NCBI GenBank assembly: GCA_937120495.1
Contig: CAKZJW010000060.1
Location: forward strand, 1-64,000
Origin: an uncultured Oligoflexia bacterium
GTDB taxonomy: Bacteria > Bdellovibrionota > Bacteriovoracia > Bacteriovoracales > Bacteriovoracaceae
Reading direction: 5' to 3'
DNA: 64,000 bases
Each line of letters begins with the position of its first letter. Positions within the stretch are counted from its first letter, which is position 1. Below the pieces are notes generated by a model. The model did no database searches. It was not told where the DNA came from and saw only the letters and a list, made by a program, of their open reading frames with translations. Positions 1 through 64,000 of the stretch are shown here, in pieces. The position numbers and the translations under genes are program-made.

Positions 1-11
1 TTGTGGAAACC

Positions 12-758
12 TTAGAGAAATAAAAGTCTCTCGCCAATACTAGAGCTAAGCTTTTTACGATTAATTTTATGAAAAATGAAAGCTGAAACTAAGCTTACTG
101 CAATAAGAATAAGACCCATTTGAGACTTTAAGCCTTCAATATTAAAGTTTCCTTCAATATAAAATATTTTATTAAACTCCTCATTTTCAAAATGAAAATA
201 AGCATAAATTGGAGAACAAATGACTGCTAAAAGTAAAATATAATCAATTGTGGTGGCTATATACTCGCGAACAATAAGTAGTTTCAAATTAAAAGGACTT
301 TCGCCTAGAACCTTTTTATTTTCTTCAACACCACTATAAAGTTTATCGTCAATTGTCTTTTTCTTAGAAAAATTTTGGGGGCTTCGATCAAGTGTTAGAG
401 TTGGCTCTCTTGCGATGGAATTACCCTGGCCTTCTGGTGTGAGAAGAGAAACGGCTTGTTCTGAGAGCCTCTTTTCTTCAAACTGTAAAAATGATGACCC
501 AATTCTAACCTTATCTCCAAGGTATATTCGTTGTTTGAATACCTTTACCTCGTTTAGAAAAATCCCATTCTTTGACTTAGCATCTTCGACAAAGACACAG
601 TTGTCTTTATACGTTATATGGCAATGAGCTGAACTTGCTAGGTCGTCATTAATTGTGACATGTGCTTTTTGGGATCTACCGATAATAATAGGCTTCTCTC
701 TTAAAGAGAAAGTCATTTTTTTTCCTGTAGAATCTGTAACTGATACGAATATTTTCAC
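12..758 (-). CDS. FHA-domain membrane protein with partial RDD-like C-terminus
   Basis: The N-terminal ~95 residues form a forkhead-associated domain, which binds phosphothreonine peptides. GRS at 27-29, the Ser/His stretch at 42-47 and NG at 64-65 are the expected binding-loop residues. A polar linker (100-160) leads to two predicted membrane segments near 168-187 and 212-230. The first follows an R-x-x-A-x-x-x-D pattern and the chain ends in SIGERLLFL, which resembles the middle of an RDD membrane domain, so the protein may be a shortened FHA-RDD protein. It probably recruits a phosphorylated partner to the inner membrane. No kinase lies next to it. It is divergent from the Fe-S carrier gene. 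The FHA call is firm, the RDD call tentative. Confidence 0.75.
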   Translation of the reverse strand: MKIFVSVTDSTGKKMTFSLREKPIIIGRSQKAHVTINDDLASSAHCHITYKDNCVFVEDAKSKNGIFLNEVKVFKQRIYLGDKVRIGSSFLQFEEKRLSEQAVSLLTPEGQGNSIAREPTLTLDRSPQNFSKKKTIDDKLYSGVEENKKVLGESPFNLKLLIVREYIATTIDYILLLAVICSPIYAYFHFENEEFNKIFYIEGNFNIEGLKSQMGLILIAVSLVSAFIFHKINRKKLSSSIGERLLFL

Positions 759-836
759 TGCACCTCAAGGGTTAATTCTACCAAAGTTAGATCTTCGGTG
801 AAAGTGGTAAAAAAGGGTGCTGTGGAGTGTTAAAAA

Positions 837-865
837 TTGTAGGATGAGGTAAACTAGTGTAATGT
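837..865 (+). promoter_or_regulatory. Candidate sigma-70 promoter for the Fe-S carrier gene
   Basis: TTGTAG and TAATGT hexamers are separated by 17 bases, and the -10 ends about 17 bases before the start codon. Match and position are reasonable, but this is a consensus reading only. Confidence 0.35.
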
Positions 866-882
866 AACCCTAGAGGTAAATG

Positions 883-1221
883 ATGAATAGTGAAAATTTA
901 GTTGAGTTAACACCTAAGGCAATTGAAGAGATTAGAAGAATCTTTAGTTCGGACTCTGAAAATGAGCAAAAAGGCTTACGTCTTGCTGTCATTGGTGGAG
1001 GCTGCTCTGGTTTACAATATAAAATTGAGTTTTCTGAAAAAAAAGAAAAAGACAATATTTTGAATTATGATGGATTCGAAGTCATCATGGACCCAAAATC
1101 ATCAATCTACCTAAAGGGTATTGTTCTGGACTTTAAAGATGGTCTAAATGGAAAAGGATTTGTTTTTGAAAATCCAAATGCTAAAAATACCTGTGGTTGT
1201 GGCGAATCATTCTCTGTCTAA
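883..1221 (+). CDS. erpA: A-type iron-sulfur cluster carrier (IscA/ErpA/HesB family)
   Basis: A protein of about 112 residues that receives an Fe-S cluster from a scaffold and passes it to apo-enzymes in the cytoplasm. The three conserved cysteines of the family are present: one in GGGCSG (about residue 41) and two in the C-terminal TCGCGESF motif (104 and 106). Two ATG codons occur in tandem at 880 and 883. The second lies six bases after AGAGG and was chosen for that spacing. The stop is immediately followed by the start of a YgfZ-like gene, so the two are probably co-translated and both serve Fe-S enzyme maturation. ErpA and IscA cannot be told apart here, so the symbol is the less certain part. 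Confidence 0.88.
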   Translation: MNSENLVELTPKAIEEIRRIFSSDSENEQKGLRLAVIGGGCSGLQYKIEFSEKKEKDNILNYDGFEVIMDPKSSIYLKGIVLDFKDGLNGKGFVFENPNAKNTCGCGESFSV

Positions 1222-2754
1222 ATGGAACTTTCAAATCTAGAAGAATACTTATTTGATTTAAGATTCAAAGAATCTTATTTTACAATTAATTCACACAACA
1301 CTTTATCAATTGTTGGTAAAGATGCATCTTCATTTTTAGAAAACCAAGTGACAACAGAGGTTTCCTCATTAGAAGATAACTCATTTCATGAATCAGCAAT
1401 TGTTGATATTAAAGGGCGAGTTGTATCCAGCTTTATTCTTGTAAAAGAAAGTTCAAGTGCCTTCTATATAATATTTGATAAGGATTATGAAAAGGCTCTT
1501 CTTGAGAGATTAAATCTTTATTTAGTTTCAGAAGATGTAGAGTTTGAAAAAATAGAAACAGATTTGTTTTTTATCTTAAATCCAAAAAATAAAAACTTTA
1601 AAGGAAGCCTTTTTGGGCTAGAGGCCTCTCTGTGTTTTTCTATTGATAAAGATATTATAGAAGCAGATTCTGAAAAGTTATCATTATTAAGATTTATATC
1701 TGGAAAATGTTTAATGGGGACCCATGTGAATTCTGGCGAACTGATTACAAATTCATATCTAACTGAGTATGCGATTGATTTTGACAAGGGTTGCTTTCCT
1801 GGACAAGAAACAATTCGAAAAATTTATAATAATCGTGGAGCTTCTTTTTTTCCGATGCTTTTAATTGGTAAAAATGAAATAAAAGAAAACATCATACGTC
1901 TTGATGGTAAAAAAATTGGTGAGCTCAAAGAAGTTAAACCCTTTGATGGAGAATTCTTTCACTATGTTAATCTCTCAAGGACCGAAAGGATTAATGGTAA
2001 GAAACTTGTGATAGGAGATGGCTCCTTTGTAGTTCAAGACTTCCCATTAGTAGATAATTCTAAAAAGAAAAGAGCTATGGAGGCTTTTGATAAAGCTGTA
2101 CTTGAGTTTCATAAAGATAAAAATGAAAAAGCAAAAGAGCTTTTATTAATCGCAATTGAGCTTGAGCCAGAGTTTTCAGATGCATATGAATCGCTTGGTG
2201 TTATTTTGGGAAGAGAGAAAAATTTCTCTGAAGCAATTGAAGTAATGAAGCAGTTAAGTGAAGTAGACCCTCGATCTGTAATGGCACATACGAATTTATC
2301 TATGTATTATATGCAACTTGGTGATAAGGAAACAGCTGAGGATCATAAAGCTAAAGCAACCTTGAAACAGTTTGAAAAACTTGGACATGAAGCAGATCTT
2401 AAAAGAAAAGAAGAAGAGCTTCTTGAGCAAAAGAAAATAGAGAAAGAACAAAGACTAAACATGTTTATTCAAGTTTTAGAGATTGACCCAGAGGATGCAC
2501 TCGCAAATTTGGGGTTAGGTGAATTAAAACTTGAACAAAAAAAATATGACCAAGCCATTGGTCACTTAGAAATTGCTTTGAAATCTGATCCAAATTATTC
2601 TGTCGCCTATTTAAGTCTAGCAAAGGCCTTAATTGCAAATTCTGATATCGAGCATGGGAAAGAAATTCTTGAAAAGGGAATTTTGATTGCTTCAAAGAAT
2701 GGCGACTTGATGCCTGCAAATGAGATGCAGGGAATTCTAAATAATATCAAATAG
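1222..2754 (+). CDS. YgfZ/GcvT-like folate-binding protein fused to TPR repeats
   Basis: Residues 1-260 resemble YgfZ, a folate-dependent factor that helps repair or assemble Fe-S enzymes. The family signature K-G-C-x-x-G-Q-E is intact at 189-196 (KGCFPGQE), with the cysteine that YgfZ proteins need. Residues about 283-510 are helical tetratricopeptide repeats with a charged coiled stretch near 385-415. At 510 residues it is much longer than stand-alone YgfZ (about 330). It starts directly after the stop of the A-type carrier gene without an intervening base, which supports a joint role in Fe-S maturation. The TPR half probably docks client proteins, which is inference. The intact Cys motif argues against GcvT, and a genuine gcvT is found elsewhere in this window. 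Confidence 0.82.
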   Translation: MELSNLEEYLFDLRFKESYFTINSHNTLSIVGKDASSFLENQVTTEVSSLEDNSFHESAIVDIKGRVVSSFILVKESSSAFYIIFDKDYEKALLERLNLYLVSEDVEFEKIETDLFFILNPKNKNFKGSLFGLEASLCFSIDKDIIEADSEKLSLLRFISGKCLMGTHVNSGELITNSYLTEYAIDFDKGCFPGQETIRKIYNNRGASFFPMLLIGKNEIKENIIRLDGKKIGELKEVKPFDGEFFHYVNLSRTERINGKKLVIGDGSFVVQDFPLVDNSKKKRAMEAFDKAVLEFHKDKNEKAKELLLIAIELEPEFSDAYESLGVILGREKNFSEAIEVMKQLSEVDPRSVMAHTNLSMYYMQLGDKETAEDHKAKATLKQFEKLGHEADLKRKEEELLEQKKIEKEQRLNMFIQVLEIDPEDALANLGLGELKLEQKKYDQAIGHLEIALKSDPNYSVAYLSLAKALIANSDIEHGKEILEKGILIASKNGDLMPANEMQGILNNIK

Positions 2755-2760
2755 CCTAGG

Positions 2761-2916
2761 TTATGGTTTCGGGTCACCTGGACTGAAGTCAGAGTCACCA
2801 GCAGGGATTCTAGCATAAGCCCTTAGTAATAAACTTTCTTCAGGGTTTTCATCTTCAGCCTCAAAAAGTAAAACTTCAAGCTCTTCAAATAAATATTCTT
2901 TTTTGTTCGAATCCAT
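2761..2916 (-). CDS. Small acidic hypothetical protein (51 residues)
   Basis: A short open frame running opposite to the upstream gene, starting MDSNKKEYLF and ending in a Pro/Gly-rich tail (GDSDFSPGDPKP). It is acidic, with an amphipathic Glu/Leu-rich N-terminal half, and contains no Cys. It fills an otherwise empty convergent-divergent gap, and its codon use (Glu GAA/GAG, Leu TTA/CTT) is like that of neighbouring genes. There is no clear Shine-Dalgarno. A TATGATAT box about 10 bases upstream could be a -10 element giving a very short leader. Function unknown. It could be chance, though 51 codons with native-like composition is suggestive. Confidence 0.45.
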   Translation of the reverse strand: MDSNKKEYLFEELEVLLFEAEDENPEESLLLRAYARIPAGDSDFSPGDPKP

Positions 2917-2964
2917 ATAACGAATATATCATATGCTGGTAATTTACGGCCTTACAGGATGTTG

Positions 2965-2986
2965 AATTAAGGAAAAATTAAGGAAA
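2965..2986. repeat. Perfect 11-bp tandem duplication
   Basis: AATTAAGGAAA occurs twice in direct succession in the gap between the small minus-strand ORF and the exported protein gene. It could be a pair of protein-binding half sites or simple slippage. Nothing else marks it. Confidence 0.6.
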
Positions 2987-3073
2987 TTGATATAAAAAAG
3001 CATGAAGATACAGAGTAGGTGGTTCGTTTTATGCTAATACATTTAAAAAACTCTTAGGGTAGAAGCCGGTTGA

Positions 3074-3124
3074 TTTCTTCGTGTCCAATTCCTACTTTTA
3101 GGGAGTAGGACTTAGAGTTCGGAC
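3074..3124 (+). other. Structured leader upstream of the exported unknown protein
   Basis: A stem TCCTACT / AGTAGGA with loop TTTAGGG sits inside an outer GTCC / GGAC pairing, about 75 bases before the start codon of the downstream gene. There is no T-tract after it, so it is not a simple terminator. It may be a 5' UTR element or part of a small RNA. I recognise no riboswitch class. Confidence 0.35.
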
Positions 3125-3196
3125 TTTACATCTTTTTGTTGAATCATATAGTAGTATATTAATATTAAAGATTTCTTAAAGATAAAAAGGTTAACC

Positions 3197-4345
3197 ATGA
3201 GAACCGTTATGTTTTTCTTAGTACTTATTACAAGCTATGGATTTGTTGCTCCTGAAGTTCGAGACATGGGTAGTGAAATAGATTTTAACAGATATTTTGA
3301 TAGTTATACTTACAGAGATACAACTTCTTCAACAAAAAAAATAACAGCAATATCTGAAGACGGTAAAAACAAAATTATTATTGATCAAAGAAAAAATGTA
3401 ATAAAGTTTAACGGTAGGATAGTTTGCGAATATGGAAACGGTATGAAAGTCTCTCCTGAGTTTAATCTTCCCTCGAAAGATCGTTATCCTGATAGATTTT
3501 TTACTTGCATATACCCCCCTGTATTTATAGACGGAGCACATGGTTATGTTCCTATAACCTTTGCGTTTGACTCAGTTGAAGGTGATGAACTTGTCACGCA
3601 TGACTTAAAAGGGAATAAATATAGGATAAAGATTGTTGACGTAGTAGCTGACTTAGACTCAAAAGTGGACTCTATAAAGATAAGTCAATTTGAGGCAAGG
3701 CTTAGACTTATGAAAATAAAATTAAAAAATACAGAGGAGAGTAGAGATTGCTTTAGCAAAGTCACTCCTAAGGCTATGAAAGAAATTAATGAGTTTGTAA
3801 GCTGTATTAACAGAGAGGATTATAAGTGTATAGGATCTTACTTTTCTGGAAAGAATGGCTCAAGCCATTTTAAAGAATATTCCAAACATGAAGATAGGTA
3901 TAATGTAAACTCTCTAAAAAGAGAAGATATAGATTTTTCCTTGTTTAATTCTCTTTCAAAAGATATTAAGGCTAAGCTGAAAGAGTCTTACCTTACTTGT
4001 AAAGATATGCACTTTGGGTCTGGTGTAATAATTGCTCAATGTCAGAGCGATGAAGAATTTAAGAAAGAGATCCTAGTATCAAATGACTATGAATTTATGT
4101 TTGAGAAACTTTTAGAGCCTCAGTATGACATTCTAAAAGAAAATCTTTTTATGAAGTTTTATGCAAAAGCTATAACTAAATCGATAAAGAGAATATATTC
4201 TTCATTTAATAAATGTACATATAATAAACTAAAAAAAATAATAACATTAAAGTCGACTTCTCCAGGTGGTGACTCAGTCGGCTTTACTGCAGATATGTTT
4301 GTAAGATTGCAAGGCGATAAAATAATATCAGTTTCTTGGAAGTAG
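3197..4345 (+). CDS. Exported protein of unknown function
   Basis: A 382-residue protein with a Sec-type signal peptide (basic MRT start, hydrophobic 4-17, cleavage expected near residue 18-20). The mature part is charged and Lys/Ser-rich. It contains several cysteines (around 75, 99, 189, 208, 216, 273, 283 and 348) that could form disulfides in the periplasm. A stretch near 185-210 and the C-terminal 330-382 look like compact alpha/beta domains, but I recognise no family. SD AAGG precedes the ATG by seven bases. It stands alone, with a 280-base structured gap upstream and a tRNA on the other strand downstream. Composition is very AT-rich even for this genome. No function can be assigned. 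Confidence 0.7.
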   Translation: MRTVMFFLVLITSYGFVAPEVRDMGSEIDFNRYFDSYTYRDTTSSTKKITAISEDGKNKIIIDQRKNVIKFNGRIVCEYGNGMKVSPEFNLPSKDRYPDRFFTCIYPPVFIDGAHGYVPITFAFDSVEGDELVTHDLKGNKYRIKIVDVVADLDSKVDSIKISQFEARLRLMKIKLKNTEESRDCFSKVTPKAMKEINEFVSCINREDYKCIGSYFSGKNGSSHFKEYSKHEDRYNVNSLKREDIDFSLFNSLSKDIKAKLKESYLTCKDMHFGSGVIIAQCQSDEEFKKEILVSNDYEFMFEKLLEPQYDILKENLFMKFYAKAITKSIKRIYSSFNKCTYNKLKKIITLKSTSPGGDSVGFTADMFVRLQGDKIISVSWK

Positions 4346-4423
4346 TTTAAATTTTTTAAAATTGTTTAAGTAATGAACTTTGTGTTTACTGAACTAGCTC
4401 AAAATTCGGGCTTTTATCTGTAT

Positions 4424-4453
4424 AAAAAAAGCCCTCTTTTCAGAAGGCTTTAG
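4424..4453 (-). terminator. Rho-independent terminator of tRNA-Asn
   Basis: Read on the minus strand, an AGCCTTCT / AGAGGGCT stem with a four-base loop is followed by a run of seven Ts. It lies 14 bases after the tRNA 3' end. Confidence 0.8.
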
Positions 4454-4466
4454 ATACAGAATTAAA

Positions 4467-4543
4467 TGGCTGGAATGGTCGGACTCGAACCGACGACCAA
4501 TAGATTAACAGTCTACTGCGCTAACCAACTGCGCCACATTCCA
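4467..4543 (-). tRNA. tRNA-Asn (anticodon GTT)
   Basis: The cloverleaf is complete: acceptor stem TGGAATG/CATTCCA, D-arm with AGTTGGTTAGC, anticodon loop CTGTTAA with GTT, T-arm GGTTCGAGTCC, discriminator G and an encoded CCA. It is flanked by its own promoter and terminator, so it is a single-gene unit. Confidence 0.97.
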
Positions 4544-4562
4544 GTAGAATTCTGTAAAGATA

Positions 4563-4591
4563 TTTATAAGGTCTAATCGCCTAACTGTCTA
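4563..4591 (-). promoter_or_regulatory. Sigma-70 promoter of tRNA-Asn
   Basis: On the minus strand, TAGACA (-35, 5/6) and TATAAA (-10, 5/6) are separated by exactly 17 bases, with the expected start about 10 bases before the tRNA 5' end. Confidence 0.7.
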
Positions 4592-4650
4592 GTGATTTTT
4601 GTCTCTAAGTCTCTAAAATAATAAAAAATCTTAATTAAATCTAAAAATAT

Positions 4651-4677
4651 TAAAGTTTTAAGAATATTACCCGATAA
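4651..4677 (+). promoter_or_regulatory. Near-consensus sigma-28 (FliA) flagellar promoter
   Basis: TAAAGTTT, an 11-base spacer, then CCCGATAA. The FliA consensus is TAAAGTTT-N11-GCCGATAA, so 15 of 16 defined bases match at exact spacing. It ends 24 bases before the start codon of the unknown gene that follows. This would place that gene in the late flagellar class. Confidence 0.8.
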
Positions 4678-4701
4678 GAATACTCAGAGATAGGAGTTTA
4701 T

Positions 4702-5268
4702 ATGCTAGGACCTTTGGGTTCGACATTAATGAGTATCATGAGGGTGTTAACACCTTCTGAGATCGAGAGGTATGCTCACGAGGTGGTTTCTGCTGAGGAG
4801 GGTAAGGTGATGAGTATCGCCGCTGGAGCAGAGGGCTATGAAATGCTTTCTGATTCACATCTAGAGCATGGGTCAGGCGATCATAAGGCCAAGATTATAC
4901 CTATTAACGAGGCTGCTGAGAAAGAGCTTAAAGAGCTAGAAGAGCCTGATTTAGAAAAGCCTAAAAAACAGGCTAAAAAGAGCGACAATTCATTGGGATC
5001 CTTGGGAATTCTTTCAGCGGGAGAGCTGAATGAGCAAGAAGCCAAGAAGAAAAAACTGAATGATAGTAAAAAGGAATCGACATCAATTTTTATACTAAAC
5101 CAAAGAGAGCGGCTAAAAAAATCTCAGAATAAACTAGCTGGGCAAGCAGCAATACTGGAATACAAAAAAAGTGCATCACAAGAAATGATCCAATCTGATA
5201 ATACTCATGATGATGAGGAAAAGGTATCCGGCTCAAGCGGTATTCTAATTAATAAAAAGCACTATTAA
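4702..5268 (+). CDS. Unknown protein under a sigma-28-type promoter
   Basis: A 188-residue hydrophilic protein. The N-terminal 15 residues are mildly hydrophobic (MLGPLGSTLMSIM), followed by a short helical region (LTPSEIERYAHEVVSAEEGK, about 16-35) and a long charged, low-complexity Lys/Glu/Ser region likely to be disordered or coiled. No enzyme motif is visible. SD GATAGGAG lies six bases before ATG. The upstream region carries a nearly perfect FliA promoter, so it is probably expressed late with filament and chemotaxis genes. It could be a motility accessory factor, a chaperone or a secreted regulator. Its stop overlaps the convergent astA stop by four bases. I do not recognise a family. 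Confidence 0.72.
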   Translation: MLGPLGSTLMSIMRVLTPSEIERYAHEVVSAEEGKVMSIAAGAEGYEMLSDSHLEHGSGDHKAKIIPINEAAEKELKELEEPDLEKPKKQAKKSDNSLGSLGILSAGELNEQEAKKKKLNDSKKESTSIFILNQRERLKKSQNKLAGQAAILEYKKSASQEMIQSDNTHDDEEKVSGSSGILINKKHY

Positions 5269-6281
5269 AATGGAATAACAGAAACTTCTTTAATATTGTT
5301 CAATTCAATATTTTTAGAGAATTCTTCATCAAGGTAAAAAGTAGAACCATCGATTTTACCCTTGCACATGATTGCTAGAAACTCATTGCTACCTTGAGGT
5401 GAGAGAAGAAAACTCTCGGTCTCATTTCCACTTAAATCCTTAATCTTAAAACTGAAAGTTTTAAGATCCTTTATCGGCTTAACATTGTCTGTCTTACATC
5501 TATAATGGGGGCCACCATCAAAAGGATCAACCTCATTTATATAGTGAAAGCCAATGGATTCAAGCATCTTTTTTACTGGTAATGTATCTTCTCCAACTTT
5601 ACCAATTGCATTTCTAGCTTCAATTGGAAGTAGTGTCATATAGATGTTATCGGAAGGAAATAAACTCAAAATAAATTCTTTATTTGAACGACTTAAAACA
5701 TCAGCCTCACCATACTCCATGTTCATAAATCTTCGGCCAATAGCTTCCCACAATGGAGCTTTACCGTTTTTATCAAATGGGGGCATTAGTTCAGAATGAA
5801 TTTGAGATTTAAATTGATCTTTATTTAAAGCAATGTATAAAAAACGAACAAAAGAAATTTGTTTTCCAAGTTTAAATTTATTTCCTCTATACTCTGGGTT
5901 TAAAACAAGACCACCAATTTCTGTCGGCCCATTCATATCGAGTCCAAGTTTAAGTGTCCCGTGTAAAAAACCAGTATTAATTGTGCTCGAGTATTTGTTT
6001 TCATTGCCAACTGAAAGGTAAAAGTGAGGCTCTGACTCAGTTCCATGTTGAGCATGAATCATAGAGACACCGATGACTTTCTTTTTTGTTCTGTCTTCTA
6101 AAACAAATATATAATAATTTTCAGCTAAATCTTTTGATGGATTAGAAAAACTTTTTATCGATTTATTAATTTTATTTTTAATAATATTTTTATCATGGGG
6201 AAGATTTATAAAAAGCACCTTTCCACTGAGTTCATAAAGATCATTCAAGTCTTCAGATCTAACACTTCTCATTATATACAT
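5265..6281 (-). CDS. astA: Arginine N-succinyltransferase (AstA)
   Basis: Transfers succinyl from succinyl-CoA to arginine, the first step of the arginine succinyltransferase (AST) catabolic pathway. At 338 residues it is the normal length. Family blocks are visible: an N-terminal IRSVRSEDLNDL-like start, a region GKAPLWEAIGRRFMNMEY (about 178-195) and FDGGPHYRCKTDNV (about 252-265), the hallmark C-terminal FDGGP motif. The GNAT-like fold is expected. The minus-strand partner just upstream looks like a class III aminotransferase that has lost its core, the family to which the later enzyme AstC belongs. No astB, astD or astE is in view. Low-GC codon use matches neighbours. Confidence 0.85.
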   Translation of the reverse strand: MYIMRSVRSEDLNDLYELSGKVLFINLPHDKNIIKNKINKSIKSFSNPSKDLAENYYIFVLEDRTKKKVIGVSMIHAQHGTESEPHFYLSVGNENKYSSTINTGFLHGTLKLGLDMNGPTEIGGLVLNPEYRGNKFKLGKQISFVRFLYIALNKDQFKSQIHSELMPPFDKNGKAPLWEAIGRRFMNMEYGEADVLSRSNKEFILSLFPSDNIYMTLLPIEARNAIGKVGEDTLPVKKMLESIGFHYINEVDPFDGGPHYRCKTDNVKPIKDLKTFSFKIKDLSGNETESFLLSPQGSNEFLAIMCKGKIDGSTFYLDEEFSKNIELNNIKEVSVIPF

Positions 6282-6282
6282 C

Positions 6283-7026
6283 TTATTTCCTTAAGCAGTT
6301 TGTTACTCTTTCCAAGCAATCTTTAAATTGAGCACCAGTAAAACTAAGTGGAAAGTTTAAATAAACTTTATCATCAATAAAATTATCTTTTCCTATTAGT
6401 ATACAGCATTCTTTAGATAGTTCTAAGTCAAATTGGCTCTTTGAGAAAATAAGGTTTAGGCCAATAATATCGATTTGGTTTTCTTGTGAAAAATCTTGAA
6501 GTGCTTTCTTTCGTTTTTGAGCATATCCACCTTTGAGCACTACTGTTGTAATGTAGTCAAAAATATCTTTATCAACAGACTGGTAATTAACAAGTTTACC
6601 TTCTTTAAAATGTAAGTAGTAGTGGTCAATAATTTGAATGAATATATTTTTAGCTTTCAAGAAGTCCATAGATAAAAATTCGTTATCTAGAAATTCTAAG
6701 CCCTCTAATATTAGATTCATGTCTGAGTAATCTTGATGTTTTGAGTAATTTTCTAAATTAATTACTTCTCCCCATACTTCAGTCTCGGGTAGTCTCCCAT
6801 GAGAAAGGATTATTGGATGAGAATGTCCCCAAAAAGGTTTATCTTTTGAAATTCTTAAATCAAAAAAGACGTTACCTTGTTCATCTGTGGCAAAAGCACC
6901 GTGGGAATTGTGAATTTTAGAAAAAGGAGTACCAGAGTAATTTGCATTTTTAATTGCACTCAGCTCTTTCAATCTTTCAGAAAAGTCTTTTGAATTATTT
7001 TTTGAATTTTGCGTCGTGCTACTCAT
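6283..7026 (-). CDS. Degenerate class III aminotransferase-like protein
   Basis: A 247-residue protein, well short of the ~400 of ornithine-type aminotransferases. Near residues 40-70 the pattern HGAFATDEQGNVFFDLR followed by WGHSHPII matches the family start (G-x-x-x-x-D-x-x-G-x-x-x-x-D, then G-H-x-H-P). The rest is diverged: I can see no PLP-binding lysine block and no GGG/SHA cofactor-binding segments. It lies two bases upstream of astA on the same strand, so both are probably co-expressed. AstC, a class III enzyme, acts in the same pathway. It may be a relic or a regulatory pseudo-enzyme. Catalysis is unlikely. Confidence 0.55.
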   Translation of the reverse strand: MSSTTQNSKNNSKDFSERLKELSAIKNANYSGTPFSKIHNSHGAFATDEQGNVFFDLRISKDKPFWGHSHPIILSHGRLPETEVWGEVINLENYSKHQDYSDMNLILEGLEFLDNEFLSMDFLKAKNIFIQIIDHYYLHFKEGKLVNYQSVDKDIFDYITTVVLKGGYAQKRKKALQDFSQENQIDIIGLNLIFSKSQFDLELSKECCILIGKDNFIDDKVYLNFPLSFTGAQFKDCLERVTNCLRK

Positions 7027-7071
7027 TAAAGTCTCTTGCCTAATTTGTCTGTGAATATAATAATAAGGCTT

Positions 7072-7722
7072 ATGTCAGAGAATTTAAACATTAATATTGT
7101 TGAAAACTTTAAGAATCTATATGAGTCAAAAAAATATGATGACTCACTTAATTACTTACAAAAAAATAGCGAAGCATTTGATCCTGCTGTCTATCAATTC
7201 AATCTTGCAACTGTATACCTTGCAAAAGAAGACTATCTGAAAGCTAGAATTCACTTAGAGAAGTCTAAAGATATTGGTGGATCAAGTAATAAGCTATTTA
7301 AAAGCTTAAATTATACAAAAAATTCTTTGGGAGTGACTTCGATTGAAAAAGATTCGAATGGATTTGAAAAAGCGGAAAAAATAATTTCTCAACTGCCAAT
7401 AAGTGTCTTTATAACTTTAACTCTGTTATTGTTTATCTTAATAATACCTCAAAGGATCAATAAGTTCTTGAGGGGACTAGGTGTTGTTCTTCTTATTACA
7501 GTTGCATCGAGCTTTTATCTATTCCATGGAAAATATGAAAGAGTTATTTCTCTCGAAGATAAAGCAGTTTTTAGTGGACCTTCAAAAATGTTTGAACAGG
7601 TTCAGTTACTACCGAGAGGAACAGTATTTCTTTTTGGAAAAGAAGTAGAAGGTTGGGTCCAGGTGGCTTTTCCTAAAAGCCATTTCGGTTGGATTACAAA
7701 AAAAGATATAGAGGAATTATGA
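7072..7722 (+). CDS. BatE-like protein: TPR, two membrane helices, SH3-type domain
   Basis: An inner-membrane protein of about 216 residues. N-terminal residues 5-65 look like one or two TPR repeats (AVYQFNLATVYLAKEDYLKA). Two hydrophobic helices (about 103-120 and 127-145) follow, then a bacterial SH3-like domain with GPSKMFEQVQLLPRGT and a closing GWITKKDIEEL. This layout is that of BatE in aerotolerance (Bat) loci, but no BatA-D neighbours are visible here. An ATG at 7036 is in frame, but the ATG at 7072 sits after AAGG with good spacing and gives a normal TPR start. It overlaps the next gene by ATGA, implying translational coupling. Confidence 0.7.
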   Translation: MSENLNINIVENFKNLYESKKYDDSLNYLQKNSEAFDPAVYQFNLATVYLAKEDYLKARIHLEKSKDIGGSSNKLFKSLNYTKNSLGVTSIEKDSNGFEKAEKIISQLPISVFITLTLLLFILIIPQRINKFLRGLGVVLLITVASSFYLFHGKYERVISLEDKAVFSGPSKMFEQVQLLPRGTVFLFGKEVEGWVQVAFPKSHFGWITKKDIEEL

Positions 7723-8309
7723 AAACAGGTGAAACAGAAAATGCAGAGAAAGGTAAAAAACTATCTTCGCATATCGCAAAATATTTTTGGCAAGCAAGTG
7801 CACTCTCTGGTTCAAGGAAAAAAAGTGTCCATAGATTTTTTAGAAAAATTCCTGAATTTGATGATTTTTCAGATATTGAGTTATACACATTCTCAAAATA
7901 CTTACATGTAAGAGAGTTTGAAGCCAATGAAGTTGTATTTCATCGAAATCAAGCAGGGCTTTCCTTTTATCTTATTTATGAAGGAAGTGTTGGAATTACT
8001 CTTGAAGAAAAGCACCAAGTACTTAATCCTGAAAGTGATTTGAAATTAATTGCAGAGTTAGAAAAGTATAATTACTTTGGAGAACTATCACTATTAGAAG
8101 AACAGAATAGACGAAATGCAGCAGCGATCTCACTTCGTAAGGCAACTTTATTAGCTATCTATAAGCCAGACCTGGATGAAATGATTGAAGAGCATTCTGT
8201 TGTTGCTGCAAAATTTTTAAAAGCATTATCATATATAGTTGCAAAGAGATTACAATTAGTCGCAAACGAGTTGAAGATTGTAAAAGATAAACTCAGAGAG
8301 AAAGAATAG
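7719..8309 (+). CDS. Cyclic-nucleotide-binding-domain protein
   Basis: A 196-residue soluble protein whose middle (about 55-165) is a cNMP-binding beta-barrel. FEANEVVFHRNQAGLSFYLIYEGSV is the conserved strand-loop-strand entry, and FGELSLLEEQNRRNAAAIS is the phosphate-binding cassette, though the canonical R-x-A is present only as RNAA. No DNA-binding HTH follows; the C-terminus is a long helix. It is likely a ligand sensor or scaffold rather than a CRP-type regulator. The start was set at the ATG that overlaps the previous stop and lies after GAGGAATT. An alternative start at 7689 would lie inside the upstream gene. Confidence 0.78.
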   Translation: MKTGETENAEKGKKLSSHIAKYFWQASALSGSRKKSVHRFFRKIPEFDDFSDIELYTFSKYLHVREFEANEVVFHRNQAGLSFYLIYEGSVGITLEEKHQVLNPESDLKLIAELEKYNYFGELSLLEEQNRRNAAAISLRKATLLAIYKPDLDEMIEEHSVVAAKFLKALSYIVAKRLQLVANELKIVKDKLREKE

Positions 8310-8313
8310 AATA

Positions 8314-9357
8314 ATGCCTAGAAGAATCCATAGGGGAAATAAAGCCCAATTAATATTTTTTCTAATAATAGTTTTATCAGTAAGCTTACTTCTATTGAAT
8401 CTATCTAGACTATTAGTACCTTTTGGTATCGCGTACATCTTAACTTTGATTGTTCAGCCGCTTAAGAGATCTCTATATTCCGTAAGTATAAAAAGAAAAG
8501 TTTCAGCAATTTTAATTGCCATGGTTATTGCATTTTCGTTTTCTTACCCCGTGATTAAGGGCGTAAATACGGTAACAAATGAAGCGCATAAAATTGAATA
8601 CTACCTTCCTAAATTAGAAAACTATCTCCGAGAAAAATATAGACTCTTAAAAGTAGAGGTAAGAGAAAGATTTAATTATGAAATTGAAGTTAACCCGGTT
8701 GATAAGTTAGTTGAGTATGGACAAGTTTCAACTCGTGCAGTTTTAATCTATTTACCCTTTATCATTACATCCCTTTTAGAGTGGGGATTTGTTATACCTC
8801 TGCTGCTTTTTTTCATTTTAAAAGATGGAAGAAGAATGAAGCATAAGTTTTTAAAAATAATACCTAATAATATCGCAGAGAGAGCCTATTATCTCTTTCA
8901 TCAATTCAACAGGAAGTTTGGTGACTATATCTTTGCAAAATTTATAGAAGCCGTAATTATTGGATCCATTATTACGACAGGCCTTGTGATAATTGGTTAT
9001 CCATTTGCTTTTCTTTTGGGACTTATTGCTGCAATAACAAATATTTTACCGTATCTTGGGCCTTTTTTAGGATTTGCACCAGCATTAATAATAGGCCTTG
9101 TTGACCAAAACCCGAATACAACTTTAGGGGCAATGGTAATCCTTTATATCGTTGCTAATGTAATTGATCTCGCTCTCGTATTCCCAATACTTGTTTCTAA
9201 AATTGTTAACCTACATCCAATAATAGTTGTGATGAGCGTCATTGTGGGATCTCAGTTCGCTGGTATTGTCGGAATGATTATTTCGATTCCATTCGCAGCC
9301 TTTTTACAATTATTTATTCAACAGGCTTACTTAGAAATTTACTCCAATAGGCGTTAA
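8314..9357 (+). CDS. AI-2E/PerM-family membrane permease
   Basis: A 347-residue inner-membrane protein with about seven to eight hydrophobic helices. The family signature NILPYLGPFLGFAPALIIGL is present near 243-262, preceded by FLLGLIAAIT, and the C-terminal helix pair carries FAGIVGMIISIPFAA. A soluble amphipathic region (95-140) between helices 2 and 3 is typical. Members export small molecules or ions; AI-2 transport itself is shown for only a few. It starts four bases after the upstream stop in the same operon. The substrate cannot be told from sequence. Confidence 0.85.
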   Translation: MPRRIHRGNKAQLIFFLIIVLSVSLLLLNLSRLLVPFGIAYILTLIVQPLKRSLYSVSIKRKVSAILIAMVIAFSFSYPVIKGVNTVTNEAHKIEYYLPKLENYLREKYRLLKVEVRERFNYEIEVNPVDKLVEYGQVSTRAVLIYLPFIITSLLEWGFVIPLLLFFILKDGRRMKHKFLKIIPNNIAERAYYLFHQFNRKFGDYIFAKFIEAVIIGSIITTGLVIIGYPFAFLLGLIAAITNILPYLGPFLGFAPALIIGLVDQNPNTTLGAMVILYIVANVIDLALVFPILVSKIVNLHPIIVVMSVIVGSQFAGIVGMIISIPFAAFLQLFIQQAYLEIYSNRR

Positions 9358-9399
9358 TAGTCCTTTGAGCTTTTAGGTTAAATATTGTAACTTATTAGA

Positions 9400-10143
9400 A
9401 TGAAATTCTTATACATTATTACCTTATTGTTAACGATCTCTTGTGCTACAGAAACACCCGAGGGAAAAACCGAAGCTGAAGTGCTATTTAAAGAAGCTAA
9501 GATTCTGATGAAAGATGAAAGGTTTATCCTAGCAACAGAAAAGTTAAACCAGCTTAAAAATAGATACCCTTACAGTTTTTACGCTACTCCAGCTGAACTT
9601 CTTCAAGCAGATATTTTATTCTTGCAAGAAAGCTATGCTGATTCAGCAGCTGCCTATTTATTATTTAGGGACTTTCACCCAAGGCACAAAGAGATACCTT
9701 ATGTTATCTATAAAATAGCTGAATCTTATTATGCTCAGGTTCCAGATACTGATGATAGAGACCTTCAAAGTGCAGTAGAGGCTATTAAATATTATAGAGA
9801 GATTTTAAGAAGTTATAGCACGAGTTCTTACTCAAGAGATGCAAAGAAAAAAATTAAGAAATGTAACGATATGATTATTGGTAAAGAGAAATATGTTGCA
9901 GATTTTTATTTTAAAGTTGAAAAATTTAAAGCTGCTAGATGGCGCTATTTAGATATCCTTGCAAACGTAAGTGATAAGAAGCTTCGTAAGCACTCGATGG
10001 TACGTGTAGTACAAAGTTCTCGAGCGGTTAAGGATTATAAAGCCTGTATATCTTATGCAGATAGATATTTCCAATATCTTGAAAAAGAAGATAAACTTTT
10101 AGTAGAATCACTTAAGTCAAAATGTAAGAGAAAACTTAAATAG
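9400..10143 (+). CDS. bamD: BamD-like outer-membrane assembly lipoprotein
   Basis: A lipoprotein of 247 residues. The signal peptide ends in a lipobox (LTISC, Cys at about 15). The mature chain contains the TPR-like repeats of BamD/YfiO: AEVLFKEAKILMKDERFILATEKLNQLKNRYPYS near 27-60, then SYADSAAAYLLFRDFHPRHKEIPYVIYKIAESYY (86-120), the latter being the most conserved BamD segment. BamD is the essential lipoprotein partner of BamA in inserting beta-barrel proteins. It is followed six bases later by a TPR protein. The family call is good; orthology to E. coli BamD is likely but not proven. Confidence 0.82.
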   Translation: MKFLYIITLLLTISCATETPEGKTEAEVLFKEAKILMKDERFILATEKLNQLKNRYPYSFYATPAELLQADILFLQESYADSAAAYLLFRDFHPRHKEIPYVIYKIAESYYAQVPDTDDRDLQSAVEAIKYYREILRSYSTSSYSRDAKKKIKKCNDMIIGKEKYVADFYFKVEKFKAARWRYLDILANVSDKKLRKHSMVRVVQSSRAVKDYKACISYADRYFQYLEKEDKLLVESLKSKCKRKLK

Positions 10144-10161
10144 TTTTTATTGGAGATCGCA

Positions 10162-10890
10162 TTGAGTATGTCTAAAGAGCAAAGACTTTTAATTAAAGGG
10201 AAAGAACTTTTTAATCAAAACAAACTTAAAAGTGCATTCCTTGCATTTGAAGAGATTACTGAAATTAATCCTTCAAATTCAGAGGCTTATTTTTTTCTAG
10301 GAAATATTTTTCATATTAAAGGGCAACTTGGTAAGGCAATTAAAGCATTTAATAAAGTTTTAGACCTTAACCCAGATCATACAGATGCATCTATTAGTCT
10401 CTCAGTAATTTTGAATGATATTGGCCGTTATGAGCAAGCTCAAGAGGTTTTTGAGAAAGCAAATAAGAAGGTTAAGCAAGAGTCAAAAGGTGTAGAGGAT
10501 CCACACATAAATACAAGATTTGCAGCAAAACACTTTGAGCTAGCAGAGATGTATTTTTCGTATAATAGGTATGAAGAAGCTTTATTTGAATACAATAAGG
10601 CAATCAGCTTAAATCCAAGTGACCTTGAGGTAAGAATTAAAATTGCAAAAGTTTATTCTAAAAAGGGATACCTTGCTAAGGCTCTAGAGGAACTTAGAAA
10701 GTTGAAATCAGAGAATCCTTCATATATTCCAGCGCGCGTTGCTCTTGGTCTACTTCATTATGGATCAGGAAACGTTCTTGAGGCCCAAACTGAGTGGCAG
10801 TCTGCACTTGAGAAAGAACCAATGAATGAAGAGCTTGTTATGTACATGAACTTATCTTCGAGTGCTACAGAGACTTCTATCGGTATGTAA
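10162..10890 (+). CDS. TPR-repeat protein
   Basis: About 242 residues made almost wholly of tetratricopeptide repeats. At least five 34-residue units can be followed (for example NSEAYFFLGNIFHIKGQLGKAIKAFNKVLDLNP and HFELAEMYFSYNRYEEALFEYNKAISLNP), each with the G-A-P pattern at repeat positions 8, 20 and 32. No signal peptide is seen, so it is probably cytoplasmic. The start is ambiguous: TTG at 10162 is six bases after GGAG, and an ATG follows at 10168. It is the last gene before a bidirectional terminator. Partners unknown; it may assist the BamD-like protein next to it. Confidence 0.75.
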   Translation: MSMSKEQRLLIKGKELFNQNKLKSAFLAFEEITEINPSNSEAYFFLGNIFHIKGQLGKAIKAFNKVLDLNPDHTDASISLSVILNDIGRYEQAQEVFEKANKKVKQESKGVEDPHINTRFAAKHFELAEMYFSYNRYEEALFEYNKAISLNPSDLEVRIKIAKVYSKKGYLAKALEELRKLKSENPSYIPARVALGLLHYGSGNVLEAQTEWQSALEKEPMNEELVMYMNLSSSATETSIGM

Positions 10891-10916
10891 TAAAAATTTA
10901 ATATATAAAGAGAAAT

Positions 10917-10946
10917 AAAAAAGCCTCCAAATTTGGAGGCTTTTTT
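10917..10946. terminator. Bidirectional Rho-independent terminator
   Basis: A perfect palindrome: AAAAAAGCCTCCAAA pairs with TTTGGAGGCTTTTTT. It has an A-run on one side and a T-run on the other, so it can stop both the TPR operon and the convergent csrA-fliW unit. Confidence 0.93.
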
Positions 10947-10967
10947 GTATTTAAAATGTTTTGTTTA

Positions 10968-11528
10968 TTATGCTTCGTTTCTTCTTTCTGTTGATCTTTT
11001 TGGAGCATCAGCAGTTGCAGAAGTTTGTGCCTCTTCTGTTTTAGCGGCTTGAACGTTTGTTCTGTTCGAGTCATCAGAAGAAAATGCAACGATATAGCTT
11101 TTAAGTTCTTTGTACATCTCATGCTTAACATTTAACTTAGAATCTTGAAGAACAATTTGTTTTGCAATTTTCTTTTCATTGTTAATAACAACAGGTGCTT
11201 TTAAATTTGCACTCATTGTAGTGATGTCACTTGGGATTGTTAAAATACTATAGATTTTGGCTTGAGTTAATGATTCAAGCTCAACACTGTTCATGTCAGC
11301 AGGTAATAATTTTGCAACATAATCAGGTTTAAATATTTTTGGTTCGATAATTGGAAATGCAATCTTCTCATCATCAATAGACTGAAGCCAAAGGATAAGT
11401 GTGCTATCTCCTGGATCAACAACAAAGAATTTACTTAGATTTTCAAAGCCTAAAAGTCCTTCCTGGAAATTGATAATATCGTCTTTGTTTACTTGAAGTT
11501 CTCCAAATCTTGTCGTGTTGACCTTCAC
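10968..11528 (-). CDS. fliW: Flagellar assembly factor FliW
   Basis: FliW binds flagellin and, when free, binds CsrA to release flagellin mRNA for translation. Residues 1-135 form the FliW fold: TTRFGELQVNKDDIINFQEGLLGFE at the start (conserved G-L-x-G-F-E) and later LTIPSDITTMSANLKAPVVINNEKKIAKQIVLQ, the family C-terminal block ending near 128. A ~45-residue extra tail rich in Ala/Thr/Asn/Glu follows and looks disordered. The start is GTG, five bases after CGGAGG. It lies downstream of csrA on the same strand, with a gap of 85 bases, an arrangement that supports the three-part flagellin-FliW-CsrA control. Confidence 0.93.
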   Translation of the reverse strand: MKVNTTRFGELQVNKDDIINFQEGLLGFENLSKFFVVDPGDSTLILWLQSIDDEKIAFPIIEPKIFKPDYVAKLLPADMNSVELESLTQAKIYSILTIPSDITTMSANLKAPVVINNEKKIAKQIVLQDSKLNVKHEMYKELKSYIVAFSSDDSNRTNVQAAKTEEAQTSATADAPKRSTERRNEA

Positions 11529-11613
11529 ATCGTCCTCCGATAAAAAAAGTGGTAGTAAAATTTCTACCTTTTATGATGATAACAGTCAATTATAATGATT
11601 CGCAAGAAGGAAT

Positions 11614-11844
11614 TTATTTCTTTGTGAGTGCGTCATTTAGCTGCGCAATGTCAATCGGGGATGATTGAGCCGCTTCAGTATTTTGATCCTGAATTGCTTG
11701 ATATACTTCTTCTCTGTGAATTTTTGTCTCTTTGGGAGCTTTGATACCTAGACGAACTTGCTTTCCTTTAATCTGGACTACAACTATCTTTATATTATCG
11801 TCAATGGCGATGCTTTCTCCAAGCTTCCTTGTTAGAACTAGCAT
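11614..11844 (-). CDS. csrA: RNA-binding carbon storage/flagellin regulator CsrA
   Basis: A dimeric RNA-binding protein that blocks ribosome access at GGA-containing leaders. The core (1-50) is textbook: MLVLTRKLGESIAIDD, KGKQVRLGIKAPKET and HREEVYQAI. Residues L4 and R44-equivalent (IHREE) needed for RNA contact are present. A 20-residue C-terminal extension (SSPIDIAQLNDALTKK) is typical of FliW-containing species, in which FliW acts through the CsrA C-terminus. SD AGAGGAAA precedes the ATG. It follows flgL after a 272-base gap, so it may have its own promoter. Confidence 0.96.
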   Translation of the reverse strand: MLVLTRKLGESIAIDDNIKIVVVQIKGKQVRLGIKAPKETKIHREEVYQAIQDQNTEAAQSSPIDIAQLNDALTKK

Positions 11845-12116
11845 GGTTCTTTTTCCTCTGTGAAAACCTATTAATGGTAGTTTCTTTACCTACGGCTCAT
11901 TCATATATTACTGGTTTAATAAAAACGCAAGTAAATAATTTCAATTTGCTTCAAACTCTTTATATATTACTAATTTATAGAATAAATAATAATTTTCAAC
12001 TCTTTGTAGTTTTTTCCTACCTTTAAAGTCAGAAAATCACCCAAAAAAGAAAATTTTTGTGTTTAATTTGAGGTTAATTGAACAATTGAGGAAAATTTCT
12101 TAAGTAAAACTTTAGG
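11845..12116. other. Intergenic region between flgL and csrA
   Basis: An AT-rich 272-base gap. On the minus strand TTGCGT and TATATG separated by 17 bases lie about 60 bases before csrA and could be its promoter. I see no convincing terminator after flgL (only a weak AATTGTTCAATT palindrome), no credible ORF and no repeats. Confidence 0.4.
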
Positions 12117-13178
12117 TTATCTAATGAAGTCCATGAGACTATTACCCATCATCTGAGCACTAGATTTGTATGTTGCGTTAAGAACATTCTGTTGACGCGT
12201 AAGATCTGTAAATAGCTCAGCAACGTCAGCATCTTCAATTTTACTTGTGTACTCCGCGTTAGCAAGTTTTGTTCTTTCGATTGAGTTTTCTGAATTATCA
12301 ATAGAGTTCATTACTGAACCTACTTTTGTTCTCGTTTGAATCAGCTTATTCATCATTACATCAAAGCGGGGTAGTAGGTCTTGAATTACCTCGTGATTTC
12401 CAGTTTCAAGTGCGTTTTCTAATGACTGTAAGTCATCAAAAAGAGACCTTGATTCAGACGAGATTCTTGTTTTGTTTTCCTGCCCCTGTTTTGTGACAGT
12501 CTGAGAGTTCTCGTTTGCCGGCAGTCGATTTATGACGATGTCATCAGCCGGAATATTTTCATCTACAGCTTTCTTTGGATCAATTAGATGAGTGTCACCT
12601 GTTGGATCTTTTTGTAGCATTGTTGATTTATTTTTTTCAAAAAAGACATGGCTTCCAGGAAAACCTACGGGAACAAAAAAGTCTTTTGAAACTTCTAGTT
12701 TTACTTGGTTGTCATCACCTAAGTATTTTCCTTCAGCAGTGAATGGTCTTTCTGTGTTTTTATAACCACCAAAAATATATTTATTTCCAATACGTCTATT
12801 TCCAATTGCTAGTGCCTGTTTTCTCAATTGGTGAATTTCTTCAGCAACGGCACGTCTAACATCAACATCAAAAATATTTGAAGATTGTCCAATTGCAATT
12901 TCTTTGGCTTTACTCATTATATCAGTAAGTTCTTCAATAGAGTTCTCAGCAAATGTTAATTGAGTTTTGGCGTAACTTACATTTCTTAAATATTGATTAG
13001 AGTCGACATTTTGAGAGCGGATGCTTAAAAGCTCTACGTTGCCAACTGGATTGTCTGAAGGGCGTTGAATATCCTTAAGGTTAGAACCTTTAAGTTGTAA
13101 ATTCTCAAGCTTTGACTTCGTCTTTCCAACGGAGTGCTTGATTGCGTGAAATGAACTAGCTTCTGAAACTCTACTCAT
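12117..13178 (-). CDS. flgL: Hook-filament junction protein FlgL (HAP3)
   Basis: The last junction protein before the filament, exported by the flagellar type III system. It has 353 residues. The N-terminal D0/D1 helices carry the flagellin-like pattern (SKLENLQLKGSNLKDIQRPSDNPVG, the conserved PSDNP at about 41-45), and the C-terminal helix has TKVGSVMNSIDNSENSIERT and LFTDLTRQQNVLNATYKSSAQMM. The central domain carries an inserted variable region, and no signal peptide is present, as expected. It starts nine bases after flgK stops, the usual flgK-flgL order. Confidence 0.93.
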   Translation of the reverse strand: MSRVSEASSFHAIKHSVGKTKSKLENLQLKGSNLKDIQRPSDNPVGNVELLSIRSQNVDSNQYLRNVSYAKTQLTFAENSIEELTDIMSKAKEIAIGQSSNIFDVDVRRAVAEEIHQLRKQALAIGNRRIGNKYIFGGYKNTERPFTAEGKYLGDDNQVKLEVSKDFFVPVGFPGSHVFFEKNKSTMLQKDPTGDTHLIDPKKAVDENIPADDIVINRLPANENSQTVTKQGQENKTRISSESRSLFDDLQSLENALETGNHEVIQDLLPRFDVMMNKLIQTRTKVGSVMNSIDNSENSIERTKLANAEYTSKIEDADVAELFTDLTRQQNVLNATYKSSAQMMGNSLMDFIR

Positions 13179-13187
13179 TTACTTTGC

Positions 13188-14648
13188 TTACCTCATCATA
13201 CCTAAAACTGAATCGAACATCTCATCAGCTACTTTAATCATTCTAGCAGATGCATCATATGCATGCTGAAACTTAACCATATTGGCAGTTTCTTCATCAA
13301 TTGACACACCAGATAGTCTTTCTTTTATTGATTTTGCTTGAGCAAGAACCCCTGAGGTTTGCTCTTCATCTAACTTTGCTTTTGCAACACTTAAACCAAT
13401 GTCTCCAACAGAACGGTGGTAGTGCTCTTCAAAACTTAAGTTGGTATCACCTAAAACTTTTTCGTGTTGTAGTTTAGAAATAGCAATTGAAATTCTGTTA
13501 TCACCTGGGGCATTAGGATCTAGGGCTGTAGATATATTATTTACATCCTCTTGAACCTCTGCACTTAATTCAAGCATACCTGCTGAGTTCTTTTGTCTTT
13601 GTGGTTCTTTGAAAAAATTAATGCCTGTAAAACGGCTAGAACCATTTTGAATAACATTCCCATTTTGATCTGTAGGAAGCTTCTTATTTATAAAACCTCT
13701 TCTATGGATAGCATTTGTTGATTGAACGAGTCCATATGCTAGCTCGTCTAAGTTGTCCGTTAGACCCTGAATATCATTATCACGAGTATCCATTAATGCT
13801 TGAATTTCACCTTTTAAAAACTTTCTAGAGATATGTTTTCCAGGTCTACCTTTAAGGTGAATTTGCATTTTTGGAATGTCTTGCGCACCATCTGGACCAG
13901 CTTCTTGTTTTGCAACAAGGTCATTTGTAATTCCACCGGTTACAAGTGTTCCAACACCTTGAACGTTTACTACAAACTGCCCATTCTTATCTTCATAATT
14001 ATCAACTTTAAAATATTCAGAAATATTTCTAACAATTTGATCTCTTTGATCTCTAAGGTCGTTGGCAATACCACCAGCATTTTCAAGCCTAACAATTTCT
14101 TTGTTCAGTTTTGATATGTTCTTTGTAAACATATTCACTTCTTCAACTGTTGTACTAATTTTAGAGTCAATTGATTCGCGAACTTTTCCAATAGAGTCGT
14201 GAATTCTCTTAAAGTCAGAGGCCACCATATTGGCATTATCTCTAACAACAGAACGAACAACTTCATTTTCAGGTTGATTTGAAAGCTCTCTAAAAGAATT
14301 AAAGAACCTATTTAGAACTTTGTTTAGTCCTTCCGTGTTTATCTCATTAAAGATCTCTTCAACTCTTTCAAGTTGAAAACCACGTTCTTTGTCGTAAGAA
14401 TTATTAGACATTGATCTCATTAAGTTTTTCTCAATAAGATTATCATGTACACGTCTAACCTCACGAACATTAACTCCGTTTCCGTGGACATTGTTTCCAA
14501 TTTCTACGGGCAAGTTAGTTTCATGAGTTATTCTTTGGCGAGTGAATCCTTCAGTATTAGCATTAGAAATATTATGAGACGTAGTCTCAAGAGATCTCTT
14601 AGAAGTTCTTAGTGATGAGCTTCCTATGCTAAATAAATCTACGGCCAA
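13188..14648 (-). CDS. flgK: Hook-associated protein FlgK (HAP1)
   Basis: First junction protein on the hook, 486 residues. The N-terminal rod/hook signature is intact: SSLRTSKRSLETTSHNISNANTEGFTRQR (9-38), including the NISNANT core. The C-terminal axial helix VSIDEETANMVKFQHAYDASARMIKVADEMFDSVLGMM is the FlgK hallmark. The internal D2 domain is somewhat short compared with enterobacteria (about 547 residues). It follows flgN by 27 bases on the minus strand, and FlgN is its export chaperone. Confidence 0.95.
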   Translation of the reverse strand: MAVDLFSIGSSSLRTSKRSLETTSHNISNANTEGFTRQRITHETNLPVEIGNNVHGNGVNVREVRRVHDNLIEKNLMRSMSNNSYDKERGFQLERVEEIFNEINTEGLNKVLNRFFNSFRELSNQPENEVVRSVVRDNANMVASDFKRIHDSIGKVRESIDSKISTTVEEVNMFTKNISKLNKEIVRLENAGGIANDLRDQRDQIVRNISEYFKVDNYEDKNGQFVVNVQGVGTLVTGGITNDLVAKQEAGPDGAQDIPKMQIHLKGRPGKHISRKFLKGEIQALMDTRDNDIQGLTDNLDELAYGLVQSTNAIHRRGFINKKLPTDQNGNVIQNGSSRFTGINFFKEPQRQKNSAGMLELSAEVQEDVNNISTALDPNAPGDNRISIAISKLQHEKVLGDTNLSFEEHYHRSVGDIGLSVAKAKLDEEQTSGVLAQAKSIKERLSGVSIDEETANMVKFQHAYDASARMIKVADEMFDSVLGMMR

Positions 14649-14675
14649 TTTATACCTCTTCCTAAGGTTTTTAGC

Positions 14676-15185
14676 TTATGGGTTTACAGATCTTGATCTG
14701 GTAACACCATTAGCACCATATGTTTGATAAGTTTTTCTTCCTGAAAAACTATCTTTTAATTCTTTTAAAGAGTGAATTGCTTTATTCAAGTACAACTGAT
14801 TAAGCTTATTCTGCTCTTGGATCTTTGTAATAATGTCTAATAAAAGAGCATTGTATTTCTCTAATTGTTTTGTCTCTGTATCATTTCCAACTGATGCTGA
14901 TAATTTAACAATGTCAGATATTTTTGAAACATTAATTGTTTCATCGATATCATTTATTTCAGTTATAATTTTTGTTCTATTTGTTTCAATTAAATTAATT
15001 CTTCCGATAAGTTCATTTTTAACCTGAAGAGTTTCTTCTAGTTGATCCATATCACTTGAAAGTAGGTGAACATATTCATCACAAGTTAAGTCGTAAAGTT
15101 CAGTGTGAAGCATGCAATAGTTTCTCCACATATCGTTAAGTTCTGTTAGTTTTAAATTTAGAGCAAACGATTTACTTTCATTCAT
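14676..15185 (-). CDS. flgN: FlgN-type chaperone for FlgK/FlgL
   Basis: A 169-residue all-helical protein that keeps the hook-filament junction proteins unfolded and targets them to the export gate. Heptad-rich helices span 10-75 (LKLTELNDMWRNYCMLHTELYDLTCDEYVHLLSSDMDQLEETLQVKNELIGRIN) and 95-145, the pattern of the FlgN family. The C-terminal tail ends in a basic, Gly/Ser-rich stretch (SGRKTYQTYGANG) as in FlgN proteins. Position between flgM and flgK supports the call more than sequence does. Confidence 0.75.
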   Translation of the reverse strand: MNESKSFALNLKLTELNDMWRNYCMLHTELYDLTCDEYVHLLSSDMDQLEETLQVKNELIGRINLIETNRTKIITEINDIDETINVSKISDIVKLSASVGNDTETKQLEKYNALLLDIITKIQEQNKLNQLYLNKAIHSLKELKDSFSGRKTYQTYGANGVTRSRSVNP

Positions 15186-15194
15186 ATCTAATTC

Positions 15195-15518
15195 CTAGTA
15201 TTCAGATGATAATATTTTATCAGCAATTGCATCAAAGTCTGGTTCATATGTTCCAGCTTGAATTCTAGCTTTTAAGCTAGCAATCTTAGCTGAGTTATCA
15301 ATTGGCGGAGCTGCATCTACCGCTTTTTTTATTCTTGAGAAGTCTCTAATTTTATCTGGTATAGATACTTTTGCATCTTTTGCAGTTTTATTCTCTAACT
15401 CTTGAGTTCTATCATAAGTGTTTCTTTGCAATGCTTTTGCCGACTTTGCTCGCTGCAGTTCTGCTTGTGCAGTTTTTGATCGAGGAAAGAAAGGTGCTCT
15501 AGTGTCAATGCTACTCAT
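15195..15518 (-). CDS. flgM: Anti-sigma-28 factor FlgM
   Basis: Holds sigma-28 (FliA) inactive until the hook is complete, then is exported. It has 107 residues. The C-terminal third carries the recognised FlgM block: DNSAKIASLKARIQAGTYEPDFDAIADKIL (75-104), where the K-x-x-x-L-K-x-x-I-x-x-G-x-Y pattern contacts sigma-28. The N-terminal two-thirds is Ala/Lys/Arg/Thr-rich and looks disordered, as in other members. It overlaps no neighbour but directly abuts flgJ. A sigma-28 promoter is found elsewhere in this window, upstream of the gene at 4702. Confidence 0.82.
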   Translation of the reverse strand: MSSIDTRAPFFPRSKTAQAELQRAKSAKALQRNTYDRTQELENKTAKDAKVSIPDKIRDFSRIKKAVDAAPPIDNSAKIASLKARIQAGTYEPDFDAIADKILSSEY

Positions 15519-15887
15519 TTAGTTCTCCCTTTTGGAGTCAGCGCCGTGCTGATACTGCTTGATAGCAGCCTGTACATTTGCACGTTGCTTAAGTTGGTTT
15601 GGCAGGATTTGATCAAGAATAATATCTTTCAAACCGATTCCATTTTTAGTCTCAGACATAATGTTAGCTCTTTCGTTATCCATTAGTCCTTTGTAATATT
15701 TTTCAGCACTACTGTCAGGCTTATCTGACTTTACTGAATTACTCATTTGGCTGATCATGAAGTTAATGAATTGCTTCTCCATTCCTTTAGCCACATCTAA
15801 ATAGGGTTTAGGTACATTCTTGTACTTAGCAGTTGAACCTACTTGTTGTTTCTGTGGTAAATTTGGAAGCTGGTTTATTTGACTCAT
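15519..15887 (-). CDS. flgJ: Rod-binding protein FlgJ, short form
   Basis: Only the rod-capping domain of FlgJ is present (about 122 residues). The ~150-residue muramidase domain of enterobacterial FlgJ is absent, which is usual outside beta/gamma-proteobacteria. The motif region AKGMEKQFINFMISQMSNSVK (about 38-58) and YYKGLMDNERANIMSETKNGIGLKDIILDQI match the family. The start used here lies after AGGAAGG; an upstream in-frame ATG at 15914 has no good ribosome site. A separate enzyme must cut peptidoglycan for rod passage. Order flgI-flgJ-flgM is standard. Confidence 0.87.
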   Translation of the reverse strand: MSQINQLPNLPQKQQVGSTAKYKNVPKPYLDVAKGMEKQFINFMISQMSNSVKSDKPDSSAEKYYKGLMDNERANIMSETKNGIGLKDIILDQILPNQLKQRANVQAAIKQYQHGADSKREN

Positions 15888-15936
15888 TACCTTCCTGGCT
15901 TTGTAACTCCCCATCCTAGCGAGCTTTCTGTCTTAA

Positions 15937-15945
15937 ATTATAACA
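15937..15945 (-). promoter_or_regulatory. Extended -10 promoter upstream of flgJ
   Basis: On the minus strand TGTTATAAT gives an extended -10 (TG-n-TATAAT) with a perfect TATAAT hexamer about 50 bases before the flgJ start. The -35 is poor, which is common with extended -10 sites. It would let flgJ-flgM-flgN-flgK-flgL be transcribed apart from the ring genes. Confidence 0.5.
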
Positions 15946-15999
15946 TTATTTGGATATCTGATGCCATAAAAAAGTTTCATTTAAGTTCATTTTTTGACA

Positions 16000-16998
16000 T
16001 TAAATAAATTCTATATCGGCAATTAATGCCCCATTACTCTTAAGTGTTTGAAATATAGAGATAAGATCATCCGGATTAGTACCAATTGCATTAAGAGCAT
16101 TGACTAATTCTTTCAATGTAGTCTTTTGCTCAACCATAAAGAGTGAACCTTTTTTCCCATCTTTACCACCTTCTTCTCCGACTTGAATACTCAAGTCTCC
16201 GTGACTGATGGCAACTTTGTTCAAGGTAACATCTCCACCAGCTACAATTGTTCCAGTTTTCTCATTGATTACAATCTTGGCTTTTGAATCTTGATTTACA
16301 CGGTAATTTTCAATTACAGCAATAAGGTTTACAACCTTTCTCTGGTAATTTGTAGGTATGATAAGGTCAATCGTAGCGGAGTCTGTTGCGCTAGCAAATA
16401 GTCCACCTAGGTTTTCATTAATTGTCTTAACAACACGGGCTGCAGTCGTAAAATCAGGTCTATTTAGAGATAAGCGAATAGATTTTTTCTTATCAAAAGA
16501 GAGTGCAATCTCTTGCTCAATAGTTGCTCCACTTGGGATTGCTCCTGTTGTTGCAAACTTTGCACCTTGTTTTAGGCCACCAATAGAAAGAGCACCATTT
16601 GCTACAGCGTAAACCTTTCCATCACCACCCTTAAGCGGAGTTACAAGAAGCGTTCCACCTGCCAATGAGTTCGCATCTCCAATAGAAGAAATTGTTACAT
16701 CAAGCTTTTGTCCAATTCTTCCAAAGGGAGGTAGTTTTGCTGTTACGATAACAGCGGCAACATTTTTTGAACTTACCTCTTGAGGCTTATCTAAACCTAG
16801 AGTCTGAAACATCTTTTTTAAACTGGAATTTGTAACTTCTCCACCACCATCACCAGTACCGTTAAGTCCAATTACTAAACCATATCCAATGAGAGGGTTA
16901 TCTCTAACGCCTTTTATGGAAACGATATCTTTTAGTCTATTGTCAGCAAAAGCATTACTAACTAAAGTCATTAAAAGAATTGTAAATAATTTTCTCAT
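16000..16998 (-). CDS. flgI: Flagellar P-ring protein FlgI
   Basis: Forms the periplasmic P-ring bushing around the rod. The Sec signal peptide ends around residue 18 (NAFA). The mature protein has the family start DNRLKDIVSIKGVRDNPLIGYGLVIGLNGTGD and the C-terminal TTLKELVNALNAIGTNPDDLISIFQTLKSNGALIADIEFI, which is the standard end. Cysteines that form the disulfide in enterobacterial FlgI are absent. The 332-residue length is on the short side. TAATG overlap with flgH links their translation. Confidence 0.95.
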   Translation of the reverse strand: MRKLFTILLMTLVSNAFADNRLKDIVSIKGVRDNPLIGYGLVIGLNGTGDGGGEVTNSSLKKMFQTLGLDKPQEVSSKNVAAVIVTAKLPPFGRIGQKLDVTISSIGDANSLAGGTLLVTPLKGGDGKVYAVANGALSIGGLKQGAKFATTGAIPSGATIEQEIALSFDKKKSIRLSLNRPDFTTAARVVKTINENLGGLFASATDSATIDLIIPTNYQRKVVNLIAVIENYRVNQDSKAKIVINEKTGTIVAGGDVTLNKVAISHGDLSIQVGEEGGKDGKKGSLFMVEQKTTLKELVNALNAIGTNPDDLISIFQTLKSNGALIADIEFI

Positions 16999-17774
16999 TA
17001 GTACCTCAATACAGAAATTCTAGGTTCAAGAACCTTAGTGGATTTTACAGCGTCAGTTGTTGTTATATCTTTACGTGAAACAAGAGCTTGGAATTCAATA
17101 AATCTTTTTCTTGTTTTAAACATTATCTCTTTTCTTCCTCGAACGAGTAGGTAGTCCTGGTTGACTTCTTCAACTACCTGAGTAGAAATCTTATCATAAA
17201 CCTTCTTCGGATCATCCTCGGCATTTGTAGCCGCTACCTCTTCTTTAGGCTTTTCAGCTTTTGCTTCTTCTTTTTTTGAACTCGATTTCTTCTTTTTCCT
17301 TGCTTCAGGAAAAGTTCTTTTTAATTCTTCTTCTATTTGAGCTTTTAGTGGACTCATCACTTCAACAATTACAATGTCACCAGCTCTCTTGATATTATTT
17401 GTAACAAAAAGAAAGCTTTCACTGTGCTTTCCAGTCCAAAGACTGCCGCTTTGACCATTATCTTTTAAGTCATCAGCCGTAACTCTTCTTTTCCCAAATG
17501 TATCAAAGTTTCTATTTGATTGAGGTGGAAGGTTTTTCGTATTTCTGGTATTTGCTCTAACTGGGCGTCCTAACGTAATAGGTTGGTTCACAGGCCTTTT
17601 ATCATGACCTCTGTAGTATTGATTATAAGGATTTGCTCTTCTTCTTTGAGGGGGAGCTACATTTTTGCCATACTTTTGAACTCTTTCATCTTGATCAATT
17701 TGTCTATGCATCTTATTGACATAAGAGGCACAAGATCCAAATACAAAAAGTGAAATTAACAATATAACTCTCAT
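16998..17774 (-). CDS. flgH: Flagellar L-ring lipoprotein FlgH with a charged insert
   Basis: Outer-membrane lipoprotein that forms the L-ring. The lipobox is VFGSCAS (Cys about 15). The FlgH core can be followed at SLWTGKHSESFLFVTNNIKRAGDIVIVEV (about 110-138), and at VVEEVNQDYLLVRGRKEIMFKTRKRFIEFQALVSRKDITTTDAVKSTKVLEPRISV (about 200-255). Between them sits a Lys/Glu/Ala-rich stretch (155-187, ARKKKKSSSKKEEAKAEKP) that is not part of the usual fold, and the N-terminal mature part is Arg/Asn-rich. It overlaps flgA by ATGA. Confidence 0.87.
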   Translation of the reverse strand: MRVILLISLFVFGSCASYVNKMHRQIDQDERVQKYGKNVAPPQRRRANPYNQYYRGHDKRPVNQPITLGRPVRANTRNTKNLPPQSNRNFDTFGKRRVTADDLKDNGQSGSLWTGKHSESFLFVTNNIKRAGDIVIVEVMSPLKAQIEEELKRTFPEARKKKKSSSKKEEAKAEKPKEEVAATNAEDDPKKVYDKISTQVVEEVNQDYLLVRGRKEIMFKTRKRFIEFQALVSRKDITTTDAVKSTKVLEPRISVLRY

Positions 17775-18643
17775 AACTCAACCATCACTGTATTAAAGTC
17801 AACAACCTGACCATTTATTTTCTTATTTGTTTTTTGATTATAAACACTAATATATTCTCCAATCCTTCCAGGCTGTCTAGATAGAGCAGAGCTTTTTAGG
17901 GATATACTTTTTCCTTTTAAAATGACTTTGATATTTTGTCCTGGCTTAACAATAGTCATAGGAATTAGATCGGTGAGTTTGATTGTTTCACCTTTTCGAA
18001 GTTGTCTTGTAGCCTTATAAAAACGAATGTTTTTAATATCTTGAAATAAATGCTTCCTGCCGTTATCAAAAATATATGTTTTTCTAAACTGCGAAGAGCT
18101 AAGCTTTCCGCTAAATGGACTTATCGTGTTTAGCGGAATGTATCCTATTCTTTTAGTTAAAACTTCAACTGAAAACCAAATAGTTTTATTATTAACCAGA
18201 AGTTTTATGTTCTTGCTTCCAGCTGTTTCACAAGAGTTACAAATAGCCTTTAAGCTTGTACCTTCTGCAATATTTAAGCTGGCCTTACCAAAGAGGCTTG
18301 ATGTTTTACTTAAAGTTAAATTTTTTGGCATGTCGACTAAAGAAGTAAGAGTGTCTTTTACGTGTTGAACATCTATCTCTTTTGGTTCAATTGAAACATT
18401 TGAATTGAATTCTGATTTTAAAATTTGTGATAAATGAGCAGCTTTTAACTCGCCCGTTGCACCAGAGATTAACTCCGTGAAGACTCTTAATGTCTTTTCA
18501 TCACAGTTAGTTTTTTTTATGATGCTTTGATCAAGTACCTTGTTTATTTTTATAATCTTTGAAAAAGAAACAATTTTACAGCTATCTTGAGCTTGTGCAG
18601 ATAAGGTTAAAAGAAAAAGTAGAGTCGTTATCATTTTTATCAT
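17771..18643 (-). CDS. flgA: P-ring assembly chaperone FlgA
   Basis: Periplasmic chaperone needed to assemble FlgI into the P-ring. The Sec signal peptide ends near residue 18 (SAQAQ). The C-terminal ~140 residues contain the SAF-type domain: ATRQLRKGETIKLTDL (around 205-220), KPGQNIKVILKGKSISLKSSALSRQPGRIGEYISVYNQKTNKKINGQVVDFNTVMV. Four cysteines are seen in the N-terminal half. The N-terminal part is poorly conserved, as in other FlgA proteins. ATGA overlaps on both sides tie flgG, flgA and flgH into one operon. Confidence 0.88.
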   Translation of the reverse strand: MIKMITTLLFLLTLSAQAQDSCKIVSFSKIIKINKVLDQSIIKKTNCDEKTLRVFTELISGATGELKAAHLSQILKSEFNSNVSIEPKEIDVQHVKDTLTSLVDMPKNLTLSKTSSLFGKASLNIAEGTSLKAICNSCETAGSKNIKLLVNNKTIWFSVEVLTKRIGYIPLNTISPFSGKLSSSQFRKTYIFDNGRKHLFQDIKNIRFYKATRQLRKGETIKLTDLIPMTIVKPGQNIKVILKGKSISLKSSALSRQPGRIGEYISVYNQKTNKKINGQVVDFNTVMVEL

Positions 18644-19491
18644 CGTATATTATTCACTGTTTGAAGCATTTGATCTGCAATACCCATAACTTTAGAGTTC
18701 ATCTCATAAGCTCTTTGGGCTTTTATTAGACCTGTCATTTCATTCATAATACTAACATTGGAAGACTCGAGATAACCCTGTTGAAGGGCTCCAGCATTGT
18801 CAGTTCCAGCAATTAATTGAATTGCTTCGCCACTTGCTGTAGATTTCTTCGCTCTATTTCCACCCATGTCCATGAGTCCAGCTGGGTTTACAAAAGTAAA
18901 AACTGGAATTTGTCCAAGTTCGATTGGTTCCGTTTGTGTACTCAAAAATGCTTGAACTTTTCCATCACTGGCAATATTAAAACTTTTTGTATTTGGCGGA
19001 AGTGTAATTGTAGGAAGAAGAGCATATCCAGCTCTTGTCCTCAAGACACCTTGGGCATCAACTGTAAAAGAGCCATCCCTTGTGAACTGAATATCATCCT
19101 TAACTTGAACTCCAAAGTAACCTTCACCCATAATCATTATGTCATAAGGTCTATTTGTTGCTTGCGGGGAACCCATCGTATGAAGTCTTCTCGTTGCAGA
19201 AACCTTTGAACCAGATCCAACTTGTTGTCCAACTGTATACTGAGACCCAGAAGAAGATCTTCCCCCTGCTTGTTGAACTGTTTGATATGTTAGGTCTTCA
19301 AACTCCGTCCTATGCGCTTTATAGCCAGTTGTGTTGGCGTTGGCAATATTGTTTGAAATTGTATTAACGTGGGACTCTTGAGCGCTCATGCCTGTTGCTG
19401 CTGTATTTAAAGCTCTGATCATCGCATGAGCATCTATGCTAAAAAATAACACTGCAAAAGAGAAAAAGAGTAAAATTTTAATTTGTTTCAT
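18640..19491 (-). CDS. flgG: Distal rod protein FlgG with an apparent signal peptide
   Basis: Distal rod protein, 283 residues. The canonical FlgG start MIRALNTAATGMSAQESHVNTISNNIANANTTGYK begins only at residue 24. Before it lies a 23-residue extension with a basic start (MKQ, IK), a hydrophobic core and a D-A-H-A end, which reads as a Sec signal peptide cleaved just before MIR. The start is preceded by AAGGAAGG; the internal MIR codon has no Shine-Dalgarno. The C-terminal EMTGLIKAQRAYEMNSKVMGIADQMLQTVNNI is standard. Other bacteria export FlgG through the flagellar type III gate without a cleaved peptide, so this is odd. Start set by the RBS. Confidence 0.9.
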   Translation of the reverse strand: MKQIKILLFFSFAVLFFSIDAHAMIRALNTAATGMSAQESHVNTISNNIANANTTGYKAHRTEFEDLTYQTVQQAGGRSSSGSQYTVGQQVGSGSKVSATRRLHTMGSPQATNRPYDIMIMGEGYFGVQVKDDIQFTRDGSFTVDAQGVLRTRAGYALLPTITLPPNTKSFNIASDGKVQAFLSTQTEPIELGQIPVFTFVNPAGLMDMGGNRAKKSTASGEAIQLIAGTDNAGALQQGYLESSNVSIMNEMTGLIKAQRAYEMNSKVMGIADQMLQTVNNIR

Positions 19492-19507
19492 CAACCTTCC
19501 TTGGTAT

Positions 19508-20329
19508 CTAAAATTTTGCAATATCATTAACGGCTTTACCGCTAATAGCATCATAAGTGTTTATCGCTTTTTGAATATTTTCAAAATGCCTGTGAGCTCT
19601 TATAAGTTCCGACATCTCTTGAACGGCATTAACATTAGAGCCTTCTACAAAACCCTGGTTTACTGTCGTTGCAATATTATCGCGTTTTAAATTTTGTTCA
19701 TCATTATTTATATATAAAGAGTGTCCTTGTTTTTTTATGGCATCTACATCATTAAATTCGACAACTGAAACTTTTCCAACAACAGCATTATCGACAAAAA
19801 TTTCGCCTTCTCTTGAAACAGAAAGCTTTGAGCCTTGTGGTACTTTTATTGTTCTGGCTGAGATGTCATCACTCGCCTCAGAGTCTTTATTTGCTTCTTT
19901 GCTCGCTAATAGCTTATATCCGCTTTCGGTAATTAGTTCACCTTCTTTTGATAATGAAAAATTTCCTTTTCTTGTAAAACGAATACCGTGTGGAGTTTGA
20001 ACTTCAAAAAATCCTTTACCGTGTAAGGCAAAATCAAGTGGGTTATTTGTAGGATCAAGTCTTCCTTGTTCATGAACAGTGTAACTTCCATCAACCTTTA
20101 CGTGAGCATTTTGAGAGCCCTGTGTTTTATAAAAATCTTTTGGGGACCAGTCTTCTCTTGGTATATCAATATCTTCTAAGCCCTTATCTAGAGCCGTTAG
20201 ATGTTCTTTAAATGTAAGACGATCTTTCTTAAAGCCAGCAGTGTTAGCGTTTGCAATATTATTGGCAATGGTTTCAACTTTTCGTTGCTGTGCTATCTGG
20301 CCAGATAGTGGAACCCAAATGTTTTTCAA
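19508..20329 (-). CDS. flgF: Proximal rod protein FlgF, TTG start
   Basis: Rod protein next to FlgG, 273 residues. It begins LKNIWVPLSGQIAQQRKVETIANNIANANTAGFKKDR, the axial-protein signature with NNIANANTAGFK (19-30 from this start). The C-terminus has QEMSELIRAHRHFENIQKAINTYDAISGKAVNDI, as in FlgF/FlgG. An in-frame ATG at 20410 exists, but the TTG at 20329 follows a perfect AGGAGG by five bases and gives the normal family N-terminus, so it is chosen. It is the first gene of the rod/ring operon; FlgF is separated from FlgG by the order and by lacking the signal-like extension. Confidence 0.9.
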   Translation of the reverse strand: MKNIWVPLSGQIAQQRKVETIANNIANANTAGFKKDRLTFKEHLTALDKGLEDIDIPREDWSPKDFYKTQGSQNAHVKVDGSYTVHEQGRLDPTNNPLDFALHGKGFFEVQTPHGIRFTRKGNFSLSKEGELITESGYKLLASKEANKDSEASDDISARTIKVPQGSKLSVSREGEIFVDNAVVGKVSVVEFNDVDAIKKQGHSLYINNDEQNLKRDNIATTVNQGFVEGSNVNAVQEMSELIRAHRHFENIQKAINTYDAISGKAVNDIAKF

Positions 20330-20410
20330 ACAGTCCTCCTGACATACAAAGGATCTTCCTAATCCTATTGCTAGTTTTAGTTTAGCAAATTTGCGCCAAA
20401 AAATTAGCAT

Positions 20411-20599
20411 AGGTAAAAAGTGTCACACAGGTTAAGTGGCTATTTTTACAAGAAATGGTGTCGTGAAGCGTTAATTTTTTGACATTAAAGCCCAGAAAAT
20501 TTTTCTACTTAATTTTTGAGTGGAAAAATTGTCCATCAGGATGGATAATCGATTGAAATAAAAGGATTTAAACGTCAAAGCAGTGACTAAAGGTGAGTG
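20411..20599. other. Divergent intergenic region between flgF and xseB
   Basis: AT-rich. On the plus strand TTGACA at 20479 is a good -35, but the -10 is unclear. TCCATC-AG-GATGGA at 20532-20545 is a small palindrome that could be an operator. I see no confident flgF promoter. Confidence 0.35.
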
Positions 20600-20821
20600 A
20601 TGCCGTCAAGTAAGAAAAATGAAAGTTTTGAAAAGACACTTACAAAACTTGAGGAGATTGTTTCTAAACTCGAAAGAGGAGAACTACCTCTTGATAAAAG
20701 TCTTGAAACATTTGAAAGCGGGATAGAGATGTATAATTCTTGTAAAGAATTCTTATCCCAAGCAGAGAGTAAGATTAAAGTCCTAACTGACTCTCTTAAG
20801 GAAGAAGAATTAGAAGAGTAA
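20600..20821 (+). CDS. xseB: Exodeoxyribonuclease VII small subunit
   Basis: The small subunit of ExoVII, which degrades single-stranded DNA in both directions with XseA. It has 73 residues. The family core is visible: FEKTLTKLEEIVSKLERGELPLDKSLETFESGIEMYNSCKEFLSQAESKI (10-60), with L-E-x-I-V-x-x-L-E-x-G-x-x-x-L-x-x-S-L-x-x-F-E-x-G. The ATG is six bases after AGG. A GTG directly before it could also be used. xseA is not in view. The stop overlaps the next ATG by one base. Confidence 0.95.
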   Translation: MPSSKKNESFEKTLTKLEEIVSKLERGELPLDKSLETFESGIEMYNSCKEFLSQAESKIKVLTDSLKEEELEE

Positions 20822-21747
20822 TGAGAATTCTTTATTTTTTCTTTTTGATTATACTCGTCTCTTGTCAGGTATCAAAATCAAAAACAACAAGTTCTTTATC
20901 AGTTGTCGATATTGATAATAAATATACAACACCAGAGGTTACATCAATAAACTCTAGTGAAAATGTATATGGGCCACTTGCCAGTGAAGAAAATAATAAT
21001 CTTGAGCAAAGTGTGACTATGCCAATAATAGCTCTAGATTTTGCCCCAGCTCTATACAATAGTTTGGCTTATATAGGATTACTAGAGAAGCTCGAAAGTA
21101 AAAAAATAAAACCAAAGCTCTTTATTACAAGTGGGTTTTCTTTAATTCCTATTTTTCTTTATAGTAAATACCAAAACACGAATAGAGTGAACTTTAAAAT
21201 GTTTTCATTAATGAGTAAGTTAAAATCTAAAAAAGTATTTTCTCAAAAATGGAAAAATATCATTAATGACTTTTTGTTGGATGAATTCAAAAATACAAAA
21301 CAAGAAAGTTTACCGAGTCTAGTATTGATACCAACATATAAGAATAAAAGATTGAGTTTGATCTATTCAGGCGAGATCGTTAAAAATATTCTAAACTCTA
21401 TAAATTTAAAAAAAATAAAGAATAACTTTCTTCTTCGTCCAACATCTCATTATAGAAATGACCTAAAGCAATTTGGGATAGATTTATCTTTTAATTTATC
21501 TGCTATATCTAAGGAAGTAACACTTAAATATTCATCAGGCTTCGTATATGGTGTTTATACAAAGTTAAGTGGATACAGTCATTATGAAGCAAATGACTAT
21601 ATAAGTCTTGGTGTCGAAAATAAAACAATCGATAATATTAAAAATACTGTAGATCTGATGAACTCAATAAATAAAAAATCTGAAGAAATATCAGAGATGA
21701 TTTTAAAAAAAATAAACTCTTGGATAGAGAGAAATAGGAACGATTAG
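20821..21747 (+). CDS. Lipoprotein resembling an inactivated patatin phospholipase
   Basis: A 308-residue lipoprotein: lipobox ILVSC, Cys at about 15. Near residue 71 the chain reads IALDFAPALYNSLAYIGLLEKLESKKIKPKLFITSGFSLIPIFLY, which has the layout of a patatin N-terminus (oxyanion loop, helix with IGLLEKLE, then the nucleophile elbow). But the Gly-rich oxyanion motif is DFAPAL, and the G-x-S-x-G elbow is ITSGFS. The Asp of a D-G-A dyad is not evident. It is probably a non-catalytic outer-membrane lipoprotein of patatin fold. It is coupled to xseB and to the penicillin-binding gene by overlapping stops and starts. Confidence 0.6.
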   Translation: MRILYFFFLIILVSCQVSKSKTTSSLSVVDIDNKYTTPEVTSINSSENVYGPLASEENNNLEQSVTMPIIALDFAPALYNSLAYIGLLEKLESKKIKPKLFITSGFSLIPIFLYSKYQNTNRVNFKMFSLMSKLKSKKVFSQKWKNIINDFLLDEFKNTKQESLPSLVLIPTYKNKRLSLIYSGEIVKNILNSINLKKIKNNFLLRPTSHYRNDLKQFGIDLSFNLSAISKEVTLKYSSGFVYGVYTKLSGYSHYEANDYISLGVENKTIDNIKNTVDLMNSINKKSEEISEMILKKINSWIERNRND

Positions 21748-24509
21748 TGAAAAACATAGTAAAAATTATTGCAATTCTAGGAGCTCTTGGAGTTTTAGCA
21801 GGAACTTTTGTATTAGGATTAATAGTTTATATTTCTTTTGATTTACCACAAATAAATTCTCTTAGTGATTACAGTCCACCCGTGCCATCTAGAATATTAT
21901 CGAAAGACGGCGAGGTTTTACTTGAGGTTTCTAAAGAAAAAAGAGAAGTCGTTCCTTTTGAAAAAATACCAAGCAGAATTGTTAATTCATTTCTAGCAGC
22001 AGAAGATGATAATTTTTTTAATCATTCAGGTGTAGACTATATTGGGATTGTTAGAGCAATGTTAAAAAACATTAAAGCTGGAAGAATTGTTCAGGGTGCT
22101 TCGACAATTACGCAACAAGTAGCGAAGTCATTACTCTTATCCTCAGAAAGAACATTTACAAGAAAAATCAAAGATTTACTATTAGCACAAAAAATTGAAG
22201 AGAAATTTTCTAAGCAAGACATTCTGTTCTTATACCTGAATCAAGTTTATCTAGGTGGAGGTTATTACGGAGTAAAGGCTGCTTTTAATGGATATTATGG
22301 TAAAGAATTAGAAGAAGCGACGATTGCCGAGAGTGCTCTAGTAGCAGGACTACTTGTTGCACCTGGAAAATATTCTCCTTATATAAATCCTAAATATGCA
22401 AAGAAAAGACAACGTTATGTGCTTGGAAGACTAGTAAAAACAAAAAAAATAACTCAAGAAGAATATGAAAGTGCATTGAAAGAAGATATTACGATGCAAC
22501 TTAGGGCTTCTAATGAAATGAAGGCGGGTTACTTTACAGACTGGATAAGACAAAGAGTTATTGAAAGATTTGGAAAAACAGAATTTTTAACAAATGGTTA
22601 TGAAATTGTAACGACTCTTAATTGGAAACTTCAGGAAAAAGCTGAGAGAGAAGTTTTAAAAGGCGTTATCGCAATTGATAAGAGACAAGGTTATAAAGGA
22701 GCATTAGCTCATTTTGATGATGAAACAAAAATTGTTGAAGAATTAGTTTCTCAAAGAAATAGATTGTTTAAAAAACAATCAAAATTCTTTATCTTTCATA
22801 GCGATGGAAGTGTTAAGAAAGAATTTGAATATGAACAAGGTGACGTAGAAAAATTACTTGAGCAGGATCTTGCAACTTTAGAAACTATAAAGCCTAGGTA
22901 CAGGAAATATTTCTCTGCCGGTAATAACCCTGAGTATAGCCTAAACCCTCTTGTTGAGATTAAAGATAATTACAATGCAATTGTAACGAAGGTAAATAAC
23001 TTACAAAGAATGATCTATATTACTTTCGCTGGTGGAGCAAAGGGAATGATTCCTTATGAACATTTTAGATGGGCCCATGAGAGAAATTTATCAGAAGAGA
23101 GACATTATTGGTCATATGTTACTCGCCCAAGTTCTATTCTGAAAAAAGGTGATAAGATTTTAGTAAAGATTTTATCAAGACCTCAAGGTGTTTGGTCTAA
23201 TCTTCACCCTGAGTTTAAAAAATTAAAGTTGAATCCTGACTTTTTAGAAAAATTAAAACAACAAAAATTCTACCTGGCATCTCTTGAGCAAGAAGCTGAC
23301 GCACAAGGTGCGCTTTTGTCGATTTCACCTTTTTCTGGAGAAATCGTTTCAATGGTAGGCGGTAGTGATTTCTCCAAATCTCAGTTTAACAGAGCTGTTC
23401 AATCAAATAGACAGCCAGGCTCTGCGTTTAAGCCATTAATTTTTGCTGTTGGATTAGAAAATAATTTTACCCCAGCATCAATACTACTCGATTCTCCGAG
23501 TGCTTTAGGTGGAGCGGATGAATCTTTAAGTTGGAAACCAAGAAATTACGATGGTCAATTTAAAGGTCAAATGACATACAGAAGAGCGCTTGAGACAAGT
23601 CGTAATATTCCAACAATTCGCTTAACACAAGATATTGGTGTTTCAAATATTACAAGTTTTGTAGACCGATTAAATCTAGAGGCTGAACTACCAAAAGACC
23701 TAAGTGTTTCTTTGGGATCATTTGGAATGAATTTATTAGACCTTGTAAAAACTTACGCCATTTTTCCAAACGGAGGGCGTAAAGTTAAACTACAGTCCAT
23801 CTTAAGCATTAAAGATAGAAACGGAACTGTATTTACAATGGACGATGGTGAAGATGATTCAGCAGTTGAATCTGATGAAGAAGCTGATGAAAATACCGTT
23901 GCTGATATTGCTCAAAACTCAAAAAAAGAAAATGAATCTGAAGACTCCAAAGAAAGTGAAGAGGCTATCGAGAAAAAAGAAAACCCTTTTCATGTGAATT
24001 TAACATCTGATCAAGTGTACGATCAACGACTTGCCTATATAATGACAAACCTTCTTAAAGGCGTTGTTCAAAATGGAACAGGGCGATCAGCAAGATCAAT
24101 AAGCTCTTCAATTGGGGGAAAGACTGGAACTACTAATAATTATGTTGATGCATGGTTCTTGGGCTTCTCATCTAGACTCGTAACTGGTGTATGGACAGGC
24201 TTTGATAATAATAAAAGTCTTGGTTGGGGGGAGACGGGGGCAAAAGCTGCCCTACCAATTTGGAAAGAGTTTATGAGGCTTGGTATTAAACAATATGGAG
24301 AGTCAGACTTTCAAATACCAAGTGGAATTCTCAACCTTGCCATTGATAAAAAAACGGGAGAGCCAGTAAATACAAGAGGTTCTGGCGTGATTATGGAAGC
24401 ATTTGTTGAGGGGACTGAGCCTGGAGCAGTTAAAGAAACAGACGATGAAAATACTCAAGATTTTACAGAAACAGTTCTTGATGATGAAGACTATTACGAT
24501 AATCAATAA
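21747..24509 (+). CDS. mrcA: Class A penicillin-binding protein 1A
   Basis: Bifunctional peptidoglycan synthase of 920 residues, inner-membrane anchored by helix 8-30. The glycosyltransferase (GT51) domain shows the catalytic Glu86 in AAEDDNFFNHSG and GASTITQQVAKSLLL. The transpeptidase has the nucleophile motif SAFK at 559, SRN, and KTGTT at 792. It contains the extra beta-rich region of PBP1A before the transpeptidase. An acidic, low-complexity stretch (about 695-750) and an acidic C-terminal tail are unusual additions. The GTG start overlaps the upstream lipoprotein stop, so both are co-translated. Confidence 0.95.
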   Translation: MKNIVKIIAILGALGVLAGTFVLGLIVYISFDLPQINSLSDYSPPVPSRILSKDGEVLLEVSKEKREVVPFEKIPSRIVNSFLAAEDDNFFNHSGVDYIGIVRAMLKNIKAGRIVQGASTITQQVAKSLLLSSERTFTRKIKDLLLAQKIEEKFSKQDILFLYLNQVYLGGGYYGVKAAFNGYYGKELEEATIAESALVAGLLVAPGKYSPYINPKYAKKRQRYVLGRLVKTKKITQEEYESALKEDITMQLRASNEMKAGYFTDWIRQRVIERFGKTEFLTNGYEIVTTLNWKLQEKAEREVLKGVIAIDKRQGYKGALAHFDDETKIVEELVSQRNRLFKKQSKFFIFHSDGSVKKEFEYEQGDVEKLLEQDLATLETIKPRYRKYFSAGNNPEYSLNPLVEIKDNYNAIVTKVNNLQRMIYITFAGGAKGMIPYEHFRWAHERNLSEERHYWSYVTRPSSILKKGDKILVKILSRPQGVWSNLHPEFKKLKLNPDFLEKLKQQKFYLASLEQEADAQGALLSISPFSGEIVSMVGGSDFSKSQFNRAVQSNRQPGSAFKPLIFAVGLENNFTPASILLDSPSALGGADESLSWKPRNYDGQFKGQMTYRRALETSRNIPTIRLTQDIGVSNITSFVDRLNLEAELPKDLSVSLGSFGMNLLDLVKTYAIFPNGGRKVKLQSILSIKDRNGTVFTMDDGEDDSAVESDEEADENTVADIAQNSKKENESEDSKESEEAIEKKENPFHVNLTSDQVYDQRLAYIMTNLLKGVVQNGTGRSARSISSSIGGKTGTTNNYVDAWFLGFSSRLVTGVWTGFDNNKSLGWGETGAKAALPIWKEFMRLGIKQYGESDFQIPSGILNLAIDKKTGEPVNTRGSGVIMEAFVEGTEPGAVKETDDENTQDFTETVLDDEDYYDNQ

Positions 24510-24551
24510 TTAAAATATTTTTTTGAAATAGATATAAAAAAAATCTGAAAT

Positions 24552-24559
24552 ACCGATAA
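24552..24559 (+). promoter_or_regulatory. Possible sigma-28 -10 element
   Basis: ACCGATAA matches 7 of 8 bases of the FliA -10 (GCCGATAA), 23 bases upstream of the TonB-family gene. The -35 at exact spacing is poor (TATAAAAA), so this is weak. Confidence 0.25.
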
Positions 24560-24581
24560 AGAAAGAGTGAGGCGGTATTTT

Positions 24582-25481
24582 ATGGATAAAATATTTCAAG
24601 AAAAGAAAATTCATTTTAAGCTAAGTTGGTTTATAGCATGTTCGTTATTTTTACATGCAGCTATTTTAGTATCAAAGACATCTACGATGGAGTTTTTTAA
24701 ACCTTCAGAAAAATCTGATGAACATATCGTAAAACTAAGACTCCTAAATAATTATAAAAATAAAATAAAAAAACAAATCGTTCAAACTGAACAAACTTAT
24801 AACAATGAAAAGGCTGATTCAGCTTTTCTTGGCAAGAACAACAATAAAGTAGCGAGACAGACACGTGCAGCAAATACTGGAAAGTTTAAAAGTGCGGGAG
24901 TTGGTAGAAGAAACGGTTCTTTATCAAAAAGTAAAACAACAAAAAATTTAACAAAGAAAATGAAAAATTTAAATTTTTCAGATATTGGTTATAAGGCTAA
25001 TAAGAAAGACTACTCTGAAAAGAAATTCAAAAAAATCTCTCAGGCAGCTAGAAAGGGTCTCAGAAGTGGATCTCACTTAAGTAAAGGACTAGGGCAGAGT
25101 AATGATTTTCTTGAAGATATACCTCTTGGTGATTTTACAAAGCTAAATACACAAGAGTTTGAGTTTTATGGATTTTATAATCGTATAAGAGAAAAACTTG
25201 AACAGTTTTGGGGAAGAAATATTCAAGATCAAGCAGACAAGATTATGAAGTCTGGAAGGTCTTTAGCTTCAGATGCAAATCATATTACAGCGCTTGAAAT
25301 TGAACTTAATAGTTTAGGTGAAATCGTAAAGGTTGATGTTAAATCTGCTAGTGGAATAAGAGAACTTGATTCAGCTGCAATTGAAACTTTCAATCAAGCG
25401 GGACCTTTTCCAAATCCACCATCAAAAATGTTAAAGTCTGGAAGAGCTAAGATTAAATGGAGCTTTGTGGTTAATACTTAG
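24582..25481 (+). CDS. TonB-family energy transducer protein
   Basis: An inner-membrane-anchored protein with one N-terminal helix (about 15-33), a long basic, Lys/Ser/Asn-rich periplasmic spacer, and a C-terminal TonB-like domain. The last ~90 residues read LNSLGEIVKVDVKSASGIRELDSAAIETFNQAGPFPNPPSKMLKSGRAKIKWSFVV, with the G-x-x-x-x-x-x-x-x-S-G-x-x-x-L-D-x-A-A pattern and the final strand. The spacer lacks the Pro-rich repeats of classic TonB. No exbB or exbD is adjacent. The ATG at 24582 follows GAGG; an upstream GTG is less likely. The role may be in cell-envelope linkage rather than iron uptake. Confidence 0.82.
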   Translation: MDKIFQEKKIHFKLSWFIACSLFLHAAILVSKTSTMEFFKPSEKSDEHIVKLRLLNNYKNKIKKQIVQTEQTYNNEKADSAFLGKNNNKVARQTRAANTGKFKSAGVGRRNGSLSKSKTTKNLTKKMKNLNFSDIGYKANKKDYSEKKFKKISQAARKGLRSGSHLSKGLGQSNDFLEDIPLGDFTKLNTQEFEFYGFYNRIREKLEQFWGRNIQDQADKIMKSGRSLASDANHITALEIELNSLGEIVKVDVKSASGIRELDSAAIETFNQAGPFPNPPSKMLKSGRAKIKWSFVVNT

Positions 25482-25762
25482 TGAGTTGCTGTGCCCTTAA
25501 GCATAGTCTTCAATCTATCAATACCTTCCATTGTAACATAATCAGTCCAAATAGAATCTAACTCTCTAATGGCTTCAATTATTTGAACGGCAGCTTGGTC
25601 TCTTGAAATTTTTTGTGATTCAGAAAGCATTGAAATGGATTTATTAATTACTTCAATTGCTGGTGAGTTATTTATTTTACTTAATCTTTCTTCGTATGAG
25701 TTATCAATCTTTTTTTCTTTGCTCTTAATGATTGCTGTATTTAAAAGTTGAATAGATTCCAT
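25478..25762 (-). CDS. Small conserved-looking helical protein of unknown function
   Basis: A 94-residue soluble protein, mostly helix-forming, with amphipathic stretches (SYEERLSKINNSPAIEVINKSISMLSESQKIS, then AAVQIIEAIRELDSIWTDYVTMEGIDRLKTML). No membrane segment or metal motif is visible. The sequence ends three bases into the convergent TonB-family gene. A long spacer separates the AGGAAA ribosome site from the ATG. I do not recognise a family. The composition fits a real protein. Confidence 0.6.
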   Translation of the reverse strand: MESIQLLNTAIIKSKEKKIDNSYEERLSKINNSPAIEVINKSISMLSESQKISRDQAAVQIIEAIRELDSIWTDYVTMEGIDRLKTMLKGTATH

Positions 25763-25863
25763 TTTGTATATGTTTCCTAGAAAGATTATTTACGTTTTTT
25801 GTTATTTAAAGAGTGCCTAATATGAACTGTTTTGGTCTTTTCGTAAAGCACTTTTAGGAGATA

Positions 25864-25896
25864 ATGAAAATTTTTTCTATAAAAAAAATTAATTGA
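25864..25896 (+). other. Ten-codon ORF with a strong ribosome site
   Basis: ATG follows TTTTAGGAGATA, a near-perfect Shine-Dalgarno, and opens MKIFSIKKIN before TGA, followed by a hairpin. It may be a leader peptide or a chance event on the strand opposite the gcv operon terminator. Confidence 0.2.
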
Positions 25897-25921
25897 ATAA
25901 GCCGACTATAAGCCGGCTTTG
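25882..25921 (-). terminator. Terminator after gcvH
   Basis: Read on the minus strand, AAGCCG and CGGCTT arms (6 bp) with a loop of 9 bases are followed by an AT-rich run with eight Ts slightly downstream. It is placed right after the gcvH stop. Confidence 0.55.
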
Positions 25922-25926
25922 TGTGT

Positions 25927-26313
25927 CTAAGAATTTGCGTCGCAGAATTCTTTATACTTATTTGCGTCCATTAATTTATCTAATTGACTTGAGTCACTTA
26001 ACTCAATTTTTACTAACCATGCCTCAAATGCATTCTGATTGATCTGTTCGGGTGATCCTTCAACTTCTTCATTTTTTTCCACAACTTTTCCACTTACAGG
26101 TGTGTATAAGTCACTAACAGATTTTATTGATTCAACAACTCCAAATGAACTTCCTTGATCGATTTCATCATCTGCGTCTGGTAGCTCAACAAAAACAATA
26201 TCGCCCAAAGAGCTTTGTGCGAAATCAGTAATTCCAACACTTACAATATTTCCTTCAACTTTTAGCCACTCGTGATCTTCTGTATATAATAAATTTTCAA
26301 CAACTTGACTCAT
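25927..26313 (-). CDS. gcvH: Glycine cleavage H protein
   Basis: Lipoyl carrier protein of the glycine cleavage system, 128 residues. The lipoyl-lysine site is clear in [35 protein letters not shown] (about 59-92), with the K in ESIKS. The domain start reads [37 protein letters not shown]. It shuttles the aminomethyl group between GcvP and GcvT in the cytoplasm. The ATG overlaps the gcvT stop (TAATG). gcvP is not in the window. Confidence 0.97.
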
Positions 26314-27389
26314 TACTTATGTCCTCCGCTAACAAATGCTTTTTTCGTAATATCAATTTTTAGTACCTTATTTCTAATCTCAACAAGGTATTGCTCTTCA
26401 GGATTATATTTCTCTTTTAATACTCGTGCAATCGCAATTCCCTTATTTAGGACAACAGACATTGTTCCTGAGGTAACATGACCAATTTCTTCCTGGTTAG
26501 AATTTAAAATTTTATAATTTTCCCTTGGAATACCTTTGTCTAAAGTAAATTTAATTAGTCTGAACTTAGGTTCGTACTCAGAAAGAGCTGCTTTTCCAAT
26601 GAAATGATTTTTATTTAGTTTAACCGTCCACTTAAGAGCGCAATCAAGTGGCGTAACTGTATCATCTAGCTCATGTCCATAGAGTGGATAACAAACTTCC
26701 AGTCTTAGTACATCTCTAGAGCCAAGGCCACAAGGCTTCACACCTGCTTGAATTAATTGTTTCCAAATATTTTGAATATAATCATGTGGTCCAAATATCT
26801 CAAAGCCATCTTCTCCGGTGTATCCAGTTCTAGCAAATAGAGTAGGGGTTGCACTTGTCTGAAGATCAGGAGTTTGAATTGAGTAGTACTCTATGTCATC
26901 GAGCTTATAACCCAGCTCAAGTGAGCAAAGAGTCTCAAAAGTTTTTGGCCCCTGAACAGCTAGTAATGAATAGTCAGCTGACTTATCACTAATAGTTATA
27001 TCGTATGAGTTAGCTTGGGATTTAATCCAATTTAAATCCTTCTCGATATTAGCGGCGTTCACACAAATCATTAGTTTGGTTTCAGTAAGTTTGTATACGA
27101 TTAAGTCATCTATAATCGTACCTTTGTCGTTACAAAGCGGTGAGTAAATTGCTTTTAAGTTTGAAGCGCCTTCAATATCGTTTGTTACTAATTCGTGAAC
27201 AAATTTAATCGCATCAGGGCCATCAATAAAAAATTCGCCCATATGGCTTACATCAAAAACACCAACAGAGTCTCTTACAGCTTGAACTTCTTCTTTTAAG
27301 TTTTTGTATTGAATGGGCATTTCCCACCCAGCAAAATCCACCATCTTAGCACCAAGTTCGAGGTGCTGCTCATAAAGGGAAGTTTTCAT
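26313..27389 (-). CDS. gcvT: Aminomethyltransferase GcvT (T protein)
   Basis: Transfers the aminomethyl group from GcvH to tetrahydrofolate, giving methylene-THF and ammonia. It has 358 residues. The signature regions are present: [23 protein letters not shown] (5-27), [12 protein letters not shown] (42-53), [12 protein letters not shown] (194-205) and [23 protein letters not shown] (221-243). It directly follows folD without a gap, so methylene-THF made here is next to the enzyme that converts it. It is a true GcvT, distinct from the YgfZ-like protein at 1222. Confidence 0.97.
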
Positions 27390-28250
27390 TTATTTTCCTT
27401 TTAAAATATTTTCAGTTGCTTGTATTAGGTTTTCCATTAAAGAAAGTACTGTTAAAGGACCAACACCACCTGGAACAGGAGTTATCGCAGATACTTTGTC
27501 TTTTACTGATTCAAAATCAATATCTCCACAAAGTTTGTCGTTTTCATCTCTATTTATACCTACATCAATAATAACGGGTTTATTTTCAGAGAGATACTCT
27601 GCTGTTAGAAACTTAGAATTACCAACTGCACTGATGATAATATCTGCATTTTTTGTATGTTGTTTTATATTTTTAGTTTTTGAATGACACAGAGTTACTG
27701 TTGCATTTTTATTTGAAAGAAGAAGACTTAGTGGTTTCCCAACAATAAGAGATCTTCCAATTATAACAATATTTTTTCCTTCAATATCTAAGTTATAAAA
27801 GCTCAAAAGTTTTAAAATACCTTTTGGTGTACAAGGTATAAATGCATTTTCTTTATTAAGATATAAAGCATTTGATGAATTTGGGTGAAATCCATCAACA
27901 TCCTTTTTGGGATCAACTAATTTAGAGATATTTAAATGAGATAAACTCTTTGGAAGAGGGAGTTGAATAAAAAATCCCGTAACCTTTGAGTCGTTATTAA
28001 TACTCTCAACTTGTTTTAGAAAATCAGCCTCTGAGATATTTTGGTCTAAGTGAAATAGTTCAAAGCTTGCACCAATTTCTTGGCATAATTTCTTTTTATT
28101 TTTTATGTACGTAAGACTTGCTTGGCTATTTCCAACAAGGATAACTGCCATTTTAGGTTCTAAGCCTTCAATTTTTAACTGACCACATCGCTTTTGAAGC
28201 GAGTCAATAGATTTCTCAACAATAGGTTTGGCGTTTAGAAGCTTAGACAT
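27390..28250 (-). CDS. folD: Bifunctional methylene-THF dehydrogenase/cyclohydrolase
   Basis: FolD interconverts methylene-, methenyl- and formyl-THF. At 286 residues it is the usual length. The active-site Tyr/Lys lie in LTYIKNKKKLCQEIGA (about 47-62, Y-x-x-x-K), the dehydrogenase Rossmann loop is IIGRSLIVGKPLSLLL (about 163-178), and the C-terminal signature TPVPGGVGPLTVLSLMEN is intact. It leads a folD-gcvT-gcvH operon that couples glycine breakdown to one-carbon metabolism. Confidence 0.97.
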   Translation of the reverse strand: MSKLLNAKPIVEKSIDSLQKRCGQLKIEGLEPKMAVILVGNSQASLTYIKNKKKLCQEIGASFELFHLDQNISEADFLKQVESINNDSKVTGFFIQLPLPKSLSHLNISKLVDPKKDVDGFHPNSSNALYLNKENAFIPCTPKGILKLLSFYNLDIEGKNIVIIGRSLIVGKPLSLLLSNKNATVTLCHSKTKNIKQHTKNADIIISAVGNSKFLTAEYLSENKPVIIDVGINRDENDKLCGDIDFESVKDKVSAITPVPGGVGPLTVLSLMENLIQATENILKGK

Positions 28251-28375
28251 AGGAAATTAATACCGTAAATACTTGAGATTTCATAGGGAAAAAGCATAAT
28301 GCTGATTAAAACTAAATTAAAATTAAGAATGGGTGTATAATAATGTCTGATTTTTCCAAAGGCAGAAAAGGTCCT

Positions 28376-28651
28376 ATGAGCAAAAAAAGAGAATGTACTA
28401 TTTGTAAGCACTACGGCGAAGAAACTTCGGGGGCGACGGAACTTGAGCGGGCAACACTTTATGACGAAGTTGGTGACCCAGTACCGGTATTGCTGTGCAG
28501 AAAACATTCAGTTGAACTTTTTAAACTTGGTCAAAAAAACTTTTTATTAGCTCATTATAAAATTCTCTTAGAAGTTTTAGATACAGATGAGAAAAAGTTT
28601 TTAAATATCCTTGAAAGAACTGTCCGTAAGTTTCCAGATTTAATCGTATAG
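28376..28651 (+). CDS. Small zinc-finger-like hypothetical protein
   Basis: About 91 residues. The N-terminus has CTICKH, and about 45 residues on is LLCRKHSVELF, making a C-x2-C ... C-x2-H set likely to bind one zinc ion. The C-terminal half is helical (LGQKNFLLAHYKILLEVLDTDEKKFLNILERTVRKF). The ATG at 28376 follows AAAAGG. An upstream in-frame ATG at 28343 touches a TATAAT box, so that one is less likely. It sits just before ruvC, which may hint at a nucleic-acid link, but no function is known. Confidence 0.68.
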   Translation: MSKKRECTICKHYGEETSGATELERATLYDEVGDPVPVLLCRKHSVELFKLGQKNFLLAHYKILLEVLDTDEKKFLNILERTVRKFPDLIV

Positions 28652-28665
28652 TCTATTATTCTAAT

Positions 28666-29205
28666 ATGTATGTTTTAGGAATTGATCCAGGTTCAATAAC
28701 AACTGGGTGGGCATTGATTGAGTCAAGTGGACGAAGTGTTAAATACATCGATTCTGGTGTACTTAAATTTAATTCAAAAACTGAATTCATAGACAGAGTC
28801 ACAGAAATTAAAAAAGCTACTGATGAATTAATCTCCAAAATAGATGCAGATGAAGTAGCGATTGAGTCCCTTATATTTGTAAAGAACCCAAACTCCATGG
28901 CAAAGCTTGCACAAACTCGCGGAGTTATCCTTGCGAGCCTATCTGAAAAATTTGATAAAAAAATATTTGAATACGCGCCAACTCTTATAAAGGCAGCGGC
29001 AACGGGCTATGGGCACTCAGATAAAGAATCTATTCAAAAATTCATTGATATGCTTCTTGGTAAAAGAGAATATCAAACCCATGACGAAAGTGATGCTATT
29101 GCAATAGCACTGTGCCATATACTCAATAAGGGGAATGCGGCAGTAAAAAGTAAAAGTTCTAAAAAGTCTAAAGGCCTTGCGGCTTCTTTGGCACATAAGG
29201 TTTAA
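28666..29205 (+). CDS. ruvC: Holliday junction endonuclease RuvC
   Basis: Resolves Holliday junctions made by RuvAB. It has 179 residues. The RNase H-like fold shows the first acidic residue in VLGIDPGSITTGWA (Asp7), a second in DEVAIESLIF (Glu), and the C-terminal acidic pair in THDESDAIAIALCH, matching the D-E-x-D-A-x-A motif. The C-terminal tail is basic and Ser/Lys-rich. It begins a ruvC-ruvA-ruvB run with minimal spacing. Confidence 0.96.
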   Translation: MYVLGIDPGSITTGWALIESSGRSVKYIDSGVLKFNSKTEFIDRVTEIKKATDELISKIDADEVAIESLIFVKNPNSMAKLAQTRGVILASLSEKFDKKIFEYAPTLIKAAATGYGHSDKESIQKFIDMLLGKREYQTHDESDAIAIALCHILNKGNAAVKSKSSKKSKGLAASLAHKV

Positions 29206-29206
29206 A

Positions 29207-29821
29207 ATGATTGGTTACGTTCAAGGTAAAGTTCTATTTTCTGATGGTAAAAAAGCATTAATTCTAACCAATCAAGGTATTGGTTACGATATTAACTTTG
29301 GATATTTTCTTCAGGCAAACTCTGAAGTGGGACTATATACTCACCATCATATAACTGATAACGATCAAAGCCTTTGGGGTTTTAATAATCTTGAAGATAA
29401 AAAGATGTTTGAATTATTAAAAACAGTTAATAAAGTAGGATCATCTAAGGCCTATCCATTAATTACCAATATTGGAAAAGATATGCTTATTGAAGCAATT
29501 CAGTTTGAACAAACAACTGTTCTAACCAAAGCCCCTGGGATTGGTAAAAAAATGGCAGAACAAATTATTCTTTCATTAAAAGATAAAGTTGGACAACACT
29601 TTGGGTTTAGCTCTGAAACAGAAGCCCAGATGAGTGCAACTGTAGATCAAATTGAGCCAAAGACAGCACCTATTTTTAAAGATAAAAAACTTGTGGCAGA
29701 AGCCAGGCTTGCGCTAGAGAGTCTTGGTTATAAAGATCTAGATCTTACAATTCAATCGTGTATTGATGAGAGTGTTAAATCATCAGAGGACTTAATTAAA
29801 AGAGTCTTAAAAGAGTTATAA
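29207..29821 (+). CDS. ruvA: Holliday junction branch-migration protein RuvA
   Basis: Binds Holliday junctions and loads RuvB. It has about 204 residues. The start MIGYVQGKVL is the family N-terminus; a longer in-frame reading from 29177 lies inside ruvC and is rejected. HhH motifs are seen near PGIGKKMAEQIILSLKDKV (about 105-123). The C-terminal RuvB-binding domain is EARLALESLGYKDLDLTIQSCID. The stop shares one base with the ruvB start. Confidence 0.95.
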   Translation: MIGYVQGKVLFSDGKKALILTNQGIGYDINFGYFLQANSEVGLYTHHHITDNDQSLWGFNNLEDKKMFELLKTVNKVGSSKAYPLITNIGKDMLIEAIQFEQTTVLTKAPGIGKKMAEQIILSLKDKVGQHFGFSSETEAQMSATVDQIEPKTAPIFKDKKLVAEARLALESLGYKDLDLTIQSCIDESVKSSEDLIKRVLKEL

Positions 29822-30810
29822 TGAGTGATAATCGATTCCTATCAAGTGATACAAAGAAAAATGATATCGAGCACGATGCGAAATTACGACCTCGGGACTT
29901 TAGTGAATATATTGGTCAAAAAAGAGTCGTTGAAAATATAGACCTTATGGTTAAGTCTGCAGTTAAAAGAAAAGCTGCTATGGACCACGTTCTTCTTTCT
30001 GGTCCTCCGGGCCTTGGGAAAACTTCACTGGCCATGATTATTGCAAAATCTATAGGAAGTGAATTACACGTTATAAGTGGCCCAGCAATTGAAAAGAAGG
30101 GAGACCTTGCAGCAGTTTTGACAAATATAGCTCCTCAAGATGTTCTTTTTATAGATGAAATTCATAGGATGCATATCTCGGTTGAGGAAATTCTCTATTC
30201 TGCGATGGAAGACTTTAGGTTGGATATCTTAATTGGCCAAGGTGCTAGTGCGCGCACAATGCAAATCGATTTAGTGCCCTTTAGTTTGATTGGAGCAACA
30301 ACTCGTTCAGGCCTACTATCTAATCCTCTAAGAGATAGATTTATGGCCCACCTGCATTTTGATTACTACAAGCCAGAGGAGCTTTCTTTAATTTTAAATA
30401 ATAATGCTAAAAAACTTGGAGTAATTTTAAGTGAAGATGCAAAAATTGAAATCTCTACTCGTGCCCGTGGTACTCCAAGAATTGCAAATAGGATCTTGAG
30501 AAGAGTTAGAGACTTTGCATTAGTTCAAGATCACGAAAAAATAGAAATCTCAGACGTTCATAAAGCATTAGACCTCTTAGATATAGATAAACTTGGTCTG
30601 GACTCTATGGATAGAAAAATTCTTAAAGTAATTCATGAATATTACTCAAATGGTCCTGTTGGGATAGACGCTCTAAGTGCTACTCTTGGTGAGGACAAAC
30701 AAACTATTGAAGAGGTTTATGAGCCATTTTTGTTAAAAGAAGGTCTTCTTCTTAGAACTCCAAGAGGTCGTACTTTATCAGAAAAAGCGATCACTCACAT
30801 AAGTATCTGA
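29821..30810 (+). CDS. ruvB: Holliday junction helicase motor RuvB
   Basis: Hexameric AAA+ ATPase driving branch migration. It has 329 residues. It opens with LRPRDFSEYIGQKRVVENI, then Walker A GPPGLGKTS (about 61-69), Walker B LFIDEIHR (about 97-104), sensor motif GATTRSGLLSNPLRDRF and sensor-2/winged-helix regions RGTPRIANRILRRVRDFA and ATLGEDKQTIEEVYEPFLLKEGLL. The TAATG overlap couples it to ruvA. Confidence 0.97.
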   Translation: MSDNRFLSSDTKKNDIEHDAKLRPRDFSEYIGQKRVVENIDLMVKSAVKRKAAMDHVLLSGPPGLGKTSLAMIIAKSIGSELHVISGPAIEKKGDLAAVLTNIAPQDVLFIDEIHRMHISVEEILYSAMEDFRLDILIGQGASARTMQIDLVPFSLIGATTRSGLLSNPLRDRFMAHLHFDYYKPEELSLILNNNAKKLGVILSEDAKIEISTRARGTPRIANRILRRVRDFALVQDHEKIEISDVHKALDLLDIDKLGLDSMDRKILKVIHEYYSNGPVGIDALSATLGEDKQTIEEVYEPFLLKEGLLLRTPRGRTLSEKAITHISI

Positions 30811-31003
30811 AATCTCGAAACTTATTGACGCTTTGTATATATTACAGTAACTTAGATTAATTGACTCATTGAGTTTTATAACTGATAAATTCGCGCAAAT
30901 TTTTCGCTGCTGTTTTTTAATAAAATTAGTTTATACTTAAAGACACGTAGTGCAAAAACAAGGAAAATTTAGGGTCCGTTAGCGCCTAGAGGAAAAGTTG
31001 AAA
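30811..31003. other. Intergenic region before lpxC
   Basis: A 193-base gap. TTGACG at about 30824 and TAACTT 17 bases on form a possible sigma-70 promoter. The rest is AT-rich without a clear terminator or ORF. Confidence 0.35.
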
Positions 31004-31921
31004 ATGATTTATCAAAGAACCCTTGCAAAAGAAGTACAGGTTACCGGGATAGGACTACATTCAGGTAAGAAAGTTAAATTAAAATTATATCCAGCTCAAG
31101 CAAATACAGGAATTGTATTTAGAAGAGTTGATATTAAAGATTCTATAGATCAAAAAGCCGATGCAATCTCTGTTGGTGCTACTGACAACAATACGACTTT
31201 AGGTAGTGGTAAGGATGCAATCCATACCGTAGAGCACTTACTAGCCGCTCTTTACGGGCTTGGTATCGATAATGTTTATATTGAAATTAACGGACCAGAA
31301 GTACCAATTATGGATGGCTCTGGGGCTTCATTTGTATTCTTATTAAAAGAAACAGGTGTTCAGCATTTAAATACAACCAAGAAATTTATGGTAATCACGG
31401 ATACTGTTCGTGTTGAGCATGATGGAAAATGGGCTCAAATAGAGCCAGCAAATAACCTTATTATTGATTCAACAATTGTTTTTGCTCACCCAGCGATTAA
31501 AACTCAAAGAGAAACTTTTGAATTTAGTTGCGAAAATTTTATAAATAAAATCAGTAGAGCTAGAACTTTTGGGATGCTCAGAGACGTTGATATGCTTAAG
31601 AGAAAGGGCCTTGTTAAAGGTGGATCTCTTGATAATGCTATCGTTTTAGATGACTTTAAAGTTATGAACCCAGAGGGTTTAAGGTTTAGAGATGAATTTG
31701 TTCGTCATAAGATCCTCGATACAATCGGTGATATTAGTCTAATGGGCTATGAAATTGCTGGAAAAGTAACTACTTACAAGTCTGGGCACCATCTTCACAA
31801 CCTTCTTTGTAGAAAAATCCTTGAGACTCAATCTGCATATGAGATCGTTTCGGCGGCCTCTCTTACGGCAGAGGTTCAAGAAGCTCATCGTTTGCCAAAC
31901 ATGATAAGTGTTACAAACTAG
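31004..31921 (+). CDS. lpxC: UDP-3-O-acyl-GlcNAc deacetylase LpxC
   Basis: Zinc enzyme for the committed step of lipid A synthesis. It has about 305 residues. It begins MIYQRTLAKEVQVTGIGLHSGKKVKLKL, the family start, with the zinc-binding block TVEHLLAALYGLGIDN (about 75-90, His in EHLLA), then FRDEFVRHKILDTIGDI with the zinc His/Asp (HKILD), and the catalytic His in KSGHHLHNLLCR. ATG at 31004 is preferred over a TTG two codons upstream because it gives the common MI-x-QRT start. Its presence proves an LPS-bearing outer membrane. Confidence 0.97.
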   Translation: MIYQRTLAKEVQVTGIGLHSGKKVKLKLYPAQANTGIVFRRVDIKDSIDQKADAISVGATDNNTTLGSGKDAIHTVEHLLAALYGLGIDNVYIEINGPEVPIMDGSGASFVFLLKETGVQHLNTTKKFMVITDTVRVEHDGKWAQIEPANNLIIDSTIVFAHPAIKTQRETFEFSCENFINKISRARTFGMLRDVDMLKRKGLVKGGSLDNAIVLDDFKVMNPEGLRFRDEFVRHKILDTIGDISLMGYEIAGKVTTYKSGHHLHNLLCRKILETQSAYEIVSAASLTAEVQEAHRLPNMISVTN

Positions 31922-31970
31922 ACTATCTTTTCTTTTCAAACATCTATTTTTTGTGTAAAAAGACCAAAAT

Positions 31971-31976
31971 TATAAT
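31971..31976 (+). promoter_or_regulatory. -10 element within a palindrome, before the exported small protein
   Basis: A perfect TATAAT is centred in a 22-base imperfect palindrome (GACCAAAATT ... AATTTGGGTC), 20 bases before the next start codon. A factor bound there would cover the promoter. The -35 is poor. Confidence 0.4.
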
Positions 31977-31995
31977 TTGGGTCTAAGAGGTACCG

Positions 31996-32379
31996 ATGAA
32001 ACACATCATAATGATTGCTATACTTTTTTCTGCGTCAACTTTTGCGTCTGTAAAATGGTCGAATTTAGAGAAGGCAAAAAAGTATGTAACGGATAGAGAA
32101 ATCGTTCTTGAAAAAGAAGAATTTAAATTAACTCTTCCAAAAGCTTCTAGCTTTAAATTAGTTGAAGCAATGTCTCTACCCATGATTAAAGTTGAACTTC
32201 TAAAGTTTGATATCTCTGAATTTTGTTCAGAGTCTCAGTCGATTTCAGATATTAAGTTAGTAGATATTAAACAAGCTTCAGGCTTAATCGTTACAGTCGG
32301 TGCAGACCTTGCTGAAGATTGTATAATGGAAGTTTTTGTAGAGACAAAAGACATCTACACAAATAGTTTTTTTAATTAG
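31996..32379 (+). CDS. Small exported protein of unknown function
   Basis: A 127-residue protein with a Sec signal peptide (MKHIIMIAIL..., cleavage near residue 17, TFA-S). The mature part has two cysteines (about 77 and 111) and an alpha/beta mix with no recognised domain. AAGAGG precedes the ATG. It sits between lpxC and proS but on its own likely promoter. No function is evident. Confidence 0.65.
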   Translation: MKHIIMIAILFSASTFASVKWSNLEKAKKYVTDREIVLEKEEFKLTLPKASSFKLVEAMSLPMIKVELLKFDISEFCSESQSISDIKLVDIKQASGLIVTVGADLAEDCIMEVFVETKDIYTNSFFN

Positions 32380-32387
32380 GATCCCAA

Positions 32388-34118
32388 ATGAAATTATCTA
32401 AGAGCTTTTGGCAGACATACAAAGAAGTACCGTCTGACGCAGAAGTTACATCTCATAAACTACTTATGAGAGCTGGCTTTATTCAAAAAGAAGCAGGTGG
32501 AATATATTCTTACTTGCCTATGGCCGTTCGAGTTTTAGAAAAAATCAAAAATATTATTAGACAAGAACTTACAGCTATAGACTCTCAAGAGTTATTAATG
32601 AACATGGTTACTCCTGCTGAGGTTTGGAAAGACAGTGGACGCTGGGACACGATGGGTCCAGAGATGCTTCGTCTAAAAGATAGAAAAGAAGCAGACTTTT
32701 GTTTAAGTCCAACAAACGAAGAGACGATAACAAATATTTTTAAAAAGACTGTTACTTCATACAAGAACCTTCCAGTTTCATTATTTCAAATTAATACCAA
32801 GTTTCGAGATGAAATTAGACCTCGTTTTGGTTTAATGAGAGGTCGAGAGTTCGTAATGAAAGATGCATATACTTTCCATATGGATAAGGCTTGTATGGAT
32901 GTAGAGTATGAAAGATTCTACAAAGCTTATGCAAATATTTTTACTCGTATGGGTCTAAAGCATATTATTGTCGAAGCAGATGCTGGAGCAATGGGAAGTG
33001 CAGACTCTCAAACTCATGAGTTTCAAGTTATTGCAGATAATGGAGAAGATATTGTTGTTGAAGCACAATCTATTGGTTATGCCGCAAATATAGAAAAAGC
33101 AGATACAGTTCGTGGAGAGTTAAAATTCACTGATGCTTGTGCCGTTGAAAAAATAGAGACGATTAATCAATCAACTTGTGAAGAGGTTTGTAAAAGCCTT
33201 GATGTACCAGTTTATCAAAGCTTAAAGACTTTAGTCCTTACAGCGATGTATGGTCAAAAAGAAGCAAACTATATAGTTATGCTTTTAGGAGATGATGAAT
33301 TAAATGAAATTAAACTCACAAATTTCTTAAAAGCAGATAGTGTAACTGTTGCGAGTGAGAGCGTTCTTTCGAAGTTTAATTTACCAAAAGGCTATATGAG
33401 TCCTCTTGGTGTCTCGGGATTAAGCGTTCTTTTTGACTCAGCAATAGATATGGAAAAGTCTTATATTGTTGGTGCTAACGAAGAAAATTACCACGTTAAA
33501 GGATTTGTTCCTTCTCGTGAGGTTGAAAAATCTAAGCAAGCAGACTTTAGACTAGCAAAAGAAACAGACTTTGCTCCTGATGGAAAAACACCAGTTGTTT
33601 TTAGAAAAGGAATTGAAGTAGGACATATTTTTCAACTTGGAAATAAATATACAAAATCAATGAAAGCAACTGTTTTGGATCAAAACGGTAAAAAGCAAAC
33701 TCCTCTTATGGGATGTTACGGTATCGGTGTTTCTAGAACAATGGCCGCGGCGATAGAGCAGTGCCATGATGAAAATGGAATCATTTGGCCAGCAGCTATA
33801 GCACCCTTTGATGCCTACTTTGCGGTAATTGGTAAAAAAGAAGAAACAAAAAAACTAAGTACAGAAATATATAATTCTCTAAAATCTCAAGGTATCGATG
33901 TTCTTTTTGATGATAGAGGAATGGGCCCAGGTCCAATGTTCAAAGATTCTGATCTTCTAGGTTTACCTTTGAGAATTGTTTTAGGCGAGCGTGATTATAA
34001 TGAATCCGGTGAACTTGAAATAAAAGTTAGAAGCACTGGAGAGTCTTTTAAAGTTAAAAAAGAAGAGCTCTCTGCGAAAGTTAAAGAGGTTCTCTTGAGC
34101 CTTGGAAGTAGTCTGTAG
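32388..34118 (+). CDS. proS: Prolyl-tRNA synthetase
   Basis: Class II synthetase charging tRNA-Pro, bacterial type with the editing insertion, 576 residues. The start HKLLMRAGFIQKEAGGIYSYLPMAVRVL and class II motif 2 with FRDEIRPRFGLMRGREFVMKDAYTFH are clear. Motif 3 is in YGIGVSRTMAAAIEQCHDENG, and the C-terminal anticodon-binding domain ends DDRGMGPGPMFKDSDLLGLPLRIVLGER. The INS editing domain fills about 225-390. The GTG of the next gene overlaps its stop. Confidence 0.97.
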   Translation: MKLSKSFWQTYKEVPSDAEVTSHKLLMRAGFIQKEAGGIYSYLPMAVRVLEKIKNIIRQELTAIDSQELLMNMVTPAEVWKDSGRWDTMGPEMLRLKDRKEADFCLSPTNEETITNIFKKTVTSYKNLPVSLFQINTKFRDEIRPRFGLMRGREFVMKDAYTFHMDKACMDVEYERFYKAYANIFTRMGLKHIIVEADAGAMGSADSQTHEFQVIADNGEDIVVEAQSIGYAANIEKADTVRGELKFTDACAVEKIETINQSTCEEVCKSLDVPVYQSLKTLVLTAMYGQKEANYIVMLLGDDELNEIKLTNFLKADSVTVASESVLSKFNLPKGYMSPLGVSGLSVLFDSAIDMEKSYIVGANEENYHVKGFVPSREVEKSKQADFRLAKETDFAPDGKTPVVFRKGIEVGHIFQLGNKYTKSMKATVLDQNGKKQTPLMGCYGIGVSRTMAAAIEQCHDENGIIWPAAIAPFDAYFAVIGKKEETKKLSTEIYNSLKSQGIDVLFDDRGMGPGPMFKDSDLLGLPLRIVLGERDYNESGELEIKVRSTGESFKVKKEELSAKVKEVLLSLGSSL

Positions 34119-34891
34119 TGGAAGATTTTAACTTAATCATAGGGATTCACTCTGTTGCAGCAGCTCTTAAAAATCCAAATAGAAATATCTATAAGGTGTA
34201 CTGCTCTGAAGAGTCTAAAAAAGACCTTTTTAAAAAATCAGATTTAACTCCAAAAGACTTAGATGAATTTAGAGTTGAATACCTAGAACCTCATGCTCTT
34301 CAAGAAAAAGCGAAAGAATATTTTAAAAAACTAAAACTCGATTTTCAAAGAGTTCCCTCTGGAATTTTTGTTATAGCATCAGAGCTTGAAACTCATGATA
34401 ATAACTGGCTTTATGAGACGGTATCATCAAAAAATGAATTAAAGATTCTCTGCCTTGACCAAATAACAGATGTTCACAATGGAGCTGCAATCTTAAGAAC
34501 TGCAAGCTTTTATGGGATTGATATAGTTATTCTACCTGGGAAAAAATCGTTTGGGTTTACACCATCTTTTTATAGAATTGCCTCTGGAGCCTCAGAGTAT
34601 TTGAACCTAGTTCAGACGACTAATCTTTCTAAAGTTATTTCAAAATTAACAGCTTTAGGAGTTACATGTATTGGTCTCACTGAGCACGTTGATACTCCGA
34701 TTACAGACCAGATAATTAGTGAAGCGCATCTTGGACTTTGTTTAGTCCTTGGTAAAGAGGAGACTGGTATTTCTCATTCTGTGTTGAGAAATATAAAACA
34801 CCAACTAGCATTGATTCCTGCTGGAGATATTCGATCCTTGAATGTTTCTGTGGCTGCAGCAATTTCAATGGAAAAATGTTTTACGAAATAA
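34118..34891 (+). CDS. SPOUT-family RNA 2'-O-methyltransferase (TrmH/RlmB type)
   Basis: Methylates a ribose in rRNA or tRNA using S-adenosylmethionine. It has 257 residues with an N-terminal substrate-binding domain (IIGIHSVAAALKNPNRNIYKVY, the RlmB-like G-x-x-x-V-x-x-A-L start) and a knotted C-terminal domain. SPOUT motifs are visible: CLDQITDVHNGAAILRTASFYGIDIVIL (D-x-x-x-x-x-N-x-G-A-I-x-R-T-A), LVLGKEETGIS and LIPAGDIRSLNVSVAAAISM. GTG start overlapping proS. The exact target, G2251-type (RlmB) or other, cannot be decided. Confidence 0.85.
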   Translation: MEDFNLIIGIHSVAAALKNPNRNIYKVYCSEESKKDLFKKSDLTPKDLDEFRVEYLEPHALQEKAKEYFKKLKLDFQRVPSGIFVIASELETHDNNWLYETVSSKNELKILCLDQITDVHNGAAILRTASFYGIDIVILPGKKSFGFTPSFYRIASGASEYLNLVQTTNLSKVISKLTALGVTCIGLTEHVDTPITDQIISEAHLGLCLVLGKEETGISHSVLRNIKHQLALIPAGDIRSLNVSVAAAISMEKCFTK

Positions 34892-34916
34892 AAACTTAAA
34901 AAATATAAAAAAAAAC

Positions 34917-34945
34917 TTGCCTTATTTTTAAATAGACTTTATATT
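34917..34945 (+). promoter_or_regulatory. Sigma-70 promoter of the tRNA-tuf operon
   Basis: TTGCCT and TATATT are separated by 17 bases and lie about 38 bases before the first tRNA. The match, spacing and location are all good for a strong stable-RNA promoter. Confidence 0.65.
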
Positions 34946-34982
34946 TCTAAGCTCATCAATGATGAAGAAGATGAAACTTTGG

Positions 34983-35058
34983 GCAACTCTAGCTCAGTTG
35001 GTAGAGCATCGGTTTTGTAAACCGACGGTCGCAGGTTCGACTCCTGTGAGTTGCTCCA
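34983..35058 (+). tRNA. tRNA-Thr (anticodon TGT)
   Basis: Acceptor GCAACTC/GAGTTGC, D-arm AGCTCAGTTGGTAGAGC, anticodon loop TTTGTAA carrying TGT, T-arm GCAGGTTCGACTCCTG and encoded CCA. First of a Thr-Tyr-Gly-Thr block ahead of tuf, the arrangement known in front of tufB in enterobacteria. Confidence 0.97.
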
Positions 35059-35065
35059 TTTCAAA

Positions 35066-35151
35066 GGCGTGGTTCCCGAGTGGCTAAAGGGAGCAGACTG
35101 TAAATCTGCCGGCGTATGCCTTCGATGGTTCGAATCCATCTCGCGCCACCA
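35066..35151 (+). tRNA. tRNA-Tyr (anticodon GTA)
   Basis: A class II tRNA with a long variable arm. Acceptor GGCGTGG/TCGCGCC, anticodon loop CTGTAAA with GTA, T-arm GATGGTTCGAATCCATC, discriminator A and encoded CCA. It starts seven bases after tRNA-Thr. Confidence 0.97.
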
Positions 35152-35180
35152 TCTTCAAATTAATGATGTACCAAATCAAA

Positions 35181-35256
35181 GCGGGTGTAGCTCAGTTGGT
35201 AGAGCACAAGCCTTCCAAGCTTGGGGTCGTGAGTTCGAGCCTCATCGCCCGCTCCA
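35181..35256 (+). tRNA. tRNA-Gly (anticodon TCC)
   Basis: Acceptor GCGGGTG/CGCCCGC, D-arm AGCTCAGTTGGTAGAGC, anticodon loop CTTCCAA with TCC, T-arm GTGAGTTCGAGCCTCAT and encoded CCA. Confidence 0.97.
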
Positions 35257-35360
35257 TTTTTTTCTCATGTTTTTTCACATAAAACCGAATAAAAGCCTTG
35301 ATTGATTGCATATTTATTATTAAAAACATTTTGTTTATAAATAAAACTGCGAAAGGTGAC

Positions 35361-35435
35361 GCTCTCGTAGCTCAGGGGCAGAGTGCTTCCTTGGTAAGGA
35401 AGAGGTCACGGGTTCAAATCCCGTCGAGAGCTCCA
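35361..35435 (+). tRNA. tRNA-Thr (anticodon GGT)
   Basis: Acceptor GCTCTCG/CGAGAGC, D-arm AGCTCAGGGGCAGAGT, anticodon loop TTGGTAA with GGT, T-arm CACGGGTTCAAATCCCGT and encoded CCA. Fourth tRNA before tuf. Confidence 0.97.
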
Positions 35436-35562
35436 TAAAAAAGAGCAAAAAGTGAATAAAAAGATATTGTCAGTTTAGTGGCTTTAAAGCATACTCAGTG
35501 ACATTAATTTATATATAAGTATTAACGCCTAATTTTCAGAATAACTTGTAAGGAGAAAAACT

Positions 35563-36753
35563 ATGGCTAAGGAAAAATTTGATAGATCGAAACCACACGT
35601 AAACATTGGTACGATCGGTCACGTAGATCACGGTAAAACAACATTAACAGCAGCAATCACAATGACTCTAGCGGAAGCTATGGGTGGTGAGGCTAAGTCT
35701 TATGCAGATATCGATTCAGCTCCGGAAGAAAAAGCGAGAGGGATAACGATCAATACTTCACACGTTGAGTATGAAACAGCTAATAGACATTACGCACACG
35801 TAGATTGTCCAGGTCACGCGGATTATGTAAAGAACATGATTACGGGTGCAGCTCAAATGGATGGTGCAATTCTTGTATGTTCAGCAGCAGATGGTCCAAT
35901 GCCTCAAACTAGAGAGCATATCCTTCTTGCACGTCAGGTAAACGTACCAGCGGTAGTAGTTTTCTTAAACAAGGTAGATCAAGTAGATGACGAAGAGCTT
36001 TTAGAGCTTGTAGATATGGAGATCAGAGAGTTACTTTCTAGTTATGATTTCCCAGGTGATGATACACCAATCGTAGCAGGTTCAGCGCTTGCAGCGGTAG
36101 AGAACAGAGACGCGAACATTGGTCGTGAGAAGGTTCTTGAGTTAATGGCTAAGGTTGATGAATTTATTCCAACACCAGCTAGAGACGTAGATCTTGATTT
36201 CTTAATGCCAGTAGAGGACGTATTCTCAATTTCAGGTCGTGGTACAGTTTGTACAGGTAGAGTTGAAAGAGGTATCGTAAAAGTTGGAGAAGAGATTGAA
36301 ATCATCGGAATCAAAGAGGCTGTAAAGACAACTGTAACAGGTGTAGAGATGTTCAGAAAGCTTCTTGACGAAGGTCGTGCAGGAGATAACGTAGGTATCC
36401 TTTTAAGAGGTATTAAGAGAGAAGATATCGAGCGTGGTCAATGTATAATTAAGCCAGGAACAGTTAAGCCACATAGCAAGTTTAGATGTGAAGTTTATAT
36501 TTTAACAAAAGAAGAGGGTGGAAGACACACTCCAATTTTCAAAGGATATAGACCACAATTTTATTTCAGAACAACGGATGTAACGGGAGCGATCACGTTA
36601 AATGAAGGAACTGAAATGATCATGCCAGGTGATAACACAGGTTTTGACGTAGAATTGATTACGAATGTAGCAATGGAGAAGGGACTAAGATTTGCGATCC
36701 GTGAGGGTGGTAGAACGATTGGTGCTGGAACAGTTACTGAGATTTTAGACTAA
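35563..36753 (+). CDS. tuf: Elongation factor Tu, copy 1
   Basis: GTPase that delivers aminoacyl-tRNA to the ribosome, 396 residues. G1 [13 protein letters not shown] (18-30), G2 region [15 protein letters not shown]3 DCPGHADY, G4 NKVD and G5 GSAL are all canonical, and the C-terminal beta-barrel ends [17 protein letters not shown]. The protein is the same as copy 2 at 51965. The DNA matches it over nearly the entire length and differs only in silent positions of the last five codons. It follows the tRNA block, as tufB does in enterobacteria, with SD AAGGAG. Confidence 0.98.
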
Positions 36754-36775
36754 TTAAAAAAATAGTTTAATATAT

Positions 36776-36806
36776 GAGGGCCGCTCTTGTAGCGGTCCTT
36801 TTATTT
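36776..36806 (+). terminator. Terminator after tuf copy 1
   Basis: GGGCCGCT/AGCGGTCC arms with one G-T pair and a five-base loop (CTTGT) are followed by a T-rich stretch (CCTTTTATTTG). It ends the tRNA-tuf unit. Confidence 0.8.
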
Positions 36807-36836
36807 GTCCTATTTTCTAGGATGAATATCAAAAAT

Positions 36837-36912
36837 GGGTGTATAGCTCCAACGGTAGAGCGGCTGATTCCAAATCAGTAGGTTGGGGGTTCGAATCCCT
36901 CTGCACCCGCCA
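36837..36912 (+). tRNA. tRNA-Trp (anticodon CCA)
   Basis: Acceptor GGGTGTA/TGCACCC, anticodon loop TTCCAAA with CCA, T-arm GGGGGTTCGAATCCCTC, discriminator G and encoded CCA. It lies between tuf and secE, as in many proteobacteria. Confidence 0.97.
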
Positions 36913-36995
36913 CTTTTTATTCCTAAATAACGCATAGCTAATTCAAAAAAACTTCTATCCAATCAACTAAATTTGTTATAAAACTACTTTTCTTA

Positions 36996-37024
36996 TAGAC
37001 AAAATAAGTTTTATTTCGCATATA
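36996..37024 (+). promoter_or_regulatory. Candidate sigma-70 promoter of secE-nusG
   Basis: TAGACA (-35, 5/6) and CATATA (-10) are separated by 17 bases, about 34 bases before the secE start. The -10 is only moderate. Confidence 0.4.
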
Positions 37025-37058
37025 TTGTGAACTCGATTTTTATGTAAAAAGGTGAAGT

Positions 37059-37445
37059 ATGTCTTTAGCAAACAAGGAAGATGGTAAAAAGTGGATTCAA
37101 ACAAGTGTTGCAATCACTTGCATGATCGTAGGATACGTTCTAATAAGCTTTTTCGAAACATTAAGTGAATGGTTTGAATTGGAATCAAAGGTTACTAATT
37201 TTGTAGCAATCTCACAGGCAGTATCAGTATTAATTGCCTTTGCAGTTTTTGTATACATTATGAAAACACCAAAGACGGCTAATTTTTTAAGTGAAGTGTA
37301 TCAAGAAGCAGTTAAGGTTGTTTGGCCTGATAAAAATGAAACTGTTAGACACACAATTGTAATAATGATCGGTGTAACTATTATTGGTTTTTTACTGGGA
37401 TTTTTTGATCTTGGTGCAAGCTGGTTATTAAGTTTAATTGCATAA
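37059..37445 (+). CDS. secE: Preprotein translocase subunit SecE
   Basis: Component of the SecYEG channel, 128 residues. The longer, three-helix form is present: helices about 18-36, 48-66 and 102-124. The conserved SecE segment FLSEVYQEAVKVVWPDKNETVRHTIVIMIGV (75-105) has the E-x-x-K-V-x-W-P motif. It is followed 12 bases on by nusG, the classic order. Confidence 0.95.
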   Translation: MSLANKEDGKKWIQTSVAITCMIVGYVLISFFETLSEWFELESKVTNFVAISQAVSVLIAFAVFVYIMKTPKTANFLSEVYQEAVKVVWPDKNETVRHTIVIMIGVTIIGFLLGFFDLGASWLLSLIA

Positions 37446-37457
37446 GGAAACTTACTC

Positions 37458-38102
37458 ATGAATGAAGAAGTAAATAATGAAGTAGAGAAAACAGAAGTTG
37501 AAGCAAAAGCAACTGATGTAGAGTCAACAGAAGAAGAAGTTGTTGATAATGGTCTAGCTAAAGGTGATACCGAAGATTTTAAGTGGTATATCGCTCATGC
37601 TCTTTCTGGTTTTGAAAACAGAGTAACTAAAACTCTAAAAGAAAGAATTCTTAATCATAAAATGAAAGAATTTTTTGCTGATATCGTTGTTCCTGAAGAA
37701 ACAGTTGTAACAAGTGTTAACGGTAAAAAAAGAAATATTAAAAAGAAACTTTTTCCAGGTTATGTATTAGTTAAAATGCATATGACAGAGAAAGCGTGGC
37801 ACCTTGTAAAGGATACTGATAAAATTACTGGTTTTATCGGAGGTGAAAGAGGGAAGCCAACACCAATTACAAATGATGAAGCTGCAAATATGCTTGGTCT
37901 TAATGTTGATGGTGGTAAGAAAAAACGTTCATCAACTATTTTCTCTGCTGGAGACTCAGTTAAAGTTGTTGAGGGACCATTTGCTTCTTTCGTTGGAACT
38001 GTTGAGGCCGTTAATGCTAATGGTAAGTTAAAAGTAAACGTATCAATCTTTGGTAGACCAACACCGGTTGAACTAGATGATACTCAAGTAGAAAAAGCAT
38101 AA
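37458..38102 (+). CDS. nusG: Transcription antitermination factor NusG
   Basis: Binds RNA polymerase and couples it to ribosomes or Rho. It has 214 residues: an acidic N-terminal extension (about 1-40), the NGN domain (KWYIAHALSGFENRVTKTLKERI, then FPGYVLVKMHMTEKAWHLVKDTDKITGFIGG) and a KOW domain (FSAGDSVKVVEGPFASFVGTVEAV). The 40-residue Glu/Val-rich extension is longer than in E. coli (181 residues). Confidence 0.96.
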   Translation: MNEEVNNEVEKTEVEAKATDVESTEEEVVDNGLAKGDTEDFKWYIAHALSGFENRVTKTLKERILNHKMKEFFADIVVPEETVVTSVNGKKRNIKKKLFPGYVLVKMHMTEKAWHLVKDTDKITGFIGGERGKPTPITNDEAANMLGLNVDGGKKKRSSTIFSAGDSVKVVEGPFASFVGTVEAVNANGKLKVNVSIFGRPTPVELDDTQVEKA

Positions 38103-38130
38103 AAAACCCCTAGGGGAATATAAAACTATA

Positions 38131-38158
38131 CGGGAGACCTAAAAAGTCGTTTGAACCG
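38131..38158 (+). promoter_or_regulatory. L1-type ribosomal-protein autoregulatory leader
   Basis: Just before rplK the RNA can fold CGG-GA-GAC ... GTC-GTTTGAA-CCG: two short stems separated by an asymmetric internal loop. This is the L1-binding shape that mimics the 23S rRNA site and lets L1 repress rplK-rplA. Its place, immediately upstream of rplK, fits. An upstream CCCCTAGGGG palindrome may be part of it. Confidence 0.6.
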
Positions 38159-38170
38159 AGGAGAAAAACT

Positions 38171-38611
38171 ATGGCTAAAAAAGTTACAGGTTTTATCAAG
38201 CTACAAATAGCAGGTGGTAAAGCGAATCCAGCACCTCCAATTGGGCCAGCACTTGGTCAAAAAGGTGTAAACATCATGGAGTTCTGTAAAGCATTCAATG
38301 CAAGAACTCAAAAAGAAGCGGGAACTATCTTCCCAACTATCATTACAGTTTATTCTGATAGATCTTTCTCATTTATTACTAAAACACCTCCAGCATCTTA
38401 TATGCTTAAAAAATCACTTAAGATGAAGAGTTTTGCTAACAAACCAGGGCATGAAGTAGCAGGTACTGTTTCTGAAACTCAGGTAGAAGAAGTAGCAAAA
38501 GCAAAAATGCCAGACTTAACTGCAGCAGGAATTGATGCAGCTAAAAGAACAATTGAAGGTTCAGTTCGTTCTTCAGGTCTTAAATTAGACTACAAAGAGT
38601 TTGAGGCTTAA
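38171..38611 (+). CDS. rplK: Ribosomal protein L11
   Basis: Part of the GTPase-associated centre of the 50S subunit, 146 residues. [39 protein letters not shown] (7-45) is the Pro-rich family start, and the C-terminal RNA-binding domain ends [20 protein letters not shown]. It begins the rplK-rplA pair, repressed by L1 through the leader just upstream. SD GAGGAG. Confidence 0.98.
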
Positions 38612-38622
38612 TCGGAGGAATT

Positions 38623-39327
38623 ATGAAAAAAATCAATAAAACTAGAAAAGAAGCATGGGCAAAAGTTGATACTAATAAGCTATATAATGTTACAGAAGCA
38701 TTAGACTTAGCTAAAGAAACAGCGTTTGCAAAATTTGACGAAACTTTTGACGTAGCATTTAGACTTGGTGTTGATCCAAGACATGCTGACCAAATGATCA
38801 GAGGGGCAATTGTAATGCCTGCTGGGACTGGTAAAAAAGTTAACGTTGTAGTTATTACATCTGGTGAAAATATCGCTAAATCAGAAGCTGCAGGTGCAGA
38901 CCTTGTTGGTGGAGATGATATCATCCAAAAAATCCAAGGTGGATGGATGGATTTCGATAGAGTAATTGCTACTCCAGATATGATGGGGAAAATCGGTAGA
39001 ATCGCAAGAATTCTAGGGCCACGTGGTCTTATGCCTAACCCAAAACTTGGAACTGTTACAACTGATGTTGAAAAAGCTATTAAAGAGCAAAAAGCTGGTA
39101 AGGTTGAATACAGAACTGAGAAAACTGGTATTGTTCACGTTCCATTTGGAAAGAAATCATTTACTAACGAGCAACTTCTAGAAAACTTCAAAGCTATCGC
39201 TGGAGCAATCTCTAGAGCTAAACCTGCAAGTGCTAAAGGTACTTACATTAAGTCTGTTGTAATCAGTACTTCAATGGGACCAGGTGTAAAGCTTGATACA
39301 AATGATATCGCAACTACACTTGCATAA
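38623..39327 (+). CDS. rplA: Ribosomal protein L1
   Basis: Forms the L1 stalk at the E site and autoregulates its own operon. It has 234 residues. [49 protein letters not shown] and [34 protein letters not shown] are diagnostic. It follows rplK by 11 bases after CGGAGGAA. Confidence 0.98.
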
Positions 39328-39345
39328 ATAATTAACATAGGTAAA

Positions 39346-39398
39346 GGGGTTGATGAAAGCCGGTTCGCTTTTGCGAGTAAAGCCTGCCCAAATCCCCC
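39346..39398 (+). promoter_or_regulatory. L10-type ribosomal-protein leader
   Basis: Between rplA and rplJ a GGGG/CCCC outer stem encloses TTGATGAAAGC, an inner hairpin built from GGTTCGC-TTTT-GCG and AGCC, and TGCCC. Size, place and the GATGAAAGC segment fit the L10(L12)4-binding leader that controls rplJ-rplL translation. Confidence 0.6.
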
Positions 39399-39427
39399 TC
39401 CAATATTAACATAGGAGGATTCATATT

Positions 39428-39976
39428 ATGATGACTAGAGCTGAAAAAGACGTTCTGATCAAAAACCTCAAAGAGAAAATTGAGACTTCAAAGGCTCTAT
39501 TTCTAACTAACATGATTGGTATCGACGCAAACAGTGCTGTTGATCTAAGAAAGAAAGTTAGAGATGCGAACGGGACTATTGTTGTTACAAAAAACGCTCT
39601 TTTTGGTAAAGCAGCAGCAGGAACGCACGCAGAAGCACTACTTACTGGTCTTAAAGGGACCAATGCAGTTGCTTTCGCATTTGAAGATGCTCCAGGTGTC
39701 GCTAAAGCTATTTTTGAAGCAAGCGAAGACATGGAGTTGGTTACTCTTGGTAAGGGGTACCTAGGAACAGATCTACTTGAAGAAACTCAAGTAACTGAAC
39801 TAGCGAAATTACCATCTAGAGATGAAATGCTTGGAACATTACTTGCTACATTTAATGCGCCAGTATCTGCATTTGCTAGATTAATGAACTCAATCAAAGA
39901 CGAGTGTGAAACACAGGGTGTAGAAAAGCCAGGTGACTTGAAGGTTGAGGCAGCTGTTGAAGAGACTGCTGAATAA
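39428..39976 (+). CDS. rplJ: Ribosomal protein L10
   Basis: Anchors the L7/L12 stalk, 182 residues. KDVLIKNLKEKIETSKALFLTNMIGIDANSAVDLRKKVRDANGTIVVTKNALFGKAA is the family start, followed by TNAVAFAFEDAPGVAKAIFEAS. The C-terminal helix (LLATFNAPVSAFARLMNSIKD) binds L12 dimers. A second ATG follows directly at 39431. AGGAGG lies nine bases before the first ATG, so that one is used. Preceded by an L10-type leader. Confidence 0.97.
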   Translation: MMTRAEKDVLIKNLKEKIETSKALFLTNMIGIDANSAVDLRKKVRDANGTIVVTKNALFGKAAAGTHAEALLTGLKGTNAVAFAFEDAPGVAKAIFEASEDMELVTLGKGYLGTDLLEETQVTELAKLPSRDEMLGTLLATFNAPVSAFARLMNSIKDECETQGVEKPGDLKVEAAVEETAE

Positions 39977-40021
39977 TTTAAACAATTTAAACTATTAGAA
40001 AATAGATTTAGGAGAATAAAA

Positions 40022-40384
40022 ATGACTAACGAACAATTAATTGACCATATCTCAGGAATGACAGTATTAGACCTTGCTAACCTTGTTAAAGAATTAGAAG
40101 ACAAGTTTGGTGTATCAGCAGCTCCTGTTGCTGTTGCTGGTGGAGCCGCTGCTGGTGGTGCCGCTGAAGAGAAAACTGAATTTGACGTAGTTCTTGCTGA
40201 TGCAGGTGCTAAGAAAATCAATGTTATTAAAGAAGTAAGAGGAATCACTGGTCTTGGACTTAAAGAAGCGAAAGAAATCGTTGAAAGTGCTCCAAAAACT
40301 CTTAAAGAAGCTGTTGCAAAAGAAGAAGCTGAAGAAATCAAGAAAAAACTTGAAGCAGCTGGTGCAAAAGTTGAGCTTAAGTAA
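40022..40384 (+). CDS. rplL: Ribosomal protein L7/L12
   Basis: The multi-copy stalk protein that recruits translation GTPases, 120 residues. The N-terminal dimer domain leads into an Ala/Gly hinge ([24 protein letters not shown]) and the C-terminal domain [56 protein letters not shown]. All hallmark positions are intact. A perfect hairpin lies downstream of it, before rpoB. Confidence 0.98.
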
Positions 40385-40430
40385 TTTAGAAAGAATAAAC
40401 ATAGCGTCATAGCTTGTTAAATAAATTTCG

Positions 40431-40460
40431 TGGAAGTGCACATTGTGCACTTCCATTTTT
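40431..40460 (+). terminator. Perfect hairpin between rplL and rpoB (attenuator-like)
   Basis: Arms TGGAAGTGCAC and GTGCACTTCCA (11 bp, no mismatch) with a three-base loop are followed by TTTTT then GCG. It looks like a partial terminator that would lower rpoB-rpoC relative to rplJ-rplL, as an attenuator does at this spot in E. coli. Confidence 0.8.
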
Positions 40461-40533
40461 GCGTTTGTACATGTAAATAGAACAATAATTAGTTTTTAAA
40501 ATATATATATTTTTATCTGAGGAGTCAGTTCAA

Positions 40534-43500
40534 ATGACAAAAGTTTTCAGCCCGAATGAGTGGTACAGATGTAACTTCAGTAGAAGTGAAACTGTAATTG
40601 AGCCACCTAAGTTAATGAAGCTTCAGATCTCTTCTTACGAAGATTTCCTGCAAAAAGATGTTCCCCCTGCAAGACGTGAAGACAAAGGTCTTCAAGCTGT
40701 TTTTAAATCAGTATTTCCAATATTTGATTTCAATAAAACTGTGTCTTTAGAATTTGTAAGCTATTCACTTGAAGAGCCAAAATATTCTGTTCAAGAATGT
40801 AAAGCCCGTGGTCTATCTTATGAGTCACCATTAAAAGTTACTGTTAGATTAGTATTTTTTGATGTTGATGAAGAAGACGAAGAGAATAAAACAATTTCTT
40901 CTATTAAAGAGCAGGAAGTTTATCTAGGTAATATTCCACTTATGACAGAGACAGGTTCTTTTGTTTATAATGGTACGGAAAGAGTAATTGTTTCTCAGTT
41001 ACACAGATCTCCTGGTATTATCTTTGAGCACGACAGTGGAAAGAAACACTCAAGTGGAAAACTTTTATACTCAGCAAGAATCATCCCTCATAGAGGTTCA
41101 TGGTTAGACTTTGAGTTTGATCATAAAAATGTTCTTTTTGCTAGAATTGATAGAAAAAGAAAACTTCATGCAACTGTAGTTCTTAAATCTTTAGGTTACT
41201 CAACAAGTGAACTTCTTGACCTTTTCTACAAAAAAGAAACTCTACATTTAAAAGAAGGAGCTTTTGCTCGTGAATTAGATGTAACTTTACTTCAAGGTTC
41301 AAGAGCAAATGATGATATTCTTGATCCAAAATCTGGAAAGCCAATTGTTAAAGCTGGAAAGAAAATTACAAAAGTTTCTGTAAAGAAACTTGTTGAAGCA
41401 AAAATTAACAAATTCCCATTAGAGATGGAGCAAGTTGTTGGAAAAGTTGTTGGTAGCGATATCTACGACGAAGAAACTGGTGAAGTTATTGTTTCTGCAA
41501 ATGAAGCACTAACTGAAGCTCTTGTTTTTGACCTAATCAATGCTGGAATTAATAAAATAGATGTTCTTTATATTGATGGAGTTAATTCTTCTGATCAAAT
41601 TAGAAACACACTTCTATTAGATAAAACAAATTCTTACGAAGACGCATTAATTAAAATCTTCGAAAGACTTCGTCCAGGTGAGCCACCAACAGTTGAAGCA
41701 GCTGAGGCATTATTCCAATCTCTATTCTTTGATGACACAAGATATGACCTATCAAAAGTTGGTCGTATGAAAATCAATTATAAGTTTGGTTTAGATATAC
41801 CTGTAGAAAATACAACTATTACTAAAGACGATATTATTAGAACTGTTAACTACCTTGTTGATCTTAACAACGGTAAAGGTAAAGTTGATGATATCGATCA
41901 CTTAGGTAACAGAAGAGTAAGAGCGGTTGGTGAACTTCTTGAGAACCAATTTAGAGTTGGTCTTGTAAGAATGGAAAGAGCTGTTCGTGAAAGAATGTCT
42001 ATCCAAGAATTAGAAACAATGATGCCTCATGATCTAGTTAACCAAAAGCCTGTTGCGGCTGCAGTTAAAGAGTTCTTTGGTTCATCTCAGCTTTCTCAAT
42101 TTATGGATCAAACAAATCCTCTTTCAGAAGTTACACATAAAAGAAGACTTTCAGCTCTTGGGCCAGGTGGTCTAACAAGAGAGAGAGCCGGATTCGAAGT
42201 ACGTGACGTTCACGCAACTCACTACGGAAGAATGTGTCCAGTTGAAACTCCAGAGGGACCAAACATTGGTCTAATTACTTCTCTTGCAACTTTTGCAAAA
42301 GTTTCTGAGTATGGATTTATTGAAACTCCATATAGAAACGTTGCGGATAACGGAGCGGTATCTAAAGGTGTTGAATATTTTTCTTCATTCCAAGAAGAAG
42401 GAAAAATTATTGCTCAGGCTAACACTGGTAGAGTAAATAAAGAAGGTAAGTTAGAAGGTGCTCTGATACCTGCACGTCGTGAAGGTGAACTTGCACTTGT
42501 TGATGCAGAAGAAATCGAATTAATGGACGTTGGTCCTTCTCAGATGATCTCGATTGCAACATCATTGATTCCATTTTTGGAGCATGATGATGCCAACCGT
42601 GCCCTAATGGGATCGAACATGATGAGACAGGCCGTACCTGTTGTTAGAACTGATGCTCCAATAGTTGGTACTGGTGTTGAGGCAATTGTTGCTAAAGACT
42701 CTGGTGCAATTATCTTTGCAAAAAATAACGGTAGAGTAATCTTTGTTGATTCAAATAGAATCGTTATCCAAAGCGATAACTTCAAAGATGATGAATCAGG
42801 TGTAGAAATTTATCACCTAATCAAATACCAAAGAACAAATCAAAATACATGTACTAACCAAAAAGCTCTTGTAAAAGAGGGTGATAAAGTTAAGGCCGGA
42901 GACGTTATTGCTGATGGTCCTGGTACTCATATGGGTGACATCGCTTTAGGACAAAACGTTCTTGTAGCATTCATGCCATGGGGTGGTTACAACTACGAGG
43001 ATTCAATTCTTATCTCTGAAAACCTTCTTGCAAAAGATGTGTTTACATCAGTGCATATTGAGTCTTTCGAAGCTGAAGCTCGTGATACAAAGCTTGGTAA
43101 AGAAGAGATCACTAGAGACATTCCAAACGTAAGTGAAGAAGCTCTTAAAGATCTTGATGAAGCTGGTATCATCAGAGTTGGTGCTGTTATTAAGCCTGGA
43201 GACATTTTAATTGGTAAGATTACACCTAAAGGTGAATCACAATTATCTCCAGAGGAAAAACTTCTTAAAGCAATCTTTGGTGATAAAGCCGGAGATGTTA
43301 AAGATACTTCATTAAGAGTTCCATCTTCAGTAAGAGGAACAGTTATTGATGCTCACGTTTTCACAAGAGAAGGTGTTGAGCTTGATTCAAGAAGTAAAGC
43401 AATCATTGAAAGAGAAACTTCTCTTATTAGAAGAGATGAATCAATCGAAATTCGTGCGATCCAAAACTCTTCATTAGTTGCAATTGAAAAAATGCTTAAA

Positions 43501-44655
43501 GGTTCTAAGACTACTGATAGTTTAGTATCAGAAGACGGTTCAACAGAATTACTTGCCAAGGGCGCAGATATTACAGCTGCAAGTCTTGCAAAAGTTCCTT
43601 TTGAACTAATTGGATATATTCCTCTAGAAGCTGAGCTTGAAGAGAAACTAACTGAATACTTTGCAGACGTAAGAAACAGAATCAATCTTGTTCGTACTAA
43701 AGCAAATGATGAAGTTGCAAAACTTCACAAAGGTGATGAGTTACTTCCAGGTGTTATCAAGAAAGTTATCGTATATGTTGCTATTAAGCGTAAGCTTCAA
43801 GCAGGTGATAAGATGGCCGGACGTCACGGTAACAAAGGGGTTATCTCAAGAGTACTTCCAAAAGAAGACATGCCATACCTTGCGGATGGTGAGCCAGTTG
43901 AAATCGTATTGAACCCACTAGGGGTACCTTCACGTATGAACATTGGTCAGCTTCTTGAGCTTCACCTTGGGTGGGCTGGACGTGGTCTTGGTGAGAAAAT
44001 TAACTATATGCTTGAGCAGCAATATGAAATGCACAAGCTTAAAGATTTAATCTCATCTATCTACAAATCTGAAAAAGTTGATGCTTGGTTGAAAAAAGCA
44101 AGCGATAAAGATGTTCTTCACTTATCAAACAACCTTAAGACAGGTGTTCGTTTCTCAACTCCAGCATTTGATGGTGCAAGAGAAACAGATATTGAAGATA
44201 TGCTTGAATTAGCTGATCTTGATAAGAGTGGGAAGACAACATTATTTGATGGAATTACAGGTGAAGCTTTCTCTGAGGAAGTTACTGTAGGAATCATGTA
44301 CATGTTAAAACTTCACCATCTTGTTGATGAAAAGATTCACGCAAGAAGTACTGGACCTTACTCTCTAGTTACTCAACAACCTCTTGGTGGTAAAGCACAA
44401 TTTGGTGGTCAGAGACTTGGGGAGATGGAAGTTTGGGCTCTTGAGGCATATGGAGCAGCTTATACATTACAAGAGTTCTTAACTGTTAAATCTGATGATG
44501 TTGTTGGTCGTACAAGAATGTATGAGTCAATCGTTAAAGGTGAAAAAGTTCTTGAACCAGGGTTACCAGAGTCATTCAACGTACTAGTAAAAGAGTTACA
44601 AGCACTAGCACTTGATATGAAACTAGAGGAACCAACTGTAGAGAATCAGCCGTAG
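40534..44655 (+). CDS. rpoB: RNA polymerase beta subunit
   Basis: Catalytic core subunit, 1373 residues. The rifampicin-site block [68 protein letters not shown] is intact and of the drug-sensitive type. The C-terminal [21 protein letters not shown]-equivalent, [29 protein letters not shown], and the final [30 protein letters not shown] are canonical. SD GAGGAG is 11 bases before ATG. It is separate from rpoC, as in most bacteria other than epsilon-proteobacteria. Confidence 0.99.
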
Positions 44656-44708
44656 ATAACTTGTAATTTTTTAACAACTAATCATAAATTAGTTAGAGGT
44701 ATAAATTA

Positions 44709-47700
44709 ATGAAAGATTTATTAAACTTTTTCGATAAACCAAAAGATCCAATTAGTATTGAGGCTGTTTCTATCAGAATGGCTTCTCCTGATACAATTAG
44801 AGAGTGGTCATTTGGTGAAGTAAAAAAACCAGAAACAATCAACTACAGAACTTTTAAGCCAGAAAGAGATGGTTTGTTCTGTGCAAAGATCTTTGGACCA
44901 ATCAAAGATTATGAGTGTATCTGTGGTAAATACAAAAGAATGAAGCACAGAGGTGTTGTTTGTGAAAAGTGTGGTGTTGAAGTTACACTTTCAAAAGTTC
45001 GTCGTGAAAGATGTGGTCATATCGAATTAGCAAGTCCTGTTGCTCATATTTGGTTTTTAAGATCTCTTCCTTCAAGAATTGGAGCTTTATTAGACCTAAC
45101 ACTTAAAGATCTTGAAAGAGTTCTTTATAACGAAGCATATATTGTTCTTGAATCAGCTACTGATAATCAAGATGGTGGTCTTCAGGTTGGAACAATTCTT
45201 TCTGAAGCAAAAGCTCATGAGCTTAAAGCTGCAGGAGTAGACTTTAAAGCTGGAATGGGTGGTGAAGTTGCTAAGGATCTATTATCAAAAGTTGATATTG
45301 ATACTTTAAATAAAGAATTAAGACGTGGATTAAAAGAAGCGACTACTGAACTTAACAGAGCTAAAATCATTAAAAGATTAAAAGTTGTTGAGTCACTAAT
45401 TAAATCTCCAAATAAACCTGAGTGGTTTATGATGGATGTTATCCCAGTTCTTCCACCAGATCTTCGTCCACTAGTACCTCTTGAGGCCGGAAGATTTGCA
45501 ACTTCAGATCTTAACGATCTTTATAGAAGAGTAATAAACAGAAATAACCGTCTTAAAAGACTTAAAGAATTAAACGCACCAGAAATTATTATTAGAAATG
45601 AGAAAAGAATGCTTCAAGAAGCAGTTGATGCTCTTTTTGATAATGGTAGACGTGGTAAAGTATTTACTGGAGCTAATAAGCGTCCACTTAGATCACTTTC
45701 AGACATGCTTAAAGGTAAGCAAGGTCGTTTCCGTCAAAACCTTCTTGGTAAACGTGTTGATTATTCTGGACGTTCGGTTATCGTTGTTGGACCAAGCTTA
45801 AGACTTCATCAATGTGGTCTTCCAAAAGCGATGGGACTAGAATTATTTAAACCATTTATTTACAGTAAACTAATTCAAAAAGGTCACTGTACAACAATAA
45901 AAGTTGCCAAAAGAATGGTTGAGCAACAAAAGCAAGAAGTTTGGGATATCCTAGATGAAGTTGTTCGTGAGCACCCGGTTCTTCTAAACCGTGCACCTAC
46001 GCTTCACAGACTTGGGATCCAAGCATTTGAGCCAGTTTTAATTGAAGGAAAAGCAATTCGTCTTCACCCTCTAGTATGTACAGCCTTCAACGCTGACTTT
46101 GATGGTGACCAGATGGCCGTTCACGTTCCTCTTTCTATTGAAGCTCAAATTGAATGTAGAGTTCTTGCAATGAGTACAAACAATATACTTTCTCCAAAAG
46201 ATGGATCACCAATTATTGTTCCATCACAGGATATCGTTCTTGGAATGTATTACATGACAAGAATTAGACCATTTGCTCGTGGATACGATTCTGTATTCTC
46301 TTCTAAAGAAGAAGCGCAATTTGCTTACCATACAGGTAAATTACACTTACAAGCACCGGTTAAAGTTCGCCTAAATGATGAAATGATTGAAACAACTGTT
46401 GGTAGAACATTTGTTCACGATATCATTCCAGCTTGTCTAAACTATGAAGACATAAACAAAATTTTAAATAAGAAAGAACTAGGTAAGCTTCTTGATAAGG
46501 CGTACAGAAGAGGGTCTGAAAAAGATACTGTTCTTCTTGCTGATGCAATTATGCAAACAGGTTACTCTTATGCAACTAAAGCCGGGATTTCAATCAATGT
46601 TAAAGACATGGTTGTTCCAAAAGAGAAGAAAGGTATTATCGAAACTTCTCAAGCTGAAGTTGATCAAATTACAAACGAATACAATGAAGGTTCAATCACT
46701 AACGGTGAGCGATACAATAAGATTGTCGATGTTTGGGCACAAACAAACGAAAAACTTTCAAAAGTTATGATCGACGGTCTCTCTCTTGATACTTTCGTTT
46801 CAGAAAAAGATGGTGAAAAGAAAACAGCACCTTCTTTCAACGCGATTTATATGATGGCGGATTCTGGAGCAAGGGGTTCTGCAGCTCAGATTAGACAGCT
46901 TGCGGGTATGAGGGGTCTAATGGCGAAACCTTCTGGTGAAATTATTGAAACACCAATTACATCAAACTTCCGTGAAGGTCTTTCAGTTCTAGAATACTTT
47001 GCTTCTTCTCACGGTGCCCGTAAAGGTCTTGCCGATACAGCACTTAAGACAGCAAACTCTGGATACCTAACAAGAAGACTTGTTGATGTTGCACAAGATG
47101 CAATCATCAGAGGTACTGATTGTGGAGCTGATGATGGTATTACAATTACTTCAAGAATTGAAAACGGTGAAATTACAGAACATGTTGCTGAAAGAGTTTT
47201 AGGGCGTACAGCGCTTGAAGATGTTAAAGCACAAGATGGATCTGTATTATTTGAAAGAAATCATATGTTTACTGAAGTAGACGTAGCTTCAATTGAAGCA
47301 GAAGAAATCGATCAAATCGCAGTTAGATCAGTTCTTACATGTAAAGAAAAATACGGTTTCTGTGCTACTTGTTTTGGTCGTGACCTCGCAAGAGGTAAGA
47401 TGGTTTCTGTTGGTGAAGCTGTTGGTGTAATCGCAGCTCAATCAATTGGAGAGCCAGGTACACAGCTTACCATGAGAACTTTCCACGTTGGTGGTACTGC
47501 AACTGCAGGTGCTCAGGTAAATAAAACAGAATCAAGAACAGCCGGAACTTTATCATTTGATAACGTAAGCGTTGTTAATAGAGATGATGGAACAATGATT
47601 ATCATGAATAAAATTGGTGAAATCGTTGTAAAAACAGATCAAGGTGTTGAGAAGGAAAGATATCCGGCAATTTATGGTGCAACTATCTTCAAGAAAGATG

Positions 47701-48827
47701 GCGACGCAGTTGTAGTTGGTGAAAAAATCTTAGAATGGGACCCGTTCGCAGCTCCAACTATTTGTGAAGTTAAAGGTAAAGTTGTATTCGAAGAAATGAT
47801 CGTTGGATCAACTGTAAAAGAAGAAATGGATGCTGTTACAGGGCTTTCACATAAAGTTGTAACAGAAGCTAAAAATAAAGAAGATGCTGGTAAACAACCA
47901 AGAATTGTTCTTGTTGATGCTTCAGGTGAACCTCTTATAGTTCCAGGAACTAAGAGACAAGCAATTTATAGACTTCCAATCGGAGCTCACATCGTTGTAA
48001 ACGAAGGTGATGAAATTGATGGTGGTACTGTAATTTCTAAGGTTCAACGTGAATCAACAAAGACTAAGGATATTACCGGTGGTCTTCCAAGAGTTGCGGA
48101 ATTATTCGAAGCTCGTAAGCCAGCAAACTCTGCACTTATCGCAGATCAAGCAGGTACAATTGAGTACGGACCAGAAGTGCGTGGTTCAAGAAGAATTATC
48201 ATTCGTCCAGAAGACGGTGGTGAAGCTTCAGTTGTTGCAGTCCCTAAAGGTCGTTACGTAATCGTTAACGAAGGTGACTATGTTCGTCCTGGTGACCCAA
48301 TCATGGATGGACCAACAAACCCTCATGAAATTCTAAGAGTTATGGGTGAAAAAGCAGTTGCTGCTTATATCTCTGATGAAATTCAAGATGTTTATAGACT
48401 TCAAGGTGTTAAGATCGATGATAAACACATTGAAGTAATTGTTACGCAGATGTTAAAGAAAGTTGAAATTACTAATGCCGGAGACTCAATGTTTGTTGAA
48501 GGTGATTCGGTAACTAAAGGAACTTTAGTTGATGCTAACGAATTATTAGTTGCTGATGGAGCGAGCCCAGCTCAATCTAGATCACTTTTACTAGGAATCA
48601 CGAAAGCTTCTCTAAGCACTGATTCATTCCTTTCTGCTGCTTCTTTCCAAGAAACAACGAAAGTATTGACGCAGGCTACACTAGAAGGTAAGAAAGATTA
48701 TCTACGTGGTCTGAAAGAGAATATCCTTATGGGTAGACTTGTTCCAGCTGGAACTGGGGTTCCGCGTTATAGTGATTTTGAAGCTAGCGCGAAAAAAGAA
48801 GAAGATCATATTAGTTTATCAATGTAA
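44709..48827 (+). CDS. rpoC: RNA polymerase beta' subunit
   Basis: Catalytic subunit, 1372 residues. The zinc-binding N-terminus ([23 protein letters not shown]), the Mg-binding NADFDGDQM (461-469) and the bridge/trigger region around [17 protein letters not shown] are all intact. The C-terminal Zn site, [19 protein letters not shown], is present too. The last residues are acidic. It follows rpoB by 53 bases with SD TTAGAGG. A hairpin lies downstream. Confidence 0.99.
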
Positions 48828-48838
48828 AAAAAACTTGT

Positions 48839-48874
48839 TTTAGGATGGGCCATGTGTTAAAAGTCCATCCTAAA
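48839..48874 (+). other. Hairpin between rpoC and rpsL
   Basis: Arms TTTAGGATGG and CCATCCTAAA (10 bp, perfect) flank a 16-base loop. There is no T-tract after it, so it is not a standard terminator. It may be an RNA processing site, a protein-binding site, or protect the mRNA end. Confidence 0.6.
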
Positions 48875-48905
48875 CATAAGTAGATTATTTTAAGGAGCAT
48901 AGAAA

Positions 48906-49280
48906 ATGCCTACTATTAACCAATTAGTTCGTAAGGGAAGAACAGACAAGTTTACAAAAACGAAGTCTCCAGCACTAGTTGCTTGCCCTCAAAGACGTGG
49001 AGTTTGTACACGTGTTTATACGACGACTCCAAAGAAACCAAACTCAGCGATGAGAAAAGTATGTAAAGTTAAGTTAACATCAGGATTTGAAGTTATCTCT
49101 TATATCGGTGGAGAAGGTCACAACCTTCAAGAACACTCTATTGTTTTAATTAGAGGTGGAAGAGTTAAAGATCTTCCAGGTGTTCGTTACCATACTGTTA
49201 GAGGTACATTAGATGCATCTGGTGTAGATAAAAGAAGACAGGGCCGTTCTAAGTACGGTGCTAAGAGACCTAAAGCTTAA
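48906..49280 (+). CDS. rpsL: Ribosomal protein S12
   Basis: Decoding-centre protein, 124 residues. [19 protein letters not shown] (39-57) carries Lys43-equivalent, and [20 protein letters not shown] the Lys88-equivalent, so the residues linked to streptomycin resistance are of the sensitive type. It starts rpsL-rpsG with SD AAGGAG. Confidence 0.98.
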
Positions 49281-49298
49281 GCTTTATAGACGAGGTAA

Positions 49299-49772
<474 letters not shown>

Positions 49773-49796
49773 TTTAAAAAATCTTTTTATAGATAC

Positions 49797-49825
49797 AAAG
49801 GAGCGTTTTTGCGCTCCTTTTTTTT
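49797..49825 (+). terminator. Rho-independent terminator between rpsG and fusA
   Basis: AAAGGAGCG/CGCTCCTTT arms (9 bp, perfect) with loop TTTTTG run into a T-tract of eight. In E. coli rpsG and fusA are not split by a terminator, so fusA here probably has its own promoter or relies on read-through. Confidence 0.9.
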
Positions 49826-49852
49826 GTTAAAAACACAAGTTTGGAATATTAA
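49824..49852 (+). promoter_or_regulatory. Possible promoter giving a near-leaderless fusA transcript
   Basis: TTGTTA and TATTAA are separated by 17 bases, and the -10 ends three bases before the fusA ATG. The transcript start would fall at or just after the start codon. It overlaps the terminator T-tract, so it is only a candidate. Confidence 0.3.
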
Positions 49853-49855
49853 AAA

Positions 49856-51931
49856 ATGAAAGACTTAAACAAAATTCGAAACATTGGAATAATGGCCCAT
49901 ATTGATGCCGGTAAAACGACTACTACCGAGAGGATTCTCTATTACACAGGTAAAAGTTATAAGATCGGAGAAGTTCATGACGGTACAGCCACAATGGATT
50001 GGATGGTTCAGGAACAAGAGCGTGGAATAACAATTACGTCCGCAGCTACAACTTGTATGTGGGCCGACCATAAGATTAATATTATAGATACTCCGGGCCA
50101 CGTCGACTTTACAATTGAGGTTGAAAGATCACTAAGAGTCTTAGACGGTGCCGTAGGTGTTTTTTGTGCTGTTGGTGGAGTAGAGCCTCAGTCAGAAACT
50201 GTTTGGGGTCAAGCAGACAAATATAATGTACCAAGAATTGCATTCGTTAATAAGATGGACCGTGTTGGTGCAGATTTCCATAATGTTGTATCTGAAATCA
50301 AAGAGAGACTTGGTAAAAATGCTGCCGCTATCCAGCTTCCAATTGGTGCTGAGGATGAGTACTTAGGTGCAATTGACCTTGTAAGAATGAAAAGAATGAT
50401 TTGGACTTCTGAAGATCTTGGAGAGAATTATGAACTTCAAGACTTAATAGATTCAGATCTTGAGGATGCTGAATTATATAGAGAAGAATTAATAGGAAGT
50501 ATCGCTGACTTTGATGAAGAGCTTGCGGAAGCTTATCTCGGTGATGAAGCTGTAAGTGAAAAACTTCTTAAATCCGCTATAAGAAATGCTGTAATTAATG
50601 AGGGATTTATTCCTGTATTATGTGGAACGGCTTTTAAAAATAAAGGTGTGCAACCCCTTTTAGACGCTGTTACAGACTACCTTCCTTCTCCAATAGATAT
50701 TGGTGAAGTGAAAGGTTACGATGTAAAAAACAATGAAAAAGAAATAACAAGAAAACCTGATGTTAGTGATGACTTTTCTGGTCTCGCTTTTAAAATCGCA
50801 ACTGATCCTTTTGTTGGAAGTCTTACTTTCTTTAGAATTTATTCTGGAGAGATAAAAGTCGGAGCTCAAGTTCTTAATCCTCTTGAAAATAAAAAAGAAA
50901 GAATTGGTAAAATTCTTCAAATGCATTCAAACAAAAGAGAAGAAGTTGAAGTTGCCAAGGCCGGAGATATTGTGGCTTTTACAGGTTTAAAATATACAAG
51001 AACGGGACACACTTTATGTGTCACGAATAAGCCAATCATTTTTGATTTAATGGAATTTCCAGAGACAGTTATCTCAATTGCAATTGAACCAAAAACAACT
51101 GCAGACGAAGACAAACTTCAAAAGACACTGGCACAACTTCAAATTGAAGATCCATCTTTTAAGCATATGAATAACAAAGAGACGGGACAACTTTTAATTT
51201 ATGGAATGGGAGAGTTACATTTAGATATAATTGTAGATCGATTATCTCGTGAATTTAAAGTTGGGGTAAATGTAGGTTCACCTCAAGTTGCTTATAGAGA
51301 AAGTATTGAAGGAAGTGCTACGGCAACTCACGAATACAGACAAGAAGTTGGCGGGAAAGTTCAGTATGGTGAAGTAAAAATCACAGTTGAACCTCAAGAG
51401 GAACAAATTGTATCAGCAGTAGAGAACTTCAAATCTCGAGAAATACCTAAAGAAATATTTAAAGCTGCAACACAAGGCGTTCTTGATTCTGCTCCAGGTG
51501 GAGCTCTTGCTGGATACCCTTTTATAAGTATTAAAGCCTCAATTGATGAATTAAAATACGATGATGTTGACTCTAGCGAGTTAGCCTATACAATAGCTGC
51601 TTCAATGGCTTTCAAAGAGGCTTGCCAAAAAGCTGGCCTTTCTTTAATGGAACCTTTTATGGATCTTGAAGTAATAAGTCCAACTGAGTTTGCTGGGGAT
51701 GTTATCTCTGATGTAAATGCAAAGCGTGGACGTATTCTCTCAATGAACCCAAAAGGTGATAAGGAAGTTATTAAGGCAGAAGTGCCTTTGGCTGAGATGT
51801 TTGGTTACTCGACAAATCTTAGGTCAAAGACTCAGGGGAGAGCTAACTTCTCAATGACATTTAAAAACTACGAATTACTAGATAAAAATATTGCTAAAAA
51901 AGTTTTAGAAAAACGCGGAATATTTATTTAA
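49856..51931 (+). CDS. fusA: Elongation factor G
   Basis: Translocation GTPase, 691 residues. G1 [16 protein letters not shown]2/switch [12 protein letters not shown]3 DTPGHVDF and G4 NKMDR are clear. Domain IV and V carry [30 protein letters not shown] and [26 protein letters not shown]. The C-terminal [19 protein letters not shown] is family-like. There is no good Shine-Dalgarno (only GGA ten bases before ATG), unlike its neighbours. It follows a terminator and precedes tuf copy 2. Confidence 0.97.
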
Positions 51932-51964
51932 TAAATAAAATAACAAAATTAAAGGAGTGCCCAA

Positions 51965-53155
51965 ATGGCTAAGGAAAAATTTGATAGATCGAAACCACAC
52001 GTAAACATTGGTACGATCGGTCACGTAGATCACGGTAAAACAACATTAACAGCAGCAATCACAATGACTCTAGCGGAAGCTATGGGTGGTGAGGCTAAGT
52101 CTTATGCAGATATCGATTCAGCTCCGGAAGAAAAAGCGAGAGGGATAACGATCAATACTTCACACGTTGAGTATGAAACAGCTAATAGACATTACGCACA
52201 CGTAGATTGTCCAGGTCACGCGGATTATGTAAAGAACATGATTACGGGTGCAGCTCAAATGGATGGTGCAATTCTTGTATGTTCAGCAGCAGATGGTCCA
52301 ATGCCTCAAACTAGAGAGCATATCCTTCTTGCACGTCAGGTAAACGTACCAGCGGTAGTAGTTTTCTTAAACAAGGTAGATCAAGTAGATGACGAAGAGC
52401 TTTTAGAGCTTGTAGATATGGAGATCAGAGAGTTACTTTCTAGTTATGATTTCCCAGGTGATGATACACCAATCGTAGCAGGTTCAGCGCTTGCAGCGGT
52501 AGAGAACAGAGACGCGAACATTGGTCGTGAGAAGGTTCTTGAGTTAATGGCTAAGGTTGATGAATTTATTCCAACACCAGCTAGAGACGTAGATCTTGAT
52601 TTCTTAATGCCAGTAGAGGACGTATTCTCAATTTCAGGTCGTGGTACAGTTTGTACAGGTAGAGTTGAAAGAGGTATCGTAAAAGTTGGAGAAGAGATTG
52701 AAATCATCGGAATCAAAGAGGCTGTAAAGACAACTGTAACAGGTGTAGAGATGTTCAGAAAGCTTCTTGACGAAGGTCGTGCAGGAGATAACGTAGGTAT
52801 CCTTTTAAGAGGTATTAAGAGAGAAGATATCGAGCGTGGTCAATGTATAATTAAGCCAGGAACAGTTAAGCCACATAGCAAGTTTAGATGTGAAGTTTAT
52901 ATTTTAACAAAAGAAGAGGGTGGAAGACACACTCCAATTTTCAAAGGATATAGACCACAATTTTATTTCAGAACAACGGATGTAACGGGAGCGATCACGT
53001 TAAATGAAGGAACTGAAATGATCATGCCAGGTGATAACACAGGTTTTGACGTAGAATTGATTACGAATGTAGCAATGGAGAAGGGACTAAGATTTGCGAT
53101 CCGTGAGGGTGGTAGAACGATTGGTGCTGGAACAGTTACTGAAATCCTAGATTAA
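51965..53155 (+). CDS. tuf: Elongation factor Tu, copy 2
   Basis: Second EF-Tu gene, at the usual fusA-tuf place. The protein equals copy 1 at 35563. By eye the DNA is the same from the ATG to the fifth-last codon; then GAG-ATT-TTA-GAC in copy 1 reads GAA-ATC-CTA-GAT here, all silent. The flanks share no similarity. SD AAGGAG is at 51951. This fits recurrent gene conversion with a tract ending near the 3' end. Confidence 0.98.
53073..53110. promoter_or_regulatory. Placeholder boundary of tuf copy 2 3' end
   Basis: Nothing regulatory is seen inside the tuf coding region here; the operator-like palindrome lies further downstream at 53173-53210. Confidence 0.05.
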
Positions 53156-53172
53156 TTAAAAATAAATACGAT

Positions 53173-53210
53173 TTGCATGGAATAATGTTGACATACTTTA
53201 TTCCATGCAA
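53173..53210. promoter_or_regulatory. 13-bp inverted repeat overlapping the S10 operon promoter
   Basis: TTGCATGGAATAA and TTATTCCATGCAA are perfect inverted repeats separated by 12 bases. The loop and right arm include a promoter: TTGACA at 53188-53193, 17 bases, then TATCTA at 53211-53216. So the left arm lies above the -35 and the right arm fills the spacer. No T-tract follows, which argues for an operator or processed RNA hairpin rather than a terminator. Confidence 0.6.
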
Positions 53211-53216
53211 TATCTA
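53188..53216 (+). promoter_or_regulatory. Sigma-70 promoter of the S10 operon
   Basis: A perfect -35 TTGACA and -10 TATCTA are separated by 17 bases, ending 28 bases before the rpsJ ATG. It is set within the inverted repeat described separately. Confidence 0.6.
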
Positions 53217-53244
53217 AGACTTCATTTAAAATTTTGGAGAAAGA

Positions 53245-53553
53245 ATGAAAACAAATAGACTAAGAATTAAGCTTAGAGCTTATGACTTTAATGTTCTTGA
53301 CGCATCAGTTCAGGAAATTGTTCAGACAGCGAAGAATACTGGAGCTAGAATTGCTGGCCCAATCCCTCTTCCAACTGAAATTAACAAGTACACTGTTCTT
53401 AGATCTCCTCACGTTAATAAGAAAGCACGTGAGCAGTTCGAAATGAGAACACACAAGAGACTGGTTGATATTATCGACCCAACTCAACAAACAGTAGACA
53501 GTCTGATGAAGTTAGACCTATCGGCTGGTGTTGACGTTGAGATTAAATACTAG
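53245..53553 (+). CDS. rpsJ: Ribosomal protein S10
   Basis: 30S head protein, also the NusE transcription factor, 102 residues. [70 protein letters not shown] is the full signature. It starts the S10 run just downstream of the promoter with TTGGAGAAAG. Confidence 0.98.
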
Positions 53554-53609
53554 TATAAGTTGCAGACATTTTATTTAAATAAATTGTCTGAATATTAACC
53601 ATGAATGCA

Positions 53610-53632
53610 TCCCCAGAAAGGGGTGATGCTGT
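53610..53632 (+). other. Small hairpin in the rpsJ-rplC gap
   Basis: GCAT-CCCC-AGAAA-GGGG-TG-ATGC can fold directly before the rplC ribosome-binding site. It could restrain rplC translation. Short and unproven. Confidence 0.35.
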
Positions 53633-53642
53633 GGAGGAAAGA

Positions 53643-54293
53643 ATGTCGGAAGCAAAAGTTAGCTTACCAGCTGTTTATGGCTTGAAAGCTGGTATGACAA
53701 GAATTTTTGATGAGTCTGGAAAACATGTTCCAGTTACTGTTATCAAGCTAATCCCAAATGTTATTTCTCAAGTAAAAACTACTGAAACTGACGGATACAA
53801 TGCGTATCAGGTTGCTTTCAATGAAAAGCGTGAGAAATTAGTTACAACTCCTGTTAAGGGACATCTTAAAAAAGCAAACATTGATAAGACTTTAACTCGT
53901 TTTTCTGAGTTAAAATCTGATGAAGTTTCTGTTGATAATCTTGGAAAAGAATTATCTCTAGAAGATTTCAATGCAAGCACGTTTGTTGATGTTACTGGAA
54001 CGACTAAAGGTAAAGGTTTCGCCGGTGTTATGAAGAAGTATAACTTCTCTGGTGGTCCAGCGTCTCATGGTCATAAATTCCATAGAACAACAGGTTCAAT
54101 CGGTAACCGTGCCACTCCAGGTAGAGTATTTAAGCAAAAGAAAATGCCTGGTCACATGGGTGTGATTACTAAAACAATTCAAAACTTACAAGTTGTTGAG
54201 CTAAATGAAGAGCAAGGTTATATGCTAATCAGAGGTTCAGTTCCTGGTTCAAAAAATGGTTTTGTTAGAATCGCGAAAGCGGTTAAGAAGTAG
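53643..54293 (+). CDS. rplC: Ribosomal protein L3
   Basis: 50S core protein, about 216 residues. GLKAGMTRIFDESGKHVPVTVIKLIPN and TKGKGFAGVMKKYNFSGGPASHGHKFHRTTGSIGNRATPGRVFKQKKMPGHMG are diagnostic. An in-frame ATG at 53601 would add 14 residues, but ATG 53643 has TGGAGG five bases upstream and gives the family length. It is the second gene of the S10 run. Confidence 0.97.
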   Translation: MSEAKVSLPAVYGLKAGMTRIFDESGKHVPVTVIKLIPNVISQVKTTETDGYNAYQVAFNEKREKLVTTPVKGHLKKANIDKTLTRFSELKSDEVSVDNLGKELSLEDFNASTFVDVTGTTKGKGFAGVMKKYNFSGGPASHGHKFHRTTGSIGNRATPGRVFKQKKMPGHMGVITKTIQNLQVVELNEEQGYMLIRGSVPGSKNGFVRIAKAVKK

Positions 54294-54303
54294 GAGATAG
54301 AAA

Positions 54304-54921
54304 ATGGCTGATATAAATGTATTAAATGCAAAATTTGAAAAGTCTGGATCTCTTTCTACTGCTGTAAATCTTGATGCTGAAGTAGTAAGTATTCCTGCTG
54401 TTCACCAAATCGTTAAATCGACTTTGGCTGGAAGAAGGCAAGGTAATGCTCATACTAAAACACGTGGTCAAGTTTCAGGTGGTGGAGCTAAACCATTTAA
54501 GCAAAAGGGTACAGGGCGTGCAAGACAAGGTTCAACTCGTTCACCATTAATGGTTGGCGGTGGGACTGCTTTTGGTCCTCAAAAAAGAGATTTTACTCAA
54601 AAAGTTAATAAGAAAATGATGTTAAAGGCTATCCAGTCTGTTATCGCTGATAAGTTTCAAGCTGGAAAACTAACTGTTGTTGATTCATTAGAGTCTAATG
54701 GAAAAACAAAAGAAATGTTTGCAACTCTTAACTCTAAAAACTTATTACCAGCTCTTGTTGTTACAGAGAAAAATGACTCTAAAGCAATTTTAGCTGCAAG
54801 AAATATTAGAAATGCTAAAGCAATGGCCGTTGAAGGTTTCAGTGTGTATGAAGCTGTTAAGTTTGAAAACTTAATCATCGAAAAAGCTGCTTTAGAAAGT
54901 TTATTAAATAGGCTGGTGTAA
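54304..54921 (+). CDS. rplD: Ribosomal protein L4
   Basis: Early-binding 50S protein and, in gamma-proteobacteria, repressor of the S10 operon. 205 residues. HTKTRGQVSGGGAKPFKQKGTGRARQGSTRSPLMVGGGTAFGPQKRDF (50-97) is the extended loop signature. No E. coli-type L4 leader is obvious upstream of rpsJ, so autoregulation by L4 is uncertain. Starts 10 bases after rplC. Confidence 0.98.
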   Translation: MADINVLNAKFEKSGSLSTAVNLDAEVVSIPAVHQIVKSTLAGRRQGNAHTKTRGQVSGGGAKPFKQKGTGRARQGSTRSPLMVGGGTAFGPQKRDFTQKVNKKMMLKAIQSVIADKFQAGKLTVVDSLESNGKTKEMFATLNSKNLLPALVVTEKNDSKAILAARNIRNAKAMAVEGFSVYEAVKFENLIIEKAALESLLNRLV

Positions 54922-54923
54922 TT

Positions 54924-55211
54924 ATGCATATCGAAGAAGTATTAATTAAGCCTCTTTTAACTGAAAAAAGCTCTATTGTTACTGAAAATACAAATCGTTA
55001 TGTATTTAAAGTTCAAAAGAAAGCAAGCAAATTTCAAGTTAAAGATGCTGTAGAAAAAATGTTTGATGTAAAAGTTGTTAACGTTAGAACTTCAGTTACT
55101 GCCGGTAAGGTAAAAAGAGCTGGAAAAGCACTTAAGAAGTCTTCTTCTTGGAAGAAAGCTTACGTTAAGATTGCTGACGGACAAAAATTAGAATTATTTA
55201 AAGGTATATAA
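54924..55211 (+). CDS. rplW: Ribosomal protein L23
   Basis: Exit-tunnel protein that docks trigger factor and SRP, 95 residues. LIKPLLTEKSSIVTENTNRYVFKVQKKASKFQVKDAVEKMFDVKVVNVRTSVTAGKVKRAG is standard. It starts two bases after the rplD stop. Confidence 0.97.
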   Translation: MHIEEVLIKPLLTEKSSIVTENTNRYVFKVQKKASKFQVKDAVEKMFDVKVVNVRTSVTAGKVKRAGKALKKSSSWKKAYVKIADGQKLELFKGI

Positions 55212-55229
55212 CCTAAAGGAAGATGAATC

Positions 55230-56054
55230 ATGGGTATTAAAAAATTTAAGCCGACATCTCCATCTTTAAGACGTATGGCTGTTATGAACAGCGATGCTTT
55301 AACTAAAGGCGCAAAACCAGAGAAGTCGTTATTAGCCACAAAGAAAAAGACTGCTGGTAGAAATGCCTTAGGACGTATTACTTCAAGACGTCGTGGTGGT
55401 GGTGTAAAACAAAAGTACAGAATTATTGATTTCAAAAGACAGAAGACTGATATTCCAGCAACTGTTGAGTCGATTCAATACGATCCAAACAGAACATGTA
55501 ATATTGCTCTTGTTTGTTATGCAGATGGTGTAAAAACTTACATTTTAGCTCCACACGGACTAAAAGTTGGTGATTCAATCATCTCTTCAGACGAAGCAGA
55601 TATCAAAGTTGGAAACTCTAAATTTCTTAAGGATATTCCGGTTGGTACATTAGTACATAACGTAGAATTACATCCAAGAAGTGGTGGACAACTTGCTCGT
55701 TCAGCAGGTTCTTATGCTCAGTTAATGGGTAAAGAAGGAAAAGAAGCTCTTTTAAGACTTCCATCTGGTGAAATGAGAAAGGTTAAATCTAACTGTAGAG
55801 CAACTATCGGTCAGGTAGGAAACCTTGAACATGAGCAAATCATCATCGGTAAAGCTGGTAAGAACAGACTTCGTGGACGTCGTCCTAAAGTAAGAGGTGT
55901 TGTTATGAACCCAGTTGATCACCCGCATGGTGGTGGTGAAGGTAGAACTTCAGGTGGTAGGCATCCTGTTACTCCTTGGGGTAAACCAACGAAAGGTGCT
56001 AAAACAAGAAAGAACAAAAGAACTAATAAGTTCATTGTTAAGAGAAGAAAGTAA
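55230..56054 (+). CDS. rplB: Ribosomal protein L2
   Basis: Peptidyl-transferase-centre protein, 274 residues. [42 protein letters not shown] and the C-terminal [45 protein letters not shown], with the catalytically relevant His in the GGGEG segment, are intact. SD AAGGAAG. Confidence 0.98.
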
Positions 56055-56069
56055 TTTAGGAGAGAATAA

Positions 56070-56348
56070 ATGGCTCGTTCACTTAAAAAAGGTCCTTACG
56101 CTGATTACAGTCTACTTAAAAAAGTGGCTGAAGCTAAGGCAGAAGGAAAGGCAAATAAAGTTATTAAAACTTGGTCTAGAAGATCTACTATTTTCCCTGA
56201 GTTTATCGGCTTAACATTTGCTGTTCATAACGGTAAGAAATTTATCCCAGTATTTGTAACTGACAATATGGTTGGTCACAAGCTAGGAGAATTTTCACTT
56301 ACTAGAACTTTTTATGGCCATGGTGCTGATAAAAAATCTAAGAAGTAA
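56070..56348 (+). CDS. rpsS: Ribosomal protein S19
   Basis: 30S head protein, 92 residues. [79 protein letters not shown] is a full match to the family. SD TTAGGAGAG. Confidence 0.98.
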
Positions 56349-56362
56349 TAGGTAGGTTTAAA

Positions 56363-56695
56363 ATGATCGTAGTAAAAAACAATAACGTTAATAAATCTGC
56401 AAGAAAAGTAAGACAAGTTTGTGATCTTATCAGAAAAGAAAAAGTAGAAGACGCTTTAAGAATTCTACGCTTTAACGAGAAGAAAGAAATCGCAATCATG
56501 CTTACGAAACTTGTAAATAGTGGGCTTCAAATCGCATCTGAAAGCAACAAGTATGATCTTGATAACTTAGTTATCGATACAATCATGGTTGATGAAGGAC
56601 CAACTGCAAAGCGTATCCAACCGCGAGCACAAGGTAGAGCATTCAGAGTAAGAAAAAGAAGCAGTTACGTAACAGTGGCTCTAAAAGAAGCATAA
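56363..56695 (+). CDS. rplV: Ribosomal protein L22
   Basis: Exit-tunnel protein, 110 residues. NKSARKVRQVCDLIRKEKVEDALRILRFNEKKEIAIMLTKLVNSGLQIA and the tunnel loop DEGPTAKRIQPRAQGRAFRVRKRSSYVTVAL are clear. It begins 15 bases after rpsS. Confidence 0.98.
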   Translation: MIVVKNNNVNKSARKVRQVCDLIRKEKVEDALRILRFNEKKEIAIMLTKLVNSGLQIASESNKYDLDNLVIDTIMVDEGPTAKRIQPRAQGRAFRVRKRSSYVTVALKEA

Positions 56696-56705
56696 GGAAG
56701 ATACA

Positions 56706-57335
56706 ATGGGACAAAAAGTACATCCATACGGTTTTAGATTAGGTTATATTAAAGATTGGCATTCTAATTGGTACGCTAAGGACAATTACGGTGCAACTCT
56801 TCAAGAAGACCTTAAGATCCGTAAGTATATCGAGAAAAACTTATCAAATGCAGCTATTGCAAAAACTGAAATTACTAGAACTTCGGATCAAGTAAAAGTT
56901 ACAGTTTTTTCTGCTAAGCCAGGTGTTGCAATTGGTAAAAAAGGTGCTGGAATCGACAAAATCAGAAATGATTTAAAGAAGATTGCTAAAGGTACACTTT
57001 TCTTTAATATTGCTGAAGTTAAGAGACCAGATGCAGAAGCTAAGCTAATCGCTGAGAACATTGCTGCTCAACTTGAAAAAAGAGTTGCATTCAGAAGAGC
57101 GATGAAAAAAGTTATGACATCTGCTTTTAGATCTGGTGTTAAAGGTATCAAAGTTAAATGTGCAGGAAGACTAGGTGGAGCTGAGATGGCAAGAACTGAG
57201 GGATACTCAGAAAGAAAAGTGCCTCTTCATACACTTAGAGCTGATATTGACTATGAAACAGCACAAGCTAAAACACAATATGGAATTATTGGTGTAAAAG
57301 TTTGGGTTTATAAGGGTGAAGTTTACAAAAAATAA
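56706..57335 (+). CDS. rpsC: Ribosomal protein S3
   Basis: 30S mRNA-entry protein, 209 residues. MGQKVHPYGFRLGYIKDWHSNWYA, the KH motif VFSAKPGVAIGKKGAGIDKIRNDLKK and the C-terminal GCAGRLGGAEMARTEGYSERKVPLHTLRADIDYETAQAKTQYGIIGVKVWVYKGEV-type block are intact. After it lies a 109-base gap with a hairpin. Confidence 0.98.
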   Translation: MGQKVHPYGFRLGYIKDWHSNWYAKDNYGATLQEDLKIRKYIEKNLSNAAIAKTEITRTSDQVKVTVFSAKPGVAIGKKGAGIDKIRNDLKKIAKGTLFFNIAEVKRPDAEAKLIAENIAAQLEKRVAFRRAMKKVMTSAFRSGVKGIKVKCAGRLGGAEMARTEGYSERKVPLHTLRADIDYETAQAKTQYGIIGVKVWVYKGEVYKK

Positions 57336-57404
57336 AATTCTTATTTACAGAATTAAATATTATTTGTAGAAGAATCATCTCCAAACTAATTTTTAAAGAT
57401 TTTC

Positions 57405-57426
57405 CCGTAAATCCTTGAATTTACGG
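57405..57426 (+). other. Hairpin in the rpsC-rplP gap
   Basis: CCGTAAAT and ATTTACGG (8 bp, perfect) with a six-base loop sit 19 bases before the rplP ATG. This 109-base gap is the longest inside the S10 run. No T-tract follows. It may be an mRNA processing site or a translational control element. Confidence 0.5.
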
Positions 57427-57444
57427 AAATTATAGAGGTAAACA

Positions 57445-57855
57445 ATGTTAAGTCCAAAAAGAGTAAAGTGGAGAAAACAGCAAAAAGGTAGAATGAAAGG
57501 AAAAGCTAATCGTGGAAATACGATTACTTTTGGTGAGTTCGCTATTCAAGCTGTTGAATGTGGGTATATCACAAATAGACAAATCGAAGCTGCCCGTATT
57601 TGTATCTCTAGAAGAACTAAAAGAGCTGGTAATATCTGGATCAAAATTTTCCCTGATAAGTCGCTTACAAGCAAGCCGGCTGAAGTAAGAATGGGTAAAG
57701 GTAAAGGTTCACCAGATAAGTGGGTTGCTGTTATCAAGCCTGGAAGAGTATTATTTGAAGTTGCTGGAGTTGAAGTGCAGACTGCTAAAGATGCACTAAA
57801 CCTAGCAAGATATAAACTGCCTATAAAAACTAAAATTATAGCAAAAGAACAGTAG
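57445..57855 (+). CDS. rplP: Ribosomal protein L16
   Basis: 50S protein near the A site, 136 residues. [104 protein letters not shown] is the complete signature. The start has SD AGAGG. Confidence 0.98.
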
Positions 57856-57909
57856 AAAAATGAGGCCAAGTGTTATATATACGGCCAATAAATTTTCTTG
57901 AGGTTAACT

Positions 57910-58107
57910 ATGTTAAAAATGAATGAAATTAAAAAGCTAGATGCGTCTGCGATTAATCAAAAAGTATCTGAATTAAGAAAAGAACTTTTTGACTTAAGAT
58001 TACAAAAAAATACTACAAGTGTTGAGAAGTCTCACTTATTAGTAAATCTTAAAAGAGATATCGCTAGACTATTAACTGCTTTAAACACTAAAGAAGCGAG
58101 TAAATAA
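57910..58107 (+). CDS. rpmC: Ribosomal protein L29
   Basis: Exit-tunnel protein, about 65 residues. [58 protein letters not shown] is the usual two-helix form. ATG at 57910 follows TTGAGG by six bases. A TTG at 57898 in frame is inside the ribosome site and rejected. Confidence 0.95.
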
Positions 58108-58109
58108 TT

Positions 58110-58358
58110 ATGAGCGCAGTAGAGAATTTTAAAAGAACACTTAAGGGAACTGTTGTTAGTGATAAAGCTGATCAAACAGTTGTAGTTAAAGTACAAAGAC
58201 GTTACAAGCACCCTATTTACAGTAAATTTGTAAATAAGACTAAGAAGTATCATGCACATGATGCTACAAATAGTGCAAAAGTTGGTGACGTTGTAACAAT
58301 TATCGAATCAAGACCACATTCTAAGTTAAAGAAGTGGGAATTGTTTTCGGGTAAATAA
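58110..58358 (+). CDS. rpsQ: Ribosomal protein S17
   Basis: 30S assembly protein, 82 residues. [70 protein letters not shown] is the family OB-fold with the R-P-x-S-K motif. It starts two bases after rpmC. Confidence 0.97.
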
Positions 58359-58369
58359 GGGAGTTAACA

Positions 58370-58741
58370 ATGATACAAATGCAATCAAAGCTTGAAGTTG
58401 CTGATAACTCTGGAGCGAAAATAGTAAAATGTATTAAGGTTCTTGGAGGTTCTAAAAGAATGTCTGCGGCCCTTGGTGATGTAATAGTTGTTGCAGTTCA
58501 ACAAGCACTACCTGGTGGAAAAATTAAAAAGGGTGATGTTAAGAAAGCTGTAATTGTTAGAACGAAGTATCCAATTAGAAGAGAAGATGGTTCTTATATT
58601 CAATTTGATACAAACAGTGTTGTAATCCTAGGTGCCCAAGGACAGGATCCAGTTGGAACACGTATCTTTGGACCTGTAGCTAGAGAATTAAGAAACAAAA
58701 GTTTCTCAAAAATTTGTTCTCTTGCTCCAGAAGTACTTTAG
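58370..58741 (+). CDS. rplN: Ribosomal protein L14
   Basis: Intersubunit-bridge protein, 123 residues. [27 protein letters not shown] and [65 protein letters not shown] are standard. First gene of the spc portion; no terminator separates it from rpsQ. Confidence 0.98.
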
Positions 58742-58756
58742 GAGAGTAGGTATAAA

Positions 58757-59068
58757 ATGCAAAAATTAAAAATTAATGATGAAGTAATTGTAGTTGCAGG
58801 AAAAGATAAAGGTAAGAAAGGTAAATTAACTAATCTTAACTTTAAAAGAAAGACTGCGATCGTTGAGGGTGTAAACCTAGTTAAAAAATCGATGAAGCCA
58901 ACTCAGGAAAACCCAAATGGTGGTTTTGCAGATATGGAAAAAGGGATTCACCTTAGTAATATCGCTGTTGTTTCTCCAAAAACTGGTGCTGCAACAAGAG
59001 TAAGAATCGAAGAAAAAGATGGAAAGAAAACAAGAGTCGCAGTTAAGTGCGGTTCTGTTTTATCATAA
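58757..59068 (+). CDS. rplX: Ribosomal protein L24
   Basis: 50S assembly initiator, 103 residues. [81 protein letters not shown] is the KOW-domain form. It follows rplN by 15 bases. Confidence 0.97.
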
Positions 59069-59079
59069 TAGAGGAAGTC

Positions 59080-59625
59080 ATGGAAAATAGAATGAAGACT
59101 CTGTATAAATCAGAGATTAGCAAAAACATGATGGACAAATTTAAGTATAAAAATGTTCATCAAATTCCAAAGCTTGAGAAGATAGTTTTAAACTGTGTTA
59201 CAAGAGATGCTGTTACTAACGGTAAGGTAGTAGAGAGTATCATCGCCGATATGGCTGCAATCGCTGGGCAAAAACCTGTTATAGCGAGAGCGAAAAATTC
59301 AATTGCTTCTTTCAAGTTAAGAGAAGGTCAAGCACTTGGAGCATCAGTTACTCTTAGAGGAAAAAAGATGTATGAGTTTTTAGATAGACTTATCTCTTTC
59401 TCTCTACCAAGAGTAAAAGACTTTAGAGGTTTGAGCCCTAAAGCTTTTGATGGTAAAGGAAATTATACATTAGGTATGAAAGAACAAATTATCTTCCCAG
59501 AAATTAACTACGATAAAATTGATAAAGTTCGTGGTTTAGGTATCTCATTTGTTACTACGGCAAACAGTAACGAAGAAGGAAGAGATTTATTAAAAATGTT
59601 TGGTATGCCTTTCAGAGAGAAATAA
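59080..59625 (+). CDS. rplE: Ribosomal protein L5
   Basis: Central protuberance protein that binds 5S rRNA, about 181 residues. [41 protein letters not shown]-like [60 protein letters not shown] and [34 protein letters not shown] are diagnostic. ATG 59080 has GAGGAAG at good spacing. A longer reading would start inside rplX. Confidence 0.97.
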
Positions 59626-59636
59626 GGAAGTTTATT

Positions 59637-59942
59637 ATGGCAAAAGTAAGTTCAATTGCAAAAAATAATAGAAGAAGAAAAATGGCTGAAAAGGGTGAAG
59701 CGAAAAGAGCTGAGCTTAGAGCTAAATTAGTTGATCCTGAAATTACTGAAGAAGAGTTCAATGCTCTTCAGAAGAAACTTCAGAAGATGCCTAGAGACAC
59801 TAGTAGAATCAGAGTGAGAAATCGTTGTGAGCTTACGGGTAGACCTAGAGGATATTATAGAGATTTCAAACTTTGCAGAATCCAATTTAGAGATTTAGCA
59901 CACCAAGGACTTATTCCTGGTGTAACAAAGTCTAGTTGGTAG
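59637..59942 (+). CDS. rpsN: Ribosomal protein S14, zinc-free long form
   Basis: 30S head protein, 101 residues, so the long type that needs no zinc. The C-terminal [41 protein letters not shown] is the family end. The zinc C-x2-C ... C-x2-C pattern of the short form is not present. Confidence 0.97.
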
Positions 59943-59955
59943 GGGTAATAAGATT

Positions 59956-60336
59956 ATGATGACTGATCCAGTAGCAGATATGCTAACAAGAATAAGAAAT
60001 GGTGCGAGAGCAGGACATACAAAAGTAGATATTCCAGCAAGCAAGATTAAAGCAAATATTTGTAAAGTTCTTAAAGAAGAAGGCTTTATTAAAAACTTTA
60101 AAATTGTAGCAGCTGATGAACGTCTAAACATTAGAGTTGGAATTAAAGACGACGCTATTGTTGGAATTCAAAGAGTGTCTAAGCCTGGTCTTAGAGTTTA
60201 TAAAGGTTACAAGGATATGCCAAGAGTACTAAGTGGTTTAGGTGTATCGATTGTATCAACTTCAGCAGGAATTGTATCATCTAGAAAAGCGAAAGCTATG
60301 AAGCTAGGTGGTGAAGTTCTTTGTAACGTTTGGTAG
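59956..60336 (+). CDS. rpsH: Ribosomal protein S8
   Basis: 16S-binding assembly protein, 126 residues. TDPVADMLTRIRNGARAGHTKVDIPASKIKANICKVLKEEGFIKNF and VSKPGLRVYKGYKDMPRVLSGLGVSIVSTSAGIVSSRKAKAMKLGGEVLCNVW are standard. A second ATG follows directly; the AGGGG site fits the first. S8 represses the spc operon in E. coli; no obvious site is seen before rplE here. Confidence 0.98.
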   Translation: MMTDPVADMLTRIRNGARAGHTKVDIPASKIKANICKVLKEEGFIKNFKIVAADERLNIRVGIKDDAIVGIQRVSKPGLRVYKGYKDMPRVLSGLGVSIVSTSAGIVSSRKAKAMKLGGEVLCNVW

Positions 60337-60347
60337 GAGTTTAGACC

Positions 60348-60887
60348 ATGTCAAGAATTGGTAAACAACCGGTAACAATTCCGGAAAAAGTAGAAATAAA
60401 AATTAATAACAGAGTTATTGATGTAAAAGGTCCAAAAGGACAATTATCTTTTACTCATCACGAAGGTGTTACTGTTGCTCAAGAAGAAAAATCAATTGTA
60501 GTAAATCCTGTTGATACTTCTAAGAAAAACAGAGCTCTTTGGGGACTAACTAGAACTCTTGTTAATAATATGGTTGTTGGTGTAACTGACGGTTTTACAA
60601 GAACACTTGAATTTAATGGTGTTGGTTATAAAGCAGCAGTTAAAGGTGATAAACTAGTATTAAACCTAGGTTATTCTCACCCAATAGAATATGCACTTCC
60701 AGAAGGTGTTGCGGCGAAAGTTACAAAAAATGTAATCGACCTTTCAGGAACAAACAAAGAACTAGTTGGCTTTGCAGCTGCTAAAATTAGATCATTCAGA
60801 AAACCAGAGCCTTATAAAGGTAAAGGAATTAAGTACTCTGATGAAGTAATTATTAGAAAAGCTGGTAAAGCTGGTGGGAAGAAATAG
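60348..60887 (+). CDS. rplF: Ribosomal protein L6
   Basis: 50S protein near the factor site, 179 residues. MSRIGKQPVTIPEKVEIKINNRVIDVKGPKGQLSF and LVGFAAAKIRSFRKPEPYKGKGIKYSDEVIIRKAGKAGGKK are the family ends. It starts 11 bases after rpsH. Confidence 0.98.
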   Translation: MSRIGKQPVTIPEKVEIKINNRVIDVKGPKGQLSFTHHEGVTVAQEEKSIVVNPVDTSKKNRALWGLTRTLVNNMVVGVTDGFTRTLEFNGVGYKAAVKGDKLVLNLGYSHPIEYALPEGVAAKVTKNVIDLSGTNKELVGFAAAKIRSFRKPEPYKGKGIKYSDEVIIRKAGKAGGKK

Positions 60888-60897
60888 TAGGTAACTT

Positions 60898-61272
60898 ATG
60901 AGAAAATCAGTAAAGAAAATTAAAAGTGCTTCAAAAGCAAAAGAGCAAAGAAGAAAACTTTCTATTAGAAAGAAAGTTGTTGGAACTGCAGATAGACCAA
61001 GAATTTGTGCAACAAAATCGAATAAAAATCTTTTTGTACAGGTAATTGATGATGCTTCTAACAAAACAATTCTTTCAGTATCAACTTTTGGAAAAAATGC
61101 TCTTGCAGCTAGTGGAAACACAGAAGGTGCAAAAATTGTTGGAACAAAACTAGCAGAAGCTCTTGCTGGGAAGAATATTAAAAATGCAGTCTTTGATAGA
61201 AACGGTAAAAAATATACTGGTGTAGTTGCGGCATTAGCAACATCTATTAGAGAAGGTGGAATTCAAATCTAA
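60898..61272 (+). CDS. rplR: Ribosomal protein L18
   Basis: 5S rRNA-binding protein, 124 residues. RKLSIRKKVVGTADRPRICATKSNKNLFVQVIDDASNKTILSVSTF and VGTKLAEALAGKNIKNAVFDRNGKKYTGVVAALATSIREGGIQI are diagnostic. Standard place between L6 and S5. Confidence 0.97.
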   Translation: MRKSVKKIKSASKAKEQRRKLSIRKKVVGTADRPRICATKSNKNLFVQVIDDASNKTILSVSTFGKNALAASGNTEGAKIVGTKLAEALAGKNIKNAVFDRNGKKYTGVVAALATSIREGGIQI

Positions 61273-61287
61273 TTTAAGGGATATATA

Positions 61288-61866
61288 ATGACTGAAAATA
61301 CTGAAAAAGCTGCAGAAGCAAAGCCTGCAAAACCTCAAAAAAGAGCTCCTAGAGCAAAAAAGCAAGACAACACAACAGCTCCAGATGTTGAAGAGAGAGT
61401 AGTTGCTGTAAATAGAGTTGCAAAAGTTGTTAAGGGTGGACGTAGATTTTCATTCTCTGCTTTAGTTGTCGTTGGTGATGGTAAAGGAAGAGTTGGTTAC
61501 GGTCTTGGTAAAGCAAAAGAAGTTCCTGATGCAATCAGAAAAGCATCTCAAGAAGCAACTAAGAAAATGATTAGAGTGCCAATTGAAAACGGTACAATTC
61601 CTCATACAATCTTAGGTGAGTTTGACGCTGGTAAAATTCTTTTTAAACCAGCAAGTAACGGTACGGGTGTAAAGGCCGCTGGTGCATGTCGTTCTATCCT
61701 TGAGCTTGTTGGAATCAAAGATGTTTTAACTAAGTCTCTTAGAGGAAGTAATCCACATAACGTTGTAAAAGCAACATTTGCTGCTTTTAAAGCGCTTCGT
61801 TCTGTTGAAGATATTGCTAAGGCACGTGGTGTTGATGCTAAAGGTTTAAGAATCTCTAGTAAATAA
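61288..61866 (+). CDS. rpsE: Ribosomal protein S5
   Basis: 30S fidelity protein, 192 residues. After an Ala/Lys/Pro-rich extension of about 40 residues comes [59 protein letters not shown], the dsRNA-binding S5 domain, and [49 protein letters not shown]. The N-terminal extension is longer than E. coli's. Confidence 0.97.
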
Positions 61867-61902
61867 TTACAAATTTGGCTGTAAGAGCCTTGGAGAATAA
61901 AG

Positions 61903-62085
61903 ATGAGTACAATTACTGTAAAGCTTAAAAAAAGTACAATCACATGTACTGAAAAGCAAAAAGCTAACGTAAGAGGTCTTGGTTTAAGAAAAACAGGATC
62001 TGTAAAAACACTTGAAAATACACCTGCAGTTAGAGGAATGATTAAGAAGATTATTCATTTACTTGATATTGTTGAAGAAAAATAA
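61903..62085 (+). CDS. rpmD: Ribosomal protein L30
   Basis: Small 50S protein, 60 residues. VKLKKSTITCTEKQKANVRGLGLRKTGSVKTLENTPAVRGMIKKIIHLLDIVEE matches the family throughout. SD TTGGAGAA. Confidence 0.96.
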   Translation: MSTITVKLKKSTITCTEKQKANVRGLGLRKTGSVKTLENTPAVRGMIKKIIHLLDIVEEK

Positions 62086-62101
62086 GTTGAGGATATAAAC
62101 T

Positions 62102-62578
62102 ATGTTAACTTTAAATAATTTAAAAAGCCCTGGGGCAACAAGAAATACAAAGAGAATTGGTAGAGGTCAGGGTTCTGGATGGGGAACTCAAGCTGGTAAA
62201 GGTCACAAAGGTCAAAAGGCAAGATCTGGCGGTGGCGTTATGCTAGGTTTCGAAGGTGGGCAGATGCCTATTTATAGAAGACTTCCAAAAAGAGGATTCT
62301 CAAATGCACCTTTCAAAACTGAGTACGCAATTGTTACAACTGGACAAATAGCTGCAAAATTTGATGGTGAAGAAGTAAATAGAGAAAATTTAATTGCTAA
62401 AGGGCTTTTAAGCGGTAAGAATAAGAGACTACCGATTAAGGTTCTTAATAAGGGTGACCTTACAAAGGCTTTAACATTTACTAATATTGCAAAATTCTCA
62501 AACTCAGCTCTTGAAATGATTACAAAAGCTGGTGGAAAAATAGAGAAAGCAGAAAAAACAGAGAAGAAAGAGGCTTAA
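62102..62578 (+). CDS. rplO: Ribosomal protein L15
   Basis: Late 50S assembly protein, 158 residues. The Gly/Arg-rich N-terminal tail ([30 protein letters not shown]) and [17 protein letters not shown] are diagnostic. The tail ends in a Glu/Lys-rich extension. It starts 16 bases after rpmD and is followed by secY three bases after its stop. Confidence 0.97.
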
Positions 62579-62581
62579 TAA

Positions 62582-63904
62582 ATGTCTACAGCGCAGGGAA
62601 AGCTCGAAGAATTACGTAAAAGGATATTTTTTACATTACTTATGTTAGGTGTATTCAGGATGGCAACGCAAGTTCCTACCCCTGGTGTTGATGCATCAGC
62701 ATTATCTTCATTCTTTGAGGGAATGCAAGGTTCTGTATTTGGAGTTTTCAATAACTTCACAGGTGGAGCTCTTGAGAGATTTTCTGTTCTTGCTTTAGGT
62801 ATTATGCCTTATATTACATCATCAATTATCTTTAGCCTTCTTGCAGTTTCTTTTCCAGCACTAGCCGAGATTCAGAAAGAGCAAGATGGTCATAAGAAAA
62901 TCCAACAATGGACAAGGTATGCAACAGTTATACTTTGTGCAGTTCAAGGTTATGGTTTATCTGTAGGACTTGAGGCATTGAAAAGTCCAAGTGGACTTCC
63001 AATTGTTCTAGAGCCAGGTATGTCATTTAGACTTCTAACAGTAATTTCTTTAACGGCCGGAACAATGTTTGTTATGTGGCTTGGAGAACAAATTACGGAG
63101 CGTGGAATTGGTAACGGAATTAGTTTAATTATCTTTGCTGGTATTGCAGCTGGTATTCCAACTGGTATGAGAGATACAGTAAATCTATTTAAAAACGGTG
63201 AACTTTCAGGCTTAAATTTAGGTCTTGTAGGAGCGATAATGTTAATCTCTTTTTGGATTATCATTTACACTGAAAAAGCTTTTAGAAAAATTCCAGTTCA
63301 ATATGCGAAAAAAGTTGTTAATAATAGAGTGTTTGGAGGTCAAACTTCTCACTTGCCTGTAAAGGTAAATATCTCTGGTGTTATGCCTCCAATTTTTGCT
63401 TCGGCACTACTTGGATTTCCTGCGACAATTTCACAATTTGTATCAGAAGATAGTCCATTTAAAATTTATATGGATACAATTCAGCAATCTTTATATCCAG
63501 GAAAGACTTTATATAATGTTGTATTCGTTGGATTAATTATTTTCTTCTGTTATTTCTATGCACAAATACAATTTAAAACAGAAGATATTTCTGAATCTCT
63601 AAAGAAAAATGGTGGTTTTGTTCCAGGTATTAGACCAGGAGCTAAAACAGCAGAATTCTTAGATAATATAGTAGCAAGATTAACTCTAGTTGGTGGTATT
63701 TACATGTCTATTATTTGTATTATGCCAGCAATACTATTTAATGTTGCGAAGGTGCCATTCTATTTTGGTGGTACGTCTCTTCTAATCCTGGTAGGTGTTG
63801 CAATCGATACAATGGCTCAAGCAGAAAGCTTCATGATTTCTCAGCGCTATGATTCAGCTTACAAGTCACGTGGTAAGTACAGTGGAGCAGGAAGAAGGTT
63901 CTAA
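62582..63904 (+). CDS. secY: Preprotein translocase channel SecY
   Basis: Pore subunit of SecYEG, 440 residues with ten predicted membrane helices. KRIFFTLLMLGVFRMATQVPTPGVDASAL, GIMPYITSSIIFSLL, the GERGIGNGISLIIFAGI-type EQITERGIGNGISLIIFAGIAAGIP and FVPGIRPGAKTAEFLDNIVARLTLVGGIYMSIICIMPAIL are the family signatures. It follows rplO, as in the spc operon, and its stop overlaps the adk ATG by one base. Confidence 0.98.
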   Translation: MSTAQGKLEELRKRIFFTLLMLGVFRMATQVPTPGVDASALSSFFEGMQGSVFGVFNNFTGGALERFSVLALGIMPYITSSIIFSLLAVSFPALAEIQKEQDGHKKIQQWTRYATVILCAVQGYGLSVGLEALKSPSGLPIVLEPGMSFRLLTVISLTAGTMFVMWLGEQITERGIGNGISLIIFAGIAAGIPTGMRDTVNLFKNGELSGLNLGLVGAIMLISFWIIIYTEKAFRKIPVQYAKKVVNNRVFGGQTSHLPVKVNISGVMPPIFASALLGFPATISQFVSEDSPFKIYMDTIQQSLYPGKTLYNVVFVGLIIFFCYFYAQIQFKTEDISESLKKNGGFVPGIRPGAKTAEFLDNIVARLTLVGGIYMSIICIMPAILFNVAKVPFYFGGTSLLILVGVAIDTMAQAESFMISQRYDSAYKSRGKYSGAGRRF

Positions 63905-64000
63905 TGAAAAAGCATTTAATTTTATTAGGTGCTCCTGGATCAGGTAAGGGGACGCAGTCTGCTCGCCTTGTTGAAAGTGGATTCACTCATGTTTCTACTG
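63904..64000 (+). CDS. adk: Adenylate kinase, 5' end only
   Basis: Only the first 32 codons are in the window. They give MKKHLILLGAPGSGKGTQSARL, with the P-loop GAPGSGKGT at 9-17, the adenylate kinase type. It interconverts AMP, ATP and ADP. It starts in TAATG overlap with secY, a common order (secY-adk-map/infA). The rest lies beyond the window edge. Confidence 0.93.
   Translation, partial: MKKHLILLGAPGSGKGTQSARLVESGFTHVST

Follow-up and report, generated by a model that had tools for sequence, protein, structure and literature searches.

Of 140 attack-phase promoters mapped in Bdellovibrio bacteriovorus, 92 (about two thirds) contain the motif TTAAG-N16-CCGATA, and the targets of the Bdellovibrio sigma factor FliA include flagella, surface proteins, proteases, chemotaxis and genes of unknown function (PMC3627812). 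FliA also drives the TAD pilus operon and appears to be essential (PMC5430801). It has been proposed as the master regulator of the attack phase. The host of the locus described here belongs to a family whose members resemble Bdellovibrio and are mostly predatory (Bdellovibrionota, Bacteriovoracia), and its genome encodes a full-length cognate FliA (TIGR02479, 269 bits) as well as flagellins and FlhA. Within the window, the whole stretch of 64 kb that was analysed, a putative FliA (sigma-28) promoter precedes a gene for an orphan protein of 188 amino acids, and the conservation of the motif across the family makes FliA control of this gene very likely. The locus comprises the following features:

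4467-4543, minus strand: divergent upstream tRNA-Asn(GTT), left border of the promoter region (ARAGORN)
4651-4677, plus strand: FliA (sigma-28) promoter with -35 element TAAAGTTT (4651-4658), 11-nt spacer TAAGAATATTA and -10 element CCCGATAA (4670-4677), based on direct reading, genome-wide rarity and ortholog conservation
4692-4696, plus strand: ribosome-binding site AGGAG, 5 nt 5' of the start codon (direct reading)
4702-5268, plus strand: orphan gene for the 188-aa protein (ORF with orthologs at conserved synteny)
5265-6281, minus strand: convergent gene for an AstA-family arginine N-succinyltransferase, conserved right-hand neighbour and synteny marker (PF04958, E=2e-97; 31 of 38 ortholog loci)

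Read directly, positions 4651-4677 agree with the FliA consensus TAAAGTTT-N11-GCCGATAA at 15 of 16 bases with an 11-nt spacer, and the 3' end of the promoter lies 24 nt from the ATG at 4702, as claimed by an earlier note that had described a near-perfect sigma-28 promoter with exact spacing in front of this ORF. Based on local base composition, 0.22 sites of at least 15/16 with N11 are expected per 3.3-Mb genome and 0.004 per window. The host genome contains two, namely 4651-4677 and a site 5' of a type IV pilin gene, and an N12 spacer with A or C at position 2 yields four further sites of at least 15/16; all six are followed by an ORF on the same strand. Other sigma-28 sites in the rest of the 64-kb window reach at most 13/16. 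The AT-richness of the genome might suggest that the resemblance to a FliA promoter arose by chance and that the gene has no connection to FliA, as might the matches with three mismatches, which genome-wide hardly exceed a reversed-pattern control and mean little. However, the low number of sites of such quality expected per genome, together with the comparison of orthologs and control genes described below, renders this reading highly improbable.

The promoter comparison covered 126 loci, in which 90 unique ortholog upstream regions were compared by one procedure with those of 1135 further ORFs from these loci. At a threshold of at least 14/16, T[AC]AAGTTT-N11/12-NCCGATAA was detected upstream of 58 of the 90 orthologs versus 1 of the 1135 control genes. 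With T[AC]AAGTTT-N11/12-GCCGATAA, the counts were 72/90 versus 13/1135 at a minimum of 13/16, and 79/90 versus 71/1135 at a minimum of 12/16. Most ortholog promoters contain TCAAG, a 12-nt spacer is commoner than one of 11 nt, and in most orthologs the motif is located approximately 15-40 nt from the start codon. The motif is kept even in highly diverged orthologs, such as those of Bacteriovorax stolpii and its relatives (profile E-values of 1e-7 to 1e-16). No recognisable motif was identified 5' of the ortholog in genome G002 or of the diverged ortholog in genome G004. A chance match was rejected on the basis of the ortholog control, unless an unrelated constraint common to all orthologs acts at this position. 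The earlier note had stated that its reading would be refuted if relatives with the gene lacked the motif; the motif is present in about 80-88% of the orthologs, with few exceptions, and its retention across the family upholds the proposed control. A related core precedes the first flagellin genes of the family, where T[ACT]AAG-N14-16-NCGAWA occurs in 13 of 29 cases (including one from another family of the phylum) at an upstream distance of 70-94 nt, versus 0.13 in shuffles, and the flagellin promoter of the host itself reads TTAAG-N15-TCGATAA. The presence of this related core at family flagellins indicates that it represents a FliA-type motif in this clade.

In a search with a profile built from 36 orthologs, 87 of the 291 genomes sampled in the phylum contained the gene. 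All 87 belong to a single family (Bacteriovoracaceae/Halobacteriovoraceae), and none of the sampled genomes from other families gave a match. Among family genomes that are at least 90% complete, the gene is present in 71 of 77; the profile matches 72, of which a match in genome G028 containing three stops was discounted as spurious. A scan of the genome contigs with the single 188-aa protein yielded zero matches. Named relatives were obtained via an alignment of the neighbouring AstA and all carry the family names Bacteriovoracaceae or Halobacteriovoraceae; among them are Bacteriovorax sp. BSW11_IV and DB6_IX and a Halobacteriovorax marinus isolate. The search for motif and protein in relatives that the earlier note had proposed thus recovered both across most of this family. 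The conserved gene order consists of genes for an IscA-like protein, a YgfZ/TPR protein, the 188-aa protein, AstA, a TPR-SH3 protein, a cyclic-nucleotide-binding-like protein, a permease and a BamD-like protein, with FliW further on. At the syntenic place, G004 contains a strongly diverged ORF with the C-terminal end SFIINKKTQ, which was missed by the profile search. In some lineages the domain is repeated, as a duplicated N-terminal segment or as two profile matches per frame (locus L070, G025 with a 377-aa frame and G019 with a 476-aa frame). Next to astA, the host encodes a 247-aa ORF (6283-7026, minus strand) whose start resembles a shortened, decayed class-III aminotransferase, with a Pfam match at noise level only; relatives have AstC/AstD-like genes at this position beside AstA. 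Elsewhere in the window, two EF-Tu genes (35563-36753 and 51965-53155) encode identical translations of 396 aa. The orthologs of 4702-5268 form a protein family not described before, within a regulon of known type.

The five other best FliA-type sites of the host genome are located upstream of genes for a type IV pilin and an RHS protein, two large ORFs with exported-looking N-termini and a 73-aa ORF, and weaker sites precede genes for a Flp pilin, a PilZ protein, a matrixin, a cupredoxin and a sigma-54 activator. The best site of the genome (16/16, TAAAGTTT-N12-GCCGATAA; L098:1501-1528, corresponding to C93:9345-9372) lies 22 nt 5' of the first start codon for a large RHS-repeat protein. The site associated with the sigma-54 activator (14/16; L107:1501-3027, C60:67865 onward, outside the window) lies 17 nt 5' of its gene and hints at a cascade from FliA to sigma-54. 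Together with the Bdellovibrio regulon, these targets suggest that, in this group of bacteria, a FliA promoter marks the motile attack-phase cell and not necessarily the flagellum.

A more specific connection to the flagellum is probable, as judged from gene distribution. Flagellin is present in 73 of the 77 family genomes at least 90% complete, and the gene occurs in 71 of these 73 flagellin-bearing genomes versus none of the four that lack flagellin (G028, G032, G138 and G180; Fisher p=1e-5 by genome, 0.009 by genus). These four genomes and G251 also lack FlhA and have no copy of the gene at the AstA locus, but all five keep a full-length FliA (>270 bits). The absence of the gene together with the flagellum where FliA is kept suggests that it is separable from FliA and tied to the flagellum. 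The flagellum-less genomes fall into two lineages (g32 and G028), and the AstA tree is also compatible with a single loss, so that the co-absence rests on one or two loss events. At the syntenic site of two flagellated genomes, G001 (McBI.35, same genus, 87% complete) and G041, no ortholog was found; the otherwise syntenic AstA locus of G001 (L179/L193) contains a LysR-type regulator and a short ORF in place of the gene. G048 and G009 were left unjudged, as the locus was incomplete in their assemblies. The retention of FliA in genomes without flagellin or FlhA suggests an essential non-flagellar role of FliA in the family, as proposed for Bdellovibrio.

In agreement with the earlier note, the window encodes FlgM (15195-15518, PF04316), and the presence of FlgN, FliW and CsrA was likewise confirmed; the flagellar cluster, placed by that note 6 kb away, starts 5.7 kb downstream, with the end of fliW at 10968. 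From the promoter, the note had concluded that the gene is a late flagellar or chemotaxis-regulated gene. Its flagellar part is probable by virtue of the co-absence with the flagellum in genomes keeping FliA (one or two losses), not by virtue of the promoter alone, as FliA sites also precede non-flagellar genes; for chemotaxis, there is no specific support.

Alternatively, FliA could control the gene as part of a general attack-phase programme, with a function in prey encounter, in the cell cycle or at the cell pole or surface and not in the flagellum; its co-absence with flagella would then reflect a change in lifestyle. The breadth of the Bdellovibrio FliA regulon, which spans surface proteins, proteases and TAD pili (PMC3627812, PMC5430801), the non-flagellar genes downstream of the other host sites (type IV pilin, RHS and exported proteins at 15/16 or better; Flp pilin, matrixin and sigma-54 activator at weaker sites) and the lack of the gene in the flagellated G001 are consistent with such a function. 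However, the flagellum-less members keep FliA, and thus at least part of the FliA programme, yet the gene is gone. Furthermore, the 188-aa protein has no apparent signal peptide, membrane segment or surface feature, unlike most other products of FliA-site genes in the host. We therefore regard a general attack-phase function as possible but doubtful. The reading that we favour, with some reservation, is that of a class-III-type (FliA/sigma-28) gene of the swimming attack-phase cell, which is Bacteriovoracaceae-specific and functionally tied to the flagellum; it is based on the conserved FliA-type promoter, the synteny, the restriction to the family and the absence of the gene in genomes that lack flagellin and FlhA despite having FliA. 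The swimming-cell programme probably includes this gene, which has so far escaped notice.

Consistent with its description as unrecognised in the earlier note, the protein has no relative in Pfam, NCBIfam or PDB sequence searches, its best Pfam match being Ctf8 (E=0.13). AlphaFold models reached a mean pLDDT of 70 and a pTM of 0.33 with 36 sequences, and 75 and 0.37 with 71 sequences, and Foldseek searches with the models gave no match (all E-values above 1). In the models, N-terminal and C-terminal helical regions flank a linker of low confidence, within a protein that is probably mostly disordered. Models and alignments delineate four elements:

4702-4776, plus strand: N-terminal helical segment MLGPLGSTLMSIMRVLTPSEIERYA, family consensus LLRxLTPEEIxxLT (alignments; model helices 4-12 and 18-40)
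4885-4902, plus strand: short linear motif AKIIPI in the linker, family consensus AKILPF (alignment; disordered region)
5017-5190, plus strand: C-terminal helical hairpin, residues 106-163, the best-predicted part (model helices 106-123 and 127-163, pLDDT about 85-95)
5239-5265, plus strand: C-terminal tail GILINKKHY, consensus GVLVNKKQY, near-invariant and the most conserved element (alignments; G180, L182 and K185 invariant)

The linker between the helical parts is variable and charged, and the C-terminal helix contains the conserved pattern TSxFILxEK...KLKxxExxxLY. Invariant columns of the alignments are confined to one tyrosine of this helix (Tyr154) and the glycine, leucine and lysine of the tail. 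The N-terminal helix was also considered as an amphipathic membrane anchor, which we do not claim given modest and uneven hydrophobic moments (0.05-0.50). The disorder of the protein, together with the conservation of short motifs and of the extreme C-terminus, is in keeping with an adaptor that binds a partner by docking. Judged from alignments and predicted structure, a role as a cytoplasmic adaptor in the motile cell is most likely.

FlgM is largely disordered. Disorder combined with a C-terminal helical hairpin could thus also point to a flagellar type III export chaperone, an export substrate or an anti-sigma-like regulator (FlgM-, FlgN-, FliS- or FliT-like) that has diverged beyond recognition, several such genes belonging to the late FliA class and flgM and flgN being located only about 10 kb away. 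Yet hhalign detected no similarity to the FlgM and FlgN that the window already encodes (hhalign probability of 0.1% for both), and a kinship with them was rejected. Moreover, Pfam searches over the 36 orthologs returned scattered single-member matches and not one chaperone match, and the conserved C-terminal tail is foreign to FlgM-, FlgN-, FliS- and FliT-type families. Membership in one of these groups is therefore unlikely.

For the favoured class-III-type gene, the following sequence of events can be envisaged. Upon completion of the hook, FlgM would no longer hold FliA, and RNA polymerase with FliA would transcribe the gene together with flagellin. The cytoplasmic product, composed of the predicted N-terminal helix, the AKILPF linker, the C-terminal hairpin and the GVLVNKKQY tail, could act as a flexible adaptor whose short motifs, most likely the C-terminal tail, dock on a partner located at the pole or the flagellar base, and could thereby tune the assembly or operation of the polar flagellum. 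More tentatively, the protein might represent a previously unrecognised component of the polar flagellum or the attack pole that is specific to the family. As a disordered adaptor docking via its near-invariant GVLVNKKQY peptide on a partner from the flagellar base or the chemotaxis machinery, it would connect flagellar completion, via FliA, with predatory swimming. With these orthologs, encoded by 71 of 77 near-complete genomes of the Bacteriovoracaceae, an unannotated protein family joins the FliA programme known from Bdellovibrio-like bacteria, and its conserved tail offers a concrete bait for partner searches. Furthermore, the flagellum-less members that keep FliA could serve as natural material for telling the flagellar part of the FliA programme from the part devoted to predation.

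Among known systems, the class-III FliA promoters of E. coli and Salmonella share with this locus the -35 and -10 elements (15/16 bases), the 11-nt spacer and the position just 5' of the gene, in a genome encoding both FliA and FlgM. In contrast, the gene controlled here has no counterpart in the classical regulon, and the family orthologs mostly contain TCAAG and often a 12-nt spacer. FlgM and FlgN resemble the 188-aa protein in being flagellum-linked, small and partly disordered or helical, but they lack a detectable sequence relation to it and are separately encoded in the window. The N-terminal consensus LTPEEIxxL is reminiscent of the CheY-binding peptide of FliM (LSQxEIDALL; LSQDEVDALL in the FliM of the host), which we regard as a lead only, as the shared pattern is just helix-cap-like and the last leucine is a threonine in most orthologs. 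The architecture of an N-terminal helix, a disordered linker and C-terminal helices may also resemble that of PopZ. The attack-phase regulon of Bdellovibrio, a related member of the phylum, includes many uncharacterised genes and uses the same type of motif (TAAAG-N15-CCGATAA at this locus and TCAAG-N15/16-CCGATAA in orthologs), but differs in that the gene described here was not found in genomes sampled from the remaining families of the phylum.
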